Shown in pieces: positions 1 to 52,329 of a DNA stretch of 52,329 nucleotides. The notes under the pieces were generated by a model. That model was given only the letters and a program-made list of their open reading frames with translations, did not search any database and was not told where the DNA came from. The DNA is from a virus: the IMG/VR virus record IMGVR_UViG_3300050821_003564, positions 1-52,329 of that record; one strand, given 5' to 3'. Position 1 is the first letter of the stretch, and each line of letters begins with the position of its first letter. Position numbers and translations under genes: made by a program.

Positions 1-149
1 TCGAATGCATGCAAGAACTAACTACTTGGATCAAGGGCTGTTGCGAAGAGAACAATATTAAACTAATCCATTTTCGCTATGATTTTCGCGAAGACGAAGT
101 GGTAAAGAAGATCGAGTTCAAAAGTGGCAAAGGAGAGAAAGATGTCTGA
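1..149 (+). CDS. 3' part of a hypothetical protein that spans the window ends
   Basis: The frame is open from base 3 to the TGA at 147-149 and continues in phase from the ATG at 52253 when the duplicated 22 bases are merged. The joined protein is about 66 residues, starts MYRKFTANAAFTVEGEKSLE and ends KSGKGEKDV. I do not recognise a family. It is small and charged, with one CC pair in the middle (GCCEENN). It follows the exonuclease gene and overlaps the next small gene by 8 bp, so it belongs to the rightward replication operon. Confidence 0.75.
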   Translation, partial: ECMQELTTWIKGCCEENNIKLIHFRYDFREDEVVKKIEFKSGKGEKDV

Positions 150-315
150 CACCGTGAAGCGTCCTGAGAAGTTGTTTGACATTGACTTGACTATTTTGAG
201 TGTGCCTGCTTCAAGAATACCGGACTGGATAAAACAGTTCGAAGAAATGGAAGAAGAGACTGTTGTCATCATTAAAGAAATCGAGTATCCGGAAGACACG
301 GGTACCGAGGAATAA
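142..315 (+). CDS. hypothetical acidic protein, 57 aa
   Basis: I chose the ATG at 142 because AAGGAG lies six bases upstream. A GTG at 124 is in frame but has no ribosome-binding site. The protein (MSDTVKRPEKLFDIDLTILS...) has a short hydrophobic stretch near residue 17 and an acidic C-terminus ending EDTGTEE. No family is recognised. It sits between the junction-spanning gene and endonuclease I, overlapping both, which implies co-translation with the recombination genes. Confidence 0.6.
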   Translation: MSDTVKRPEKLFDIDLTILSVPASRIPDWIKQFEEMEEETVVIIKEIEYPEDTGTEE

Positions 316-640
316 ATTCGAGTGGAGAATCCATGATCAGCTAAGGCGAGCTAAGGTTCGCTTCGAATACGAAAGTGAAAAGCTTCCGTATATCTTAGCT
401 CGTCACTACATTTGTGACTTCATCCTCAGCACTCCTTTGGGTAAAATCTATGTCGAGTGTAAAGGGTATCTCAGACCTGAGGATAAAGCTAAGCTGGTGG
501 CTGTAAAGCGCCAGTATCCTAATGTTGACCTTCGAATTCTGTTTTATGCCCTCAACAAATCATATACAAAATGGGCAGATAGAAACGGATTTAGGTGGGC
601 AGTAGGAAAACTTCCGAAAGAATGGATACTAGGTTTATGA
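263..640 (+). CDS. T7 endonuclease I-like Holliday-junction resolvase
   Basis: This 125-residue protein matches the T7 gp3 family, which cleaves branched DNA and helps degrade host DNA and process concatemers. The N-terminal IRK...R...E pattern (residues 9-20) aligns with T7 GIRK...R...E. The PD-(D/E)XK-type active site is visible as FEYE near residue 34, CDF near residue 51 and VECKG near residue 64 (the ExK pair). T7 gp3 is 149 aa; this copy lacks the basic C-terminal tail. The start is a TTG at 263, supported because homology begins a few residues later; no ATG is available. It overlaps the previous gene by 53 bp. Family assignment is firm, the exact start less so. Confidence 0.85.
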   Translation: MSSLKKSSIRKTRVPRNKFEWRIHDQLRRAKVRFEYESEKLPYILARHYICDFILSTPLGKIYVECKGYLRPEDKAKLVAVKRQYPNVDLRILFYALNKSYTKWADRNGFRWAVGKLPKEWILGL

Positions 641-666
641 GAGACTGGGAAAGAGGAGAAAACGAC

Positions 667-762
667 ATGAATTGGAAAGACACCTTCATTGGTTTTGTAA
701 TCGGTGTATTCTTTACGTTTGGTATTATGACTGCAATAGGATTTTACTTCCATGTTGGTTGA
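667..762 (+). CDS. small single-pass membrane protein, 31 aa
   Basis: The ATG at 667 follows GAGGAGAAAACGAC, a good ribosome-binding site. The peptide (MNWKDTFIGFVIGVFF...) is one hydrophobic helix with a short charged N-terminus. An in-frame ATG at 637 overlaps the endonuclease stop but lacks a site. Function unknown; tiny membrane proteins are common in phage early operons. Confidence 0.5.
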   Translation: MNWKDTFIGFVIGVFFTFGIMTAIGFYFHVG

Positions 763-829
763 CCATTTAGTCTTCGCAACATTCTTAGTTGAGTTAGTTA
801 TTCTTGCTACATTCTTATTCCAGTACTGA
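752..829 (+). CDS. possible tiny membrane peptide, 25 aa
   Basis: The ORF begins ATGTTGGTTGAC inside the end of the preceding gene and encodes MLVDHLVFATFLVELVILA..., which is almost entirely hydrophobic. No clear ribosome-binding site is visible, so expression would depend on coupling to the upstream gene, which it overlaps by 11 bp. Tentative. Confidence 0.28.
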   Translation: MLVDHLVFATFLVELVILATFLFQY

Positions 830-953
830 AGACCTATTAATAATTATAGAAGAACTAGAGCTTAGTGTCTCGGCAATGCAAGAAGATATCGAAGCTCTAG
901 AAGAAGCTGTATTGAAGTTGCAACATGATAAAGCTGAAACACCCAATCAATAG
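804..953 (+). CDS. possible coiled-coil protein, 49 aa, TTG start
   Basis: The frame encodes MLHSYSSTEDLLIIIEELEL followed by a heptad-like acidic helix (MQEDIEALEEAVLKLQ). The composition is clearly protein-like. The start is uncertain: a TTG at 804 has only a GAG about ten bases upstream, and an internal ATG at 876 would give a 25-residue peptide. No family recognised. Confidence 0.35.
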   Translation: MLHSYSSTEDLLIIIEELELSVSAMQEDIEALEEAVLKLQHDKAETPNQ

Positions 954-1113
954 ATATGAGAGATTAGTTAGTGAGCAAAAGAAAGCTGCTAAGCGACGAA
1001 AAGAACATGACGTCAAGATCAAGCTCGCCAAAGAAGAACTCAAACTCAAGGAGACAGAAGATGAGCTCCATACGTACGTTGAAGGTTCCAATCTCCATCG
1101 GCAACATTTGTGA
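925..1113 (+). CDS. hypothetical basic coiled-coil protein, 62 aa
   Basis: The ATG at 925 opens MIKLKHPINRYERLVSEQ followed by a long Lys/Glu-rich amphipathic helix (residues 20-50), probably a coiled coil. The ribosome-binding site is weak (TTGAAGTTGCAAC), and the gene overlaps both neighbours, which suggests coupling. The alternative frame from a GTG at 971 translates the same bases into a Ser-rich low-complexity stretch, so I prefer this frame. Function unknown. Confidence 0.5.
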   Translation: MIKLKHPINRYERLVSEQKKAAKRRKEHDVKIKLAKEELKLKETEDELHTYVEGSNLHRQHL

Positions 1114-1243
1114 AAAGCTTTATCAATATGGTATTTTGAATGAGAGTGAAGAAGTTACCAATGGCCACGAGATGGTTATGGTCGAAGTGAAGATTTATAA
1201 AAGGGGAGGTATTGAATTAATTAAAAATGGCGCACAACTATAA
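1061..1243 (+). CDS. hypothetical protein, 60 aa
   Basis: The ATG at 1061 has AAGGAG eight bases upstream. A longer in-frame version from a GTG at 971 would add a low-complexity segment that shadows the previous gene, so I reject it. The protein (MSSIRTLKVPISIGNICEKL...) looks like a small mixed alpha/beta domain with a central acidic loop (ESEEVTNGHE). No family recognised. It overlaps the next gene by 17 bp. Confidence 0.55.
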   Translation: MSSIRTLKVPISIGNICEKLYQYGILNESEEVTNGHEMVMVEVKIYKRGGIELIKNGAQL

Positions 1244-1460
1244 AAAAGAAAACAAGTGGGAGGACACCCCTGCGCAAGTTAAAAGGCGTGAAGACCGCAA
1301 TCGTGCACGACGCCGTGCTACTCGGAAGGGAAGGGTACATAAGGGCGACGGAAAGGAGCTTGACCATGTGGGATTCCACCGACGAGGTTCGTTGGCGCGT
1401 GTTGCAACTCGCGTCTCTAGTCGCGCAGCAAATAGAAGGCGTCAACCTCCACGTCACTAG
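1227..1460 (+). CDS. small basic phage protein with HNH-like DGKELDH motif
   Basis: This 77-residue, Arg/Lys-rich protein starts MAHNYKKENKWEDTPAQ, has a repeated R..RNRARR basic stretch, the motif GDGKELDH at residues 40-47, and ends with SSRAANRRRQ. That order resembles a family of small conserved phage proteins with a GDGKxVDH block and an R.SR..NR block, in which the DH resembles the first part of an HNH nuclease. I infer nucleic-acid binding; nuclease activity is uncertain because no full HNH triad is evident. Confidence 0.6.
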   Translation: MAHNYKKENKWEDTPAQVKRREDRNRARRRATRKGRVHKGDGKELDHVGFHRRGSLARVATRVSSRAANRRRQPPRH

Positions 1461-1473
1461 GCTGTGGTCATGA
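1366..1473 (+). CDS. possible overlapping 35-aa ORF
   Basis: The ATG at 1366 follows AAGGAG by eight bases, and its TGA overlaps the ATG of the next gene in an ATGA junction. Both are typical of translated genes in this operon. The peptide (MWDSTDEVRWRVLQLASLVA...) is an amphipathic helix. It lies entirely in another frame across the end of the preceding gene, whose frame also looks real. It is therefore either dual coding or a shadow with fortuitous signals. Confidence 0.33.
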   Translation: MWDSTDEVRWRVLQLASLVAQQIEGVNLHVTRLWS

Positions 1474-1580
1474 TAGAATTCAAGTATATAGTCGTCTCTC
1501 GTAAACACTGGTCTTCAGAAGAACTTGATGAATTAAATAGTCAATTTTCAAATGTAGCTAAGTTTATCTTTGGTGATTAA
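1470..1580 (+). CDS. hypothetical protein, 36 aa
   Basis: The ORF encodes MIEFKYIVVSRKHWSSEELD... and ends KFIFGD. It begins in an ATGA overlap and ends two bases before the next start. A beta-strand followed by a helix is the likely fold. No homologue recognised; the ribosome-binding site is weak. Confidence 0.42.
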   Translation: MIEFKYIVVSRKHWSSEELDELNSQFSNVAKFIFGD

Positions 1581-1581
1581 C

Positions 1582-2127
1582 ATGAGCTTTGACCAATCTT
1601 ATTGGACAGAGCTTTGGCTTAAGAACGGATATGATTTCTATTTAAAATATTGGGAGTCTGTTGCTACTGACCGTTGTACTGATCCTGCTTGGCTTAGTTA
1701 CTTTGCAACCGAAGGAGAAGACAGTATGGCTCATTCTATAGCGGAAAAGGCAGCTGAACTCATCACTTGGGATGAGGTTGAGTCCGAAGTCATTGACGCT
1801 CTCAAAGAAAGAGCTATTAAGAAACAGTCCGAGGCTATCGTCCAGGTGTTGGATAAGATCGAATCCTTGGAAAGGGATTACAAGAAGATCGATCGTGCTG
1901 ACATCATCATCAAAGATGCAGACGATAAGACCACCTCCGAGGGCTACAGCCCTGCACGCATCAAAGAGCGAAAGGAACTTCGCCAGAAGATCGAGAAGCT
2001 CGAGAATGCTGTGAAGAAGGCTGAAACCAAGGGAGATTACCAGGATGTCTACAACCTCGCAGGAGGCGGTGGTAACAAGCCCGACGATTCTCAGAATAAG
2101 GGAAAGAGTGAAGGCGAAGCTAGCTAA
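1582..2127 (+). CDS. hypothetical coiled-coil protein, 181 aa
   Basis: I start at the ATG at 1582 (MSFDQSYWTELWLKNG). Residues 1-60 look globular and rich in aromatics. Residues 70-155 are strongly charged and heptad-like (SEAIVQVLDKIESLERDYKK and ELRQKIEKLENAVKK). The end is a Gly/Asn/Ser-rich acidic tail (LAGGGGNKPDDSQNKGKS). It may oligomerise through the coiled coil. I do not recognise the family. It overlaps the next gene by 20 bp. Confidence 0.65.
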   Translation: MSFDQSYWTELWLKNGYDFYLKYWESVATDRCTDPAWLSYFATEGEDSMAHSIAEKAAELITWDEVESEVIDALKERAIKKQSEAIVQVLDKIESLERDYKKIDRADIIIKDADDKTTSEGYSPARIKERKELRQKIEKLENAVKKAETKGDYQDVYNLAGGGGNKPDDSQNKGKSEGEAS

Positions 2128-2500
2128 GGAATACATTCCTCGGCTACTAGATTACGCAATCACTTACCACGCTAGACGAGGTATTCGTTGGTGGTGTGAT
2201 TGTTCTTTCTGTGTTGCCAAGAAATTGGGGACAGCTCAAATAGGAACGTTCCGATTTGTCTCCCCAAACGCCACCAGTTACTCCAACAAATACCCATGGA
2301 AGATGAAAGATCCAGATGGAGAAAGGTGGCTAGGTGGTCCTATATCTAAACCATATGCCATGCACAATGACGATGAATGGAGACGTGGAGACAGCTGGGA
2401 ACACGAAGATTATCTAAGACGTGTGGTAGATTCCACACGAGAAGAAGGAAGAAGAAAACTTCGAGCAATACTCGCAGAAGAGAAAGAGCGAGTGTTTTAG
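2108..2500 (+). CDS. hypothetical protein with WWCDCSFC motif, 130 aa
   Basis: A GTG at 2108 preceded by AAGGG gives MKAKLAKEYIPRLLDYAITY. The upstream ATG at 2045 would add residues that only shadow the previous gene. Around residue 28 the sequence WWCDCSFCVAKK contains three closely spaced cysteines that could bind a metal, though a second Cys pair is not evident. The second half is rich in Trp, Arg and Glu, ending in a charged helix. Function unknown. Confidence 0.6.
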   Translation: MKAKLAKEYIPRLLDYAITYHARRGIRWWCDCSFCVAKKLGTAQIGTFRFVSPNATSYSNKYPWKMKDPDGERWLGGPISKPYAMHNDDEWRRGDSWEHEDYLRRVVDSTREEGRRKLRAILAEEKERVF

Positions 2501-2513
2501 GAAAGGAACTACC

Positions 2514-2696
2514 ATGAATGAAATGCTCTCGACTGCTGATCTTCCGATGGGTCCGGTTGTTGTCAGCGCACCTGCACAGATCGATACACCGATCTTCGCT
2601 CAGGATAATCTGGATGAGGAAGATGAATACGATCCCTTCGATGATGAGTTCGATACTCCGTTCGAAGAAGATGAAGAAGATGGACAGCTTATCTAA
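2514..2696 (+). CDS. very acidic small protein, 60 aa
   Basis: The ATG at 2514 follows GGAAAGGAACTACC. The protein (MNEMLSTADLPMGPVVVSAP...) has a neutral N-terminal half and an extremely acidic second half (residues 34-57 are mostly Asp and Glu with Phe/Tyr). Such tails can mimic DNA or bind host RNA polymerase or nucleoid proteins, but that is inference only. A parallel frame at 2518-2700 is basic and less protein-like. Confidence 0.6.
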   Translation: MNEMLSTADLPMGPVVVSAPAQIDTPIFAQDNLDEEDEYDPFDDEFDTPFEEDEEDGQLI

Positions 2697-2702
2697 CTGA
2701 GG

Positions 2703-2780
2703 TCAGGCCAAGCAGGGTCCTAGAAGATCTAGGCTTAAATGACTAGGGTTCGCCCCTTCGCCTGCTTGTCCTATTTTAAT
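2703..2780 (+). ncRNA. three-way-junction RNA element between genes
   Basis: An 8-bp outer stem pairs CAAGCAGG (2709-2716) with CCTGCTTG (2761-2768). Inside it are two hairpins: CCTAG/CTAGG with loop AAGAT (2719-2733), and GGG/CCC with a TTCG loop (2746-2755). A short T-rich run (CTATTTTAATT) follows. It may be a transcription attenuator, an mRNA processing site or a small RNA. It is not a tRNA: there is no anticodon arm of the right size. Confidence 0.5.
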
Positions 2781-2793
2781 TGAGGAACATTGA

Positions 2794-3432
2794 ATGAAGA
2801 TGACTGATAATGAATTGAAGGATGTGTCTAACACTCTCGCTAGAGAGGATTTGTCTAATTTGAAGGCTATTCAAAGTGCCTTGAACAAAGAACTAACTTA
2901 TCGATATAAGGAAATGAATGAAGTAGTTGGAAAGCAAGAAAGCATTTGCATTATGGATGATGTAGTTTATTGCGAACCTCTACAAACAAAAGAAAAGGAA
3001 ACGAAAATGAACGGTGCAAACGCCTACGCAATGGCTTCCGCAGTCGTGACTCCGCAAGAGACGATTCAGGAGAAGCGAATTCGCCATTTGCTGTCTCGTG
3101 CTGCTGAAGCTGAGTGCAAGAAGCGCACAGAGCTTCAGAGACACTTCGGTATGATCGACGATGAGCGTCCAGCTACCGCAGCTGAACTTGTCGAGCGCAT
3201 CGAGAAAGGTCAATTCATTCTCAGGGACGAGACCAAGGATCGCAAAGGCTATTATGTCTTTGAGAACATCACTTGGCGTAATCCCAAGATCAAGAAGGAT
3301 GAGGCTGGCTACGACAAGGCTATCGAGACCATGGACGAGTACATAGTTGATGTTCACTCGACCATAATCTTGGAAGACGAGAAGGAAGGCTTGGCTGCGG
3401 TCAAGGCTTTCGAGAAGAAGAAGTTTCATTGA
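2794..3432 (+). CDS. hypothetical protein, 212 aa, last gene of the rightward arm
   Basis: The ATG at 2794 follows GAGGAACATTGA. Residues 1-50 are a charged helical segment (MKMTDNELKDVSNTLARED...). Residues 72-212 form a second unit starting MNGANAYAMASAVVTPQ, rich in Glu, Lys and Arg, with a beta-like segment GYYVFENITWRNP near residue 157. The codon for Met72 is preceded by AAAAGGAAACGAAA, so an internal start producing only the C-terminal unit is possible. No family recognised. It ends just upstream of a structured RNA and the main terminator. Confidence 0.65.
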   Translation: MKMTDNELKDVSNTLAREDLSNLKAIQSALNKELTYRYKEMNEVVGKQESICIMDDVVYCEPLQTKEKETKMNGANAYAMASAVVTPQETIQEKRIRHLLSRAAEAECKKRTELQRHFGMIDDERPATAAELVERIEKGQFILRDETKDRKGYYVFENITWRNPKIKKDEAGYDKAIETMDEYIVDVHSTIILEDEKEGLAAVKAFEKKKFH

Positions 3433-3570
3433 TTCGCGACCCTTATAGTCACATGACGAGGTGAGCGCGACAACTGTCCGATGCTTATGCGGACATGACG
3501 CATAAAAGCATGCGTCAGAGAAACGACTGTATGTTCTGACTGGCAGGCGCGACAGTCATAGAGCAGACAA
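3433..3570 (+). ncRNA. structured RNA candidate directly before the main terminator
   Basis: Three clear stems occur in 140 bases without an ORF: TGTCCG/CGGACA (3475-3495), TGACGCAT/ATGCGTCA (3496-3517, abutting the first), and GACTGT/ACAGTC (3525-3557). The loop of the first stem (ATGCTTATG) is nearly complementary to the loop side of the second (CATAAAAGCAT), so a kissing or alternative pairing is possible. GCGCGACA also occurs twice, flanking the stems. Followed at once by an intrinsic terminator, this has the form of a phage small RNA or structured 3' end. Confidence 0.5.
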
Positions 3571-3573
3571 ACT

Positions 3574-3610
3574 AAAAGGCCCCTAGGGTTTTTCCTTAGG
3601 GGCCTTTTTC
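3574..3610. terminator. bidirectional intrinsic terminator between the two arms
   Basis: A long GC-rich stem (AAAAGGCCCCTA with TAGGGGCCTTTTT) has A-runs on one side and T-runs on the other, so it can stop transcription from both directions. It lies between the convergent ends of the rightward arm (stop at 3432) and the leftward structural arm (stop at 3634). Confidence 0.92.
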
Positions 3611-3633
3611 TATGTCTAAATCAGTCTATAGTA

Positions 3634-4833
3634 CTATTTTGCTTCTGGACCGAAGTATTGTCTGAGCAATGGAAGTATAGGTTCTTTATAACTTGGATCT
3701 AATTCTTCAGATAATAGACCGTGTCTGGAACCAAAGTCTACTACCTTTTGCTTAGCAGCTTCAGCAATATCTTGTCCTTCATGTCTGCTTACAAATCTAC
3801 CTTTATTGGTTACATAGCCTTGAGTACTAGCAAAGTCTGTTGCCTTCTCTAAGGAGAGTTTCTCTCCGGTAGGCATTTGCTCATAAGCATCTGCATGGTT
3901 TATTCCTATGTAAACATTACCATTAGGATGTTGAATAGCTGCGCTGTGAATGGTTTCAGGAATAATCTTACCGCCACCACTTTTCAGAGGTTCTACTCCT
4001 CCAAGATGCCCAGTTGTTGTAGGGTCTGGAGTTAATATAGGAGGATGATGCTTTTCATTCATAGCCATCTTGCCCACAGCCCACTCATCTGAGACACCAG
4101 AAGGTTCATGTTTAACACCTTCTACTTTGTTGTGTGCATAAGGTTTGGTATACAAGTCTTTAGGAAAGTCTTTATCATCTGCTTTCTCTTGTTCCGTACC
4201 TTTATCCCACTTAGCCCAGAGCTTATTAACCTCAGGAACATCTATCCCATGGGCTCTGTACCATGCATCCTCAGCAGGTTCAGCAAACTCATGGTGAGCT
4301 ATCTCATAGGCCTTCTCATCAGTCATCCCCTTCTTCGTTAACTGATTCATTACGTGACGTTCTGTAAACTCATGTATAGAAGCAGGAACAGCAGGATCAA
4401 AAGAAACCCCAGAGACATGAGCCTCATGGGGTATACTTTTATCTAGGTATAACGTACTTCCAGTCTTACTAGGACCAGCTTCATAGGGAACGTCGTGTGT
4501 TCTGTCTACCTTGAGGTTGTTCAGATTATCGCTTACTTCAGGGTGTGACAGGAATTTTTGCAACGATAATTCATACTTAGGAAACATCTGTTTCCACCGC
4601 TCTTCGAAATCAGGTTCGTCCGGACTGTTCGGAAGATTAGGAGGAACAGGATGCGAATCTGGACCGCCCAAATCCGGAACACTTACTGGACCTGTTGGGG
4701 TAGAACTTGTATACGGACGTGCCCATTTGTTGAAACTAGTATCAAGACCGGGCTCAGCAGTTTCAGCTGGCTGTCCTTTTACAGCCTCAAACATAGTTTC
4801 GTATTGCTGGCCAGTACTACTTCCCACTGGCAT
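3634..4833 (-). CDS. virion-associated protein with metallopeptidase-like HE motif, 399 aa
   Basis: This is the last gene of the structural arm; it overlaps the preceding gene by 17 bp and has AAGGA nine bases before its ATG. Residues 1-80 are Pro/Ser/Thr-rich and disordered. Residues 150-200 contain HEFTERH (154-160) and, about 25 residues on, AHHEFAEPAE (179-188). This order resembles a zincin-like domain seen in some phage virion proteins, but the canonical HExxH is not exact. Residues 295-365 (SAAIQHPNGNVYIGINHADA ... GYVTNKGRFVSRHEG) resemble a small domain common in phage proteins. I infer a virion or ejected protein. Confidence 0.6.
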   Translation of the reverse strand: MPVGSSTGQQYETMFEAVKGQPAETAEPGLDTSFNKWARPYTSSTPTGPVSVPDLGGPDSHPVPPNLPNSPDEPDFEERWKQMFPKYELSLQKFLSHPEVSDNLNNLKVDRTHDVPYEAGPSKTGSTLYLDKSIPHEAHVSGVSFDPAVPASIHEFTERHVMNQLTKKGMTDEKAYEIAHHEFAEPAEDAWYRAHGIDVPEVNKLWAKWDKGTEQEKADDKDFPKDLYTKPYAHNKVEGVKHEPSGVSDEWAVGKMAMNEKHHPPILTPDPTTTGHLGGVEPLKSGGGKIIPETIHSAAIQHPNGNVYIGINHADAYEQMPTGEKLSLEKATDFASTQGYVTNKGRFVSRHEGQDIAEAAKQKVVDFGSRHGLLSEELDPSYKEPILPLLRQYFGPEAK

Positions 4834-7021
4834 CGGGCTCTTCCTTCTTATTAGCAGTGATTAGAGCGTTATACATCTTAGCACCAAAGGAACCAGACTT
4901 AGGATCCATTCCCATACGTTGGAATAGCTGTAGTAGATTAGCGTTCATATCTACTTCAGCAGTATTCCCATAGATGTTCTTCATGGTATCGATACCCTTG
5001 TTGAGCTCTTTAACCATATTTCCTGCACGTACTAGATCAAACTTCCTAGCTATAGAACCACCGTAGGTAGATCCAGGATAAGCTGGACGTCTGCCTGCCA
5101 AAGTTGGTCCCTTAGGAACTTGACCTATTGCAATGCTGAAATGATTAGTATCTGAATGATACAAAGGAAGAACAGAAGGATCATCGATATTGTCGCTCAT
5201 AGTGCGTACATGCTGAGCAAACAATCCACGATTAGGACTGCCGAAGGATTCTTCCATAAAGTGCTGGTAAGTATCCCATAACTCAGGATGTCCTTGATCA
5301 GCTAAGTCACGCATAGTAGCTGCAAACTTAGCAGTACCGAATGTCTGGAAGACATCCATCTGACCAGGAATACGTCTACCCCTAGCGTCTACACTTGCTG
5401 GTGCAAACTTATCTACAACACCAATATCATTGAAGAATGCTCGAGCATAATTAGCTCTAGTTTCAACAGGAAGTTTAGTATCTCCAATCCTAGCAGACCA
5501 TCCTAGAATATTCTTAGCTAATGCCGGACCTTGTTTAGACAAATCTCCTTTAGGATCAGCCTGGATAGCAGCTAGTTGATCATTGACAGTTGTTACTTCT
5601 TTAGGATAGTTAGTCTGAGTTGCAGCGGACAATTGCTTGTCAAACACCCAGTGGGTGGCGAAAGGACTTAGATCATTCTGTCCCGCTCCAGCAAACCATT
5701 GACTAACCATAGGTTCAGCAGCAGGGCCTACAGTCTCTCGCAGAACTTTAATCTTCTGCAAGGCTGATCCAAGGTTAGGATCTTCATAGGCTTGTTTCAG
5801 AGTATTGTTATAGTAACCTTCTGCAACCATCTTAGTTAGGTTAGCCAATCCATGTTCATGATTGGTAAATCTTTCTCGGTAGTCTACTAGAGGTTTAACC
5901 CGTGCATCTATCAGTTTCTGTATGGCTTCTTCCTTCATATCTGAAGAAATAGACTTACCAGTATCTTTATCTACTGCATGTAATTCTTGGTCTAGCTTAG
6001 CTCTGACTTGCATCTCAGCATCTTGGAACTGTTGTCCAATCATCTGAGAATGCGTACTGTCAAAGTTACTTGAAGCTATGTCACCACTCAAGACTTTAGA
6101 TATAGCAACAGCATCTCCAGTATTCGTTATTGCACTCATGGTATTTAGTACAGTAGACACAACAGAATCAGCTTTAGTCTGCGCTGCTTTCTCTGCTTTG
6201 AGACCTGCTAGTTTATCTGTATCATCTGCTCTAGACCATTCTTCATGCGCTATGCGTGCTTCGTACTTCTTAGTATTAGCTTGATTGATTAGATGATAAG
6301 CTTGTTGACTAGACATTGAACCATCCTGGACTTTAGCCATCCAGACATCAGCCAATGGAGTGCCTTCTTTAATCTCAGAACGAATATCAGTTAGAAGTTG
6401 TTTATGTCCCTCTTCAGCAGTCTTAGCCCAACTATTTAGATCCCCTAAGAGGGAACTAATACGTTCATTAGCAGGATCACCGAAGTTTCTGTCTACTATA
6501 TTCCTATAGCCAGGGTAATCAGCTCTTACCTTCTTAAGATAAGAGTCCTTGATCATGTCTCCATAGCTATGAGAGAATGTACCATTAGCTCTAGCTGACT
6601 TCAATCCTTCAGCAATTCTAGCCGAGTCTTTGACATCTTGAGGAGTAGCGACTTGTGGAGTACTAGACAGCAAGTCTAGTTTACCTCTGCCTTCAGTCTC
6701 AGCAAAAGCAAAGGCTTCCATAGGATTATTAGAAGCTACTTTAGCACCTTTGACAGCATCTAAAGTATTCTGTAGATCATCTATGACTTTAGTGTTGGAC
6801 TCTTCTTTGGCATCCCTAGCAGCATTAGCAGCAGCAGTCTCAAAGATCTTATTAGTACCTTCGGCACCTTCAGCAACAGCAGAACCTAAGCCTTTGGCAA
6901 GTATTTCACCAGACTTATTAGCTCCTGGTTCAGGAATAGTCCTAGACCATCTATAGCTAGTATATTCTGGATCGGGAGTGGGAGATGTTGCGTACTGTTC
7001 TCCCGGATTGAATGCGACCAC
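4817..7021 (-). CDS. internal virion protein (gp15-like position), 734 aa
   Basis: A GTG start directly after the stop of the 1823-aa gene is supported by GGAG eight bases upstream. The protein is mostly alpha-helical, Ala/Lys/Glu/Asp-rich, without membrane segments; Pro-rich residues 1-35 precede a helical body (GSAVAEGAEGTNKIFETAAA). Size and position after the gp14-like and giant proteins correspond to T7 gp15, a component of the DNA-ejection machine. Sequence identity to T7 is not evident by eye, so the assignment rests on gene order and composition. Confidence 0.62.
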   Translation of the reverse strand: MVAFNPGEQYATSPTPDPEYTSYRWSRTIPEPGANKSGEILAKGLGSAVAEGAEGTNKIFETAAANAARDAKEESNTKVIDDLQNTLDAVKGAKVASNNPMEAFAFAETEGRGKLDLLSSTPQVATPQDVKDSARIAEGLKSARANGTFSHSYGDMIKDSYLKKVRADYPGYRNIVDRNFGDPANERISSLLGDLNSWAKTAEEGHKQLLTDIRSEIKEGTPLADVWMAKVQDGSMSSQQAYHLINQANTKKYEARIAHEEWSRADDTDKLAGLKAEKAAQTKADSVVSTVLNTMSAITNTGDAVAISKVLSGDIASSNFDSTHSQMIGQQFQDAEMQVRAKLDQELHAVDKDTGKSISSDMKEEAIQKLIDARVKPLVDYRERFTNHEHGLANLTKMVAEGYYNNTLKQAYEDPNLGSALQKIKVLRETVGPAAEPMVSQWFAGAGQNDLSPFATHWVFDKQLSAATQTNYPKEVTTVNDQLAAIQADPKGDLSKQGPALAKNILGWSARIGDTKLPVETRANYARAFFNDIGVVDKFAPASVDARGRRIPGQMDVFQTFGTAKFAATMRDLADQGHPELWDTYQHFMEESFGSPNRGLFAQHVRTMSDNIDDPSVLPLYHSDTNHFSIAIGQVPKGPTLAGRRPAYPGSTYGGSIARKFDLVRAGNMVKELNKGIDTMKNIYGNTAEVDMNANLLQLFQRMGMDPKSGSFGAKMYNALITANKKEEPDASGK

Positions 7022-10000
7022 TTATTGGACTCCAGTCTGTTTCTGCTTAATCTGCTGTATCTTGTTATAGGTATCTAAATCTCTAGAACGAGGATCTTTA
7101 ACCAATAGGTTATAATCTACTCTATCTATGATTGACTGATTATTCTTAATGGCAGCAGATACTGCACCACCAATCTTCTCAGGAGGATACCCGAATTGAT
7201 TTAAGTATGCGAAAGCATTCTTAATGTGAACTTTAGCTCCCTCAGGATCTTTATTCTTAGCTGCTTGTGTCCCTAAGGTAAACTCTTTCTGAAACAATCC
7301 GTATAACTGATTATCATATTCTCTATGCTGTTTCAGAGTAATAGACTTACGCCAGACATCAGTTGCACGCTGATCTGAAAGACCTGTAAGACCTTGTAGA
7401 ATAGCCATGGCTGGAGATGTCGGATATAAGTCAGCTCCGTTCTTAGTAGTCCAGTTACCGAAGTTAATGGCAGCTAGAGTTTTAGAAGCCTGACTAAAAG
7501 ATGATATCTCTTTGAATGGACCGACAGCATCATCAACAGTTAGTTGATAGTCTCCTTGGCCTTTCCAAGCCTGAGCAACGACCGTACGGAAGCCGCTGGT
7601 AGCTCCCCAGATATTATGGAGGGTACTATAGCTAGCGCCACCTAGAACGTCTAGGATGGTCTTATCCCCGTCTACTACATCTTCAATGGCTCCGACACCT
7701 TCGACGCCATATCTACCACCGACGTTAAAGAATGTACCTTTCTGGATATCTGCGCCACCAGTAATCAAAGCTCCGACTAAGGAAGGAATGCCTTGCATCA
7801 TGGCTGAAGTAACGAAGTTGTCTCCTAAGACATATCCATTCTGTTGGGCATAGTTACGTATACTATTCCCAAACGGATATAGACCTAAACCTGTGGCTGC
7901 AGGTATACCAAAGAACAACATGTTGGCTCCGAATAATCTGGCCTTCTCGACACCAGTCAGTCGTGTACCGGTCATCAATTCGAATAGACGTAATTGATAA
8001 GTATAGAACTGTGCAGGAACAGACATGACCCCTTTAGTAACTGTAGAGGTCGAAGCTCTAGTCATGTTATGTGAAAGTATATCTGCACGCTCTAAGATAC
8101 GCTGTAAGTTATCGTCTGTAATTCTACCTGTAGGATTTAAAGCTCTGAATTCTTTATAGGCCATGTGCCAGGATGCAGAACGCAACCAAGTGACACCGCC
8201 TCTGAAGAACATCTGACCTGCATCTAAGAACTTGTCGGTACCGTTGCTAAATATCTTATTAGCGAATGGAGTGTCTAGATAAGCATGTTCACCAGCCACA
8301 TCCATAAACCCAGTCCTTTTCTCAGGACCGTGGATCAAAGACATAGACTCCTTGAACTCTCCTGGCTTCCAGCCTATACCCATCTTAGCTGCCATTTCAT
8401 CCAAGTGATCAATCATACTAGGATTAATACGTGCCCATCCATGTAATAGAGAAGCAAAGGTACCTTGGAACCCTACCTTAGCTCCTGCAATGCCTACTGC
8501 ATTGACAATAGTCATAGCATGAACAAACAATTGAGGAACTGAGAACAGCCCCATCTTCATATTGAAGACAACGGATCTCATAAACCTAAATGGATCTTTT
8601 AAGGAAGGCAGCAACCAGTCAGGGGTCAGTGCTACAGCCTTAGGACCAAGCTTACCATAGATAGAATCAACCATAGCCTGCTGAGCAGACATAAGGAAAT
8701 TATCAGTTGAACTAGGAGTACCAATCAACTGTTTAATCTTCATACGATTAGACATAAGCTGACGTTTAACCTCTTCAGGTGCCCCAGGCTTCCAATGCTC
8801 TTCAATGTTATTGAAGTAGTGGAACGGAGACTTGTCAACCTCATCTAACTCATGAGTCTTAATCCATGGACGAGCTTCTTGTATCCAATGTTCTATTGAA
8901 TAGATCTTGTAGTCATCCATGAATGTACTATTAGCTATTTTAGAGAGAGCCCTATTCATAGTAGTAATAGGATCTAACATCTCAGCTGGCTCGTACTTAT
9001 AGATTGGATTATGTCTAGACCCTGTATCATTTAAGGTATAGACGTCCCAGCTATCTCTATCACCAGTGTACTGTATCTGAGCCTGTCTAGCTAGAGAACC
9101 TTGACGGGTACCGTCTTTAAACGAACCCTTGCCGTGCTCTGCCTCAACACGTGCCTGTAGATCAGTGTCCATATCATGGATCATCTTATCTCTAGGAACT
9201 ACACGTAGAGGTTCTGTAAGGCTTAAGCGAGGCGCAATCTCTTCACCGTGCGCGCCGGTGGTGGGTGCATACCATCCCTTGTGAGTTTCCCAAGGAATGT
9301 CAGGCAACCCCTCCTTAGACATCGCTAAAGCCTTAGCCTCATCTTCTTTCCCTGCTCTGAGCAACTCACGGACATTGTTTAGTTTCTCGACGACATCTTT
9401 GCCAAGACGGCGTATAGCCATAGGCATAAGAGTAGAGTCACCTTCATACCAACGAAAACCTGTAGCCTCATCGTGGACTATTTTAGCTTGCTTAATGTAA
9501 TGATCATAGTCATAGTCCCAGTGACCTCCTCCTCTACGAGGAACTTGGTCTGCTAGGGAAATAGGCTTGGATTCAGCATTCTCAGTAACAACATATCGTA
9601 TACGAGAATCACTATTAAAGAACTTCTTTAGAGGACGTTTCTCAGGGTCATGTACTTCAATGACCTTTTGTTCACCACCCTTGATCTGAGGTTCAATCTT
9701 TTCTCTGAGCTTAGGAGGAATACGGTTAGCTCCGCCTTGATAGACAACGTTACCTTTACGTCCCATTATAACAATAGTGTCATCGCTGGCAGGCAAGACA
9801 TTCTTAGATACTCCGTCGAAGAAGTCTGAACTTCTATCTGAGCCGTCTTCAGCAAAAGACTTTAGACTGTGGGACTCAACGCCTACCCGTATCTTGTTTC
9901 TATACAATCCCATGGACCGTAGAACACGATCGTATTCGACTATTCGCTTATAGGCAAAGTATGCAGACTTCTCTACATCAGTAGGCAGTCTCTGAAATGA

Positions 10001-12493
10001 TGTCTGATAGAAGTTATCTAATTCTCCGCCATCCTTGAAGAAGTATCCTAGCTTAGTTGGATCATCAGGATCAGGCATCTTACGAGCAGCATTCAAGGTG
10101 CGTTCGAACTCATTCCAGTTCTTACGTCCAATCTTACCGATGTCTCGAGCAGTCTCTTTAGCATATTCTAAGAAAGAAGAAGCATTGTAAGTAGCAAGCT
10201 TACGTTGCATTCTATTCTCAAAGGATAGTGTTTCCTCAGGAGTTCTTAACCAACCTAAGAAGGAGTTAGCCCAACTGTCTGGGGTAACCGCATCTGCTGT
10301 TTTAAGAAGCATGTCTCTAATGACACTGGAAGTTTCATCCAGGGGTTTACTGACTCTAATGAACCATCCCAAACCATCTTTATCAATCTCTGGACTAGCT
10401 ATGCCATATACTTTTGCATATCTCTCAGCAGCTAATCTACTATTAAAATACTCACCAGTATCTCGTCCAACGATCATATCCATGTGATAAGTATTAGTAA
10501 TTGGATGATACCGTGGATTAGATATGTTCAATATGGAGTTAGTTAGACCGGGATACGAATCTTTAGTATATTGCTTAACTGCTTCGACAGCACTCTTAAT
10601 TGCATCATTCCATTTAGACGGATCAGTGAGCAACTGCGGTATACGATTAACACGCATTATGTTTTTAGCAATGTTTAGAATGTTGTTGCCAAAGGCTCTA
10701 GACTGTTCAGCAACTCGATTAGCAATCTCCTGACCACCGTTACCAGGGTTATTGGTAAAGGCTACTTCATCTGATTTCAAATAAGATGGAAGAGGATCTA
10801 ATGCTTGTTGACCTGGATGTGCTTGGTGTGTCAGATCCTTCATGATATCTTCAGTAACACCAACAGTAGCAGCAGCGCCTAGATCACCTCTGCCTGCATT
10901 AGCTCTCTTCTCAGGATCACCACTGAAGTCTTGATTGATGTGGATATCAGACCAATGCTCACCTTCGAGCATCTTCTGAAGTTCTTGGTCACTTACTTTA
11001 GACCAATCGACAGTAGAGTAGTCAGAAGGCTCAGGAAGACTTCCTTTGCCTGCCATATAGTCTGCATGCCAAGCTTGAAGATCCTTCTTCTCTTGTTCTA
11101 GCTTATTAATGCCATCTACAATCTTCTTGAGCTGTATATTACGCATACCCTCATTCGGGTATCTACCAACCGTAGTCTCTTTAATCTCAGCGAGAGGAAC
11201 ATGCTGTGAAGTCATATTCTGAGGATTCTCAGGATCTTCAAAGCTTATCTTTTGGTAGGGTTCTCCATTAGGGCCCTTAGTAGGTCTGCCAATTATATCG
11301 ACATCCATATCCCCGTACTTACCGACGCGGGGACCCACACGCAACGGTTCATTAGCGACTGCCTTATAACCTTTACGGGCTTGCATAATAGAGTAGTCAA
11401 TAGCCATAGACCTCTCACCAAAATGTTGATTAACAACACTTCGGACAGTGGGTCCACTGCCTGCAGTAGATTTAACTACATCTTTAACAGCTTCTGTCGT
11501 TGCATTGCTTAAAGCAGCCTTCTCAGCGACCTTCTCAGCAACAACCTTAGCAGCACCGCGAATAAATCCTTTGACAGCCACTGGCCCTGGTAGAACTGAA
11601 AGATCTAACAAAGTCATGGCATTGTTTAGCATACGTTCAGATGTAGATTGGCCTAAGGCTACTTGAGCAAATATCTTAGCAGCATCTGGACTGCTCTGAG
11701 CAATCTTGTCTACTGTTGCTTGAAGCTTTATACGTCTCTTCTCTAGATCTGGTTCAGACTCTATATCAGCTAACTGACTTCTCAGAACATCTCCACGAAG
11801 ACCTCCAAAGTAACTAGTACGATCTGTATTACCTCTCAAGAGGTTTTCTAACCGTCCCGGTATTAGAGACTTGGCTTGATCCCAAGCCCAGCCTGCCATA
11901 GATTCATCACGATACTTATCAGCAGTATCTTGGGCAATCTTCTGAGCCATCTCTCGCCAAGCTATAAGAGATTCTCCTACCTTCCTGATAGCCTTAACAC
12001 GCTCAGGTATCTGTTCCATAGCCTGTGGCATAAATGATCCTTTATTAAATTGATCACTTATATCCCACATGGGCTTTAAGTATTCGCCAGCATAGTACTC
12101 CTCCAACACTGAGTTAGGGTTGGTCGGTGCTGGCTGTCCTACTATAGCTGCCATCTGCTCTTTACCTTGAGCAAACGTAGCTTGATCTTTAGATATAGCT
12201 CCGCCCATTGTATCAGCCATACCTTGTATTAGCTGACGATGGGCAACACTTTTCTGTACGTCTGCAGTAGCAGAAACTTCTTGCCTTAGTGCGTGTTCTT
12301 GACCTGAAGCTAAGGCTTGCTGCAGATCTTCATAGGATACATTAGAAGTAGACTTAAGAGCGAACGCAGCCTTCTTAGCTCTAGATTCAGCTATAGTTGG
12401 AGAACTAGGAACAGCATTCTGCTCCTGATCTAAACTAATCTGAGGAGCTTCTTGATCTTCTGGTTGAAATGAAATAGGTTGTTTATTATCCAT
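7022..12493 (-). CDS. giant internal virion / DNA-ejection protein, 1823 aa
   Basis: This is the largest gene. Its ATG overlaps the stop of no neighbour but abuts the preceding gene end at 12493. It is rich in helices. There are hydrophobic stretches around residues 290-320 (LLDLSVLPGPVAVKGFIRGA), 1325-1365 and 1500-1540 (LFGANMLFFGIPAATGLGLY), which could insert in the host envelope. Size and order fit the T7 gp16 slot, the protein that forms a conduit for DNA. I see no convincing N-terminal transglycosylase motif. The central part has many aromatic and Arg residues. Assignment as ejection protein is inferred from size and synteny. Confidence 0.65.
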   Translation of the reverse strand: MDNKQPISFQPEDQEAPQISLDQEQNAVPSSPTIAESRAKKAAFALKSTSNVSYEDLQQALASGQEHALRQEVSATADVQKSVAHRQLIQGMADTMGGAISKDQATFAQGKEQMAAIVGQPAPTNPNSVLEEYYAGEYLKPMWDISDQFNKGSFMPQAMEQIPERVKAIRKVGESLIAWREMAQKIAQDTADKYRDESMAGWAWDQAKSLIPGRLENLLRGNTDRTSYFGGLRGDVLRSQLADIESEPDLEKRRIKLQATVDKIAQSSPDAAKIFAQVALGQSTSERMLNNAMTLLDLSVLPGPVAVKGFIRGAAKVVAEKVAEKAALSNATTEAVKDVVKSTAGSGPTVRSVVNQHFGERSMAIDYSIMQARKGYKAVANEPLRVGPRVGKYGDMDVDIIGRPTKGPNGEPYQKISFEDPENPQNMTSQHVPLAEIKETTVGRYPNEGMRNIQLKKIVDGINKLEQEKKDLQAWHADYMAGKGSLPEPSDYSTVDWSKVSDQELQKMLEGEHWSDIHINQDFSGDPEKRANAGRGDLGAAATVGVTEDIMKDLTHQAHPGQQALDPLPSYLKSDEVAFTNNPGNGGQEIANRVAEQSRAFGNNILNIAKNIMRVNRIPQLLTDPSKWNDAIKSAVEAVKQYTKDSYPGLTNSILNISNPRYHPITNTYHMDMIVGRDTGEYFNSRLAAERYAKVYGIASPEIDKDGLGWFIRVSKPLDETSSVIRDMLLKTADAVTPDSWANSFLGWLRTPEETLSFENRMQRKLATYNASSFLEYAKETARDIGKIGRKNWNEFERTLNAARKMPDPDDPTKLGYFFKDGGELDNFYQTSFQRLPTDVEKSAYFAYKRIVEYDRVLRSMGLYRNKIRVGVESHSLKSFAEDGSDRSSDFFDGVSKNVLPASDDTIVIMGRKGNVVYQGGANRIPPKLREKIEPQIKGGEQKVIEVHDPEKRPLKKFFNSDSRIRYVVTENAESKPISLADQVPRRGGGHWDYDYDHYIKQAKIVHDEATGFRWYEGDSTLMPMAIRRLGKDVVEKLNNVRELLRAGKEDEAKALAMSKEGLPDIPWETHKGWYAPTTGAHGEEIAPRLSLTEPLRVVPRDKMIHDMDTDLQARVEAEHGKGSFKDGTRQGSLARQAQIQYTGDRDSWDVYTLNDTGSRHNPIYKYEPAEMLDPITTMNRALSKIANSTFMDDYKIYSIEHWIQEARPWIKTHELDEVDKSPFHYFNNIEEHWKPGAPEEVKRQLMSNRMKIKQLIGTPSSTDNFLMSAQQAMVDSIYGKLGPKAVALTPDWLLPSLKDPFRFMRSVVFNMKMGLFSVPQLFVHAMTIVNAVGIAGAKVGFQGTFASLLHGWARINPSMIDHLDEMAAKMGIGWKPGEFKESMSLIHGPEKRTGFMDVAGEHAYLDTPFANKIFSNGTDKFLDAGQMFFRGGVTWLRSASWHMAYKEFRALNPTGRITDDNLQRILERADILSHNMTRASTSTVTKGVMSVPAQFYTYQLRLFELMTGTRLTGVEKARLFGANMLFFGIPAATGLGLYPFGNSIRNYAQQNGYVLGDNFVTSAMMQGIPSLVGALITGGADIQKGTFFNVGGRYGVEGVGAIEDVVDGDKTILDVLGGASYSTLHNIWGATSGFRTVVAQAWKGQGDYQLTVDDAVGPFKEISSFSQASKTLAAINFGNWTTKNGADLYPTSPAMAILQGLTGLSDQRATDVWRKSITLKQHREYDNQLYGLFQKEFTLGTQAAKNKDPEGAKVHIKNAFAYLNQFGYPPEKIGGAVSAAIKNNQSIIDRVDYNLLVKDPRSRDLDTYNKIQQIKQKQTGVQ

Positions 12494-13038
12494 TACCCTA
12501 TTCCAAACGGACCGTTAAACAGAGACGCCACACTTGGACTAATCTGTTGAGATATATTACCTAAAGAAGTTGCTGACCTAGAGATATCTCCACCAATGGC
12601 AGCTATACCTTGCGCTGTACCCTGCGATCCTTGCAGACCTGCTATTGCAATCTTATTCTGAGATATTGAAGTATCCAAACCAAATATGTTTCTACCAATC
12701 TCCAGGTTCTGATTAATCCCCTGTAGATTGAAATTACCTTGTCCTGATAGTTGAGCTTGAGCTCCTTGTAGGCCAGTCCCTTGAGTAGAACCAGTCTGTC
12801 CTTGAACAGTAGCTACTGCTGCGTGCCTAGATCTCTGCGCATTGCGTACTGTGTCCAACTGACGTCGTCTAGCGTCTATCTCCATAGCATTCTTACGCTG
12901 TGCGTTGACTTGCATCTCCAAGCCAGCATTCTGCTGCTCATAGCCAGAGATCTGCTTAGCATCTGAACTGGCACTCATAGTGCCTAGTATTGAAGTTGCA
13001 AAACCAGCAACCGTTAAACCTATAGTAACTGGATCCAT
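12493..13038 (-). CDS. internal virion protein B (gp14-like), 181 aa
   Basis: The ATG at 13038 shares its A with the stop of the tail tubular protein B gene, so translation is coupled; a longer frame from 13074 only shadows that gene. The sequence MDPVTIGLTVAGFATSILGT opens with a hydrophobic helix, followed by a Gln/Ala/Arg-rich helical region (YEQQNAGLEMQVNAQRKNAM) and a Gly/Gln-rich second half. This layout is typical of gp14-type core proteins of T7-like virions, which are ejected into the outer membrane. Confidence 0.75.
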   Translation of the reverse strand: MDPVTIGLTVAGFATSILGTMSASSDAKQISGYEQQNAGLEMQVNAQRKNAMEIDARRRQLDTVRNAQRSRHAAVATVQGQTGSTQGTGLQGAQAQLSGQGNFNLQGINQNLEIGRNIFGLDTSISQNKIAIAGLQGSQGTAQGIAAIGGDISRSATSLGNISQQISPSVASLFNGPFGIG

Positions 13039-15404
13039 TAAACACTCATCGCTTGCGTCTCTGCAAGGCTCCATCCCATAATATTAAAAGGTTGTCCCTG
13101 AATAGAGACAACATTTAGTTGAAGGACATATCCATTCCCTCGTATTCTAAGTCGTCTAAACTGTTTACCAAACTTACCTGAAGTAAGATTGTGCTGAACT
13201 GTTTGCATTGTTGAGAACTTATTGGAACTATTGGATATAGCAAAGTTCCATTGTCCTTGAGCTCTATATGATGTACTTGTAGTATTGTCTGAGTACATCA
13301 TGACATACGTAGGCTGGAACTTACGTTGAGCATCACCATGAAGTCTATAGGCAGTTGTAAAAGAACTGGAGTAGTTCACCGGAGTTCCAGATGATTCCCA
13401 GTCTTGCCAGTTTATGTTGTCTCTCTCTTCTGAGAAAGTAAACTGATAGTTACCTGAAACTAAATTAGATGTAAGATATTTAAATCCAGGTAAAGGAGAA
13501 GTACTTCCACCTGTGTAAGTAACGTACTGAATGTCATGTACGTAGGGACCAGCAGATATATTCCAAGTATAGAAAGCTTGTATAAACATACTCATAGTAA
13601 GAACACTATCGTACTGGTATCTATCAGTAACGCTGCTTTCATTAGTACTTCTATATATCCATTCTACTTGACCTGTAATAGGATTGTAAGCGCCTCTAGC
13701 AAACTTCTTACTTTGCTTAGGTATCTTGTCGTAGAATTGTTTAATAGTATTAAGTGTCAACGTATTGACAGCAAGTCCTTGTTGGTCTGATTGTATACCT
13801 ACTGTATAGATACCTTCTTCATTCCAGAACATCGGATAACCCAGGACATCTACAAAAGACGTAGATGAAATGCTTTGAATAGCAGATAGCTTAGAAATGT
13901 TATAGTCAGTAGCTTCGAAACCTATACCTGTACTTCCAGATATAAACCAAATACCGTTAGCAGCAAATATAAGAAGACCGTTAGTTATAGGAAATAACTT
14001 ATAGATGGAACCACTTCCTTGGATGGTTATAATCCCTCCATCATCTGGAAGAAGATCAAATAAAGTTTCTGAAGTAGGATCATTAGTTTGATAGCATCTA
14101 GCAAACTGCTCAGGTTTAATAGCTATCTGAGAGAAGTATATATTCTCAGACCAAGACGTAGTAGCTCCCGCAACTACCTGACCATCATCTACGCCTGCAT
14201 ACCAAACACGTCCTGCAAAGAATGTTCCAGTCTTAGGACGTTTAGTCGTAATAATATCAGTTATTCCAGGAACTCCGGATATTCCTGAACGTTGCTGCAT
14301 AAAGGCTTGCATAATGTAGAAGCCTTTAGGTGCAGGTCCGGATCCTAAGGTTACGTTATTTATTGTAGTAGTTGGATTATATACCCCAGTACTATCTTTA
14401 AATGTCCACCACACATCTGCATTAGACGGGTAATTACCTATGTCTGAATGCCAAGTAGCTATCTGACCTCCTGCATTAGCCGGAGATATTGTGGAACTTA
14501 AAGAATAATTAAGAGGAGGTGGTGTTCCTGTTACTGCAGTTGAAGAAGTAACATTTAAAGTTAAGGTAGTTCCGGAGTATGCATTAACTAATCCTGAAGC
14601 ATATAAAGTATATGTAAACCCAGGAGCAGAAAGAATTCCTACGATGGTTATAGATTGCCCTAAGTTGACTCCAGACAGTCCTGCCTGAACTTGAAAAGAA
14701 ACTAAACCTATTGGATACTGAACAGGACTAGTAGTTAATACTTTAGAACTTGAGTTAGCCGACCAAACCGCTTGGTTAGTCCAGCCTTGGTTCTGTAGAT
14801 TATACTGATGATAATTAGAAAGTGTAGTCGGTCTATAAGTATCTGGACCAGGAAGGACCAATTCTCCAGTGCCTACAAAATCTCTAATCAATACTGTTAT
14901 AGCATTAGAAGAAATTACACCTGAAGTAAAAGTACAATAGGAAGGATCTTGATCTGCTTTGAATATAAACAGATAACCATTACCAGTTGAGAACTGACAT
15001 TCAACAGTAGGATCTCCTGACAATGATACAGTAGAAGCTAGAAGAGTTGTGCTGAGTGGGTTTGTAATAGTAGAATTAGTTAATTGGTAGAAATATATAG
15101 TAAGACCAATCTGAACTACATAAAGCTTAGTGGAGCCGTCTCCGCCAGCGTTCGTCCAGATAAAAGTAGAAATAGCAGAATTAGTCCGATTGATATTGTT
15201 AATTGTAAAACCGGATTCGTAATCAAAACCATTTCTCCTAAAGACAGCACCAGTATGAAAGAACGTACAATTAGATGTAGCTGTGCAAGAGTTCTCTGGG
15301 AAGTTTAATCCAGTGAATTCAGTCTTCAGTCCACCTGTAAAGTTATTCTCAAGTACGTTCCGCCAACCACGTAACGTGGCGGATTCTACTGGTTGCCTAG
15401 CCAT
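13038..15404 (-). CDS. tail tubular protein B (gp12-like nozzle), 788 aa
   Basis: The length matches T7 gp12 (794 aa). It follows the tail tubular A gene with one small gene between. The protein is beta-rich with many Ser, Thr, Asn and Tyr. Features typical of the family are the early segment with TGAVFRRNGFDYESG, the RVWYAGVDDG region near residue 400 and repeated strand motifs. Residues about 235-305 contain a beta insert (NAYSGTTLTLNVTSSTAVTG) that resembles an insert in the tail tubular A protein of this genome. It forms the distal tail nozzle. Confidence 0.82.
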   Translation of the reverse strand: MARQPVESATLRGWRNVLENNFTGGLKTEFTGLNFPENSCTATSNCTFFHTGAVFRRNGFDYESGFTINNINRTNSAISTFIWTNAGGDGSTKLYVVQIGLTIYFYQLTNSTITNPLSTTLLASTVSLSGDPTVECQFSTGNGYLFIFKADQDPSYCTFTSGVISSNAITVLIRDFVGTGELVLPGPDTYRPTTLSNYHQYNLQNQGWTNQAVWSANSSSKVLTTSPVQYPIGLVSFQVQAGLSGVNLGQSITIVGILSAPGFTYTLYASGLVNAYSGTTLTLNVTSSTAVTGTPPPLNYSLSSTISPANAGGQIATWHSDIGNYPSNADVWWTFKDSTGVYNPTTTINNVTLGSGPAPKGFYIMQAFMQQRSGISGVPGITDIITTKRPKTGTFFAGRVWYAGVDDGQVVAGATTSWSENIYFSQIAIKPEQFARCYQTNDPTSETLFDLLPDDGGIITIQGSGSIYKLFPITNGLLIFAANGIWFISGSTGIGFEATDYNISKLSAIQSISSTSFVDVLGYPMFWNEEGIYTVGIQSDQQGLAVNTLTLNTIKQFYDKIPKQSKKFARGAYNPITGQVEWIYRSTNESSVTDRYQYDSVLTMSMFIQAFYTWNISAGPYVHDIQYVTYTGGSTSPLPGFKYLTSNLVSGNYQFTFSEERDNINWQDWESSGTPVNYSSSFTTAYRLHGDAQRKFQPTYVMMYSDNTTSTSYRAQGQWNFAISNSSNKFSTMQTVQHNLTSGKFGKQFRRLRIRGNGYVLQLNVVSIQGQPFNIMGWSLAETQAMSV

Positions 15405-15694
15405 TAAAGAACTTCTGCCACCTTTATATTTCTCTTGCTAAAATATTCAGTAGCGAACTTTAGAAGAGCCGAATAGGTTGTAAACGTTTGTGAATCTAGT
15501 TCAGGCGGAAGTTTTCCTCTGGCATCGTATCTAAAATGCCATAAGTTTGTTTGATCATCCATTAGCGCATGGAGCTTCTGTTCACCTGTGAATAAGCGCC
15601 TATCGATCAATCCTGTGCTCGAAAGAGGCGCCTTATCATCTATCTGAGACAGAGAAAGGAGTCTGTCGTTTCCTCTTAGTTTATTTTCAACCAT
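15404..15694 (-). CDS. small protein between the tail tubular genes, 96 aa
   Basis: The ATG overlaps the TAA of the tail tubular A gene (TAATG), and the stop overlaps the start of tail tubular B. It encodes MVENKLRGNDRLLSLSQIDD..., with a middle segment LWHFRYDARGKLPPEL and a helical C-terminus. Position suggests a tail or lysis accessory protein, but I recognise no family. Confidence 0.6.
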   Translation of the reverse strand: MVENKLRGNDRLLSLSQIDDKAPLSSTGLIDRRLFTGEQKLHALMDDQTNLWHFRYDARGKLPPELDSQTFTTYSALLKFATEYFSKRNIKVAEVL

Positions 15695-16845
15695 TATAAA
15701 AACCTACTATTCTTTTGTCTGAATGTATGAAACCATTCGCCTGCACTACCTGACCAGGCTCGTCGGCCAAAGTCTGGAAGAGCATCGAAGTATGAGGGTT
15801 GTGTATTTACTGCTTTATTCTTTTGTACTGAACTCCACTGTCTTTTAACTTCTTGATCTGCCTTAGGATGTGGTATCTGCTTGATTTCATAGAAGGCTAG
15901 AGATTTAGCTTCATTAAGAAGCAAAGGAAACTGCTGATCATCTAAAGCTGGAATAAACGTATCTACTGCTTGCCAAGAAGGAATAGCCTGACCTAGACAC
16001 ATAGTCTTGTTAGTCTGTAAAGTACTGTCTTGAGTCTGATCGTATGAATCAAAGATTACATAATAGTTCTGAAGTATAGTACAGAACTGAGGGGTTATAT
16101 CTGTCTTATAGTAGAAGGTAAAACTTTGATCAGCTTCAGTTGCAGTAGGAGTAAAGTTAAATTGCTGAACATCATTGTCTGTTGGATTGAAACCATTCAC
16201 ATAATCAACAAACTGCTGAACAGGTAGAATGGTAACATACTGATACCCAGGAGCTGCATTAATCCCAACACCACCGTTGATAATCCAAGCACCGAAGGTT
16301 CCTGAACCTGTTACGTTAGTTATATTAACTATAAGAGTGGTTCCAGAATAACTAGTAACTGTCCCATACATAAAGTTAGTGCCGGAGTTTATAGCTACAT
16401 TCTGACCTGCCTTGACTATGTTAGATGGAATTACTGTCGCTGTGAAAGTTTTGCTTCCTAGTCCAATAGTATTGGAAGTAGTGGAGGCAGTAGTCCATAG
16501 CGGCTGAGCAACAATGTCTGTGTTTAGATTATGTGAGAATGCGCCGAACTGATCATCCTGAGTAGAACCGTCTGCTACATTAGAGTTGAAATACTTAATC
16601 CAGGTAATCTTCTCAATGTGGTCTGGTCTATACATAATCACAGGTTGAGTCGGATCAGCTGAAGAAGTCAACTGGAATAGTTCATCGTGGATAGGAAGAT
16701 CATTCCTAGCCACCATGTTGTAATAGACTGTACGTAAGATCTCAGCAACTTGAAGAGACTCTGCAGTATCTCCAATACTATTAACTTCGTCTGAGTTCAG
16801 ACTAGCTAATATAGATTGGGTTAGATCAAGTAAAGTTCTCTTCAC
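15694..16845 (-). CDS. tail tubular protein A (gp11-like gatekeeper), 383 aa
   Basis: The N-terminus (LDLTQSILASLNSDEVNSIG) and following helices (SLQVAEILRTVYYNMVARND) are characteristic of T7 gp11-type proteins that bind the portal and form the upper tail. T7 gp11 is 196 aa; the excess here is largely an insert at about residues 120-190 (GLGSKTFTATVIPSNIVKAG ... VTSYSGTTLIVNITNVTGSG), a beta domain similar to one in the tail tubular B protein. The C-terminal part has DGLPDFGRRAWSG-like residues after a basic helix. The start overlaps the previous stop by 4 bp. Confidence 0.82.
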   Translation of the reverse strand: MKRTLLDLTQSILASLNSDEVNSIGDTAESLQVAEILRTVYYNMVARNDLPIHDELFQLTSSADPTQPVIMYRPDHIEKITWIKYFNSNVADGSTQDDQFGAFSHNLNTDIVAQPLWTTASTTSNTIGLGSKTFTATVIPSNIVKAGQNVAINSGTNFMYGTVTSYSGTTLIVNITNVTGSGTFGAWIINGGVGINAAPGYQYVTILPVQQFVDYVNGFNPTDNDVQQFNFTPTATEADQSFTFYYKTDITPQFCTILQNYYVIFDSYDQTQDSTLQTNKTMCLGQAIPSWQAVDTFIPALDDQQFPLLLNEAKSLAFYEIKQIPHPKADQEVKRQWSSVQKNKAVNTQPSYFDALPDFGRRAWSGSAGEWFHTFRQKNSRFL

Positions 16846-17228
16846 CGCTTTATAATCCTCACGACATTTTCAATACCTCTTTTACCAAAGAGGAACATAA
16901 TCATTATTCCAGCCCATTGATCTAACTCGGGAGTTAGTTTAGGAACTGGAAGTCCCGCCAGACTATCTGCTATTCCGTATAAGAAATAGATAAACAGAGT
17001 GTACAGAAATAGATGATCTGGCTCATACCACCTTCCTATTTCAGCAATACGAAGTTGATTCTGTGCCTGTATCTCTACCTGCTGCACAGCTAATTCCCGT
17101 GCAGCTAAATCAGCAGCGATCTGTTCCTGTGTGTTACCTGCGTCTAATTTGGCCTTATACGCATTGATAAGGCCTGTTATGACAGGACCACCAAAGAAAT
17201 TAAGAACTGGTCCCAGGAGTGCTAGCAT
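16842..17228 (-). CDS. membrane protein, probable holin or lysis accessory, 128 aa
   Basis: Residues 1-22 (MLALLGPVLNFFGGPVITGL) are hydrophobic. Residues 25-65 form a Gln/Ala/Glu-rich helix (TQEQIAADLAARELAVQQVE). After WYEPDH come a second hydrophobic helix (LFLYTLFIYFLYGIADSLAG) and a third short one (AGIMIMFLFG). Two or three membrane segments next to the endolysin gene fit a holin of the 3TM type found in some alphaproteobacterial phages and gene-transfer agents. The ATG lies 29 bp inside the preceding gene. Confidence 0.6.
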   Translation of the reverse strand: MLALLGPVLNFFGGPVITGLINAYKAKLDAGNTQEQIAADLAARELAVQQVEIQAQNQLRIAEIGRWYEPDHLFLYTLFIYFLYGIADSLAGLPVPKLTPELDQWAGIMIMFLFGKRGIENVVRIIKR

Positions 17229-17484
17229 TAGCCGCTACTGTAGTAAGATGTCTTGTGAATATAACTAGAGCGAACAGAGCAGCACTTATCGAAGTTGCTT
17301 CCTCAGCAGTTACAAAAGTAGTCAAGGGAACATTAGTAAAATACTCTTGCGCAACTGCGCCGGTAGATCCTAACAAACCCAAGCCTGCGATGAGATGTGT
17401 CTTAATGCCAGGGGCAATAGATGCACACCAGCTATCAAACTTAGTCCAGTCTGCTTTAAGTCCATTCCACGTGGAAGTAAACAT
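17200..17484 (-). CDS. small membrane protein next to endolysin, putative holin, 94 aa
   Basis: The sequence MFTSTWNGLKADWTKFDSWC is followed by two hydrophobic segments (THLIAGLGLLGSTGAVAQ at 29-46 and SISAALFALVIFTRHLTTVA at 65-84). It starts one base after the endolysin stop. The pattern suits a class II-like holin; the neighbouring 128-aa membrane protein is the alternative. I cannot tell which is the true holin. Confidence 0.55.
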   Translation of the reverse strand: MFTSTWNGLKADWTKFDSWCASIAPGIKTHLIAGLGLLGSTGAVAQEYFTNVPLTTFVTAEEATSISAALFALVIFTRHLTTVAANASTPGTSS

Positions 17485-18135
17485 TTATTTTCCTTTTATG
17501 AATGAAAGTATGAAGTTTAAAATACCTGCCAACCAACTCTGGGTCTTAACCTGAGTAGGCGCAGGAAGAGGGATAGTAGTAGAAGGTTTTGAAGTAGTAA
17601 TAGCTTTAGATGAAACCTGATTAGCTAAATCTAAACTATGAGCTAACCTCCGACCATTGGCACAACGAGCAGTCCATCCATTACCAAAATGATCCCAAGT
17701 AGAAAGCTTCTGTAGAAAAGCTAGACGTTCAGCATAGATTGCATCTATTATTTCTCCTGACTTATGGACGTGTACGGCATCGATTGTAAGTGGTCCAATA
17801 ACACCATCCGGACTTGTTCCGACCACTCCTTGGAGCGTCTTAATGGACCTGGAGATACCAGAGTTAATCGCATAATCCAAGACTGAATAATCGACTCCAG
17901 CCGGGAGAGCGTTGTAATCAACAGGCGTCGCATAATGTTTAACATAGATATCCTCTGCTACAGACTTTGGCATGTTCTTGACATCATCTGCAGTTGCATC
18001 TGATTTCCAATAGTGCCTGGCATCTTCTAAGGTTATCCCCCAGTTTGTAGGTCCACCTGGGTCCCGAGGATCATTAGTATAACCACCTTCGTCCTTAAAT
18101 ACTTGTGTTATTGCTGTTTCATATGTATTTTGCAT
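17485..18135 (-). CDS. endolysin, glycoside hydrolase family 108-like muramidase, 216 aa
   Basis: The motif FKDEGGYTNDPRDPGGPTNW at residues 13-32 is the family signature, with Glu16 as the catalytic acid in N-acetylmuramidases of this class. Residues 75-160 form the peptidoglycan-binding type 3 domain (DYAINSGISRSIKTLQGVVG and DGVIGPLTIDAV). A Ser/Thr/Pro linker (165-197) leads to a hydrophobic C-terminus (SWLAGILNFILSFIKGK) that could anchor the enzyme to membrane, an uncommon extension. It cleaves host peptidoglycan for lysis. It lies between fibre genes and holin-like genes. Confidence 0.88.
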   Translation of the reverse strand: MQNTYETAITQVFKDEGGYTNDPRDPGGPTNWGITLEDARHYWKSDATADDVKNMPKSVAEDIYVKHYATPVDYNALPAGVDYSVLDYAINSGISRSIKTLQGVVGTSPDGVIGPLTIDAVHVHKSGEIIDAIYAERLAFLQKLSTWDHFGNGWTARCANGRRLAHSLDLANQVSSKAITTSKPSTTIPLPAPTQVKTQSWLAGILNFILSFIKGK

Positions 18136-19137
18136 TTATATCTCGTATGCTACAAAGAAAGGATTAAGAAAACTTCCGGTTCCTGAAGTAGTGACTGCTA
18201 AACTAAGATCAACCCAATAAGTAGTTCCAGGCGATGCTCCAGTTACAAGTCCCATAATATTCATAGGATACCCAGTATTAGCCGTAGGAGCAATTAAGTA
18301 TTGACTTAATAGTACGGATCCTGTGAGAGCTGCTCCATTAGTAGGTGCAGACCCAGTACTAGCTCTTAAAGTCACTTGAACAATATTAGTAGTAGTATTA
18401 GCTGCTTCTCCTTGGATACACACTACAAAACGAGTACTGAATTTAGGAGTAAAAGTATAACCACTTCCTAAACCCATCATTACTCCAGTAGTAGAAGATG
18501 TTCCAGTAGGATTAGAATTAGCTACTGCTCCGAACACTGTAGTTTGTCCTGCGGTAGAAAGAAGAGTTCCTGTTAGATTAGGGGTAGTTACTGTTCCAGC
18601 TCCATTAGTAAAACTAGAAAGAACCGGGGTTGTAAGTGTTGCTGTAGTAATAGTAGGACTGGTTCCAAACACTAAAGCTCCAGAACCTGTTTCTCCAGTA
18701 ACTGCTGCAGCTAGATTAGCCGTTGAAGGTGTAGCTAAGAATGTAGCTACTCCAGTTCCCAATCCAGAGATATTACTTACTAAAGGTGCATTAGTTACCC
18801 AAGCAGTATCATAATTAGTATTACTGTTCTTATCTAAGATCTGTCCTGTAGTGCCTCCAGTAGGAAGACCATTGACAGTGATAGTCCCTCCTGAAAGAAG
18901 AGTATTATAATCTTGAAGTCTTAGTGGAGAAGCTCCTGTAGAAGGACTGGGTAGATTAAGTATTTGAAAGGAGTTCATATCTAGATTAGAACCCATTGAA
19001 TTAGGTTGGGTACCGTCTCTAGATAAGGTGTTGTCCATAGCTGAAGTCAATGTAGTATTATTAGCATTGTATTGAGCTACTGCAGTAGAATCGTTCTGAA
19101 AGGAAGCGACACTTCCTAGTGTAATCTTATCCGTCAT
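18136..19137 (-). CDS. tail fibre / host-range protein, 333 aa
   Basis: Residues 1-80 (SVASFQNDSTAVAQYNANN, DNTLSRDGTQPNSMGSNLDM) match the same region of the next spike protein and resemble the virion-attachment domain of podovirus fibres. Residues 85-215 are Gly/Thr/Ala repeats typical of a fibre shaft. The C-terminal third (GYTFTPKFSTRFVVCIQGEA...) looks like a beta-sandwich head. The ATG overlaps the previous stop (ATGA). Confidence 0.72.
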   Translation of the reverse strand: MTDKITLGSVASFQNDSTAVAQYNANNTTLTSAMDNTLSRDGTQPNSMGSNLDMNSFQILNLPSPSTGASPLRLQDYNTLLSGGTITVNGLPTGGTTGQILDKNSNTNYDTAWVTNAPLVSNISGLGTGVATFLATPSTANLAAAVTGETGSGALVFGTSPTITTATLTTPVLSSFTNGAGTVTTPNLTGTLLSTAGQTTVFGAVANSNPTGTSSTTGVMMGLGSGYTFTPKFSTRFVVCIQGEAANTTTNIVQVTLRASTGSAPTNGAALTGSVLLSQYLIAPTANTGYPMNIMGLVTGASPGTTYWVDLSLAVTTSGTGSFLNPFFVAYEI

Positions 19138-20633
19138 GATATGTTATAATTCCCTGCTACTACTTTACCTGCGCCTGAGATTGTAATTGCAGTGCTCGTT
19201 GAAGCACATCCAGTAACAACACAAGGATTGGTTCCTACTGTAAACGTAGTACTTCCAATTTCGCAAGCAGAGAACATTTGAACTCTTCCATTAGTTATAA
19301 TAATAGGTGAACTAAATACACACCCTTCAAAAGTAGTTATTGCCTGTGTTCCTGAAGTATCATTTATTGTAATTGAGTTAGTATAGTTCCCTGAGAAATC
19401 ACACTGAAGGAAATGGTTCTCAGCAACACCGCTTCCTCCTGAATTAAGTTGAGTAAAACCATTAGAAGGAGTAGAGCCTGGAATAGCTCCTGTATCTACT
19501 TTACATCTTACATACCAATTAGCTCCAGTAGAAGTAATATTAGCTGTATATCCTTCAGGGAATATATTCTCATAGAAGCCATCTACTCCTGCAGTCTGAA
19601 GACCGTAGGTCCCTCCCCAAAGATATAAATCCTTAAGAATTACAGGTACGTTGGCAGCCACAGATACAGTAGGTTGAGAAGGACTCCCTCCAAAATAGCC
19701 TTGGATAAACATATGCTCTGCACCTGCGTATGTGCAAGTAGAGTCAAAAGATAGAATAGGCCCTGCAAAAGCTGAAGTAGCTCCAGTGCCTAGAGAAACA
19801 CTATTACGAGAAGCACCAATTAATCTAACACCACTTTTAACTGTAATGGTTGCTGCTGTTGATTTATAAGCACCCGGAGGAAAGAATACAATACCTCCAC
19901 CAAAGGCAACTAAATGGTTAATGGCATTTTGAATAGCCGTACCGCTGTCTGTAGATCCAGTAGGATCAGCCCCCCATGCTACGACATCTGCCCAAGGGGT
20001 ACCGCTTTGAAAATAGTTATTGCCCGTCCAAGTATTATTCCCAGATAGAGAAGCTGCACCTAGCATTGCATTTACTTGAGCTACAGATAAATTTGCTGCG
20101 TTAGCTGTACTTCCTGTGTTATTTCCTTTTAAAGTATTTGCAGGCATCGTAGCTAGAACACTGTTTATAACACTATTCGCAACTAAGGCTCCTCCAGGAA
20201 TTGAATTAGCAGAGGCAACTACAGTTGCTCCTGTAATAGTCAGATTATTGACAGTATTAGTACTTCCGTTGAAAGTAGCATTACCATTAAATGTTTCAGT
20301 TCCTGAATGGATATTATTACCAGAAGTAGTATTATTACCATCCAGGAAAGGAACAGTATGTCCTGAAGTACCTGTAGCTGGAATCGTAATAGTAGGATTA
20401 GAAACAACATCAATCAACCTAGCCGGTGAATTAACCGTACTAGGAGAAGGTAGATTGATAATCTGGTTAGAGTTCATATCTAGAGTTGCACCCATTTGAT
20501 TAGGTGAAGTACCATCTCTAGACAGAGTATTGTCAAACGCTGTTTGAACTGTACTTGAGTTCGCGTTAATAGTCGTCGCTGCAGTTGTAGTCTGCGTTAG
20601 ATCGGCGACAGGATTTAGCGTTATTTTGGACAT
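19134..20633 (-). CDS. tailspike with beta-helix (pectate-lyase-like) domain, 499 aa
   Basis: It shares its N-terminal domain (DNTLSRDGTSPNQMGATLDM, IINLPSPSTVNSPARL) with the neighbouring fibre. Residues 200-250 (DVVAWGADPTGSTDSGTAIQ, GGGIVFFPPGAYKSTAATI) are the classic start of a right-handed beta-helix in phage spikes. Successive Val/Ile/Gly strands follow to the C-terminus. It probably binds or degrades host surface polysaccharide. No catalytic residues could be assigned by eye. Confidence 0.8.
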   Translation of the reverse strand: MSKITLNPVADLTQTTTAATTINANSSTVQTAFDNTLSRDGTSPNQMGATLDMNSNQIINLPSPSTVNSPARLIDVVSNPTITIPATGTSGHTVPFLDGNNTTSGNNIHSGTETFNGNATFNGSTNTVNNLTITGATVVASANSIPGGALVANSVINSVLATMPANTLKGNNTGSTANAANLSVAQVNAMLGAASLSGNNTWTGNNYFQSGTPWADVVAWGADPTGSTDSGTAIQNAINHLVAFGGGIVFFPPGAYKSTAATITVKSGVRLIGASRNSVSLGTGATSAFAGPILSFDSTCTYAGAEHMFIQGYFGGSPSQPTVSVAANVPVILKDLYLWGGTYGLQTAGVDGFYENIFPEGYTANITSTGANWYVRCKVDTGAIPGSTPSNGFTQLNSGGSGVAENHFLQCDFSGNYTNSITINDTSGTQAITTFEGCVFSSPIIITNGRVQMFSACEIGSTTFTVGTNPCVVTGCASTSTAITISGAGKVVAGNYNIS

Positions 20634-21142
20634 TAGAGATAAATTACGTAAGCTTCTGAACCAGGAGTTACATTAGTTAACCTAACGAAAACCCAACGTG
20701 AAGCATTGACTGCAATCACTTTATTGGCAGCGGGAATATTAGCATCAAAGGTGCCATTAGTTCCGCCTGCAATTGTTATTGTATTAGTACCGGAACCATT
20801 GCCAAAGTAGCAAGAAAGAACATCGCCTATTTGTGCACCAGAACCTATTTTACTACAACCAGCAACCATATTAGCAGCAGTGTCTAAGGTAGAAGTATTG
20901 GCAGCTGAAGGAGCTTGAATGATAATGCCAGTCAAAAACTGTCCGACATCAATAGTAGAAGCAGCACCAGGAACTGTAGAAATAGGTGCCCCAGTTCCTT
21001 GGTAATAACAAGTCCCCAACGGATTAGCTGGGAAAGTTACAGTACCTACGGTAACCGGAGAATAAGAAGCCCTACCACGTTCGTTAGCAACTACCTCGTC
21101 GAGAGCTGCCATGTTAACGACAGCAGAGGGATTAAAAGCCAT
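20633..21142 (-). CDS. structural protein, possibly capsid decoration or fibre-associated, 169 aa
   Basis: The sequence MAFNPSAVVNMAALDEVVAN leads into a beta-rich, Gly/Thr/Ala-rich body with three cysteines. It lies between the capsid-side genes and the spikes and ends in a one-base overlap with the spike start. Composition is that of a virion surface protein; I recognise no family. Confidence 0.6.
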   Translation of the reverse strand: MAFNPSAVVNMAALDEVVANERGRASYSPVTVGTVTFPANPLGTCYYQGTGAPISTVPGAASTIDVGQFLTGIIIQAPSAANTSTLDTAANMVAGCSKIGSGAQIGDVLSCYFGNGSGTNTITIAGGTNGTFDANIPAANKVIAVNASRWVFVRLTNVTPGSEAYVIYL

Positions 21143-21167
21143 TTATATTTCCTTTATTTGTGTGAAT

Positions 21168-21202
21168 ATGGGAGGGAGGCTTTGACACCTCCCCTATCCC
21201 AT
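21168..21202 (-). promoter_or_regulatory. mRNA hairpin in the leader of the 169-aa gene
   Basis: On the leftward transcript ATGGGATAGGGGAGG pairs with CCTCCCTCCCAT around a TGTCAAAG loop. It sits between two structural genes and is followed by A/C-rich rather than U-rich sequence, so it is more likely a processing or partial-termination element than a full terminator. Confidence 0.55.
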
Positions 21203-21209
21203 AGTTAGA

Positions 21210-21926
21210 TTAGTAGTTGATGTTACCGTAGAGAGTGTAACGAATACGAAGCTTCAAGAGTCCGTTTGTAAACGTACCCGTCTGAATCGTAGACAACCAC
21301 GCGCTCTGAGGTAGCGGAGTGAGTGTGTTCGTCACCAGAGGCATTTGAGTGCCAACCCAGGTGCCACCACCAGCAACCAACGTATCCGTATCAAATCTCA
21401 ATCCAGTAGAACCGGGTTGAGTGTACGTGATCCTCGCGCCTGCTACTATGTTCGCAGTCAACAGACCATTGATGATCTGCACTCCCGCGTTGGGAGTAAC
21501 CTGAACAAAGCTAGAGCTAGGAGAACCCGGGGAGGTCGTAACAAGACCTACCGAGATGCTCGTGCCACCAGCTGCCGTTACAATACCCACAACGTCAACA
21601 GATTCAATAAAGATCTGAGGAGCAGTGAGGATAAGAGTACCGGAAGTAGTAGTGATTTGAGGTGCAGTTACTTGAAGAGGCATCAAGGTAGTCATCGACT
21701 GGATACCTGCAGCCGCTGTCGTACCGGTTCCGGAGAACGTGGTTTGAGCAGGAGCGGGAACCGGAAGACCGGCTGCCGTCAGCTGAAGAGGAACCAGAGG
21801 AATGAGTTGCTCAATCTCTCGTGTTTCACCATAGACGAGGTAATCCCCGCCCACTTCCGGAATTGCCTTCTGCGTACCATACTGCAGAGGAACTCCGTCT
21901 TGATTATACCAAAATCCTGCGACCAT
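21210..21926 (-). CDS. structural protein downstream of major capsid gene, 238 aa
   Basis: The start (MVAGFWYNQDGVPLQYGTQK) is followed by beta-rich sequence with many Thr, Val, Gly and Pro. It directly follows the major capsid gene (12-bp gap). Position and composition fit a head decoration or head completion protein; the family is not recognised. A hairpin downstream separates it from the next gene, which may give high relative expression together with capsid protein. Confidence 0.62.
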   Translation of the reverse strand: MVAGFWYNQDGVPLQYGTQKAIPEVGGDYLVYGETREIEQLIPLVPLQLTAAGLPVPAPAQTTFSGTGTTAAAGIQSMTTLMPLQVTAPQITTTSGTLILTAPQIFIESVDVVGIVTAAGGTSISVGLVTTSPGSPSSSFVQVTPNAGVQIINGLLTANIVAGARITYTQPGSTGLRFDTDTLVAGGGTWVGTQMPLVTNTLTPLPQSAWLSTIQTGTFTNGLLKLRIRYTLYGNINY

Positions 21927-21938
21927 GTTATATTCTCC

Positions 21939-22895
21939 TTACGTCACAATAGTAGTTGAAGTAAGAACAATGACCATGTTCTCGGGACGGTACAGCTTGA
22001 AACCATACTCAGCAATGGTCAAATATTCGTCTTGCTGGAGATCCTTGTTGAACTCGCTATAGACTGTAGGCATCTGACGGAAGCCTCCAATCCATGGCAT
22101 AGTATCACCAGGAGCAGCAGAGAAGAACATATTAGCCACACCAGTAGTCACTGTGACGCTGTTGATAGTTTCCGAAGCAATTGCAGGGAGATAATTAGAA
22201 ACGTAGACATCGAAGCCATAGAGATTGAAACGGAACTTGAATCCCGTAACAGCACCAGACTTAATGACATCTTCCCACATCGGCATCGGAGACAACAGGT
22301 TAACAGTGTTGGCTTGAGTTTGCATCGTGTAAGCGACAGTAGGATCAACCACTGCAACCAAGTTAATCAGAGGAACATTAGCCTTTACGAGGGCATAGTG
22401 AGCCTTTGCGAAATCTTGGAAAGCAAGTGCCTGATTGACACCGGAGCCTACAAAACGATGGTTTGCCGTATTAATTACGTTTAGATTGCTAGCAGTTTGA
22501 CCGCTATTAGCCACAGCAAGAATCCGAGTCTCAACCGCTTCCATAAGGGCACGGTGTTGACGAGGAACGAAGGCAGCAATCACATCCGCAGAATAGAAGC
22601 TGTCTCTCTTGAACTTCTCAGAGATGGCATTAGCTGAATACTTGTACTGATCAAAATTGAATATGAAGTTACCAGTAGCCAGTGCGTTGTACTTGATCGC
22701 CTGTCCTTCGGTGTAATCAGCAGTTTCTGCCTCACCAATTGACGGGATGTTGATCTGTACACCATCCGGGAAGTCTTGGATAATACGGACAAACTTCATA
22801 GCATGCAATTCATCCAAGAGCAATTCTTTGATCTGACGAGACCAAAGGTTTGTTCTTAGAAGATTTGCTGTGTTGGCATCTGTAAAGCCAGCCAT
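21939..22895 (-). CDS. major capsid protein, 318 aa
   Basis: The protein opens MAGFTDANTANLLRTNLWSR and has the HK97-fold pattern: an N-arm, then IQDFPDGVQINIPSIG, long helix residues (PRQHRALMEAVETRILAVAN), and a C-terminal EYGFKLYRPENMVIVLTST. The gene order scaffold, capsid, decoration supports it. The ribosome-binding site is strong (AAGGAGACAAACTG), and a hairpin lies just upstream in the mRNA leader, as expected for a highly expressed gene. Confidence 0.85.
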   Translation of the reverse strand: MAGFTDANTANLLRTNLWSRQIKELLLDELHAMKFVRIIQDFPDGVQINIPSIGEAETADYTEGQAIKYNALATGNFIFNFDQYKYSANAISEKFKRDSFYSADVIAAFVPRQHRALMEAVETRILAVANSGQTASNLNVINTANHRFVGSGVNQALAFQDFAKAHYALVKANVPLINLVAVVDPTVAYTMQTQANTVNLLSPMPMWEDVIKSGAVTGFKFRFNLYGFDVYVSNYLPAIASETINSVTVTTGVANMFFSAAPGDTMPWIGGFRQMPTVYSEFNKDLQQDEYLTIAEYGFKLYRPENMVIVLTSTTIVT

Positions 22896-22909
22896 CAGTT
22901 TGTCTCCTT

Positions 22910-22927
22910 ACTCTCTTCTTAGAGAGT
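22910..22927 (-). promoter_or_regulatory. mRNA hairpin upstream of the capsid gene
   Basis: ACTCTC and GAGAGT form a perfect 6-bp stem with a 6-nt loop between the scaffold stop and the capsid ribosome-binding site. It could be an RNase processing or stabilising site that sets the capsid-to-scaffold ratio. Confidence 0.5.
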
Positions 22928-22939
22928 TGTTAATTAAGT

Positions 22940-23716
22940 TTAGCCGTCACCATAGGCTTTAAAGTCTCCATCCATAAATCTCTCTCCGAGAGTTTGGATG
23001 TCTTTTTCCATTTGGACGGCAATTTTTGGATCGTAATAGAGCTTAGGATTCTTAGCTTTCAAATCTTGGTAATACTGCCAAGTACGCTGTTGAGTACCCT
23101 TTGTGTTAAAGTTGTCACTTATACGGGTAGATCGTGGAGGCGTTTGGAAGTTTTGCTGTTGACTAGGAGCATCCAATCCGAACGTTCTAAAAAATACTGC
23201 TGGATTGCTCCTGGCAAGATTATTAGCAAATTCTTCGGTAATTCCTAAATCTTCTATTTGTTCTTTAAGGGACGATGCATAGTTTGCACCATACCGTTCC
23301 TTAAGCTTTTCTTTGACAGTTTGGAAGTTTTCAGTCTGCTTCTTAGAAGCTTCATGCTCTTGTATCTTAGAAGACACAAGACTTTCAATCTTCGCAGAAT
23401 CGATTCCAGGCTTATCCACATTCGCGGGAGGGGTGTAGTCGCTAGTAGGGGGTAGCTGAGTTTTCTTACCTAGTTGGTCAATAAGTTCTTCAAGCTTAGC
23501 TCTGGCTTCATAGTCTTGTCGTAACTTTAGATAATCATTGCGAAGTTCGTCCTTCTGCATTTCTAAAGTTTTGATGTAATGATCAGAATTTAGTTTAGCT
23601 TTAGCCAAATCCTGAGGGGTTTTGAACTTTCGTCCATCTCCCACCAGCTCTTGGAAGTAATCTTTACTCTCATCAATTTGCGGCGTGTTGTCCACGTCTA
23701 ATAGATTATCGGTCAT
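22940..23716 (-). CDS. capsid scaffold protein, 258 aa
   Basis: The protein is highly charged and helical: DELRNDYLKLRQDYEARAKL, then SKIQEHEASKKQTENFQTVK, with a Gln/Pro/Thr linker. It has no cysteines, has a basic C-terminal section (WQYYQDLKAKNPKLYYDPKI) and sits immediately before the capsid gene. Length and composition match podovirus scaffolds such as T7 gp9. It templates procapsid assembly and is then removed. Confidence 0.8.
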   Translation of the reverse strand: MTDNLLDVDNTPQIDESKDYFQELVGDGRKFKTPQDLAKAKLNSDHYIKTLEMQKDELRNDYLKLRQDYEARAKLEELIDQLGKKTQLPPTSDYTPPANVDKPGIDSAKIESLVSSKIQEHEASKKQTENFQTVKEKLKERYGANYASSLKEQIEDLGITEEFANNLARSNPAVFFRTFGLDAPSQQQNFQTPPRSTRISDNFNTKGTQQRTWQYYQDLKAKNPKLYYDPKIAVQMEKDIQTLGERFMDGDFKAYGDG

Positions 23717-23861
23717 TTCTACTCTTTATATATTCGAGTTGTAATTTTGCACTGGCTAATTCCATTTGGATTACATTAAGAAGTTTTATATTTTTATCCA
23801 CTTCTCTTGTTAGCCAGCCGTGCACGAAGAAAAGATGATTGGTCTTCTCATCCTCATTCAT
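23706..23861 (-). CDS. small hypothetical protein between portal and scaffold, 51 aa
   Basis: The ATG at 23861 follows the previous stop by one base and has AGGAG upstream. It encodes MNEDEKTNHLFFVHGWLTRE... and ends with an amphipathic helix (MELASAKLQLEYIKSRNDR). The 3' end overlaps the scaffold gene by 11 bp. No family recognised; probable coiled-coil accessory. Confidence 0.6.
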   Translation of the reverse strand: MNEDEKTNHLFFVHGWLTREVDKNIKLLNVIQMELASAKLQLEYIKSRNDR

Positions 23862-23862
23862 T

Positions 23863-24138
23863 TTAATCTCCTGGTAATAGAATTTTCTGGTTGTCTAGAT
23901 CAACTAGTTTTCTGGCTATCTCTAGGCCCGCTCTATAACCATTCTTGAATGCCTGTTTATAAGGCCAATTAGTGTTATCATAAGCTTTAGGGTCTAGCTC
24001 AGTACGATCTAGTACTTTCTCTTCTGCTGTCAGTAAGTCTTTGATTCTTTCGAGAACTGGCTTAGCAGCGAGTACTGATTCTTTAAATTTGTTTTGTGCT
24101 TCTTCTGTAGGTAAGTGTGAGGTCCACTTAGTGTACAT
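23863..24138 (-). CDS. hypothetical protein downstream of portal, 91 aa
   Basis: The ATG overlaps the last base of the portal stop. The protein (MYTKWTSHLPTEEAQNKFKE...) is helical, with DNTNWPYKQAFKNGYRAGLE near the C-terminus. Similar small genes often follow portal genes in environmental podoviruses, but I cannot name a function. Confidence 0.6.
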   Translation of the reverse strand: MYTKWTSHLPTEEAQNKFKESVLAAKPVLERIKDLLTAEEKVLDRTELDPKAYDNTNWPYKQAFKNGYRAGLEIARKLVDLDNQKILLPGD

Positions 24139-25991
24139 TAACGTCTCCTAGGTTGTTGCGGAGGCGCCTGTTGCTGTGGCTGAGGTTGCTGAGGAACCAC
24201 ACCAGCAAGAGGATTACCTCCTTCTGTGTCGAAATCTTCCCCTTGTCCCGTGGCCGTACCGGCTTCTTGATGCAACTGTTCTTGCAGAGCTTGCATATGT
24301 CGTTGTGCATCTGCCTGTTCAGCTATCTGCACATAAGGCAGAACCACTTGATATTCCTTTAGACCGAATATGTCTTCAAAGACCTTGGCCAGCTGAACAC
24401 CTGAGAAATGCGGCATAACAGTTTGCCAGAGGTTGGATCCAGCCAACTGAGTGAGGTTCTGGACCAACTCGGACTGTTCGGCGAAATGTCGAGCAGCCAC
24501 AGGTTTAATACGTCCGACCCCAGTGATATCTTCGACAGAAAGGTCCTGAAAGGTAGCGATCTTGAAATCATCATCAAACACCTTTATAGTCGTTGTCCCG
24601 ACCATGTTTCGTCGTGCTAGCTCAAGCATAGCATTCAATGCTAATTCTACAATCTGTTCTTCAAATTGAGTAATCTTATTCTGATAAATACGCCCAGCTG
24701 CATTCTGCATCTCTTTAACTTCAAATGCAGTCTTTTCACCAGGAGTTCTAAATCCCATGGCTTCCTTAGGTGAACCTGCCATAAGTTCCATATCGTTCTC
24801 TAACTTCTCGACTTTCATATCGGCAGTTAGAATTTCAACTTTAGGAACTATCAGATCGACGTCACCTTCTTCAGAAACAAAGATCTTCTCACCGGGCTGC
24901 CAAGTAAAGTCCTCTACGAATCCCTTGACCTTCTGAACTGGGAAGGCTGTAAAGTCGTAGATATCAGCAGCCATATTCTCTAGATGATCAATGCGATACT
25001 GCATACCGACAAGATTATCCAGAGGTCCCATACCCCAAAGATTATCTTGTTTCTTTCGCCAAGGGGCATGGAAAATAGGTGGATAGCCAAAGAACGAAGG
25101 GTTAGGTTTGTTCCCAATAAGCTTATGGCGATCAACAACTGTGATAACTCTGTTGTTTTCAAAGGTATCATTTATATAATCGTGATAATCGCCGTAAAAG
25201 GTAAGTACTTCGACAAAATCAGAAAGCAAATAAGCTCGATAGCTAGTGAAGCCATCAACAGCATAAAGACGGTCGCGCTGTATCCAATCACCTTGGAAAG
25301 TGCGAGCATGGAATCTGATTTTCTTGAGGTAGTCAAATAACGCTTCAATTTCTGCTTGGTTCTCGTCATTGGTCATCCGATCTAGCATTTTCCTAAGTTC
25401 ACCCATACTCACGATCGAGCGGACAATCTTAGGAGATTGAATAAAGTTTTCTGCAGTAGGATTCATAATCATGTCCAAAGGACTGATTCTTCGGAGTGCT
25501 GGTCCTACAAAGCCTGCCTGTACTTTTCCAGGCTGTTGCACTCTTTGATCCACCCATTCGACAGTTGCAAAGCAATTACCAAAGTGAATGTAATCTAATA
25601 TGATTTTATCTAGTTCATGTTTAAAAGAAGGTTGGTCGATACACCACGCCATATAGTTGATGATAGCATCGCGTTTCTGAACTGAGTTCGCGTCCCTCTC
25701 ATTTGCTTCCCATATCAACCACTTACGCTTAGGAAACAGCGTAGCAGTATAGTTGGAGTAAAGATTATCACAGATGTGCGTCATCTTCGGCTTGGTAGTT
25801 TTGTTCTTCCAAGGAAGCTGAGCATTAGTAGTCTGTGTAGTGTCAGTAGCATAAACGTATCTGCGAATCTCTTCCCAGTCGTTCTTCTTGACCTGACGCA
25901 TTGTGTCCCACTCAATGAAACGTTCTGTAATCCTGATCGCTAGTTGATCAGGTTCCAAAACATTCATCAGCTCCATGACTTTTCCCGTCAC
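24138..25991 (-). CDS. portal (head-to-tail connector) protein, 617 aa
   Basis: It lies immediately downstream of the large terminase. Signature-like segments are WKNKTTKPKMTHICDNLYSN, FVGPALRRISPLDMIMNPTA, DNLWGMGPLDNLVGMQYRID and FRTPGEKTAFEVKEMQNAAG, typical of podovirus portals around residues 350-430. The C-terminus is a disordered Gln/Pro tail (QPQPQQQAPPQQPRRR). The protein forms the dodecameric DNA entry ring. Confidence 0.85.
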   Translation of the reverse strand: MTGKVMELMNVLEPDQLAIRITERFIEWDTMRQVKKNDWEEIRRYVYATDTTQTTNAQLPWKNKTTKPKMTHICDNLYSNYTATLFPKRKWLIWEANERDANSVQKRDAIINYMAWCIDQPSFKHELDKIILDYIHFGNCFATVEWVDQRVQQPGKVQAGFVGPALRRISPLDMIMNPTAENFIQSPKIVRSIVSMGELRKMLDRMTNDENQAEIEALFDYLKKIRFHARTFQGDWIQRDRLYAVDGFTSYRAYLLSDFVEVLTFYGDYHDYINDTFENNRVITVVDRHKLIGNKPNPSFFGYPPIFHAPWRKKQDNLWGMGPLDNLVGMQYRIDHLENMAADIYDFTAFPVQKVKGFVEDFTWQPGEKIFVSEEGDVDLIVPKVEILTADMKVEKLENDMELMAGSPKEAMGFRTPGEKTAFEVKEMQNAAGRIYQNKITQFEEQIVELALNAMLELARRNMVGTTTIKVFDDDFKIATFQDLSVEDITGVGRIKPVAARHFAEQSELVQNLTQLAGSNLWQTVMPHFSGVQLAKVFEDIFGLKEYQVVLPYVQIAEQADAQRHMQALQEQLHQEAGTATGQGEDFDTEGGNPLAGVVPQQPQPQQQAPPQQPRRR

Positions 25992-27563
25992 TTAAGCCAC
26001 TCCACCAAATCTAGCATTATATTTAAAAGCATGTTCCTGTATTTTGTACATATTGAAACGGTTAGTCGGTGCTACTGCAAAGTCTATGGCTGAAGCTAAA
26101 GCATCTTTACAGTCATCATGCGAAGGATTGAAATAAACTAACTCTTCTTCTAGAATCTGACAATTACCTCCTGGGTAATGCCATATCTGATGGTTAGCAT
26201 ATTTAGGTTCTAAGACAGCCATGATACGCTCTTCTTTAGAACCTTGGAAACGCGAGGGTCGAAATTCGTCAACAGACAAAGATAATCCCAATGGACGTAT
26301 ATAATTATCTTTTAGGTCCTGTACGATTACTGCCTGGGCAACGGATACCTCGGCTCTTATCTTTCTAAAGCCCCACTTCTCGTAGAGCTTAAGAATATGA
26401 TTGAAGTATTCGGATATTTTATCCGTCCGGAATCTATCAATCTCTAGTATATAATAATTAGTATAGCCGTCAGCACCAACAACCACAATAGATGTATAGT
26501 CAGCCTTTTTGCCAAGGGAGAACGCGAAGTCAACTGCTGCGACGACATTTAAGGGTTCCTTCTTAAAGAACCATTTCCAATCTCTCTTAGAGATATAGTT
26601 AGGATCATAGTATTGAAATAGATTACGTTGTATTGGGCTGGCTTCTACATCATGTGGATCGTTGTAATACTGGGCTCTGAAATGAAGTTTGTTTAGATAT
26701 TGTGCTCGTTTATCGGCAAGTACTTTGATATCGAACCCATACCAACGGCCATTAGATGCCTGTGCTCTAGGCCACAAGAATTCACCAGTTCCATCCCCAA
26801 TAGACTCAACTTGGTGTTCCTCTATTTCGAATAATTGTTTAGATAATATCTTTTCACCGAATTCATCATACTCTTCAACTTCCATTGAAACCAGTTCAGA
26901 GTACAAATCCTTAGGATGGTACCTGGTACCGACAACCCATTCTTTAGCTTCTGTACCTTCAATAGACGATAGGTGAGAGTATTGATCTCTTACCTTTTCC
27001 CGCCCTTCTTCCAGGTACGCATTACTCTGCACAACCACGTCATCGAGAACAGCAATATCGCAATGCATGCCCACAATATTAGAGGTAAGGCCAGCAGTAA
27101 AGATCGATGGGTCACGGATTGCTTCTTCTTTCCGCTTAGGATGATCCAACGATATTTCGCGCTGAGTCCAGAGCTCTCGCTTCGCTTCTTCTTTCTCGAC
27201 CATCTCTGGCCAGAAAAGCCGATAAGTATCTGAAGTAAAGATATCCTTAATAAATTTAAGTTGCTTAATTGCTAGATTAGATGTCGAAGATATATATAGG
27301 ACCCGCAACGAAGGATCCTTCGTAAGTTCCCACGCTACCCTGTAAGCTACAAGCGTACTCTTCATATGGTCGCGTGGTAGCAAAAGTAGTTGATGATTCT
27401 TGGCGTCTTGACGTGTCCACCAATTAATCACCCTTCTGTGTATGTTTCCTAGCATCCGCTTGGGATGTACTAGGTTTATGAACTTTTCTAGACTGGCTAG
27501 TGCTGCCTGTTTGTGCTGCTCGCGTTCGTCCACGAGAGCTGATTTCCGCCTTTTTGGAGCCAT
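25992..27563 (-). CDS. large terminase subunit (packaging ATPase/nuclease), 523 aa
   Basis: Residues 58-72 contain the Walker A-like LLLLPRDHMKSTL. The acidic region VDFAFSLGKKADYTSIVVVG near residue 340 marks the RNase H-like nuclease domain. AVLDDVVV near residue 170 is a Walker B candidate. A second acidic cluster lies in DDCKDALASAIDFA near the C-terminus. Length is normal. It drives DNA packaging with the portal encoded next. No clear small terminase gene is evident. Confidence 0.9.
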   Translation of the reverse strand: MAPKRRKSALVDEREQHKQAALASLEKFINLVHPKRMLGNIHRRVINWWTRQDAKNHQLLLLPRDHMKSTLVAYRVAWELTKDPSLRVLYISSTSNLAIKQLKFIKDIFTSDTYRLFWPEMVEKEEAKRELWTQREISLDHPKRKEEAIRDPSIFTAGLTSNIVGMHCDIAVLDDVVVQSNAYLEEGREKVRDQYSHLSSIEGTEAKEWVVGTRYHPKDLYSELVSMEVEEYDEFGEKILSKQLFEIEEHQVESIGDGTGEFLWPRAQASNGRWYGFDIKVLADKRAQYLNKLHFRAQYYNDPHDVEASPIQRNLFQYYDPNYISKRDWKWFFKKEPLNVVAAVDFAFSLGKKADYTSIVVVGADGYTNYYILEIDRFRTDKISEYFNHILKLYEKWGFRKIRAEVSVAQAVIVQDLKDNYIRPLGLSLSVDEFRPSRFQGSKEERIMAVLEPKYANHQIWHYPGGNCQILEEELVYFNPSHDDCKDALASAIDFAVAPTNRFNMYKIQEHAFKYNARFGGVA

Positions 27564-27687
27564 GGTCTGCTAGTATAGCCTTTTTTATATTTCCTAAATA
27601 ACCTAGTATTCTGCCGTAATTGCTGTATGCTTGCCGCGTTTGTTTAGATTTAGACTTTGTGCTTGCCGCGTTCATCATTTCTTCCAT
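27424..27687 (-). CDS. possible short gene upstream of and overlapping the terminase gene, 87 aa
   Basis: The ORF starts just inside the end of the DWPNP-repeat gene and runs 140 bp into the terminase gene in another frame. Its first half (MEEMMNAASTKSKSKQTRQA, YGRILGYLGNIKKAILADHG) is protein-like; the overlapping second half is low complexity (Ser, Thr, Arg, Lys). It sits where a small terminase gene would be expected and contains two of three 12-bp direct repeats. It could be a degenerate small terminase, a DNA-binding peptide, or chance. Confidence 0.33.
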   Translation of the reverse strand: MEEMMNAASTKSKSKQTRQAYSNYGRILGYLGNIKKAILADHGSKKAEISSRGRTRAAQTGSTSQSRKVHKPSTSQADARKHTQKGD

Positions 27688-27703
27688 CTTATGCTTGCCG
27701 CGT
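27628..27703. repeat. three 12-bp direct repeats with exact 32-bp period
   Basis: TGCTTGCCGCGT occurs at 27628-27639, 27660-27671 and 27692-27703, each start exactly 32 bp from the next (about three helical turns). The repeats are GC-rich within AT-rich flanks and lie immediately upstream of the large terminase start. The geometry suits a DNA-binding protein on one face of the helix; a packaging initiation (pac-like) site is the obvious candidate. Confidence 0.8.
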
Positions 27704-28775
27704 GGGACGCAATATTAGTTCTTTGAGATGCCGTTAAACTCTTTGCTCTTGCTTCTCCGCCTCGTTTAGCTAGAGCTTGCGCAGCTTCTAATGCTTGTCT
27801 TTGTGTAATTAACTGCCTGAGTTCAGTTTGATATCTAGATTCTGGACCTGGTCCTAGTTGCCTACCACCAGTTATAAAAGTAGGTATAACTGGAACAGGA
27901 ACTATAAACTGAGAAGTATAAGTCCAGCTTTGAGTTAAAGAAACAGGTTGATAATTAAGAGGCCAATCATACTGATTATGCGGTAGTACCGCAGGAGGCG
28001 GAATTAATGTAGACTGTAATAAATTAAGTCTATAATCTTGATACCATTGTATAGATTGTGGAGATGGCCAATCTTGCTGACGGTTAGGTAATTTATCTTG
28101 GCCATATAAATTGTATCGACTAGACCAAGGCTGAGACCAAAGAACAGATTGCGGATTAGGCCAGTCAAACTGTAAGAAAGGTATTTTAGCTGGAATAGCA
28201 GCTAAAGTAGTCAGTAGAAGATTTTGCGACCAATCCTGATACCAAGTAACTGATTGCGGTATGTCCCAGTAAGATGCAACAGAAGGAGCAAACACTGGCA
28301 TATTCAATACCAGCTGATTATTCCAATCTTGATACCAAGTTACCGATTTAGGATTAGGCCAATCTAGTTGATTGGTTGGAAAACCCTGTCCTAATAAATA
28401 AGTAGCAGACGTAGCTTGTGTTTGATACCACACAACAGACGGTGGGTTAGGCCAATCATATTGATTCTTCGGTATCGATAAAACAGAAGGTTTTAGAGTA
28501 GTCTGTAGAAGATTTATAGACCAACTATTTGACCACAAAACTGAATTAGGATTGGGCCAATCTTGCTGTCTATTCGGTAATTTATCCTTGCCTAGAAACC
28601 CTACTTGTCTCCAAGTAATGGTTTCATCTATCCAAGTAGAGACAGTTGGGTTCGGCCAGTTATATTGATTCTTAGGAAGTGTGTCTTCCCCAAGTTTATC
28701 AACTTGACGCCAAGTCCAAGTTTGTCCAAGCCACGGCGGATCAATTCGCTGTTGATTTACGCCGCGAATAGTCAT
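27675..28775 (-). CDS. DWPNP-repeat protein, 366 aa
   Basis: About eight tandem units of roughly 35 residues carry a core such as NQYDWPNPPSVVWYQ, RQQDWPNPNSVLWS and NQLDWPNPKSVTWYQDW, spanning residues 10-290. The repeats are rich in Trp, Pro, Asn and Gln. The C-terminus (residues 300-366) is different: a helix (RYQTELRQLITQRQALEAAQ) and a basic KRGGEARAKSLTASQR segment ending AASIRWKK. It lies just before the terminase gene. I infer a virion or ejected protein with solenoid-like repeats; no biochemical function can be given. Confidence 0.65.
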   Translation of the reverse strand: MTIRGVNQQRIDPPWLGQTWTWRQVDKLGEDTLPKNQYNWPNPTVSTWIDETITWRQVGFLGKDKLPNRQQDWPNPNSVLWSNSWSINLLQTTLKPSVLSIPKNQYDWPNPPSVVWYQTQATSATYLLGQGFPTNQLDWPNPKSVTWYQDWNNQLVLNMPVFAPSVASYWDIPQSVTWYQDWSQNLLLTTLAAIPAKIPFLQFDWPNPQSVLWSQPWSSRYNLYGQDKLPNRQQDWPSPQSIQWYQDYRLNLLQSTLIPPPAVLPHNQYDWPLNYQPVSLTQSWTYTSQFIVPVPVIPTFITGGRQLGPGPESRYQTELRQLITQRQALEAAQALAKRGGEARAKSLTASQRTNIASHAASIRWKK

Positions 28776-28779
28776 TTAG

Positions 28780-29154
28780 TTAAATGCCAGATACGAACGC
28801 GTTAAATGTCGACGCTACAGCATTAGAAATATGTTGATCTGATATTAATGCTTGTTGTACTGAAACGTTTGAAGTTATTAATGGAACAGTTCCAGTAATA
28901 GTAGCATCAGAAAGAACTGTAGTATCTACTGATGCAGTATTAATAAAATACGGTCTATATATCGTAGGATTGTTTAATACTTGCTGTGCATAATTCTTAC
29001 GTTGCATATGAACATAAGAATCTGCAGGAGTAGTTCCTACAACTTCTGTAGGAATTACTTGAGCGCAATATGCCCATACTGCCGAACCAACCCTACCTTG
29101 AAAAGTAGGGTCAGTTGTCAGGACAGCGGCATCGTTGTATTGAGAATCAGCCAT
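28780..29154 (-). CDS. hypothetical virion-module protein, 124 aa
   Basis: It starts MADSQYNDAAVLTTDPTFQG with VGSAVWAYCAQVI next, then a Thr/Val/Ser-rich second half. The start overlaps the previous stop. Similar proteins with a DPTFQxR block occur in structural modules of environmental phages as far as I recall; function unknown. Confidence 0.6.
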   Translation of the reverse strand: MADSQYNDAAVLTTDPTFQGRVGSAVWAYCAQVIPTEVVGTTPADSYVHMQRKNYAQQVLNNPTIYRPYFINTASVDTTVLSDATITGTVPLITSNVSVQQALISDQHISNAVASTFNAFVSGI

Positions 29155-29675
29155 TAATATGCTTCGTAGATAATATGTGCGGCAGCGGTAGTCGACTGTC
29201 CACCAGGCCCGGAATTATTCCAAAGAACTGATTGCCCAGCTACACCTGAACCAGCAACAGCAGAACCTACTTGTGTCCATTGCTGGAAAGGAGATGCATT
29301 CCAGCGAACAATTCCACCAAAAGCATTCAATCCCAGATTAAGTGCAGACAATGTAGCTGCAGCACTAGGGAATGGTCCCGTAGTAGCAGCAAACCCTACA
29401 ACTGCTGGCGCTGATAAAGCTGAACCTGATGCATTAAGGAAGCCATCAGTTGCAGGCGCAGCAAGAGCAGTCGGGGTAGCTGCCAAGGTTGATGCATATC
29501 TAACTCCCGTAGCTAAGATAGCGGCAGCTGCAGCTGTGCCTGAAATAAGAACTTCAAGCCAGTCGATGATCATTGTAGTAGAACCGCCGGTTACAGACAT
29601 CCAATTGGTGGCCGCGGCGCCAGTAGCCGTCGGCGCCCAAGTCTGACCGGGGTGGTTAAAAACTCGTTTTGCCAT
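29154..29675 (-). CDS. Ala-rich structural protein, 173 aa
   Basis: The sequence opens MAKRVFNHPGQTWAPTATGA and continues with long Ala/Gly/Thr stretches and beta segments; the end is AAAHIIYEAY. Low Lys/Glu content and high Ala/Gly fit a beta-rich virion surface protein. No family recognised. Confidence 0.58.
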   Translation of the reverse strand: MAKRVFNHPGQTWAPTATGAAATNWMSVTGGSTTMIIDWLEVLISGTAAAAAILATGVRYASTLAATPTALAAPATDGFLNASGSALSAPAVVGFAATTGPFPSAAATLSALNLGLNAFGGIVRWNASPFQQWTQVGSAVAGSGVAGQSVLWNNSGPGGQSTTAAAHIIYEAY

Positions 29676-30029
29676 TTAAATTATAATCCTTGTATTAGCG
29701 CTAATGTAATTTTCTATTTTTTGACGATGTGTTGCGTGTTTGTAGTCTGGTAACTTTCGCTCGAGCTCACAGTTATCGCAGATATAGTGATCGCAACTAG
29801 GACAATAGGCTCGATCCCTTGTTCTACTGGGATTGATTATAACTACTGTCCCACAGTGATTGCAGCCCATCGTCGGAGCCTCAAACACTTTTCCTTCAGC
29901 TACAGCATTAGGAACACCTGTATTATCAAGGGTATATCCTAACTTATGTGCTTGTTCATTTGTTAGACCTGGAGAAGCTCTGTGGTCTACTAATAATTCA
30001 CCTTCGTATGCTCTTTTACTTAAAGCCAT
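29676..30029 (-). CDS. zinc-ribbon protein conserved in phage structural modules, 117 aa
   Basis: Residues 55-90 contain CNHCGTVVIINPSRTRDRAYCPSC-type pairs: C-x2-C (MGCNHCG), C-x2-C (YCPSCDHYIC) and a further C (DNC), consistent with one or two zinc sites. The N-terminal half (LSKRAYEGELLVDHRASPGL) looks like an HNH-like or adaptor region with DHRASPG. I recall similar proteins in environmental podovirus genomes, without assigned function. Confidence 0.65.
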   Translation of the reverse strand: MALSKRAYEGELLVDHRASPGLTNEQAHKLGYTLDNTGVPNAVAEGKVFEAPTMGCNHCGTVVIINPSRTRDRAYCPSCDHYICDNCELERKLPDYKHATHRQKIENYISANTRIII

Positions 30030-30685
30030 ATTTGTGCCTGTAAAACATCTGAACTCCCTGCGACAATATCACAACTAACTGCAGCCCATGTACTAGTAGG
30101 TATAGTCGCTGTTAAAGAAATGCTTGTGCCTGTAGAAGCGACTCCGTTTCCAGCAGCATCATTGCCAGCAGGAGATAAATTATAGATTGTAATATTAGAA
30201 AGAGCACTAATACCTCCAGGCGTCATATAGCCTGAAATATAGTAATCTCCATTAGCTCCAGACTGTGCTGCCGTTCCTACACTTTGAGTACCAGCTGTAG
30301 TTCCATTCGCTGTCAGAACATTGGTACAAGCTGCTGCTACTGAAGATGTAACAGTCCCTGAATAAGACTGCATTTCAGCACTCTCACCAGTCGTAACCCC
30401 ATTTACCACACTAAGAGTTTTATTTGTGCCTACTGTCGGGTTGATGCGTCCGTAAAGATAAACTGCACCTAACGATGCAGTTGGATCGGATTTAGAACCA
30501 ATTAAAGTGCAAGCTTGGTTCGTTCCTCCAGAATCCCACGTTACACTTGTAATTGATTGTGTTACATCTTGAACTATGAAAAATACAGCGAGTGTAGCGC
30601 CTGAACTTACTGTAAAAGTATAAGTTTGAGTTACCGCTGTAGTATTATAAACTGCAGTTCCAGTATCTTTTACTGCAACAGCCAT
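30020..30685 (-). CDS. beta-sandwich (Ig-like) structural protein, 221 aa
   Basis: The protein is Thr/Ser/Val/Gly-rich with regular beta strands (TYTFTVSSGATLAVFFIVQD and VTWDSGG) and an invariant-like SYSGTV segment in the middle. No membrane or signal segment. It overlaps the zinc-ribbon gene by 10 bp. Such single-domain Ig-like proteins decorate phage heads or tails and may bind carbohydrate. Confidence 0.6.
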   Translation of the reverse strand: MAVAVKDTGTAVYNTTAVTQTYTFTVSSGATLAVFFIVQDVTQSITSVTWDSGGTNQACTLIGSKSDPTASLGAVYLYGRINPTVGTNKTLSVVNGVTTGESAEMQSYSGTVTSSVAAACTNVLTANGTTAGTQSVGTAAQSGANGDYYISGYMTPGGISALSNITIYNLSPAGNDAAGNGVASTGTSISLTATIPTSTWAAVSCDIVAGSSDVLQAQIWL

Positions 30686-31620
30686 TAACTTATCTGTCCT
30701 GTTCCATTTAGTAAAGAACCGCCAGTAGAATTTATATCAGCAGACGTATAATTGCCAGAGTTAGGAGAAGGGGCTATATAATCGGCTGCGTGCCTAACAG
30801 GAGACTTAGAGCCTATATTGATGAAGCCATTATTAGTACAGTTCCATGACATGGGACCTCCTGGACTATTATCAAAGTCAATTACAAACGAGCCTTCGGA
30901 ACTACCTTCAAAATGATTGCTATCTATAGTAATGTTTGTGACTGCGTTTCCGCTAACACTAGTCATATTAACTAGAGAATTAAGAACTAAGTTAGTAGTC
31001 TGACTGCCTGTTGAAATAAACGTATTGTGTCGTATGGTGATGTTATTGCAAGTATATAATTCTATACCATCTCCATCGTATGTAGAACTGCCTGAATTGC
31101 CCATAGGTCCTATTAGATTATCTGTTATTGGCGTATCGTGAGGATTGCCTGTAATACAATTCTCAAATCCTAAAAGATAGTTTCTTCGGACGGCAGCAGC
31201 AGACCAACTGAAAGTAGAAGCAGGACAGTTCAATCCATTAAAACTATTCATACTTCCATTTATTTGGCAATCTTCAATTACCGTTCCTGATATAGGATCG
31301 CTTGCCAAATGTACTGCAGATCCAGTTGGATCACTAATGGTAACGCGGCATTGTTTTAACGTTACATTATTGTGATTAATACTCACAGTTCCAGATATAT
31401 CCAATCCTTGGATAACTTGATTATCTGAGGAAGTGGATACATTTCCTGAAGCTGTTAACGTTCTAGACTGTTGAACAGGTTGTCCATTATTAGCTCCACC
31501 ACCTAATGGACCTACCCAACTTAAAGTACTTCCTGAGACAGTAGGTCTATTTGAAATACTTGGCCAGGTAGAATCAGAAAGGACAAAAGAAGTTATTAAT
31601 CTAGGGCCTTGAACAAACAC
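30685..31620 (-). CDS. right-handed beta-helix protein, 311 aa
   Basis: Repeated strands with the pattern V-x-I/L-x-x-C/N-x-I (for example GLDISGTVSINHNNVTLKQC and NNITIRHNTFISTGSQ) define a parallel beta-helix of about ten rungs. The N-terminus (RPTVSGSTLSWVGPLGGG) is separate. It may be a second receptor-binding or polysaccharide-processing spike, distinct from the 499-aa spike. It is coupled to its neighbours by one-base overlaps. Confidence 0.68.
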   Translation of the reverse strand: MFVQGPRLITSFVLSDSTWPSISNRPTVSGSTLSWVGPLGGGANNGQPVQQSRTLTASGNVSTSSDNQVIQGLDISGTVSINHNNVTLKQCRVTISDPTGSAVHLASDPISGTVIEDCQINGSMNSFNGLNCPASTFSWSAAAVRRNYLLGFENCITGNPHDTPITDNLIGPMGNSGSSTYDGDGIELYTCNNITIRHNTFISTGSQTTNLVLNSLVNMTSVSGNAVTNITIDSNHFEGSSEGSFVIDFDNSPGGPMSWNCTNNGFINIGSKSPVRHAADYIAPSPNSGNYTSADINSTGGSLLNGTGQIS

Positions 31621-31925
31621 TAAGTAAATTTACCTACGGCTACGACAGAAACACTTGTTCCTGTAGTTACGTTCCATGCGCCTGACTTAGAATATGCACG
31701 TACCGGAATGTAATACGATCCTATTGTAGTTCCTGCTGGAATGACATAAATATCATTAGCACCATCTGCAATAGAAACTGCACCTGGAGTAGCTGTAGCC
31801 GGGATTACTGTAAAACCTTCTAGATAGTCACCAGTTGCACCTGTAGCTCCTATATTAACATCTTCAGAAGATGCAGGAGTTAAGAAATATTGACCAGTAG
31901 GCCAGTCATTTGCAAATTGAACCAT
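31620..31925 (-). CDS. small beta-rich structural protein, 101 aa
   Basis: It starts MVQFANDWPTGQYFLTPASS and ends VVAVGKFT. The even spacing of Gly, Thr and Val suggests a single beta domain. It is coupled at both ends through TAATG-type overlaps to the small genes around it. Function unknown. Confidence 0.58.
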   Translation of the reverse strand: MVQFANDWPTGQYFLTPASSEDVNIGATGATGDYLEGFTVIPATATPGAVSIADGANDIYVIPAGTTIGSYYIPVRAYSKSGAWNVTTGTSVSVVAVGKFT

Positions 31926-32104
31926 TAGCTTTTATACCCCGGAACTTCATTATGAGACAGTTCTCGCTTCTTGACATCATCAAACTGTACTGAGACAGAA
32001 GTAGGTGGATGAGTGACCTTATGTGGGCCTTCCTTCTTATCCAGTTTCTTAGTTACTGGAGAACCTTTAGTTTGATACTTTCGTACTGTTTCGTCTATTG
32101 CCAT
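31925..32104 (-). CDS. small basic protein, 59 aa
   Basis: The frame encodes MAIDETVRKYQTKGSPVTKK and ends NEVPGYKS. It is Lys-rich and probably extended. Its stop shares bases with the next start (TAATG), which supports it as part of a coupled chain. Confidence 0.55.
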   Translation of the reverse strand: MAIDETVRKYQTKGSPVTKKLDKKEGPHKVTHPPTSVSVQFDDVKKRELSHNEVPGYKS

Positions 32105-32106
32105 TC

Positions 32107-32274
32107 TTAATACCCCACTTGCTGTGGATCAAATCCGAGCCCCATACCAGCATTGGCCACAGGAGGAACTGGCGGTGCAACCATGGGTTGCTGCTGTTGA
32201 GCATCCTGCATTTGCTGTTGCGGAGATTTAGAATTCTTAGTTTTAGAATTCTTCCGCGCGTGCTTGATAGCCAT
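32107..32274 (-). CDS. small Gln/Pro-rich protein, 55 aa
   Basis: I place the start at 32274 (MAIKHARKNSKTKNSKSPQQ) because the ATG overlaps the stop of the upstream gene. A basic N-terminus is followed by a Gln-rich and Pro-rich segment and the end GLGFDPQQVGY. Probably disordered; function unknown. Confidence 0.5.
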   Translation of the reverse strand: MAIKHARKNSKTKNSKSPQQQMQDAQQQQPMVAPPVPPVANAGMGLGFDPQQVGY

Positions 32275-32375
32275 TAGCCTTTCGCCGGAACACAAGCAAT
32301 GTGTTTCTCAGCGCCTTTCAAATGTCCGTAACTTTCAGAGCCTGTGGGTTGAATTCCACAATATCCAAAACCCAT
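32274..32375 (-). CDS. very small protein, 33 aa
   Basis: The ATG at 32375 follows GAGGAGAAAATCTA. It encodes MGFGYCGIQPTGSESYGHLK and ends HIACVPAKG, with two cysteines. Coupled by one-base overlap at both ends. Function unknown. Confidence 0.45.
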   Translation of the reverse strand: MGFGYCGIQPTGSESYGHLKGAEKHIACVPAKG

Positions 32376-32485
32376 TAGATTTTCTCCTCAATTTTCTTTA
32401 CTTCTGTAACTGGCTCTTTGGCCAAATCTTCCATCGTCTTAGCTAGAATCTCTAATTCAGACAAAGACTTCACTGTTTCAGTCAT
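32375..32485 (-). CDS. very small acidic helical protein, 36 aa
   Basis: It encodes MTETVKSLSELEILAKTMED and ends KKIEEKI, a single amphipathic helix. It begins in a 4-bp overlap with the upstream gene and contains the ribosome-binding site of the downstream gene. Confidence 0.45.
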   Translation of the reverse strand: MTETVKSLSELEILAKTMEDLAKEPVTEVKKIEEKI

Positions 32486-32943
32486 TTGCTTTCCTTTGTT
32501 ATTTGATGTTCACGTAGATTATTGATTTCAGTCTGCAATTCTTTCATGCGATCTGAGATAGTAACCGATGAATTTATTTCTTTAGCCAGCTCATCATGAG
32601 ATTTCTTTAACTCATCTAATGCTTTCTCTAAGGAATGTATATGTTCAATAGAACCAGCTCTAGTTTGTTGTTCTAGATGAACATTATCCATCTCTTTAGT
32701 TAATACTTCTAGTCTATGATCTAAATCTGAAGTAAATTGATTGTGCTCTCTAATAGTCAAATAATTAGCGAAAGTAGCCTTTAGGTCAGACAAAGACGCT
32801 CGAGGATCAGCTAATTGCCAGAAACCTGCAAACATAGTTAAGACAACAACCATTGTACTAATTACAGTCGGGAGTACCCCGGCTAAATTAGTCTTACCAT
32901 TACCATTCTGCAACTTATCCTCTTCCCCGTGCTTTCTTATCAC
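32482..32943 (-). CDS. membrane-anchored coiled-coil protein, 153 aa
   Basis: A GTG start gives MIRKHGEEDKLQNGNGKTNL, then a single hydrophobic helix (VLPTVISTMVVVLTMFAGFW, residues 23-42), then a long coiled coil (residues 60-150; DLDHRLEVLTKEMDNVHLEQ and SIEHIHSLEKALDELKKSHD). The N-in, single-pass, coiled-coil topology is that of an inner-membrane spanin, but it is far from the lysis genes, so a role at the host membrane early in the late phase is also possible. Confidence 0.6.
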   Translation of the reverse strand: MIRKHGEEDKLQNGNGKTNLAGVLPTVISTMVVVLTMFAGFWQLADPRASLSDLKATFANYLTIREHNQFTSDLDHRLEVLTKEMDNVHLEQQTRAGSIEHIHSLEKALDELKKSHDELAKEINSSVTISDRMKELQTEINNLREHQITKESK

Positions 32944-33070
32944 TGAATCTTCCCACTGGGTTTTTCTTATATTTAGAATTGTAGATCATGGCAGCATGCT
33001 TCTTTGATTCTTTCAAAGACATACCGCCCTTCTTTAGCTTATCTCTTATGGCTTCGTACTGAGCGGGCAT
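32915..33070 (-). CDS. small basic protein, 51 aa
   Basis: Sequence MPAQYEAIRDKLKKGGMSLK followed by KKHAAMIYNSKYKK resembles tiny phage proteins with a helical KxxxxAAxIxN pattern that I have seen in other phage genomes. Its start overlaps the upstream stop (TAATG), and its 3' end overlaps the membrane coiled-coil gene by 29 bp. Confidence 0.55.
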   Translation of the reverse strand: MPAQYEAIRDKLKKGGMSLKESKKHAAMIYNSKYKKNPVGRFSDKKARGRG

Positions 33071-33174
33071 TAACGATGCATGAAGCTTCCTACGAAGTTT
33101 ATTAGATTAGTTCCGACAATCCAACCCATGCTCATAAATAGACCCCATAAGAACCAATCAATAGCTTTGTGCAT
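33070..33174 (-). CDS. small membrane protein, 34 aa
   Basis: The ATG at 33174 has GGAG six bases upstream, inside the end of the zinc-ribbon gene. The peptide MHKAIDWFLWGLFMSMGWIV is a hydrophobic helix ending FMHR. In-frame ATGs upstream (33186) lack a better site. Function unknown. Confidence 0.5.
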   Translation of the reverse strand: MHKAIDWFLWGLFMSMGWIVGTNLINFVGSFMHR

Positions 33175-33176
33175 AG

Positions 33177-33275
33177 TTAACTCCATCTTCGGCAAGTCGG
33201 ACATAGATATTCATCCCTAATATCTGTTTCAAAAGGTTGACCACAACGTGTACATCTACGATTATAAGTTGACAT
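33177..33275 (-). CDS. minimal zinc-ribbon protein, 32 aa, first gene of the leftward arm
   Basis: It encodes MSTYNRRCTRCGQPFETDIR followed by DEYLCPTCRRWS, giving a CxxC...CxxC zinc knuckle in a minimal chain. AAAGGG precedes the ATG. It is the first gene downstream of the leftward promoter at 33306-33334. The rightward promoter's -35 box lies at its very start. A regulatory DNA- or RNA-binding role is plausible but unproven. Confidence 0.58.
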   Translation of the reverse strand: MSTYNRRCTRCGQPFETDIRDEYLCPTCRRWS

Positions 33276-33297
33276 AGACACCCTTTCGTATTATTAT
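33269..33297 (+). promoter_or_regulatory. sigma70-type promoter, rightward, overlapping the leftward one
   Basis: TTGACA at 33269-33274, a 17-bp spacer and TATTAT at 33292-33297 form a near-consensus promoter with a start near 33304. It would serve the small rightward genes at 33336-33885. It lies inside the transcribed leader and first codons of the leftward arm. Confidence 0.7.
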
Positions 33298-33299
33298 CT

Positions 33300-33326
33300 T
33301 CCTTAAGTATAGCACTTATTTAAGGA
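33300..33326. promoter_or_regulatory. inverted repeat covering both promoter starts (operator candidate)
   Basis: TCCTTAA and TTAAGGA form a perfect 7-bp inverted repeat with a 13-bp centre. It covers the leftward -10 box and both predicted start sites. The sequence AAGGAAATG is repeated just beyond it (33323 and 33342). It is a likely protein-binding site that sets which promoter fires. Confidence 0.55.
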
Positions 33327-33334
33327 AATGTCAA
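33306..33334 (-). promoter_or_regulatory. sigma70-type promoter of the leftward structural arm
   Basis: Read leftward, TTGACA (33329-33334), a 17-bp spacer and TATACT (33306-33311) with TG two bases before the -10 make an almost perfect extended promoter. The predicted start is near 33299, 24 bp before the first leftward gene. I see no other strong promoter upstream of the roughly 30-kb structural arm. Confidence 0.8.
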
Positions 33335-33335
33335 A

Positions 33336-33488
33336 TTGTCAAGGAAATGCTATTATTGTAGAGGTTATTTAGGACAGCATAACTGTGCTGAAAGCTTAGT
33401 TACCTCTAGTGGTGTTATAGATATTTGTAGTAAATGTTACGATATAGTTAATTTAGAACATAAAGGAGAACTTATTGTTCATGTATGA
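33336..33488 (+). CDS. possible zinc-ribbon protein, 50 aa, TTG start
   Basis: The frame encodes MSRKCYYCRGYLGQHNCAES followed by GVIDICSKCYD, with two CxxC pairs about 25 residues apart, a zinc-ribbon pattern unlikely by chance. The start is a TTG with AAGGA nine bases upstream. It overlaps the next gene by 14 bp. It would be the first rightward gene after the overlapping promoter. Confidence 0.5.
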   Translation: MSRKCYYCRGYLGQHNCAESLVTSSGVIDICSKCYDIVNLEHKGELIVHV

Positions 33489-33885
33489 GTATTTAAATGG
33501 TTTTAATTATGCTGGTTATCTTAAACGAAGATTAATGGTAGGTCAAGTAGATCCTTGGAGAAGGACCGATGATGGTAAGCCTATATATACAATCTTAGTT
33601 ACAGTAGACATAGCTATCAAAGAATGTGAAGAATGGTCTAATCAAGACATAGGAAGAACAGAGTTTATTAATTATCTTAAACTCAATGATATTTTATGTT
33701 TTAGGAATGTAGATGAGTTTAAGAAGTTAAAGGAAGAACTCAAAGAACAAATAGACGAAACCCCCTTAAAACTCAGAAAAAGACAGCTGTCAGAAGAACA
33801 CAAAGAAAAGCTGAGAAATAACATAAAAAAGGCACGTCTAAATAATCCAAAGTATATAGAGAAATCTGATACCCATACACCGTAG
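33475..33885 (+). CDS. hypothetical protein with NUMOD3-like C-terminus, 136 aa
   Basis: A TTG at 33475 lies six bases after GGAGAA; an ATG at 33481 is the alternative (134 aa). Residues 1-90 look globular (YLNGFNYAGYLKRRLMVGQV, EFINYLKLNDILCF). The C-terminus QLSEEHKEKLRNNIKKARLN resembles the NUMOD3 DNA-binding motif of homing nucleases, though no GIY-YIG or HNH domain is present. Possibly a regulator acting near the switch region. Confidence 0.55.
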   Translation: MFMYEYLNGFNYAGYLKRRLMVGQVDPWRRTDDGKPIYTILVTVDIAIKECEEWSNQDIGRTEFINYLKLNDILCFRNVDEFKKLKEELKEQIDETPLKLRKRQLSEEHKEKLRNNIKKARLNNPKYIEKSDTHTP

Positions 33886-33908
33886 TAGGGTACCCCCTTG
33901 TTTTTCAA
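33869..33908 (+). terminator. weak intrinsic terminator after the 136-aa gene
   Basis: TACCC and GGGTA can pair across a 13-nt loop that includes the stop codon, followed by CCCCCTTGTTTTTC. The stem is short, so efficiency is doubtful. Confidence 0.4.
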
Positions 33909-34344
33909 TATAATTGTTTGAGATTTTCAATATACTTTTAGTAAATGGAGCCTTTTCCATTCTATTGAAAACTATAAAAATTTCTGGTGCGATAAATTTT
34001 AGGATGAGTTCAGTCGATTTCTTTGGCCCCCCTCCCCCGTGTTCGAAATTTAGAGTTGGTTGTTGATTGGTTGTTGATTGAATTCTCTTGGGGCCGAGCG
34101 ATCAAACAAATCACCTATAGTATCTTCATCTATAGCATGGATTAGTTGTTGATGAATAGCATGGAATACTTGAGCTACTATAGCTTAAGGTACAGCTAAG
34201 GACAGCTAAGCTATAGCTTTAGATGCTTTGCATCTATCAATCATCAAACAAACAACAGTCAAATAGTATCCCGCGTATGCCATCAATCAAACAGTGATTG
34301 ATCTCTTGATCAAGCGTTAGACACGCACTATCAAATCAATTAGA
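33909..34344. repeat. AT-rich intergenic region full of direct and inverted repeats
   Basis: No gene is evident. Visible elements are: a tandem 11-bp repeat GGTTGTTGATT (34058-34079); a 10-bp inverted repeat CTATAGCTTA/TAAGCTATAG (34178-34216) enclosing two copies of ACAGCTAAG; a hairpin AGATGC/GCATCT (34221-34235); ATCAATC/GATTGAT flanking AAACAGT (near 34282-34302); and the palindrome CTTGATCAAG (34305-34314). ATCAAACAAAC (34243) and CCGCGTATGCCAT (34271) recur beyond the leftward cassette. Candidate replication origin or recombination region. Confidence 0.55.
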
Positions 34345-34380
34345 CAAAAGAAAAGCCCGCACTGTTTAGGTGCGGGTTAT
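34345..34380 (-). terminator. intrinsic terminator of the leftward cassette
   Basis: On the leftward transcript CCCGCAC and GTGCGGG (34356-34376) form a 7-bp GC stem followed by CTTTTCTTTTG, a clear U-tract. It lies 26 bp after the stop of the last cassette gene. Confidence 0.85.
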
Positions 34381-34405
34381 TTGTTTGTTGTCTTGTTGAT
34401 AGTTG

Positions 34406-34666
34406 TTAGTTAATCATAGGCTCCAAACAATCTTGTGGATAGCGATTACATAGACCGTTGATTGATCCGCAGATGAAACACAAACGTTCGCACTCAATCA
34501 AACCTTCTGTCTTACGAATAGCAGGCAATGGATAGTTAGGAGCAAGCTTACCAATTACATAGTCATGTGCGGCATGTCCGCTCACAACAATCCAATCCGC
34601 AAACGCGCCAACGCGATCATGCACAATACGAATATCATGCATGTTGTCCCAATCAATCTTAATCAT
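34406..34666 (-). CDS. hypothetical Cys-containing protein, 86 aa
   Basis: The ATG overlaps the preceding stop by 4 bp (ATGA). It encodes MIKIDWDNMHDIRIVHDRVG, a central SGHAAHDYVIGKLAP segment and a Cys-rich end (CERLCFICGSINGLCNRYPQ-like, five cysteines), which may bind metal. No family recognised. Confidence 0.58.
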   Translation of the reverse strand: MIKIDWDNMHDIRIVHDRVGAFADWIVVSGHAAHDYVIGKLAPNYPLPAIRKTEGLIECERLCFICGSINGLCNRYPQDCLEPMIN

Positions 34667-34869
34667 GATTGCACCTCGGATCGACGGACTACCAAACGCA
34701 GATAGTTGATCACTCGCATGATTGTAGGTTTGCGAACATGATCGTTGAATGTGTTAGCCTCTGACAATGCACGCTTGGCAAATGCCAAGGCTAGTGTAGG
34801 TTGTCCTTCTAACAAACAGTCTTGCGCTGCTAGCAGATAGTTAACGACCATTGAACGTTGTTCGATCAT
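34663..34869 (-). CDS. hypothetical helical protein, 68 aa
   Basis: GGAGGACGGGAA precedes the ATG. The sequence (LLAAQDCLLEGQPTLALAFA, KRALSEANTF) looks like a TPR-like helical pair. It lies between the 498-aa gene and the Cys-rich gene of the cassette. Function unknown. Confidence 0.6.
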   Translation of the reverse strand: MIEQRSMVVNYLLAAQDCLLEGQPTLALAFAKRALSEANTFNDHVRKPTIMRVINYLRLVVRRSEVQS

Positions 34870-34900
34870 TTCCCGTCCTCCATTTGATTGTGGAAAGAGT

Positions 34901-34920
34901 AGGGAGCATTTGCGCTCCCT
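34901..34920 (-). promoter_or_regulatory. mRNA hairpin between cassette genes
   Basis: AGGGAGC and GCTCCCT form a perfect 7-bp stem around ATTTGC, just after the 498-aa gene. Without a strong U-tract it is probably a partial terminator or mRNA-stability element that sets relative expression. Confidence 0.55.
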
Positions 34921-34941
34921 TAGTTGCGATTGATTGATAGT

Positions 34942-36438
34942 TTAGCCTTGGGTGCCTGTTGCCTTGGCTGCTGCATCATTGATTGATTGATGCAACTTGT
35001 CCAAGCGTAGTTCATACTTCGTCTTGATGTCTCCCAATTCATCCCAAAGCTTTTCCAAAGTGAGCAACAAATCATTGCTCTCTTCCGGGTCTTTCGTATT
35101 CAACCGCTTGTAGATTGCTGCCTTGTGCTTTTCAACAAAGTTTAGGAAGTCTGGCGCAATAGCCTCCATTGCTACTATGTCAAACTTGGTTTCTTCGTCA
35201 TCGCCCTCTTCTGCACCCTCACCAAAGGCAGCGTATACATCGCCGATCTCTCCGCCTGCATCAACTGCCTTCGTCACATTCAACGAAAGGAATGTTGATA
35301 CAGAGTAGACATCAAATTCAGACTGGTCTGCCTTCTCATATATCTTGATAGGCTTCATGGTATTGCGGAGAATGCGTCCCTTACCAAAACCAATGTCCTT
35401 ATCCTTGTCCTTGACATCAGCAGGCGAGGAAACAAACGTCGCAACTACCAAAGGCAACCTTGTCTCTACATCCAAGAATTGCCTTTCCAATTCGACAGAC
35501 TGTCGCAAGAGAGTGATCAATCGAGTACGTCGTGATTGCACACGAGACAATTCACTCTCTAACTCGTGATGTTTCCAGCCAGCGTATAGCTGAGACCACA
35601 TTGATTGATCCCACTTCTTTTCTTTCGCTTTCTTGATAGCAGCGATACGCTTAGCGAAATCTTCAATCGTTCCTTCCATCATGTCGTCGGCAAGGTTGCC
35701 GTAGAATGATGCTTGTCGCTTCACACGCTTTCCCTTCTCGTTCTTCTCAAACCTTTTGTAGACATCAGGGTTAGCTTGTCCGTCAATTACTTCTGCCTTG
35801 ATAGGGTTTTTGTTGTCCGTCTTTTCGACAGAGTAAGGGATAGGCAACAACAACAAGGGGTTCATGTTGCTGGTCTTAGGGTAAAGCTTGCGCATATTCA
35901 GCAGAGCCAAGACAGCACCCATTTTTGTTGTTTCGGGTGCATCCAACACTTTCACAATGTGCTCGCGGAACGCTTTGGCAATGGGATTGTCTGCCTGCAT
36001 TTTAGCAGCAATCGCCAATGCCTTAGCTTCGATGATACGCGGAGATACCGTACCGGAGACAGTAGCACCGCTGATGCTAATATCCTTTTTGTTTGGTTGA
36101 TCAGCAGGAGTCTGTTGTTGATTGCCATCCTCCGCTGCATCTTCTGCATCGTCCTCCGCTTCGCCTTCTGCATCTTGCGCTGCTTCTGCTTCGAGCATTA
36201 ACCGGACATATTGAGCGGGAGTTTCGAAGTCTTCGTCTTCGTCCGATTGATCAGCGATGACATCAACCAATTCGTCATCGTCTAACGTTGTGTCCCGACC
36301 TTGTGACGCACGGAAAGCATCGTACCAAATCTGTGGTTTGACATTGCCACTTTCGATCAATGCTCTGATCTCTTTCACATGCTGCACATGCAACGCTGCG
36401 TCATCCATGTTCTTTGTCGTCACGAATTGCTTAGACAT
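34942..36438 (-). CDS. large cassette protein of unknown function, 498 aa
   Basis: I start at 36438 (MSKQFVTTKNMDDAALHVQH) because GGAG lies eight bases upstream; the in-frame start at 36456 has none. Residues 1-75 are a small acidic helical region. Residues 85-125 are an extremely acidic, disordered Glu/Asp/Ala stretch. Residues 130-240 contain SPRIIEAKALAIAAKMQADN and a beta segment NPLLLLPIPYSVEK. Residues 265-345 form a helical, basic coiled coil (SELSRVQSRRTRLITLLRQS). The C-terminus is helical. I do not recognise it. It is the first gene of a unit with its own promoter and terminator. Confidence 0.65.
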   Translation of the reverse strand: MSKQFVTTKNMDDAALHVQHVKEIRALIESGNVKPQIWYDAFRASQGRDTTLDDDELVDVIADQSDEDEDFETPAQYVRLMLEAEAAQDAEGEAEDDAEDAAEDGNQQQTPADQPNKKDISISGATVSGTVSPRIIEAKALAIAAKMQADNPIAKAFREHIVKVLDAPETTKMGAVLALLNMRKLYPKTSNMNPLLLLPIPYSVEKTDNKNPIKAEVIDGQANPDVYKRFEKNEKGKRVKRQASFYGNLADDMMEGTIEDFAKRIAAIKKAKEKKWDQSMWSQLYAGWKHHELESELSRVQSRRTRLITLLRQSVELERQFLDVETRLPLVVATFVSSPADVKDKDKDIGFGKGRILRNTMKPIKIYEKADQSEFDVYSVSTFLSLNVTKAVDAGGEIGDVYAAFGEGAEEGDDEETKFDIVAMEAIAPDFLNFVEKHKAAIYKRLNTKDPEESNDLLLTLEKLWDELGDIKTKYELRLDKLHQSINDAAAKATGTQG

Positions 36439-36455
36439 TTGGTTAGCTCCTATCA

Positions 36456-36473
36456 ACTAGCACCATTGCTAGT
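36456..36473. promoter_or_regulatory. perfect inverted repeat at the cassette transcription start
   Basis: ACTAGCA and TGCTAGT form a 7-bp perfect dyad with a 4-bp centre (CCAT), located at about +1 of the leftward cassette promoter and upstream of its ribosome-binding site. It could be an operator or a 5' stabilising stem-loop. Confidence 0.6.
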
Positions 36474-36479
36474 ATCAGC

Positions 36480-36515
36480 ATTATAGCACGACAGAAAGAC
36501 CAAACAAAATGTCAA
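36480..36515 (-). promoter_or_regulatory. extended -10 promoter of the leftward cassette
   Basis: Leftward, TGCTATAAT (-10 at 36480-36485) is a consensus extended -10. A TTGACA exists at 36510-36515, but the 24-bp spacing is too long, so the promoter probably depends on the extended -10 with a poor -35 (TTTGTT). The string GTGCTATA also occurs at the main leftward promoter. Confidence 0.62.
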
Positions 36516-37007
36516 GATCAATTTATAGGTACTATTCATCAAATGATCGTAGGACATACTTAAACCATAGTTGAAGAGGTGCACCTAGTTCTGTGTTTGT
36601 TCCATAACTGCTGTATGTAACATATTCGTGAGAAGTAGAATAATCTTCTCTAGCAGTTAGTAAGAACTAACAATCGTTAAGGTTGAGTAGACAAAGTAAT
36701 ACCCGCCGGCATACGGTACGGCGGGTTAAGTAGTTGATTGTTGATAGATAGTATAGGTAGCAATGAAACTAGGTCTTACTATAGTATAGGAAGATTTTAT
36801 GCTTGTCAAGCAAATTCGTACCAACAACCAAATAAATATCAAACAAATATCAAACAAACATACCGCGTACGCCATGTCTCGTAGCCCGAAAATTAAGTAT
36901 GACAGGACACGCCGCCTGGCCGGGTGCTCTTGCGCAACATATAGTACAGATAGCTGCTTCTAACTTAAACCTACTATAGTATATGCTAATACTGGCCTAC
37001 GACGCTA
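36516..37007. other. intergenic region with hairpins and tandem repeats, no gene seen
   Basis: Elements visible are: palindrome AGGTGCACCT (36577-36586); hairpins GAGAAG/CTTCTC (36630-36650), GTTAGT/ACTAAC (36656-36671) and ACCCGCCG/CGGCGGGT (36701-36726, terminator-like but with only a weak T-run leftward); a tandem 11-bp repeat AAATATCAAAC (36834-36855); and ATCAAACAAAC plus CCGCGTACGCCAT (36849-36875), matching elements on the far side of the cassette. Several TATAGTAT-like AT boxes occur. Probable control and possibly replication-origin DNA. Confidence 0.55.
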
Positions 37008-37053
37008 TTAGAAAGCTTCTACATTTGACCTAGGCTTTCTAACCTGCTATACT
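37008..37053 (+). promoter_or_regulatory. main rightward promoter with a 9-bp inverted repeat across its -35 box
   Basis: TTGACC (37025-37030), 17-bp spacer, TATACT (37048-37053) with TG two bases before the -10. TTAGAAAGC (37008-37016) and GCTTTCTAA (37034-37042) form a perfect 9-bp dyad centred on the -35, a strong operator candidate. The first rightward gene begins 66 bp downstream. Confidence 0.75.
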
Positions 37054-37118
37054 GTGTACAATGCCGAGCAGATATTGAAATCGACGGGATTTCAGGGTCG
37101 GCAGGGACGGAGGATACT

Positions 37119-37322
37119 ATGGTTGCAGGACGGAACTTACGGCCTAAGCCAAAGCACACGTTGGTGCTGACGCCACAAGCACGCATCGTCACATCAGTGA
37201 CGGACTCAACGCGGGATAGATTCATTCCGCGAGATGTAGCCAAACGAATGTTTGATGAAGGGAAATTGACTGAGATTGATCTCGGTCCTGATTATCCCGA
37301 TACTTACATGAGCACGGAGTAA
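37119..37322 (+). CDS. hypothetical protein, 67 aa, first gene of the rightward arm
   Basis: GGAGGATACT precedes the ATG. It encodes MVAGRNLRPKPKHTLVLTPQ and ends DYPDTYMSTE, with a basic N-terminus and acidic C-terminus. As the first gene after the main rightward promoter it is probably expressed early. No family recognised. Confidence 0.65.
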   Translation: MVAGRNLRPKPKHTLVLTPQARIVTSVTDSTRDRFIPRDVAKRMFDEGKLTEIDLGPDYPDTYMSTE

Positions 37323-37327
37323 TGCTC

Positions 37328-37573
37328 ATGAGCTATACATTCACTTCACAGTATGTGGGTCCTGTTCATGGAAATGATGGGATCATCAAGTCTTATGCTC
37401 GTCACATAGGAGACATACCAGGATGTATTTATCCTGATAATACTCCGAGTCCCAAGCGTGTATGGGACAGTGATTATGACGACACACAACATTGGAAGGT
37501 GACGCAGATCACCTTCTTCTTTGATCCGAAAGGTAAGCTGACACACACGGCTAGGGCAATCAGACCGTTGTAG
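37328..37573 (+). CDS. hypothetical protein, 81 aa
   Basis: I prefer the ATG at 37328 (MSYTFTSQYVGPVHGNDGII), eight bases after GGAG, over the ATG at 37322, which is too close to it. The sequence contains HIGDIPGCIYPDNTPSPKRV and a beta-like KVTQITFFFDPKGKL. Function unknown. Confidence 0.55.
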   Translation: MSYTFTSQYVGPVHGNDGIIKSYARHIGDIPGCIYPDNTPSPKRVWDSDYDDTQHWKVTQITFFFDPKGKLTHTARAIRPL

Positions 37574-37629
37574 TGCGTCGGGCTGGCATCCCGTTATCAC
37601 TGCCTTATCATCATCCAAAGGAGGGGAGC

Positions 37630-37845
37630 ATGTCTTCAATACGTAAATACTGTGAACTGTTCAAAACATCTAGACCAGGATATACTCCAGGAGCATGGAA
37701 TGTAGGCAAAGTTCTTATAAATCAGAACTACTGCCCTGTGATGCTTGGAGACTGGTGTTCCCGAGAATCGGCAATATGGTGGATAGGGTACTATCGTTAT
37801 ACCTATCCACAATTTGAATTCTGCCTAATAGGGAGCGAGATATGA
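37630..37845 (+). CDS. hypothetical protein, 71 aa
   Basis: The ATG at 37630 follows GGAGGGGAGC; an in-frame GTG at 37573 has no site. The protein (MSSIRKYCELFKTSRPGYTP) is rich in Tyr and Trp (SAIWWIGYYRYTYPQFEFCL), which suggests a compact beta-domain. It overlaps the next start by 4 bp. Confidence 0.58.
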   Translation: MSSIRKYCELFKTSRPGYTPGAWNVGKVLINQNYCPVMLGDWCSRESAIWWIGYYRYTYPQFEFCLIGSEI

Positions 37846-38057
37846 CTGAACATACACGCACCAAAGAGAAGTTAGCCAGGATTGCAGCCAAGACTTTCTT
37901 TGCTGCATTGATGCGTTATGACTTGCTTGAATCAGATGAAACCCAGCATTATTGGGTCGTTGCCTTAGAAGAAATAGCCAAAGAAAATGGCTATGAATTG
38001 TTCAGATGTGTAGACTGCAATCGTCTGTATTTCGACAAGATCGGAGAAAGACATTGA
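37842..38057 (+). CDS. hypothetical helical protein with a CxxC, 71 aa
   Basis: GGGAGCGAGAT precedes the ATG. It encodes MTEHTRTKEKLARIAAKTFF and a C-terminal FRCVDCNRLYFDKIGERH with one CxxC pair, possibly half of a metal site. Function unknown. Confidence 0.6.
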   Translation: MTEHTRTKEKLARIAAKTFFAALMRYDLLESDETQHYWVVALEEIAKENGYELFRCVDCNRLYFDKIGERH

Positions 38058-38149
38058 TTAACATATTCAAAACTCTATTCATAGATAATTGGTGGGAACC
38101 GATGATCTTTGTGGCATTCTTCGTGGCGAAAGGACATGGGTGGTTGTGA
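38054..38149 (+). CDS. possible small membrane protein, 31 aa, TTG start
   Basis: TTG at 38054 has GGAGAAAGACA upstream and overlaps the previous stop. The peptide MINIFKTLFIDNWWEPMIFV is hydrophobic with a Trp pair. Its TGA overlaps the next ATG (TGATG). Consistent with the coupled tiny membrane genes elsewhere in the genome. Confidence 0.42.
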   Translation: MINIFKTLFIDNWWEPMIFVAFFVAKGHGWL

Positions 38150-38454
38150 TGTCTGATCGTAACCATCGTCCACAAAGAGGGGATAAGATATACGATGGTG
38201 AACGAAAGGCTTTAGGCTTACAGCCTAATGGCTACATCAAACAAGTTCGTTGGGAAGACAAGGAAGTTACGGTTCAGTTCTTGACTGACAAGACTCCTTG
38301 GAAGAAGAAATTAGCTCGGCTAGGCTATAAGTTCAAAGCCGAGAAGTTAAAGACATTTGATTTCTCTGAACTATGGGGCTGCTACAATGCACGCTATCGT
38401 ATCTATATGCTGAATATGGATGCGGTGGAAGAGGAGGGTGAAGATGGACACTGA
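38149..38454 (+). CDS. hypothetical protein, 101 aa
   Basis: The ATG at 38149 begins MSDRNHRPQRGDKIYDGERK; an upstream in-frame start at 38089 would only shadow the membrane peptide. The body has QVRWEDKEVTVQFLTDKTPW and a C-terminal acidic tail (AVEEEGEDGH). It resembles a small beta-barrel followed by helices; family not recognised. Confidence 0.55.
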   Translation: MSDRNHRPQRGDKIYDGERKALGLQPNGYIKQVRWEDKEVTVQFLTDKTPWKKKLARLGYKFKAEKLKTFDFSELWGCYNARYRIYMLNMDAVEEEGEDGH

Positions 38455-38623
38455 TGAGATCAAACTCTTGGAGGAAACAGCCATTCTCTTCAAGAGATTT
38501 GAGTTGGCTGTTTTGTACTTGGTGTGTAAGAGTGGCTTCTCATACAAGACTTGTATTGCGTGGATGCGTTTCTTAGAAAGAGAACATAAAAAGAAACTCC
38601 TGCGTTTGACACAAGACTTCTAA
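38444..38623 (+). CDS. hypothetical helical protein, 59 aa
   Basis: GGAGGGTGAAG precedes the ATG at 38444. It encodes MDTDEIKLLEETAILFKRFE and ends KKLLRLTQDF, mostly helical. A strong promoter for the following genes overlaps its last codons. Confidence 0.55.
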   Translation: MDTDEIKLLEETAILFKRFELAVLYLVCKSGFSYKTCIAWMRFLEREHKKKLLRLTQDF

Positions 38624-38634
38624 CCTGCTATTCT
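38606..38634 (+). promoter_or_regulatory. sigma70-type promoter inside the rightward arm
   Basis: TTGACA (38606-38611), 17-bp spacer, TATTCT (38629-38634) with extended TG. Its segment TTCTAACCTGCTAT is shared with the main rightward promoter at 37025, and TTGACACAAGACTT is shared with 47073, suggesting common regulation. Confidence 0.72.
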
Positions 38635-38658
38635 ATTAGGACAATGAAGGAGGGTCTG

Positions 38659-38934
38659 ATGAAATATCACGAGCCAGCGGAAGCTGAGGAGTTTGAGTTT
38701 TGTCGTTCTCGTATAGACTTGAACGATACTGCCAAGGTTGTTCAAGAATACGATGATCACGGAAATCATCGTCTCTCATTCGGAGAGCATCATTCAGAAT
38801 GGGTGCACTATCGCGCAATATCCCAGTTGCGTGTGCCCAAGATAGGGCAGTACATGGGAACTTCTCCATATTGGGGAGAGTCAATGCCTCGTGTGTTTCA
38901 GTTCATAGTTTCTATGACGGAGTCTATGAGATGA
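38659..38934 (+). CDS. hypothetical protein, 91 aa
   Basis: GGAGG lies seven bases before the ATG at 38659; the ATG at 38644 contains that site within its own codons and is unlikely. It encodes MKYHEPAEAEEFEFCRSRID with HHSEWVHYRAISQL in the middle. It starts 25 bp after the internal promoter. Function unknown. Confidence 0.58.
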   Translation: MKYHEPAEAEEFEFCRSRIDLNDTAKVVQEYDDHGNHRLSFGEHHSEWVHYRAISQLRVPKIGQYMGTSPYWGESMPRVFQFIVSMTESMR

Positions 38935-39377
38935 GCAAACGAAACAAGAAACCCCGCATCAAGAGAGCGGGGATCATGAAGCGTTGGTCGGGAAACTCTC
39001 GTCCCGATCGTGATGTAGTACGCGAGGCCTTGAAGCGTGCTGAAACTTGTGGCACTCCAATGCCACCAGATCGAAGCACTGAAGCTAGCGGTCGTCTCCA
39101 AACCATGCGTGCCATGTGGAGAGACATGCTGAAGCAAGGCTACGATAAGTTCAATTCAATAGCCATCGATGAAAACAGTCGTGAGACTGTTACCAGATTC
39201 TTTTCGGGCAATAGGAATTTCTTAGTTCATACCAATAAGAAGACGCACGTCATGCGGAGATCATGTGAGTATTATTCCGCAGAGACAATGATGAAGAAAT
39301 ACAATTACCAACAGATTCAGTGGGTTAGAGAATTTAAACCTGAAATAGGTTTTCCAGAAAAAGAATCCACGGACTAG
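38931..39377 (+). CDS. hypothetical basic protein, 148 aa
   Basis: The ATG at 38931 overlaps the previous stop (ATGA) and has GGAG eight bases upstream; upstream in-frame sequence only shadows the preceding gene. It starts with a strongly basic stretch (MSKRNKKPRIKRAGIMKRWS), then helical sequence, and a C-terminal half with HTNKKTHVMRRSCEYYSAET. Basic character suggests nucleic-acid binding; no family recognised. Confidence 0.6.
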   Translation: MSKRNKKPRIKRAGIMKRWSGNSRPDRDVVREALKRAETCGTPMPPDRSTEASGRLQTMRAMWRDMLKQGYDKFNSIAIDENSRETVTRFFSGNRNFLVHTNKKTHVMRRSCEYYSAETMMKKYNYQQIQWVREFKPEIGFPEKESTD

Positions 39378-39411
39378 CGTTCCCCTCCCCCGTCCCCGCT
39401 AGTTCGTGTGT

Positions 39412-39450
39412 ACCCCAGGGTTGAGCTTCGGCTCCCCTGGGGTTTCTATT
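39412..39450 (+). terminator. intrinsic terminator with TTCG tetraloop
   Basis: CCCCAGGG..GAGC pairs with GCTC..CCCTGGGG around TTCG, followed by TTTCTATTT. It closes the 37.1-39.4 kb transcription unit, and the region beyond it is structured RNA. Confidence 0.88.
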
Positions 39451-39454
39451 TGCA

Positions 39455-39600
39455 GTTACGCTGCTAATCTCGTAGCCCTCGGCTGCTTAAACTCCCCGCC
39501 AGACCGAGCAGCCAGCGGTGGGACGAAGGATTAGCAGTGGAAGGTGCCGGGGTGTCCACAACCTCCGGAGGCTAACGGGCATCCCGGCACTGCCTTAATC
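39455..39600 (+). ncRNA. structured noncoding RNA or 5' leader
   Basis: Two large stem systems fill 150 gene-free bases. CTGCTAATC (39461-39469) pairs with GATTAGCAG (39529-39537) around an inner GGCTGC/GCAGCC stem (39481-39513). GTGCCGGG (39544-39551) pairs with CCCGGCAC (39583-39590) around CCTCCGGAGG (39562-39571). GC content is well above the flanks. It ends 14 bp before the next ribosome-binding site, so it may be a leader regulator or an independent RNA. Confidence 0.6.
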
Positions 39601-39626
39601 TGACCGTTGTGACAGGAGTTTGCGCG

Positions 39627-39839
39627 ATGATCTATAAATGTGCCTGCGGTAACATCAAGCGAGGGCCACAGCAGCCATTCAGGGCTTCTGGTGTCAAAGC
39701 GTGGACCTGTAACGAGTGTAGACTGCGTGTAGTGCGAGCAACCATGGTACTGAGGAGGACTATTCCCAACATAGGTAAGGTTATTGTCTTTGAGCGGAGA
39801 ACGGTGATCGGAGGACTGATCCATGGACTTCTTGGCTGA
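39627..39839 (+). CDS. small zinc-binding protein, 70 aa
   Basis: GGAGTTTGCGCG precedes the ATG at 39627. It encodes MIYKCACGNIKRGPQQPFRA and WTCNECRLRVVRATM, giving CxC...CxxC, a minimal zinc ribbon; the C-terminus is hydrophobic and basic. It overlaps the next gene by 17 bp. Confidence 0.6.
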   Translation: MIYKCACGNIKRGPQQPFRASGVKAWTCNECRLRVVRATMVLRRTIPNIGKVIVFERRTVIGGLIHGLLG

Positions 39840-40353
39840 AAAGTGGGCTGAATACTGGGAAGGAGCAGCTAATGAGTATGGTTTTCTGGTTGCTTCAATG
39901 CCGCGTATAGAAGATCACGATTTGATTCTTATTCTTTCGACACTATTGGTCATTGTCGTCGGTAACCTTGCGTACAAAATAATGGGGAAGCCAAAGCGCT
40001 GGAGGGCGAGAATGACCAAAGAAGAACGCAGAGAGTATGAGAAGCGAGTCATTAGCGATGCTATCTGCGACGCTATTGAAGATCTTGTTCATAAAGACAA
40101 GATTACTGAGAATTGCGCACAGCATTGGTACTTTTTGATTGGTCATCGTTGCGGTCTTACTGATCTGTTTCCAAAACCTGCGCCGAAGCCTGCCCCTAGA
40201 CCGGCAGCTGACGTAAAGGCTGAAATTATTCAAAGACTTACTACCGTTTTTCTAACCAAAAAGCCTTTGCCAAAGCCTTCTAAGCCGAAGGCAGACAAAA
40301 AGAAATTAGCTTTCGAACGTCAACCCAACCTTCTGCAAACCAAAGGAGCCTAA
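39823..40353 (+). CDS. membrane-anchored protein with Pro/Lys-rich tail, 176 aa
   Basis: GGAGGACTGATCC precedes the ATG. Residues 32-50 (DLILILSTLLVIVVGNLAYK) form one membrane helix. Residues 60-115 are a charged helical domain (MTKEERREYEKRVISDAICD, CAQHWYFLIGHRCGLTDLFP). Residues 116-176 are Pro/Lys/Ala-rich (KPAPKPAPRPAADVK). Topology suggests a cytoplasmic domain tethered to the membrane; function unknown. Confidence 0.62.
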   Translation: MDFLAEKWAEYWEGAANEYGFLVASMPRIEDHDLILILSTLLVIVVGNLAYKIMGKPKRWRARMTKEERREYEKRVISDAICDAIEDLVHKDKITENCAQHWYFLIGHRCGLTDLFPKPAPKPAPRPAADVKAEIIQRLTTVFLTKKPLPKPSKPKADKKKLAFERQPNLLQTKGA

Positions 40354-40356
40354 GTT

Positions 40357-41841
40357 ATGCACGAGGGAACTATAGTTTATGCTTCCAAAGGCGAGACAGT
40401 ATCCGAACCCTTCATTAGGATATTGCTCGAGAAAAACCCCTCTTGTTTTGGATGTGCCATCATCAAGAATGGTGAAATCTTGACGGCAATCGATCCAAAC
40501 AAGGTAACAAAGGAGAACTTCGAAGCCAGTGTGTCATCAGTTGTTGAAGTATTGAACGATCACAAGGACAAAGATCGTATCACATACTTTGGCAATCATC
40601 CAGACGGAGCTTTGAAGGATGATCTGCAGCCATTCACTATTCTGCAGAATGCCAAACAAGAAGTAGTTGTTGTTGCTTGTTTGGAAGGGAAATTTCCTCA
40701 ATATACCGAAGCCAATTCTAGCCACTCTGATGCATATCTTTGTGCCTTCAAGCATTTGCTGCCGACGCTCTATGATCGTTATGCCAACAAGAACGAAAAC
40801 TTGGCTGAGTTTGCCAAGGGATTGGATGATCTCCACTTTCGGCTGACGATTGAGAATATGATCGGAGAGCGTGGGAACATCACGCTCTTCATCGCCAATG
40901 GGGATATTTTGTCCTATAAGCGTCCTAACGATACCGAGCATAGAACCTATCCTTGGGGATGGGCGTCACATCACCATGGGTATAAGGAATCCGAATTCCC
41001 TCTTAAGGCGGCTCCGACGGAGGCTGGCAAGAAAGTCTTCGGCAAACCTCAGCGCAAGGTTACTGAACCTGCAGCCATTACCTACACTCACGAAGACACT
41101 ACGGGCAAAAGCTCAGTGTCTCAGGTGGCATTGGCGGCGGCTTCATCTGGGGTGGCTAACGGACCCATCTACGTCAAGGTTCCTCCTAACTATACTGTCA
41201 AGCACAAGAGTCAAGTCAAGGCTCACTTCAAGAAATTTACGGGAGTGGTTCGCCCAGATTGGCGAGACCTCCCTATCTGTGAGGTTACAGCTCCTACTTA
41301 CGTCAAGAATCCTGACCTTATTCCGAAGGAGCTCATCGTTCCCGCACCAGCTGGGGCTGTGGCTAGCGAAAAGGCAGCTGTTACTAACGCTGCAACAGGT
41401 ACGAAGACCACTCAGACTGTTGCCGAAACCAAAGGTCCGGTGGTGGTCACGGACTCGACCATCATCAACCCTGACGAACTCGTCAAAGTCCAGCAGTTCC
41501 TCAGTCGGAAAGATATCAAGGCACTCATCGAACAGAGGCGTCTCACGATCAAAGCGCAAGGCAGCGCCGAGATGTTAATTGATCCGAAAGAGATACAGGC
41601 TTCGGAGAAGAAGAACCCAACATTCTCCGAACAAGCTGGCATAGACATCATGGATACAGCAAGCTGGACTGTCAATCAGCTGTATTCGTTGGGCCAAGAA
41701 GGACTATTCTCCTTGGCTGTGCTGGCAGCCAATTGGAAAGCCAAGGCTTTGCTTCTTCAACATGCGAACCAAACAAGCAAGAAAGCGGAACCTACCGCTG
41801 TAGCCGAGCCTCCCAAGCGAAAGGTCTTCGGCCAGAGGTGA
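40357..41841 (+). CDS. degenerate class II glutamine amidotransferase-like protein, 494 aa
   Basis: AAAGGAGCCTAAGTT precedes the ATG. Residues 4-205 follow the order of a class II amidotransferase (Ntn) fold: a first strand GTIVYASKG, FGCAIIKNGEI, ITYFGNHPDG...LQPF, VVVVACLEGKFP, SSHSDAYLCAFKHLLP, and NITLFIANGDILSYKR...WGWAS. However, the N-terminal nucleophile Cys is replaced (MHEG), and the usual Arg, Asn-Gly and Asp positions also differ, so glutaminase activity is unlikely. Residues 225-494 are Ala/Thr/Pro-rich with a helical section (VQQFLSRKDIKALIEQRRL). The fold call is by eye and uncertain. Confidence 0.5.
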   Translation: MHEGTIVYASKGETVSEPFIRILLEKNPSCFGCAIIKNGEILTAIDPNKVTKENFEASVSSVVEVLNDHKDKDRITYFGNHPDGALKDDLQPFTILQNAKQEVVVVACLEGKFPQYTEANSSHSDAYLCAFKHLLPTLYDRYANKNENLAEFAKGLDDLHFRLTIENMIGERGNITLFIANGDILSYKRPNDTEHRTYPWGWASHHHGYKESEFPLKAAPTEAGKKVFGKPQRKVTEPAAITYTHEDTTGKSSVSQVALAAASSGVANGPIYVKVPPNYTVKHKSQVKAHFKKFTGVVRPDWRDLPICEVTAPTYVKNPDLIPKELIVPAPAGAVASEKAAVTNAATGTKTTQTVAETKGPVVVTDSTIINPDELVKVQQFLSRKDIKALIEQRRLTIKAQGSAEMLIDPKEIQASEKKNPTFSEQAGIDIMDTASWTVNQLYSLGQEGLFSLAVLAANWKAKALLLQHANQTSKKAEPTAVAEPPKRKVFGQR

Positions 41842-41886
41842 TCCTCTCCACTAGCTAATCCCTTCTTCGAGAGAGGAACTCCCCCA

Positions 41887-42558
41887 ATGAATCTACACGT
41901 ACCTGTGCGGATACCGCGTCTACACTACCCCATTCCAAATAAGCGATGGTTTGAGGAAATCAAAGCAGAGAACTTCCACTCACCTGACATGTGGTATTTG
42001 GAAAGGTTCGACTATCAGTTGTTGTTTGTCTACAACGAACTGCTGCCTGGACATCTTAAGCATCATCTGATAGAAGATTTGCAGGATGCGGTTCCCACGG
42101 GCTATTGGGGTTTCACCAAGCATAGATATGTCTTGTGGAAACACAGAGCATATGGAGGCACAATTATGCAGCCGCTGCCTCTGAAGATAGAATCGATTGG
42201 TCGAGCTAGTATGCTAGCACCCGTCAAAGGATTTCTGTATGCTGTGCGTCCTAGGCAGTATTATCAGATTGACAGATGGATGCAAAATACGCTATACTTC
42301 CAGCGTGAACGAGTGGAGATTGATGTCCCGTATAGGGAGATCAACAACTTCGATAAGCGTGCTGTTTCTGAAGTTAAGCACGAGATTGTCGAAGCCCATA
42401 TGCATATTCCTTTCCCTGAATATTGGGGACCTCTGCTCGATAACGGTCAACATTTCAAACCAGTCAAACCTTTTGTAGGCAACACCATCGATCCCCGTAC
42501 AGGGAACCGAATGGATAGGCCTTACTACTATTGGACTAAGTTGGAGGCGGGTGAGTAA
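41887..42558 (+). CDS. gamma-glutamylcyclotransferase-like (AIG2-fold) protein, 223 aa
   Basis: Residues 44-58 (QLLFVYNELLPGHLKHH) resemble the FVYGTLLPG-H signature of the family, and residues 112-140 (APVKGFLYAVRPRQYYQIDR) resemble the G-x-LY...LD-x-x-E block. The expected catalytic Glu after the LD is missing (IDRWMQN), so it may be a binding rather than catalytic version. A conserved-looking C-terminal region with Tyr and Trp follows. It lies directly after the amidotransferase-like gene. Confidence 0.5.
   Translation: MNLHVPVRIPRLHYPIPNKRWFEEIKAENFHSPDMWYLERFDYQLLFVYNELLPGHLKHHLIEDLQDAVPTGYWGFTKHRYVLWKHRAYGGTIMQPLPLKIESIGRASMLAPVKGFLYAVRPRQYYQIDRWMQNTLYFQRERVEIDVPYREINNFDKRAVSEVKHEIVEAHMHIPFPEYWGPLLDNGQHFKPVKPFVGNTIDPRTGNRMDRPYYYWTKLEAGE
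42269..42298 (+). promoter_or_regulatory. internal sigma70-type promoter before the primase-helicase gene
   Basis: TTGACA (42269-42274), 18-bp spacer, TATACT (42293-42298). It lies within the 223-aa gene, about 250 bp upstream of the primase-helicase start, and could boost replication gene expression. Confidence 0.55.
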
Positions 42559-44074
42559 ACTAGTACAACAACATATTGCCTGTCCTGTTTGTCCATCGTC
42601 TGATGCTTATTGCAAGTATGATGATGGTCATGGGTATTGTTTTTCATGTTTAACCTATATCAAACCTAATGGGGAGACAGAGAAAGATGTCTACACCTTT
42701 GAGTATTTATCTTGGCGCGGGGTCACCAAAGAAACCATGCGGTTCTTTGACTGCAAGACTAAAATCAATTCTTGTGGTGAGCCTGTGTCGATTGGCTACC
42801 GTTATCCTAATGAAAGCTTCAAAGTTAGAAAACTTAGAGATAAAGTTTTCCACTCCACTGGAGACATAGCAAAGGGAGGACTCTATGGACGAGACAGATA
42901 TGCTGGCAACGCACATAACTACGTTACCATCACAGAAGGGGAACTCGATGCGCATAGCTTGTGGCAAGTTCTTCGCACACCTGTGGTCTCTGTTCAATCA
43001 GCTGCTACTGCTGTCAGGGATTGCGCTCTGGACCATGAGTGGCTTGCTGGCTTTGAGCGTGTATATCTCGCCTTCGACAACGATACCGCGGGTAGAGAGG
43101 CTGCTAAACGCGTCGCAAAGCTGTTTGACTACAATAAAGTCTTCCTGGTAAGACTTGAGTTAAAGGATTCTAACGAATATCTTCAGCAGGGGAAAGAAGA
43201 GGAGCTGAGACAATTATGGTGGAACGCAAAGAAGTTCAAGCCAGAAAGTATCGTGAGTTCGTTCTCAGAGTTCAAGAAGATCTTGAACGTACCTTCCCCG
43301 AAGGGTATTGCATATCCATTCAAGACCTTAACGGATATTACCTATGGGATACGCCCATCAGAGTCCGTATTGATCACGGCTCAGGAGGGGGTGGGGAAGA
43401 GTGAAGTCTGCCATGCAATTCTTCATCACGTACTGAAGGAGACGGACTATGGAGCAGCAGGAATCTTTTTGGAAGAGCCTAAGCAACGAACTCTCCAAGC
43501 AATTGCAGGGATTGAACTTAAACGACCTGCACACTTACCGGACAGTGGGTGTACGTCTGATCAAATCAATGTTGCGCTTGAGAAGGTTGTACGGGTGGAT
43601 GACCGTCTGTGTCTCTATTCTCACTACGGGAGTGATGATCCGGACGTATTGTCCGACAATATTCGGTTTCTCGTCAGTGGGTGTAGTTGTTTGGTTGTTA
43701 TCCTCGACCACATTACTATGGCTGTCAGCGGTAGTTCAGGAGATGACGAACGGATCAAGCTCGAATACCTCGACGCACGACTCGAAATGATGGTGAAGGA
43801 ATTATCCTTTGCATTTATCAAGGTGTCGCATGTCAATGATCAAGGTCAGACGCGTGGTTCGAGAATGTTGGCTAAGAACGCCGATATTAGGATTGATCTT
43901 AAGCGTGACCTTCTTGCTGACGATCCTGTCAGGCGCAATACACTGGACATCTTCGTTTCTAAAAATAGGTTTAGTGGTCTTACTGGTTTTGCTGGTAGCG
44001 TCTATTTCAATCCTATTACGCATACGTACGAGGAGCTAGACAATGCCAGACCTTCAATGCTCGAAGCAGCGTAA
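42551..44074 (+). CDS. DNA primase-helicase (T7 gp4-like), 507 aa
   Basis: A GTG start with GGAGGCG upstream overlaps the previous gene by 8 bp. The N-terminal zinc ribbon has Cys11, Cys14, Cys30 and Cys33. The toprim core shows ITEGELDAHS (Glu130) and LAFDNDTAG (Asp176, Asp178). The RecA-like helicase has TAQEGVGKSE (Lys283, Walker A), LVVILDHI (Walker B) and KVSHVNDQGQTRGS. It unwinds DNA and synthesises primers at the fork with the DNA polymerase encoded downstream. T7 gp4 is 566 aa; this is compact but complete. Confidence 0.92.
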   Translation: MSKLVQQHIACPVCPSSDAYCKYDDGHGYCFSCLTYIKPNGETEKDVYTFEYLSWRGVTKETMRFFDCKTKINSCGEPVSIGYRYPNESFKVRKLRDKVFHSTGDIAKGGLYGRDRYAGNAHNYVTITEGELDAHSLWQVLRTPVVSVQSAATAVRDCALDHEWLAGFERVYLAFDNDTAGREAAKRVAKLFDYNKVFLVRLELKDSNEYLQQGKEEELRQLWWNAKKFKPESIVSSFSEFKKILNVPSPKGIAYPFKTLTDITYGIRPSESVLITAQEGVGKSEVCHAILHHVLKETDYGAAGIFLEEPKQRTLQAIAGIELKRPAHLPDSGCTSDQINVALEKVVRVDDRLCLYSHYGSDDPDVLSDNIRFLVSGCSCLVVILDHITMAVSGSSGDDERIKLEYLDARLEMMVKELSFAFIKVSHVNDQGQTRGSRMLAKNADIRIDLKRDLLADDPVRRNTLDIFVSKNRFSGLTGFAGSVYFNPITHTYEELDNARPSMLEAA

Positions 44075-44234
44075 CTTCTATTTAATAGAAGCTATGAGTT
44101 ACTACGGACAGCGTTGGTTAGAGCGTAATATGTCTATGGGAGACAAGAATTATCTTGTTGTACAAGCAGATTTGTTTGAAGATTTGTTAAGTTATTTTAG
44201 AGAATCTGGATTAGAGGTTGATGTACATGATTAG
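44043..44234 (+). CDS. hypothetical protein, 63 aa
   Basis: GAGGAGCTAGACA precedes the ATG, inside the primase-helicase 3' end. It encodes MPDLQCSKQRNFYLIEAMSY and ends ESGLEVDVHD. It overlaps both neighbours. No family recognised. Confidence 0.55.
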   Translation: MPDLQCSKQRNFYLIEAMSYYGQRWLERNMSMGDKNYLVVQADLFEDLLSYFRESGLEVDVHD

Positions 44235-44889
44235 CAATTGGGACGAAATGAAGTTCTGGGGCTCCGGAGAGTGGCAACTCATACAGGAGAGACTCGATGA
44301 TCTGGAAAGTAGGAAAGTACTTTATAATCCTCAGCGTCAGAAACTATTTGACGGACTTGACAGTACGCCCCTTTCAGCTGTACGTGTCGCTATTATCGGA
44401 CAAGACCCTTATCCAGACCCCGCCCATGCGACGGGAATTGCTTTTTCTGTCCCGCCGGAAATCATCAAGCTACCACCGACGTTGGTTAACATCTTTAGGG
44501 TGTATAAAGACGATTTGCATTATCCCCAACCTACCCGTGGCAATCTATTTAAGTGGACGCAAAGAGGGGTTCTTCTTTGGAATGCCGTCCCATCATGTCT
44601 TGCGTATAATTCTATGTCGCATGACTGGGAGGAATGGTCTTTCCTTACTAAGGAAATTGTTGAAACCCTCAGTGAGAAAGGAATCGTCTTTGTATTCCTC
44701 GGAGCGGTTGCGCGTAGGTACGTCGTATATGTTAACCCAGACACAAATGGCATCATTGAAACCTCGCATCCATCGCCCAGGGGAGCAAATTCCGGTTGGA
44801 AACCCTTCCTGGAGTCTCGACTCTTCTCCACAATCAATGCTAGATTGGTTGAAGAAGGTTCTGAAATCATCGACTGGAAACTAACATGA
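44227..44889 (+). CDS. ung: uracil-DNA glycosylase, family 1, 220 aa
   Basis: The water-activating motif GQDPYPDPAHATGIAFSVP (near residue 60), LLWNAVPS (strand with Asn) and HPSPRG (near 180) are the family hallmarks. It removes uracil from DNA. I chose the ATG at 44227 (MISNWDEMKFWG), nine bases after GAGG; ATG 44221 is too close to that site. A phage carrying it presumably uses normal T-containing DNA and repairs deamination or misincorporated dUTP. Confidence 0.92.
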   Translation: MISNWDEMKFWGSGEWQLIQERLDDLESRKVLYNPQRQKLFDGLDSTPLSAVRVAIIGQDPYPDPAHATGIAFSVPPEIIKLPPTLVNIFRVYKDDLHYPQPTRGNLFKWTQRGVLLWNAVPSCLAYNSMSHDWEEWSFLTKEIVETLSEKGIVFVFLGAVARRYVVYVNPDTNGIIETSHPSPRGANSGWKPFLESRLFSTINARLVEEGSEIIDWKLT

Positions 44890-45074
44890 GACGGAGACTC
44901 ACTGTGGTACAGAACGAGAAGCTAACATCCATTATTGGTAAGCTAAGTCGGTTGCTGAACGAGATTCAGGATGAAGATATCAAGTGGGCGATCTCCGAAG
45001 CAACATCCATGTTAGTTCGCATTTCTGTGCTTCAGGACCATAAGGGTACCTTACATACCCCGACGAAGAAATAA
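44886..45074 (+). CDS. hypothetical helical protein, 62 aa
   Basis: It overlaps the glycosylase stop (ATGA). It encodes MRRRLTVVQNEKLTSIIGKL and IKWAISEATSMLVRISVLQ, two amphipathic helices. Function unknown; co-expressed with the glycosylase. Confidence 0.58.
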   Translation: MRRRLTVVQNEKLTSIIGKLSRLLNEIQDEDIKWAISEATSMLVRISVLQDHKGTLHTPTKK

Positions 45075-45097
45075 CGCACCAGCGAGCTTCCTATAGC

Positions 45098-45118
45098 CTT
45101 CTACGGGCATCGTAGAAG
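45098..45118 (+). promoter_or_regulatory. perfect hairpin in a short intergenic gap
   Basis: CTTCTACG and CGTAGAAG form an 8-bp stem with loop GGCAT, 16 bp upstream of the next gene's start. No U-tract follows, so a processing or translational control role is more likely than termination. Confidence 0.55.
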
Positions 45119-45134
45119 CAGCGGAGCACACAAC

Positions 45135-45461
45135 ATGAACAAGGAGAAATCATTGGAAGAAGAGAATGTAATACCATTTAAGAAGCCACGTTTGGCTGTA
45201 GACAATACGACACCACCTGTTGATTGGTTAATTAATTTGCCCATTGGAACTACTTTCTTTGCTAGTCGAAAAGGTTACCCATATGAAGAACTTGCGTTTT
45301 TGACAACCATTACTGATAAGAGAGAGAAGCTAGTAGAGCTTATTTCAGATACACTGAGCTTGGATACTCAGTGGCAACGTTGGGTAATCAGTGAACGTTA
45401 TTGTAAACACTGGAATTGTTTTGAGGTAGTTAGTTATGGGTCAGGTTATAGGTCCGATTGA
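45135..45461 (+). CDS. hypothetical protein, 108 aa
   Basis: GGAG lies nine bases before the ATG. It encodes MNKEKSLEEENVIPFKKPRL, a hydrophobic middle (VDWLINLPIGTTFFASRKGY) and ISERYCKHWNCFEVVSYGSG. It overlaps the next gene by 26 bp. Function unknown. Confidence 0.58.
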   Translation: MNKEKSLEEENVIPFKKPRLAVDNTTPPVDWLINLPIGTTFFASRKGYPYEELAFLTTITDKREKLVELISDTLSLDTQWQRWVISERYCKHWNCFEVVSYGSGYRSD

Positions 45462-45687
45462 CCATGCGAGTTGGTTTACGTTAATTCAAATCAGGAGTTG
45501 TCTTAAAGTATTGAATGAGAAGGTTGTTGAGAACCCTAAGCATCGTCCAGCAATAGAAAAGGAGAAGGCTATCTACCGAGAGATATTGGATCCGTACCTC
45601 AAAGGAGATGTGAATGAGAAAGTTGTTGCTAAGCGTTTTGGTTCTTCTAAGCCTAAGTTCAAACGGAGAAGCAAAGGAGAAGCCTGA
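45436..45687 (+). CDS. hypothetical helical basic protein, 83 aa
   Basis: GAGG upstream of the ATG supports the start (MGQVIGPIDHASWFTLIQIR). The protein is helical with a basic tail (KPKFKRRSKGEA). Its last 74 bp also encode the signal peptide of the next gene in another frame. Confidence 0.55.
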   Translation: MGQVIGPIDHASWFTLIQIRSCLKVLNEKVVENPKHRPAIEKEKAIYREILDPYLKGDVNEKVVAKRFGSSKPKFKRRSKGEA

Positions 45688-46156
45688 TGTTAACAACGGT
45701 TATTTTCCTTGGCCTATTGAGCTTGCTGTTAACCATCCTCTCGGCATGGCACACAAACGCTATCCTGAAACAACAAGAAGACATCGAGTATCTCACCCAC
45801 ATGGTAAACCTTCTGTGCAAAGAACATACAGCCCTGTCACAGATAGTCGACCATCTGAATGGTGTGGATGGCAAATGCGCCAGTGGTTCGGAGGTGGACC
45901 AGAGTATAACCTAGCCGCTAACTGGGCTCACAGAGGAGTGCCTTCCAATGCGCAAGTGGGTGCATATGTTGTGTGGCCTCATCATGTGGGTGTTATTACT
46001 GGTTATGATGCTAAGCTTGGGGAATGGATTGTCAAATCAGGAAATGATGGCCACCGGATTCGAGAGAGACCTCGTTCAATTGCTCATGCTCAGATAAGAC
46101 TGGAAACTACAAGTATTGGAAGCTTTAAGAAAGCAGTTGAAACTTTCGAAGAATAA
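45614..46156 (+). CDS. secreted Cys-protease-like protein with signal peptide, 180 aa
   Basis: GGAG six bases before the ATG. Residues 1-21 (MRKLLLSVLVLLSLSSNGEA) are a signal peptide with a likely GEA cleavage site. Residues 25-78 are a Pro/Arg/His-rich linker. Residues 79-175 (RPSEWCGWQMRQWFGGGPEY, VGAYVVWPHHVGVITGYDAK, IVKSGNDGHRIRERPR) look like a CHAP/NlpC-like Cys-His fold: Cys84 as nucleophile and HH near residue 123. Similar proteins are, to my recollection, common in Rhizobiales. It may act on the host envelope or exclude other phages. Confidence 0.62.
   Translation: MRKLLLSVLVLLSLSSNGEAKEKPDVNNGYFPWPIELAVNHPLGMAHKRYPETTRRHRVSHPHGKPSVQRTYSPVTDSRPSEWCGWQMRQWFGGGPEYNLAANWAHRGVPSNAQVGAYVVWPHHVGVITGYDAKLGEWIVKSGNDGHRIRERPRSIAHAQIRLETTSIGSFKKAVETFEE
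45687..45914 (+). CDS. membrane protein nested in another frame of the secreted-protein gene, 75 aa
   Basis: The ATG overlaps the stop of the 83-aa gene (TGATG) and has GGAG seven bases upstream. Residues 1-20 (MLTTVIFLGLLSLLLTILSA) are one membrane helix; the rest (NAILKQQEDIEYLTHMVNLL, TALSQIVDHLNG) is a short coiled coil facing out. This topology is that of an inner-membrane spanin. It overlaps the linker region of the secreted protein, which is where dual coding is easiest to tolerate. Confidence 0.5.
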   Translation: MLTTVIFLGLLSLLLTILSAWHTNAILKQQEDIEYLTHMVNLLCKEHTALSQIVDHLNGVDGKCASGSEVDQSIT

Positions 46157-46171
46157 TGTTATAAAGGATAT

Positions 46172-48130
46172 ATGCGGGCAGTAGTCGATATAGAGACAGA
46201 TAAATTAATTAATCCTACTAAGATCTGGTGTGTTGTCTGTAAAGACATAGACACCGGAGAATTTCATATATTCAGGAATGTTCATAATGTCATTGAAAAG
46301 AAACGCTTTAAAGACTTTGCAAGTAACGTCGATTTATGGATTGGCCATCACTTTCTCGGCTTCGATTATCCTGTCCTCCAATCTATTGTGGGCTTATCAA
46401 TACCTGCAATTGCCGATAATTGCATTGATACCTATATTTGTAGCAAACTTATTGATTACAGCAAAATAGGACATTCCATAGAGACTTATGGACATGACTT
46501 TGGCTTGAAGAAAGGCGACTGGACAGACTTCAGTAAATGGTCCCAACAACTGGAGGATTACTGTGTCAGAGATGTGGATATATGCCACCGTATTTACATT
46601 AAATATTCTGGGTATATCAATGACCCTATACGCAAGAAATCCATACAATTGGAACACCAATTCCAGGCTATTGCTAACGATCTTTCGAGCAACGGCTTTG
46701 GGTTCAACGCTAACCGGTGTCGAACTTTACTTAATTCCGTTAATCAAGAGCTTGATAAATTAGATGCTGACATTCAGAGACAGTTTCCAGAAAGAGATGT
46801 AATTGATCGTTATTTCACCCCCAGAGCTACAAAGTTTGGCACAATCAATCGTGCATCAATTCCCCGACATCTCAGGGATGAAATACACAATTACGATGTC
46901 GGCGTGGAATACCCAGTCTATATACGAAAGACTTTCAATCCCGCCAGTCACAAACAAGTAATTGAAATTCTTTGGGATGCAGGATGGGTTCCGACAGTCA
47001 AGACAAAGACCCATGTTGATCTAGAGCGTAAGATCAATCGCTTAAAACATACGAAAAACCGAACTCCTGAAGTTGACACAAGACTTTCAGAGTTGTATAC
47101 TCGAATACAATCACTTAGTAGATTTGGTTGGAAGATCAACGAAGAGAATTTATCTACCTTGCCGGCTTCTGCTCCTTCTCCGGCAAGGACTCTAGCCAAG
47201 CGCATTCTCTACGAATCAAGAAGAAGAACATTGACAGAATGGCTTGGATTGTTCAACTCTGAGACTGGTAGAATTCATGGCTCCTTCTCTGGTCTCGGAG
47301 CTTGGACACACCGTATGGCTCATACGAAGCCTAATACCGCTAACATCCCGAATGAGCTCAAAACAAACCAAACAAAGTCTCTGCTCGGGAAAGAGATGCG
47401 GTCTCTATGGTGTGCACCACGGAACAGACTATTGGTAGGTGTAGATGCTGAAGGCATACAGCTTCGCATCTTCGCTCACTACATAGACGATAAAGAATTC
47501 ACTGAAGCGTTGGTCAAGGGGAAGAAAGATGACAAATCTGACCCGCATTCTCTTAACGCCAGAATTCTTGGTCACGTCTGCAAGGGACGTCAAGCTGCTA
47601 AACGGTTCATTTATGCGCTGCTTCTTGGAGGAGGCATTGGAAAACTCACCGAGATATTGGAATGTTCAAGAGATGAAGCTGAGGAAGCTCTCGCTCGTCT
47701 CATGGGTAGATACCAGGGTTTTGAATATCTTAAGAGGACAGTTATTCCTGCCGACGCTAGAAGGGGATACTTTCAAGGACTTGACGGTAGACTCGTTAGG
47801 ATACCTGGGGATACAATTGGACAGCGCAAACATCTCTGTATGTCTGGGTATTTACAGAATGGTGAAGCCATTGTAATGAAGGCTGCAACTCTTAAATTTT
47901 ATCCTTTACTTAAGCAATACAATAGTATATTAGTAGATCTCGTCCATGACGAATGGCAGACAGAGACTCCCAATAATATGGAAGTCGCATTGAAGATTGC
48001 ATCGGCTCAAGCGGATGCTTTGTATTCCGTCGGAATGGAATTAGGCCTCAAGTGTCCGCTAGCCGGCAGTTATTGGAACGATGATAAAAAAGATTACACC
48101 ATAGGTACTAGTTGGAGTGTTACACATTAA
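46172..48130 (+). CDS. DNA polymerase, family A, with 3'-5' exonuclease domain, 652 aa
   Basis: AAAGGATAT precedes the ATG. The exonuclease domain has VDIETD (residues 5-10), HHFLGFDYP (near 59) and YCVRDVDICHRIY (near 129). The polymerase has motif A VDAEGIQLRIFAHYI (near 425), motif B QAAKRFIYALLLGGGIGKL (near 480) and motif C VHDEWQTE (near 590). This is the replicative T7 gp5-type enzyme, slightly shorter than T7 (704 aa). It works with the primase-helicase and SSB encoded nearby. Confidence 0.94.
   Translation: MRAVVDIETDKLINPTKIWCVVCKDIDTGEFHIFRNVHNVIEKKRFKDFASNVDLWIGHHFLGFDYPVLQSIVGLSIPAIADNCIDTYICSKLIDYSKIGHSIETYGHDFGLKKGDWTDFSKWSQQLEDYCVRDVDICHRIYIKYSGYINDPIRKKSIQLEHQFQAIANDLSSNGFGFNANRCRTLLNSVNQELDKLDADIQRQFPERDVIDRYFTPRATKFGTINRASIPRHLRDEIHNYDVGVEYPVYIRKTFNPASHKQVIEILWDAGWVPTVKTKTHVDLERKINRLKHTKNRTPEVDTRLSELYTRIQSLSRFGWKINEENLSTLPASAPSPARTLAKRILYESRRRTLTEWLGLFNSETGRIHGSFSGLGAWTHRMAHTKPNTANIPNELKTNQTKSLLGKEMRSLWCAPRNRLLVGVDAEGIQLRIFAHYIDDKEFTEALVKGKKDDKSDPHSLNARILGHVCKGRQAAKRFIYALLLGGGIGKLTEILECSRDEAEEALARLMGRYQGFEYLKRTVIPADARRGYFQGLDGRLVRIPGDTIGQRKHLCMSGYLQNGEAIVMKAATLKFYPLLKQYNSILVDLVHDEWQTETPNNMEVALKIASAQADALYSVGMELGLKCPLAGSYWNDDKKDYTIGTSWSVTH
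47073..47101 (+). promoter_or_regulatory. consensus-like promoter inside the DNA polymerase gene
   Basis: TTGACA (47073-47078), 17-bp spacer, TATACT (47096-47101). Its first 14 bases match the promoter at 38606. If active it would drive the downstream SSB, the paralog array and the large structured RNA. Confidence 0.5.
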
Positions 48131-48603
48131 TGGCTAAGACAGAATATGTATTTTTGAAAGGCAGATCAAAGTGGTGCAAGGTATCTTCTCCTGATCCATG
48201 GGGTTTCTGGAAGACTTCGTTATACCTAACCCCTGAAAGCCTCGAGAAATTTAAATCATTGGGTGTCAAGAACCATCTTCACAAAGACGACGATGGATAT
48301 TTCATTATTTGTAAGAGACCTCAATCAAAGATGATCAAAGGCAAGGTTGTGGGCTTAGCTCCACCCATTGTCATAAACATAGATGGATTGGAGATGCACG
48401 ATGTTGTCATTGGAAATGGTTCAGATATCACAGTCAAGTTGGAATACTACGGATGGACGTTCGGAGGAAATCCTGGAAAGTCCGTTCGTTTGCATACTAT
48501 CCGCATTGATAATTTAGTACCTTACGAAGCTCGCATCGAGGATATGGAAGCCTACGATGCTGAGGAAATAGGCAGGGTTGGTAGTTCTGGAGACCTCTTC
48601 TAG
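48130..48603 (+). CDS. single-stranded DNA-binding protein, T7 gp2.5-like, 157 aa
   Basis: The ATG overlaps the polymerase stop (TAATGG). The body shows strands typical of a gp2.5 OB fold (SDITVKLEYYGWTFGG and GKSVRLHTIRIDNLVPYE), and the C-terminus is acidic and ends in Phe (GSSGDLF), the tail that contacts polymerase and helicase in this family. T7 gp2.5 is 232 aa, so this is a reduced version. Identification by pattern and position. Confidence 0.7.
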   Translation: MAKTEYVFLKGRSKWCKVSSPDPWGFWKTSLYLTPESLEKFKSLGVKNHLHKDDDGYFIICKRPQSKMIKGKVVGLAPPIVINIDGLEMHDVVIGNGSDITVKLEYYGWTFGGNPGKSVRLHTIRIDNLVPYEARIEDMEAYDAEEIGRVGSSGDLF

Positions 48604-48635
48604 GTGCGGAGGTCTTCCAGTAGTTTGAGCACCTA
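48601..48635 (+). promoter_or_regulatory. hairpin downstream of the SSB gene
   Basis: TAGGTGC and GCACCTA form a 7-bp stem enclosing a smaller GGA/TCC stem. It follows the SSB stop (which is inside its first bases) and precedes the first paralog of the tandem array; no U-tract is present. Confidence 0.5.
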
Positions 48636-48652
48636 CAAACAAAGAGAAGAAA

Positions 48653-48889
48653 ATGTCCGAGAAGAAGAAAGAAAAAGAAGACATCAAGAAGACTCAGAAG
48701 TTCCTCGTCAAGGGAATGAGCGGTGGCCTATTCGGTGGCGCCTATCCTGAGTACTTCGAAGATCTTGGCAAGGCTGAGGAATTTGGTCGAGAGACTTCAT
48801 TCGTCTCCGGTCAAGAGACCTTGATCTATCAGGCTGTGTCCGTTGCCACTCCTGAGATTCACAAGTCCACTTCGTTGAACAAGTTGTGA
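48653..48889 (+). CDS. tandem-array paralog 1, 78 aa
   Basis: After a Lys-rich N-terminus (MSEKKKEKEDIKKTQ) the body FLVKGMSGGLFGGAYPEYFE, KAEEFGRETSF and LIYQAVSVATPEI follows the beta-beta-alpha-beta layout shared by the next four genes: a strand, Gly turn, a strand, a helix containing EA/AE, then a Tyr/Phe-rich strand ending in Val and Pro-Glu-Ile. Function unknown. Confidence 0.58.
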   Translation: MSEKKKEKEDIKKTQKFLVKGMSGGLFGGAYPEYFEDLGKAEEFGRETSFVSGQETLIYQAVSVATPEIHKSTSLNKL

Positions 48890-48896
48890 GGATGTC

Positions 48897-49115
48897 ATGA
48901 CGAACAGAGTCAATGCAAAGAGCAAGCACATTTATCAGGTTGAGGCTCTCAGCCGTGAATGGGCATCTGACCGTTTCGAGAAACTCGATGAGGCTCAGAA
49001 GGACGCTCGTGAACGAACCCACAAAGAAGGGCAAGAGTACGGAATCTTCAAGCTGGCATACCAGACCAAGGTTCCAGAGATTGTCCAGAATATCGAAATC
49101 GATCAGGTGATGTAA
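48897..49115 (+). CDS. tandem-array paralog 2, 72 aa
   Basis: The body IYQVEALSREWASDRFEKLD, EAQKDARERTHKEGQEYG and IFKLAYQTKVPEI matches the array pattern, with the same ...KVPEI-like end as paralogs 1 and 3. It is separated by seven bases from the preceding gene and shares one base with the next (TAATG). Confidence 0.6.
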   Translation: MTNRVNAKSKHIYQVEALSREWASDRFEKLDEAQKDARERTHKEGQEYGIFKLAYQTKVPEIVQNIEIDQVM

Positions 49116-49312
49116 TGACGAAGCATTGGAAAGTCTACAACGGTTACAACGGCATGGATGGTACAGACTACACCAGCCTTGCTGATGCACAGGATGCAGC
49201 GAAGATTCTTGCCAACGAGAACAAGAACAATCGCAAGTATCCAACCACCATCCTGGAAGTCGTGGCTTATGTGAAGGTCCCGGTTCCTGAGTTGGAAATC
49301 GTTACGCTTTGA
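49115..49312 (+). CDS. tandem-array paralog 3, 65 aa
   Basis: It encodes MTKHWKVYNGYNGMDGTDYT, SLADAQDAAKILANENKN and TTILEVVAYVKVPVPELE. Same order of strand, loop, helix with DAQDAA, and final strand. A GNRA-capped hairpin follows its stop. Confidence 0.6.
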   Translation: MTKHWKVYNGYNGMDGTDYTSLADAQDAAKILANENKNNRKYPTTILEVVAYVKVPVPELEIVTL

Positions 49313-49341
49313 GAAGGAAGGGGCCGAAAGGCCCCTTCTTC
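49313..49341 (+). terminator. GAAA-capped hairpin, attenuator or terminator inside the array
   Basis: AAGGGGCC pairs with GGCCCCTT around a GAAA tetraloop, with further G-A-A-G/C-T-T-C pairs beyond a bulge, and CTTCTTTC follows. The stem is strong but the U-tract is interrupted; it may reduce transcription of paralogs 4 and 5 and the structured RNA, or be processed. Confidence 0.65.
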
Positions 49342-49356
49342 TTTCGGGAAAAGACA

Positions 49357-49623
49357 ATGGCCAAAAGAAAAGAGAGAAACGTGAGTGGACAGTTCCTGGC
49401 AGTCTATGAAGGTCAGACCATCGGTCCCTTCGTTGGACGCGAGAAGGCAATTACTGAAGTCAAAAAGATCATGCCCGATCCCACCGAGCACTCTGCAGAC
49501 ATTTATCATCGTGTCTGTCAGGTGAAGGTAAAGAATTTGGAGGTAACTGATGAGGCTCAACAGGACGTTCCGAGCAGCTCGCCGGAACTTGGCGAGACTG
49601 ACGGCGAGCGCACCGCGCTCTAA
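49357..49623 (+). CDS. tandem-array paralog 4, 88 aa
   Basis: I start at the ATG at 49357 (MAKRKERNVSGQFLAVYEGQ); upstream in-frame sequence from 49309 is the hairpin. Body: strand GQFLAVYEG, GPFVGREKAITEVKKIM (helix), IYHRVCQVKVKNLEV (strand), then an acidic tail. Same layout as its neighbours. Confidence 0.58.
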   Translation: MAKRKERNVSGQFLAVYEGQTIGPFVGREKAITEVKKIMPDPTEHSADIYHRVCQVKVKNLEVTDEAQQDVPSSSPELGETDGERTAL

Positions 49624-49651
49624 GAGGAAGTTCACCATAACGGAGGACTGA

Positions 49652-49981
49652 ATGGAGAAATCTTGTCGACACGGACTAGGTGATAATAGTCTGGACTTGT
49701 GTCCTTACTATAGACCACACAGCAACGGGTGTCATGATCCTCTTTGTCCCAAGCATAAGGAGCTTACCATGTCTGACTTTCACTATGTTGCAGTAGCCGG
49801 AAATCAGAATACCAGCGGTCAGTGCAAGACTCGTGAAGAAGCGGAGAAGTGGGCTGCAGGTCAGCTGGGGACAAAGCCAACTTTGACAAAAGTTTATATC
49901 TATCGTGTTGTGGCTTGTGTCGAGCGAGAGAATCCGCCAATCACAACGCGAGCCATCTATGACTTGACACCAGTCGATTGA
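49652..49981 (+). CDS. tandem-array paralog 5 with N-terminal Cys/His extension, 109 aa
   Basis: Two in-frame starts are both well supported: ATG 49652 after GGAGGACTGA and ATG 49769 after AAGGAGCTTACC. The long form begins MEKSCRHGLGDNSLDLCPYY and has four Cys and several His (CHDPLCPKH) that could bind zinc. The short form (MSDFHYVAVAGNQNTSGQCK, TREEAEKWAAGQLG, VYIYRVVACVERENPP) is the array domain alone. It ends one base before the structured RNA. Confidence 0.6.
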   Translation: MEKSCRHGLGDNSLDLCPYYRPHSNGCHDPLCPKHKELTMSDFHYVAVAGNQNTSGQCKTREEAEKWAAGQLGTKPTLTKVYIYRVVACVERENPPITTRAIYDLTPVD

Positions 49982-51080
49982 TTTCTGAGGAGCGTCAGTC
50001 CTAACGGACCTACTCTCAGAAAACTACCGCTGGTCCAAACAGCGGCCTGACGGCAGGCAATTAAAGGTGACGCACACGTCACCCTATGTAAGCCTGAAGT
50101 GAGCAGTAGCGTTGGCTATATTCTTGCAGGGTGGTTCCTGCACCGATCAGAGGACAGCCGGAAAAGAACTGGATTCAGGTTAGAGGAAAGCCTGGCCGAC
50201 GGATCGGCAGACACAAACCTTGCTGTCCAGCACAGACAAAGTGCCGAAGCCTCGAACGAAAGCTAGTGGGCGTTAAGCCAGGTGCTTAGCGGCCTTGAGG
50301 GTTCGAATCCCTCCTTGACTGTAGCGAAACATGGGATATCCGTGGTACACGCACTAGCTGGAGTTACATACTCCTGGTTCAAATCCAGGGTATCTCTAGA
50401 AGGTACCGTCTTTACGGGCGAGATAGACATGCGGACTGATCTCCTGGGCTAGATAGACTGGAATGCCCGAGGTGTAAACAAAGGCCTGACGCAGCCCTGG
50501 TATTGTATGTGCGACTTTAGAGCGTAAGCTCACTGCAACGTACCAAAACACATGAGCGACGTGAAGCACCGTCTCATGAGTACCCGCTGCCGGATGTGAA
50601 CATCTGTAAGTGATCGTCTGCACTAGCATACGCTGACTAACCGAAGTAACCTCCCTTTGAAAGGAGAGTAGGACTGTTGGAGCGAGATATTCGATCCTCA
50701 GGAGTCAGTAGGAAATGAAGTGACCCTGACTCAGGGAAACTTATAGACCTGGTAGATAGCTGTCTACTTTCTATCAGGCAACTAGGTGCTCTGCTGTACA
50801 ACATAGCACTGATGTTGGAGGCCACTTAACAGAGGCCGTGGGATATGTCGGGTGTATAAGCTCGCTCTGATGCCCAATGGCTGTTTGAGCAGTCCATGTT
50901 CCTAGTAGCATCGCCTAGGTTCGTTTCCTAGGATATTCTGGACAGAGACGTGTCTGATGCGAAAGAGCACACACGTAAGACTCTTGTTAGGTGAAGCTTA
51001 ACTGTAGACATCCAGTAGGAGAAGAGACCATGCCTCGGAAACCTACAGAACTGCTGGTACCACCTTAAGTGGTACTTGGG
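49982..51080 (+). ncRNA. giant structured noncoding RNA candidate, about 1.1 kb, GOLLD/ROOL-like by form
   Basis: No convincing gene exists here in either direction, while near-perfect hairpins are densely packed: TTTCTGAG/CTCAGAAA (49982-50022), GTCC-TAAC-GGAC (49998-50009), CCGCTG/CAGCGG (50027-50045), GGTGACG/CGTCACC (50066-50083), TGCAGG/CCTGCA (50125-50142), GGACAGC/GCTGTCC (50152-50228), GCCGA-CGGA-TCGGC (50195-50208), GAGC-GTAA-GCTC (50520-50531), CATGAG/CTCATG (50551-50578), GAGTCAG/CTGACTC (50702-50732), ACGTGT/ACACGT (50948-50976) and GTACCAC/GTGGTAC (51057-51075). Three tRNA-like T-arms occur at 50297-50313 (TTCGAAT loop), 50373-50389 (TTCAAAT) and 50915-50931 (TTCGTTT). Orientation follows from the GNRA and T-loops. 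Phage GOLLD and ROOL RNAs share this size and setting; family membership is inference. Confidence 0.65.
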
Positions 51081-51115
51081 ACTGGGGGTTTGACACGCAA
51101 GAAAGAGAGGACAAA

Positions 51116-51436
51116 ATGTCCTGTATGTATAACGCCACCATGCCTTGGTGGATGATGCAGCAACCGATGGGGCCTTCCATGCCAATAAACACAAATCCTG
51201 GTATGGGTCTTGAGTACATGGAAAAGGCAATGGATATCGCCAAGAAGCTCGAGCGCAGAGCGCTGAAGAAAGAGCTTCGTGATGAAGAGAAAAAGAAGAA
51301 GGATAAGAAACCTGATAAGAAATTTAGGGACTTTACTTTCTGGGAAACTTTTGGTATACTAACAATTGGATCTATGATCTTAGGTCCATTCATTGCACAC
51401 ATGCAACTTGCATATTTGGAAAGCTTAGTACGATAA
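51116..51436 (+). CDS. hypothetical membrane protein with basic helix, 106 aa
   Basis: GAGAGGACAAA precedes the ATG. Residues 1-30 are Met/Pro/Trp-rich (MSCMYNATMPWWMMQQPMGP). Residues 35-70 form a strongly charged Lys/Glu/Arg helix. Residues 75-97 (ETFGILTIGSMILGPFIAHM) form one membrane segment. It sits between the large structured RNA and the exonuclease gene. Function unknown. Confidence 0.6.
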   Translation: MSCMYNATMPWWMMQQPMGPSMPINTNPGMGLEYMEKAMDIAKKLERRALKKELRDEEKKKKDKKPDKKFRDFTFWETFGILTIGSMILGPFIAHMQLAYLESLVR

Positions 51437-51471
51437 CAATAGATAGTTTAATACCTGACATCTACGGCCTA

Positions 51472-52275
51472 ATGGAGAAGCCTGATGGATGGTTCACCGA
51501 AGTTCTTGCTGGAACTCTTTCCACTGATATCTCTAGGCGCCTCAGAGCAAGCCTTAACGATGAGCGGAAGGAGAGACCTACCCTCCGTTTGTCTGCAATG
51601 GGTCCGAGATGTCCACGAGCTCTCTGGTATTCCATACACAAACCAGAGCTGGCTGAACCTCTACCTCCGTGGGCTAAAATTAAATTCTCTTATGGCCATA
51701 TACTTGAGTCTCTCACCATAGCATTAGCTAAAGCCTCAGGTCACTTGGTCACAGGAGAGCAAGATGCAGTCTATGTCGACGGCATCACTGGACACAGGGA
51801 TTGTGTCATTGATGGTCACGTGGTTGATGTTAAATCTTGCAGTAGCCGCGCTTTTGACAAACTCAAGCATAAGACTCTCGCTCAAGATGATTCTTTTGGT
51901 TACTTGGATCAACTGGACGGGTATTTGGTGGGATCATTTGATGATCCATTGGTCACGTCTGACGTCGGGTATATTCTAGGAATTGACAAAGTATTAGGAC
52001 ATATGGTATTATATGAGCATAGAGTACGAGAAACTTCCATTAGAGAACGTATTGAACGATACAAAGCTGTGGTTGAAAGACGTGAACCGCCGGCTTGTTT
52101 ATGCGGAACTCAACCTAAAGGAAAGTCAGGAAATATTAGACTCGATGTTAGAGCGTCTTACTCAGCTTACAAACATTGCTGCTTCCCAAAACTTAGAACC
52201 TTTATCTACGCAAGCGGACCGGTCTACCTGACCAAAGTAGTGAGGAAACCAGATGTACCGGAAATTTACGGCTAA
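51472..52275 (+). CDS. PD-(D/E)XK exonuclease (Cas4/RecB-like), 267 aa
   Basis: Residues 40-80 have RLSAMGPRCPRALWYS and YGHILES; the nuclease core is GHRDCVIDGHVVDVKSCS (Asp110, Asp119, Lys121), then FGYLDQLDGYLVG (QhxxY motif). The C-terminal block (GKSGNIRLD, LRTFIYASGPVYLTKVV) is typical of phage exonucleases of this type. The usual CSYC pair of the iron-sulfur version reads ASYS here. It probably processes DNA ends for recombination or host DNA breakdown (the T7 gp6 role). No good ribosome-binding site is visible before the ATG. Confidence 0.85.
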   Translation: MEKPDGWFTEVLAGTLSTDISRRLRASLNDERKERPTLRLSAMGPRCPRALWYSIHKPELAEPLPPWAKIKFSYGHILESLTIALAKASGHLVTGEQDAVYVDGITGHRDCVIDGHVVDVKSCSSRAFDKLKHKTLAQDDSFGYLDQLDGYLVGSFDDPLVTSDVGYILGIDKVLGHMVLYEHRVRETSIRERIERYKAVVERREPPACLCGTQPKGKSGNIRLDVRASYSAYKHCCFPKLRTFIYASGPVYLTKVVRKPDVPEIYG

Positions 52276-52329
52276 TGCTGCCTTCACTGTCGAAGGAGAG
52301 AAATCTCTCGAATGCATGCAAGAACTAAC
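52253..52329 (+). CDS. 5' part of the protein spanning the window ends
   Basis: The ATG at 52253 follows GAGGAAACCAG and begins MYRKFTANAAFTVEGEKSLE. The frame stays open to the last base and continues in phase from base 3 of the window. It overlaps the exonuclease gene by 23 bp. Confidence 0.75.
   Translation, partial: MYRKFTANAAFTVEGEKSLECMQEL
52308..52329. repeat. 22-bp terminal overlap identical to bases 1-22
   Basis: The last 22 bases equal the first 22 bases. Because one gene runs in phase across the join, this is best read as the overlap left by assembling a circular or circularly permuted genome, giving about 52,307 unique bases. Confidence 0.92.

Follow-up and report, generated by a model that had tools for sequence, protein, structure and literature searches.

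A putative class of giant phage RNA with a permuted tRNA-like domain and a Pro-Pro-stop mini-ORF

YrlA is a Y RNA and a circularly permuted tRNA mimic (PMC11472068), in which a Ro60-binding stem is combined with a tRNA-like part that binds and tethers PNPase (PMC8394870); competitive inhibition of a tRNA nuclease by YrlA has also been suggested (PMC7790460). Giant structured RNAs form a second group of relevant molecules, of which few classes are known from bacteria and phages and the functions are open. A third group comprises short upstream reading frames with a C-terminal proline motif, at which a ribosome is expected to stall near the stop codon and ahead of another gene. In E. coli, a Pro-Pro pair at the C-terminus disturbs termination and leads to SsrA tagging (PMC2998420), and in CutF of Rhodobacter a C-terminal proline-rich motif acts together with a stem-loop (PMC9973294).

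We analysed a virus record of 52,329 bases from IMG/VR (hereafter the window), in which a stretch of more than 1 kb between replication genes combines features of these three groups (Table 1). Each of its modules has a known relative; as far as a limited check extends, the combination and the RNA body are without a known counterpart, and no description of such an RNA was found in open-access papers. Our best explanation is that the stretch encodes a giant phage RNA of a new class, in which a tRNA mimic is combined with a mini-ORF that would arrest termination. Taken whole, with its putative function, we regard this reading as evenly poised; its identity part is very probable, and its functional part is less likely than not. 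Since the Y-RNA-type tRNA mimic and the presumed termination-arrest peptide both have known biochemistry, the function is directly testable.

The locus and comparative evidence for a folded RNA

The stretch lies within a rightward block, with primase/helicase and DNA polymerase genes on its 5' side and a Cas4-like exonuclease gene on its 3' side, and is apparently transcribed as part of a rightward replication operon; promoter and terminator scans of the locus gave chance level only. It comprises 1134 nt without a plus-strand ORF of at least 60 aa, the runner-up in the rightward gene block being 231 nt, and its GC content is 0.51 against 0.43 for the genome. A reading made from the sequence alone had called this the longest gene-free stretch of the genome, which holds for such plus-strand ORFs within the rightward block and fails when both strands are counted: longer stretches then exist, for example 36457–38088, a second gene-poor stretch between the leftward and rightward gene blocks with no ORF of at least 100 aa on either strand.

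Table 1. Features of the stretch and its 3' neighbours, in window coordinates
Feature	Position	Strand	Basis or remark
Giant structured RNA region	49982..51115	+	Flanking genes taken as bounds; no plus-strand ORF of at least 60 aa; same-place stretches in relatives; covariation (L002, subgroup A)
Circularly permuted tRNA-like domain, whole	50261..50359	+	Covariance model (CM) match 50297–50352, E 0.0057 among 1.12 Mb; part of minimum-energy fold
Closing (anticodon-stem-like) helix, 5' strand AGCTAGTG	50261..50268	+	8 bp with 50352–50359
Variable-arm-like hairpin, stem CGTTAAGC / GCTTAGCG	50271..50291	+	Compensated A-U/G-C change in L002
T-arm GAGGG-TTCGAAT-CCCTC	50297..50313	+	Conserved in L002
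Unpaired 8-nt linker replacing acceptor stem	50314..50321	+	Predicted fold; L019 and L055 similar
D-arm, stem GCG 50324–50326 / CGC 50350–50352	50322..50352	+	Hairpin 50330–50344 inserted in D-loop; CM match and predicted fold
Closing helix, 3' strand CACTAGCT	50352..50359	+	Pairs with 50261–50268
Second T-arm-like hairpin CCTGG-TTCAAAT-CCAGG	50373..50389	+	Window-specific insertion, absent from L002
Shine-Dalgarno (SD) region of mini-ORF (AGTAGGAG)	51014..51029	+	Sequence
Mini-ORF MPRKPTELLVPP and stop, 12 residues, Pro-Pro-stop end	51030..51068	+	SD-preceded
Downstream gene, 106-aa protein without known family	51116..51436	+	Hydrophobic segment near C-terminus, read from sequence
Cas4-like exonuclease gene, synteny anchor	51472..52275	+	PHROG 1990, E 1e-27

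The polymerase and the Cas4-like protein served as queries to gather relatives from IMG/VR, giving 86 loci, some contigs among them counted twice and many loci lying on contigs of about 50 kb. A gene-free stretch of about 1–2.5 kb separates the DNA polymerase and Cas4-like exonuclease genes in nearly all of some 70 related soil-phage loci. Measured from the nearest gene on the 5' side (or from the polymerase end), the mini-ORF lies at a median distance near 1.46 kb, a rough value because chance ORFs shorten some distances. The closest named phages at the protein level (identity about 33–42%) have Roseobacter-type bacteria and Lentibacter as hosts, and Sinorhizobium in the case of the Cas4-like protein. 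No nucleotide homologue of the stretch was matched among named phages, and in CRP-4, CRP-13 and phiM6, three of the nearest by protein, a comparable stretch is absent between polymerase and Cas4-like gene. Two features of the relatives lie elsewhere: ordinary tRNA-Ile or tRNA-Leu genes (L033 394–467, L044 4315–4391, L051 1014–1099, L061 1665–1750, L064 2165–2251, L069 57–143), and, in L082 (8001–10370) and L086 (8001–10271), a polymerase match some 0.3–0.4 kb longer than in other loci, which may indicate an intein or intron within the DNA polymerase gene.

Single-sequence folding energy was dropped as evidence of RNA structure: two overlapping 900-nt pieces gave z-scores of −3.15 and −1.55, and a coding piece of the DNA polymerase gene, used as control, scored alike at −3.42. 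The case for an RNA is therefore comparative and not thermodynamic. For the 8 loci of subgroup A, aligned over 1422 columns, the consensus fold reached z = −39 relative to column shuffles; changes on both sides affected 152 pairs, compared with 40±7 in shuffles, and the sense strand folded better than the antisense (−422 versus −368). The window itself aligns well with L002 alone (67% over 971 nt), and covariation in this pair is weaker (z −4.6; 64 both-side changes against 51±6 shuffled); the antisense strand has more double changes (82), so the signal is not strand-specific and the strand assignment rests on the relatives and on sequence motifs. Helices of the window are nonetheless found again in L002 with changes on both sides, which bears out the many stems seen beforehand. 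The comparison shows a conserved predicted RNA fold in the stretch, and the proposal of a giant structured RNA is upheld by the same-place stretches of relatives and by covariation that is strong in subgroup A and in the domain described below and modest for the window and L002. RNA bodies of different subgroups have little sequence in common, so that several related but separate RNAs are possible.

A permuted tRNA-like domain of YrlA topology

Embedded in the stretch is a domain in which T-arm, a short or absent capped acceptor and D-arm follow in that order, and a helix that takes the position of the anticodon stem closes it. The arrangement is that of a tRNA opened at its anticodon and sealed at its acceptor. 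The T-arm is followed by a short hairpin (a GAAA-capped stem in some loci, almost nothing in others; capped acceptor stems are of 4–8 bp in relatives other than L019 and L055) and then by a D-arm resembling that of tRNA-Leu, TGGYGNAA..GG.A.ACRC. With its acceptor end capped or nearly absent, the domain in the form drawn here cannot be charged. In the window the copy is degenerate, with a linker for the acceptor, a hairpin in the D-loop and a low score, and L002 has the simple form of the D-arm, AGCGAAATTGGCAAACG.

A covariance model of the domain was seeded with five units only, because MAFFT misaligned capped acceptors of unequal length. Among its non-seed matches (to about E≤0.02, place checked), 27 of 30 lay in the stretch on the sense strand, where 10.7% would be expected, and the other three lay in or adjoining tRNA-Leu genes (ARAGORN) of those loci. 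Across 35 aligned matches 98.9% of the cells are paired, and a covariation of 0.565 compares with 0.138±0.016 shuffled and at most 0.105 slid, in an alignment fitted to the model; changes in the T-stem are visible without the model too. The strand 3' of the D-arm pairs with that upstream of the T-arm, beating all 1000 partner permutations, and the T-loop hairpin motif is tenfold denser in the stretch than elsewhere in the same loci, with 85 occurrences in sense against 3. Comparison thus shows, at the level of predicted structure, a circularly permuted tRNA-like domain that is embedded in the stretch and has the topology of YrlA.

The sequence-only reading had counted three T-arms and had assembled two segments beginning GGGATAT into two acceptor/T-arm units. 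The first T-arm stands and the second is an insertion peculiar to the window; the third (about 50917–50935) falls, since its loop TTCGTTT lacks the A expected at position 58 and it is absent from L002. Both units give way to competing conserved helices, one between 50392–50396 and its compensated partner 50420–50424 in the L002 comparison, and one between 50830–50845 and 50871–50887 in window and L002 alike. The tRNA-like flavour is thereby retained in the form of a single permuted YrlA-type domain, not as two units of standard order.

With YrlA (RF02553) the domain has in common the T-arm, capped acceptor, D-arm and closing stem at the anticodon position, and with them the permuted tRNA-like topology. 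The Rfam YrlA model, which is independent of the building of ours, matched L075 in the same register (E 3.2e-5), and the sole place that it reported in the window was a weak one, 50275–50363 (E 0.41); scores of 39.6 bits for L075, 22.4 for L025 and 12.5 for the window lie, as everywhere tested, below the Rfam gathering cut-off of 69 bits. YrlA is an RNA of 90–150 nt with a Ro60-binding end stem, whereas the phage domain, although closed by a stem, sits inside a structured region of more than 1 kb; most phage copies have a class II (Leu-like) D-arm, and the phage RNA carries the mini-ORF. The domain is YrlA-like in fold but is not classed as YrlA. L075 (2768–2895) contains a nearly perfect permuted class I tRNA, with D-arm TAGCTCAGTGGTAGAGC and an acceptor of 7–8 bp continued by a 24-nt intervening segment.

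No Ro60/Rsr (TROVE) gene is present in the window, and a host-encoded one is possible; of 34 virus records tested one has such a gene: L190, a record of uncertain membership in the lineage. This 66 kb record has a capped permuted domain together with the TROVE match (E 3e-17). What the locus would represent is the Y-RNA tRNA-mimic fold in use in a virus lineage without a Ro60 gene. A pattern search for the permuted domain through the whole collection returned mostly pairs of tRNAs lying side by side; once the matches had been filtered, many bacteria still had unannotated capped domains (L211–L328, many of them Flavobacteriia), with a Leu-like D-arm and mostly outside tRNA genes, for example L220 1886–1936, L224 2808–2858 and L231 3175–3227 (minus strand). 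Ro60/TROVE is absent from 18 of 20 bacterial genomes with such domains, so Ro60-free Y-RNA-like modules may be common.

The mini-ORF and the gene downstream

An SD-preceded mini-ORF ending Pro-Pro-stop occurs towards the 3' end of the stretch in 62 of 68 loci, the L002 counterpart being MFLPSLTELLVPP plus stop, so the stretch is not wholly gene-free as had been supposed. When mini-ORFs were defined strictly (SD match of 5–6 bases, ATG, 8–35 codons), 44 of 63 ended in Pro-Pro within the region against 1 of 85 outside it on the same strand, and on the antisense strand the corresponding counts were 0/23 and 0/84. Codons before the Pro-Pro end are under purifying selection in two subgroups, with pN/pS of 0.20/0.64 (0.31) and 0.27/0.64 (0.42). 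The last proline codon is CCT in 37 of 44 cases, against a CCT share of 44% in the polymerase genes. The comparison shows a putative coding frame under protein-level selection with a Pro-Pro-stop end. A protein frame conserved across homologues had been named beforehand as a finding that would speak against an RNA; it is confined to this small 3' mini-ORF and does not extend to the RNA body. We also considered CCTCCTTAA as an anti-Shine-Dalgarno mimic copying the 16S rRNA tail and rejected it, its translation being the Pro-Pro-stop end of the mini-ORF.

By sequence only, then, the mini-ORF has the features of an arrest-peptide leader, namely a short, presumably translated frame (SD, pN<pS) with a stalling motif (Pro-Pro-stop) upstream of a gene. 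It differs from CutF and the E. coli case in that it is joined to a giant covarying RNA containing a tRNA mimic, and its peptide is otherwise variable, with stalling presumed. In nearly all loci no other element intervenes between it and a small gene, the start of which is 13–250 nt away. With a ribosome placed in silico at its stop, the next SD had a mean accessibility of 0.48 instead of 0.33; accessibility rose by more than 0.2 in 21 of 62 loci and fell in 4, with no rise in the window. The small protein 3' of the mini-ORF often starts with a Pro/Tyr/Met-rich segment (L005, L019, L036 and others; such as MYWPPPPYYG), likely to be EF-P-dependent.

Proposed mechanism and alternative readings

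RNA body and mini-ORF may form one system, the argument being their joint conservation at one locus. A ribosome translating the mini-ORF would stall on reaching the stop codon, since termination is slowed by a preceding Pro-Pro. Retained in this way on the RNA's 3' part, the ribosome could influence decay, processing or cleavage, and in some relatives might open the SD site of the gene that follows. For the tRNA-like domain, a host protein that recognises the tRNA elbow is a possible binding partner; partners of YrlA include PNPase and tRNA-modifying enzymes. A more specific version, which we consider rather doubtful, is that of a ribosome-engaging phage RNA of more than 1 kb that holds the ribosome at its own mini-ORF, so that the permuted tRNA mimic in cis acts on the ribosome or on recruited factors.

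The strongest competitor, unlikely in our estimation, takes the whole as a long cis-acting 5' leader of the small-protein gene, RNA and mini-ORF together being an arrest-peptide switch with no separate role in trans. The position of the mini-ORF directly before the small gene, the modelled SD effect and the precedent of CutF all suit it, and no terminator or promoter was found between the two frames; against it, a leader needs neither a covarying RNA of more than 1 kb nor a tRNA mimic, and the SD effect is missing in the window and most other loci. Somewhat less probable is an RNA-only assembly that would form an oligomeric cage as GOLLD and ROOL do; the mini-ORF would then be a leader belonging to the following gene and unrelated to the RNA. 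The phage RNA resembles GOLLD and ROOL in size, in its dense structure, in being phage-encoded and in its connection with tRNA (PMC12286853). Those two have nearby or included tRNAs, however, where the phage RNA has a permuted mimic, and the phage RNA lies between replication genes and not in a tRNA island; its body is poorly conserved between subgroups, and mini-ORF and RNA are conserved together. Rfam gave no family for the stretch in the window, GOLLD, ROOL, tmRNA and tRNA included (none for GOLLD/ROOL at E≤5), and in ten relatives none reached the gathering threshold for GOLLD/ROOL.

The tRNA-like domain might instead be a decoy for host tRNA-targeting enzymes such as defence nucleases, the giant RNA serving as a stable carrier of one or more decoys. 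Several loci have two to four T-arm motifs, and the suggested inhibition of a tRNA nuclease by YrlA offers a parallel, but the domain is without an anticodon loop and anticodon nucleases would therefore miss their target; we consider the idea very unlikely. That the RNA is a divergent two-piece (permuted) tmRNA, the mini-ORF serving as its tag frame, is extremely improbable. T-arm, acceptor and 5' part are ordered as in permuted tmRNA, a short frame lies on the same RNA, and L075 has a local match to beta_tmRNA (E 2.3e-5); this match is limited to the T-arm and acceptor hairpin, however, with 29.3 bits against a cut-off of 84. The phage domain has a canonical, tRNA-type D-stem and an acceptor often absent or tetraloop-capped, while the mini-ORF is equipped with an SD and a start codon of its own and has a Pro-Pro-stop end in place of a degradation tag. 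ARAGORN found neither tRNA nor tmRNA in the window, in agreement with the absence of a complete cloverleaf noted from the sequence, and no tmRNA in the stretches of relatives. Decay of a cluster of ordinary phage tRNA genes is scarcely credible, for although T-arm and D-arm sequences are near those of real tRNAs, ARAGORN made one doubtful, anticodon-less call in the stretches (L041), and the reading is already refuted by covariation, the permuted order covarying in divergent phages and the bulk of the covarying structure lying outside any tRNA.
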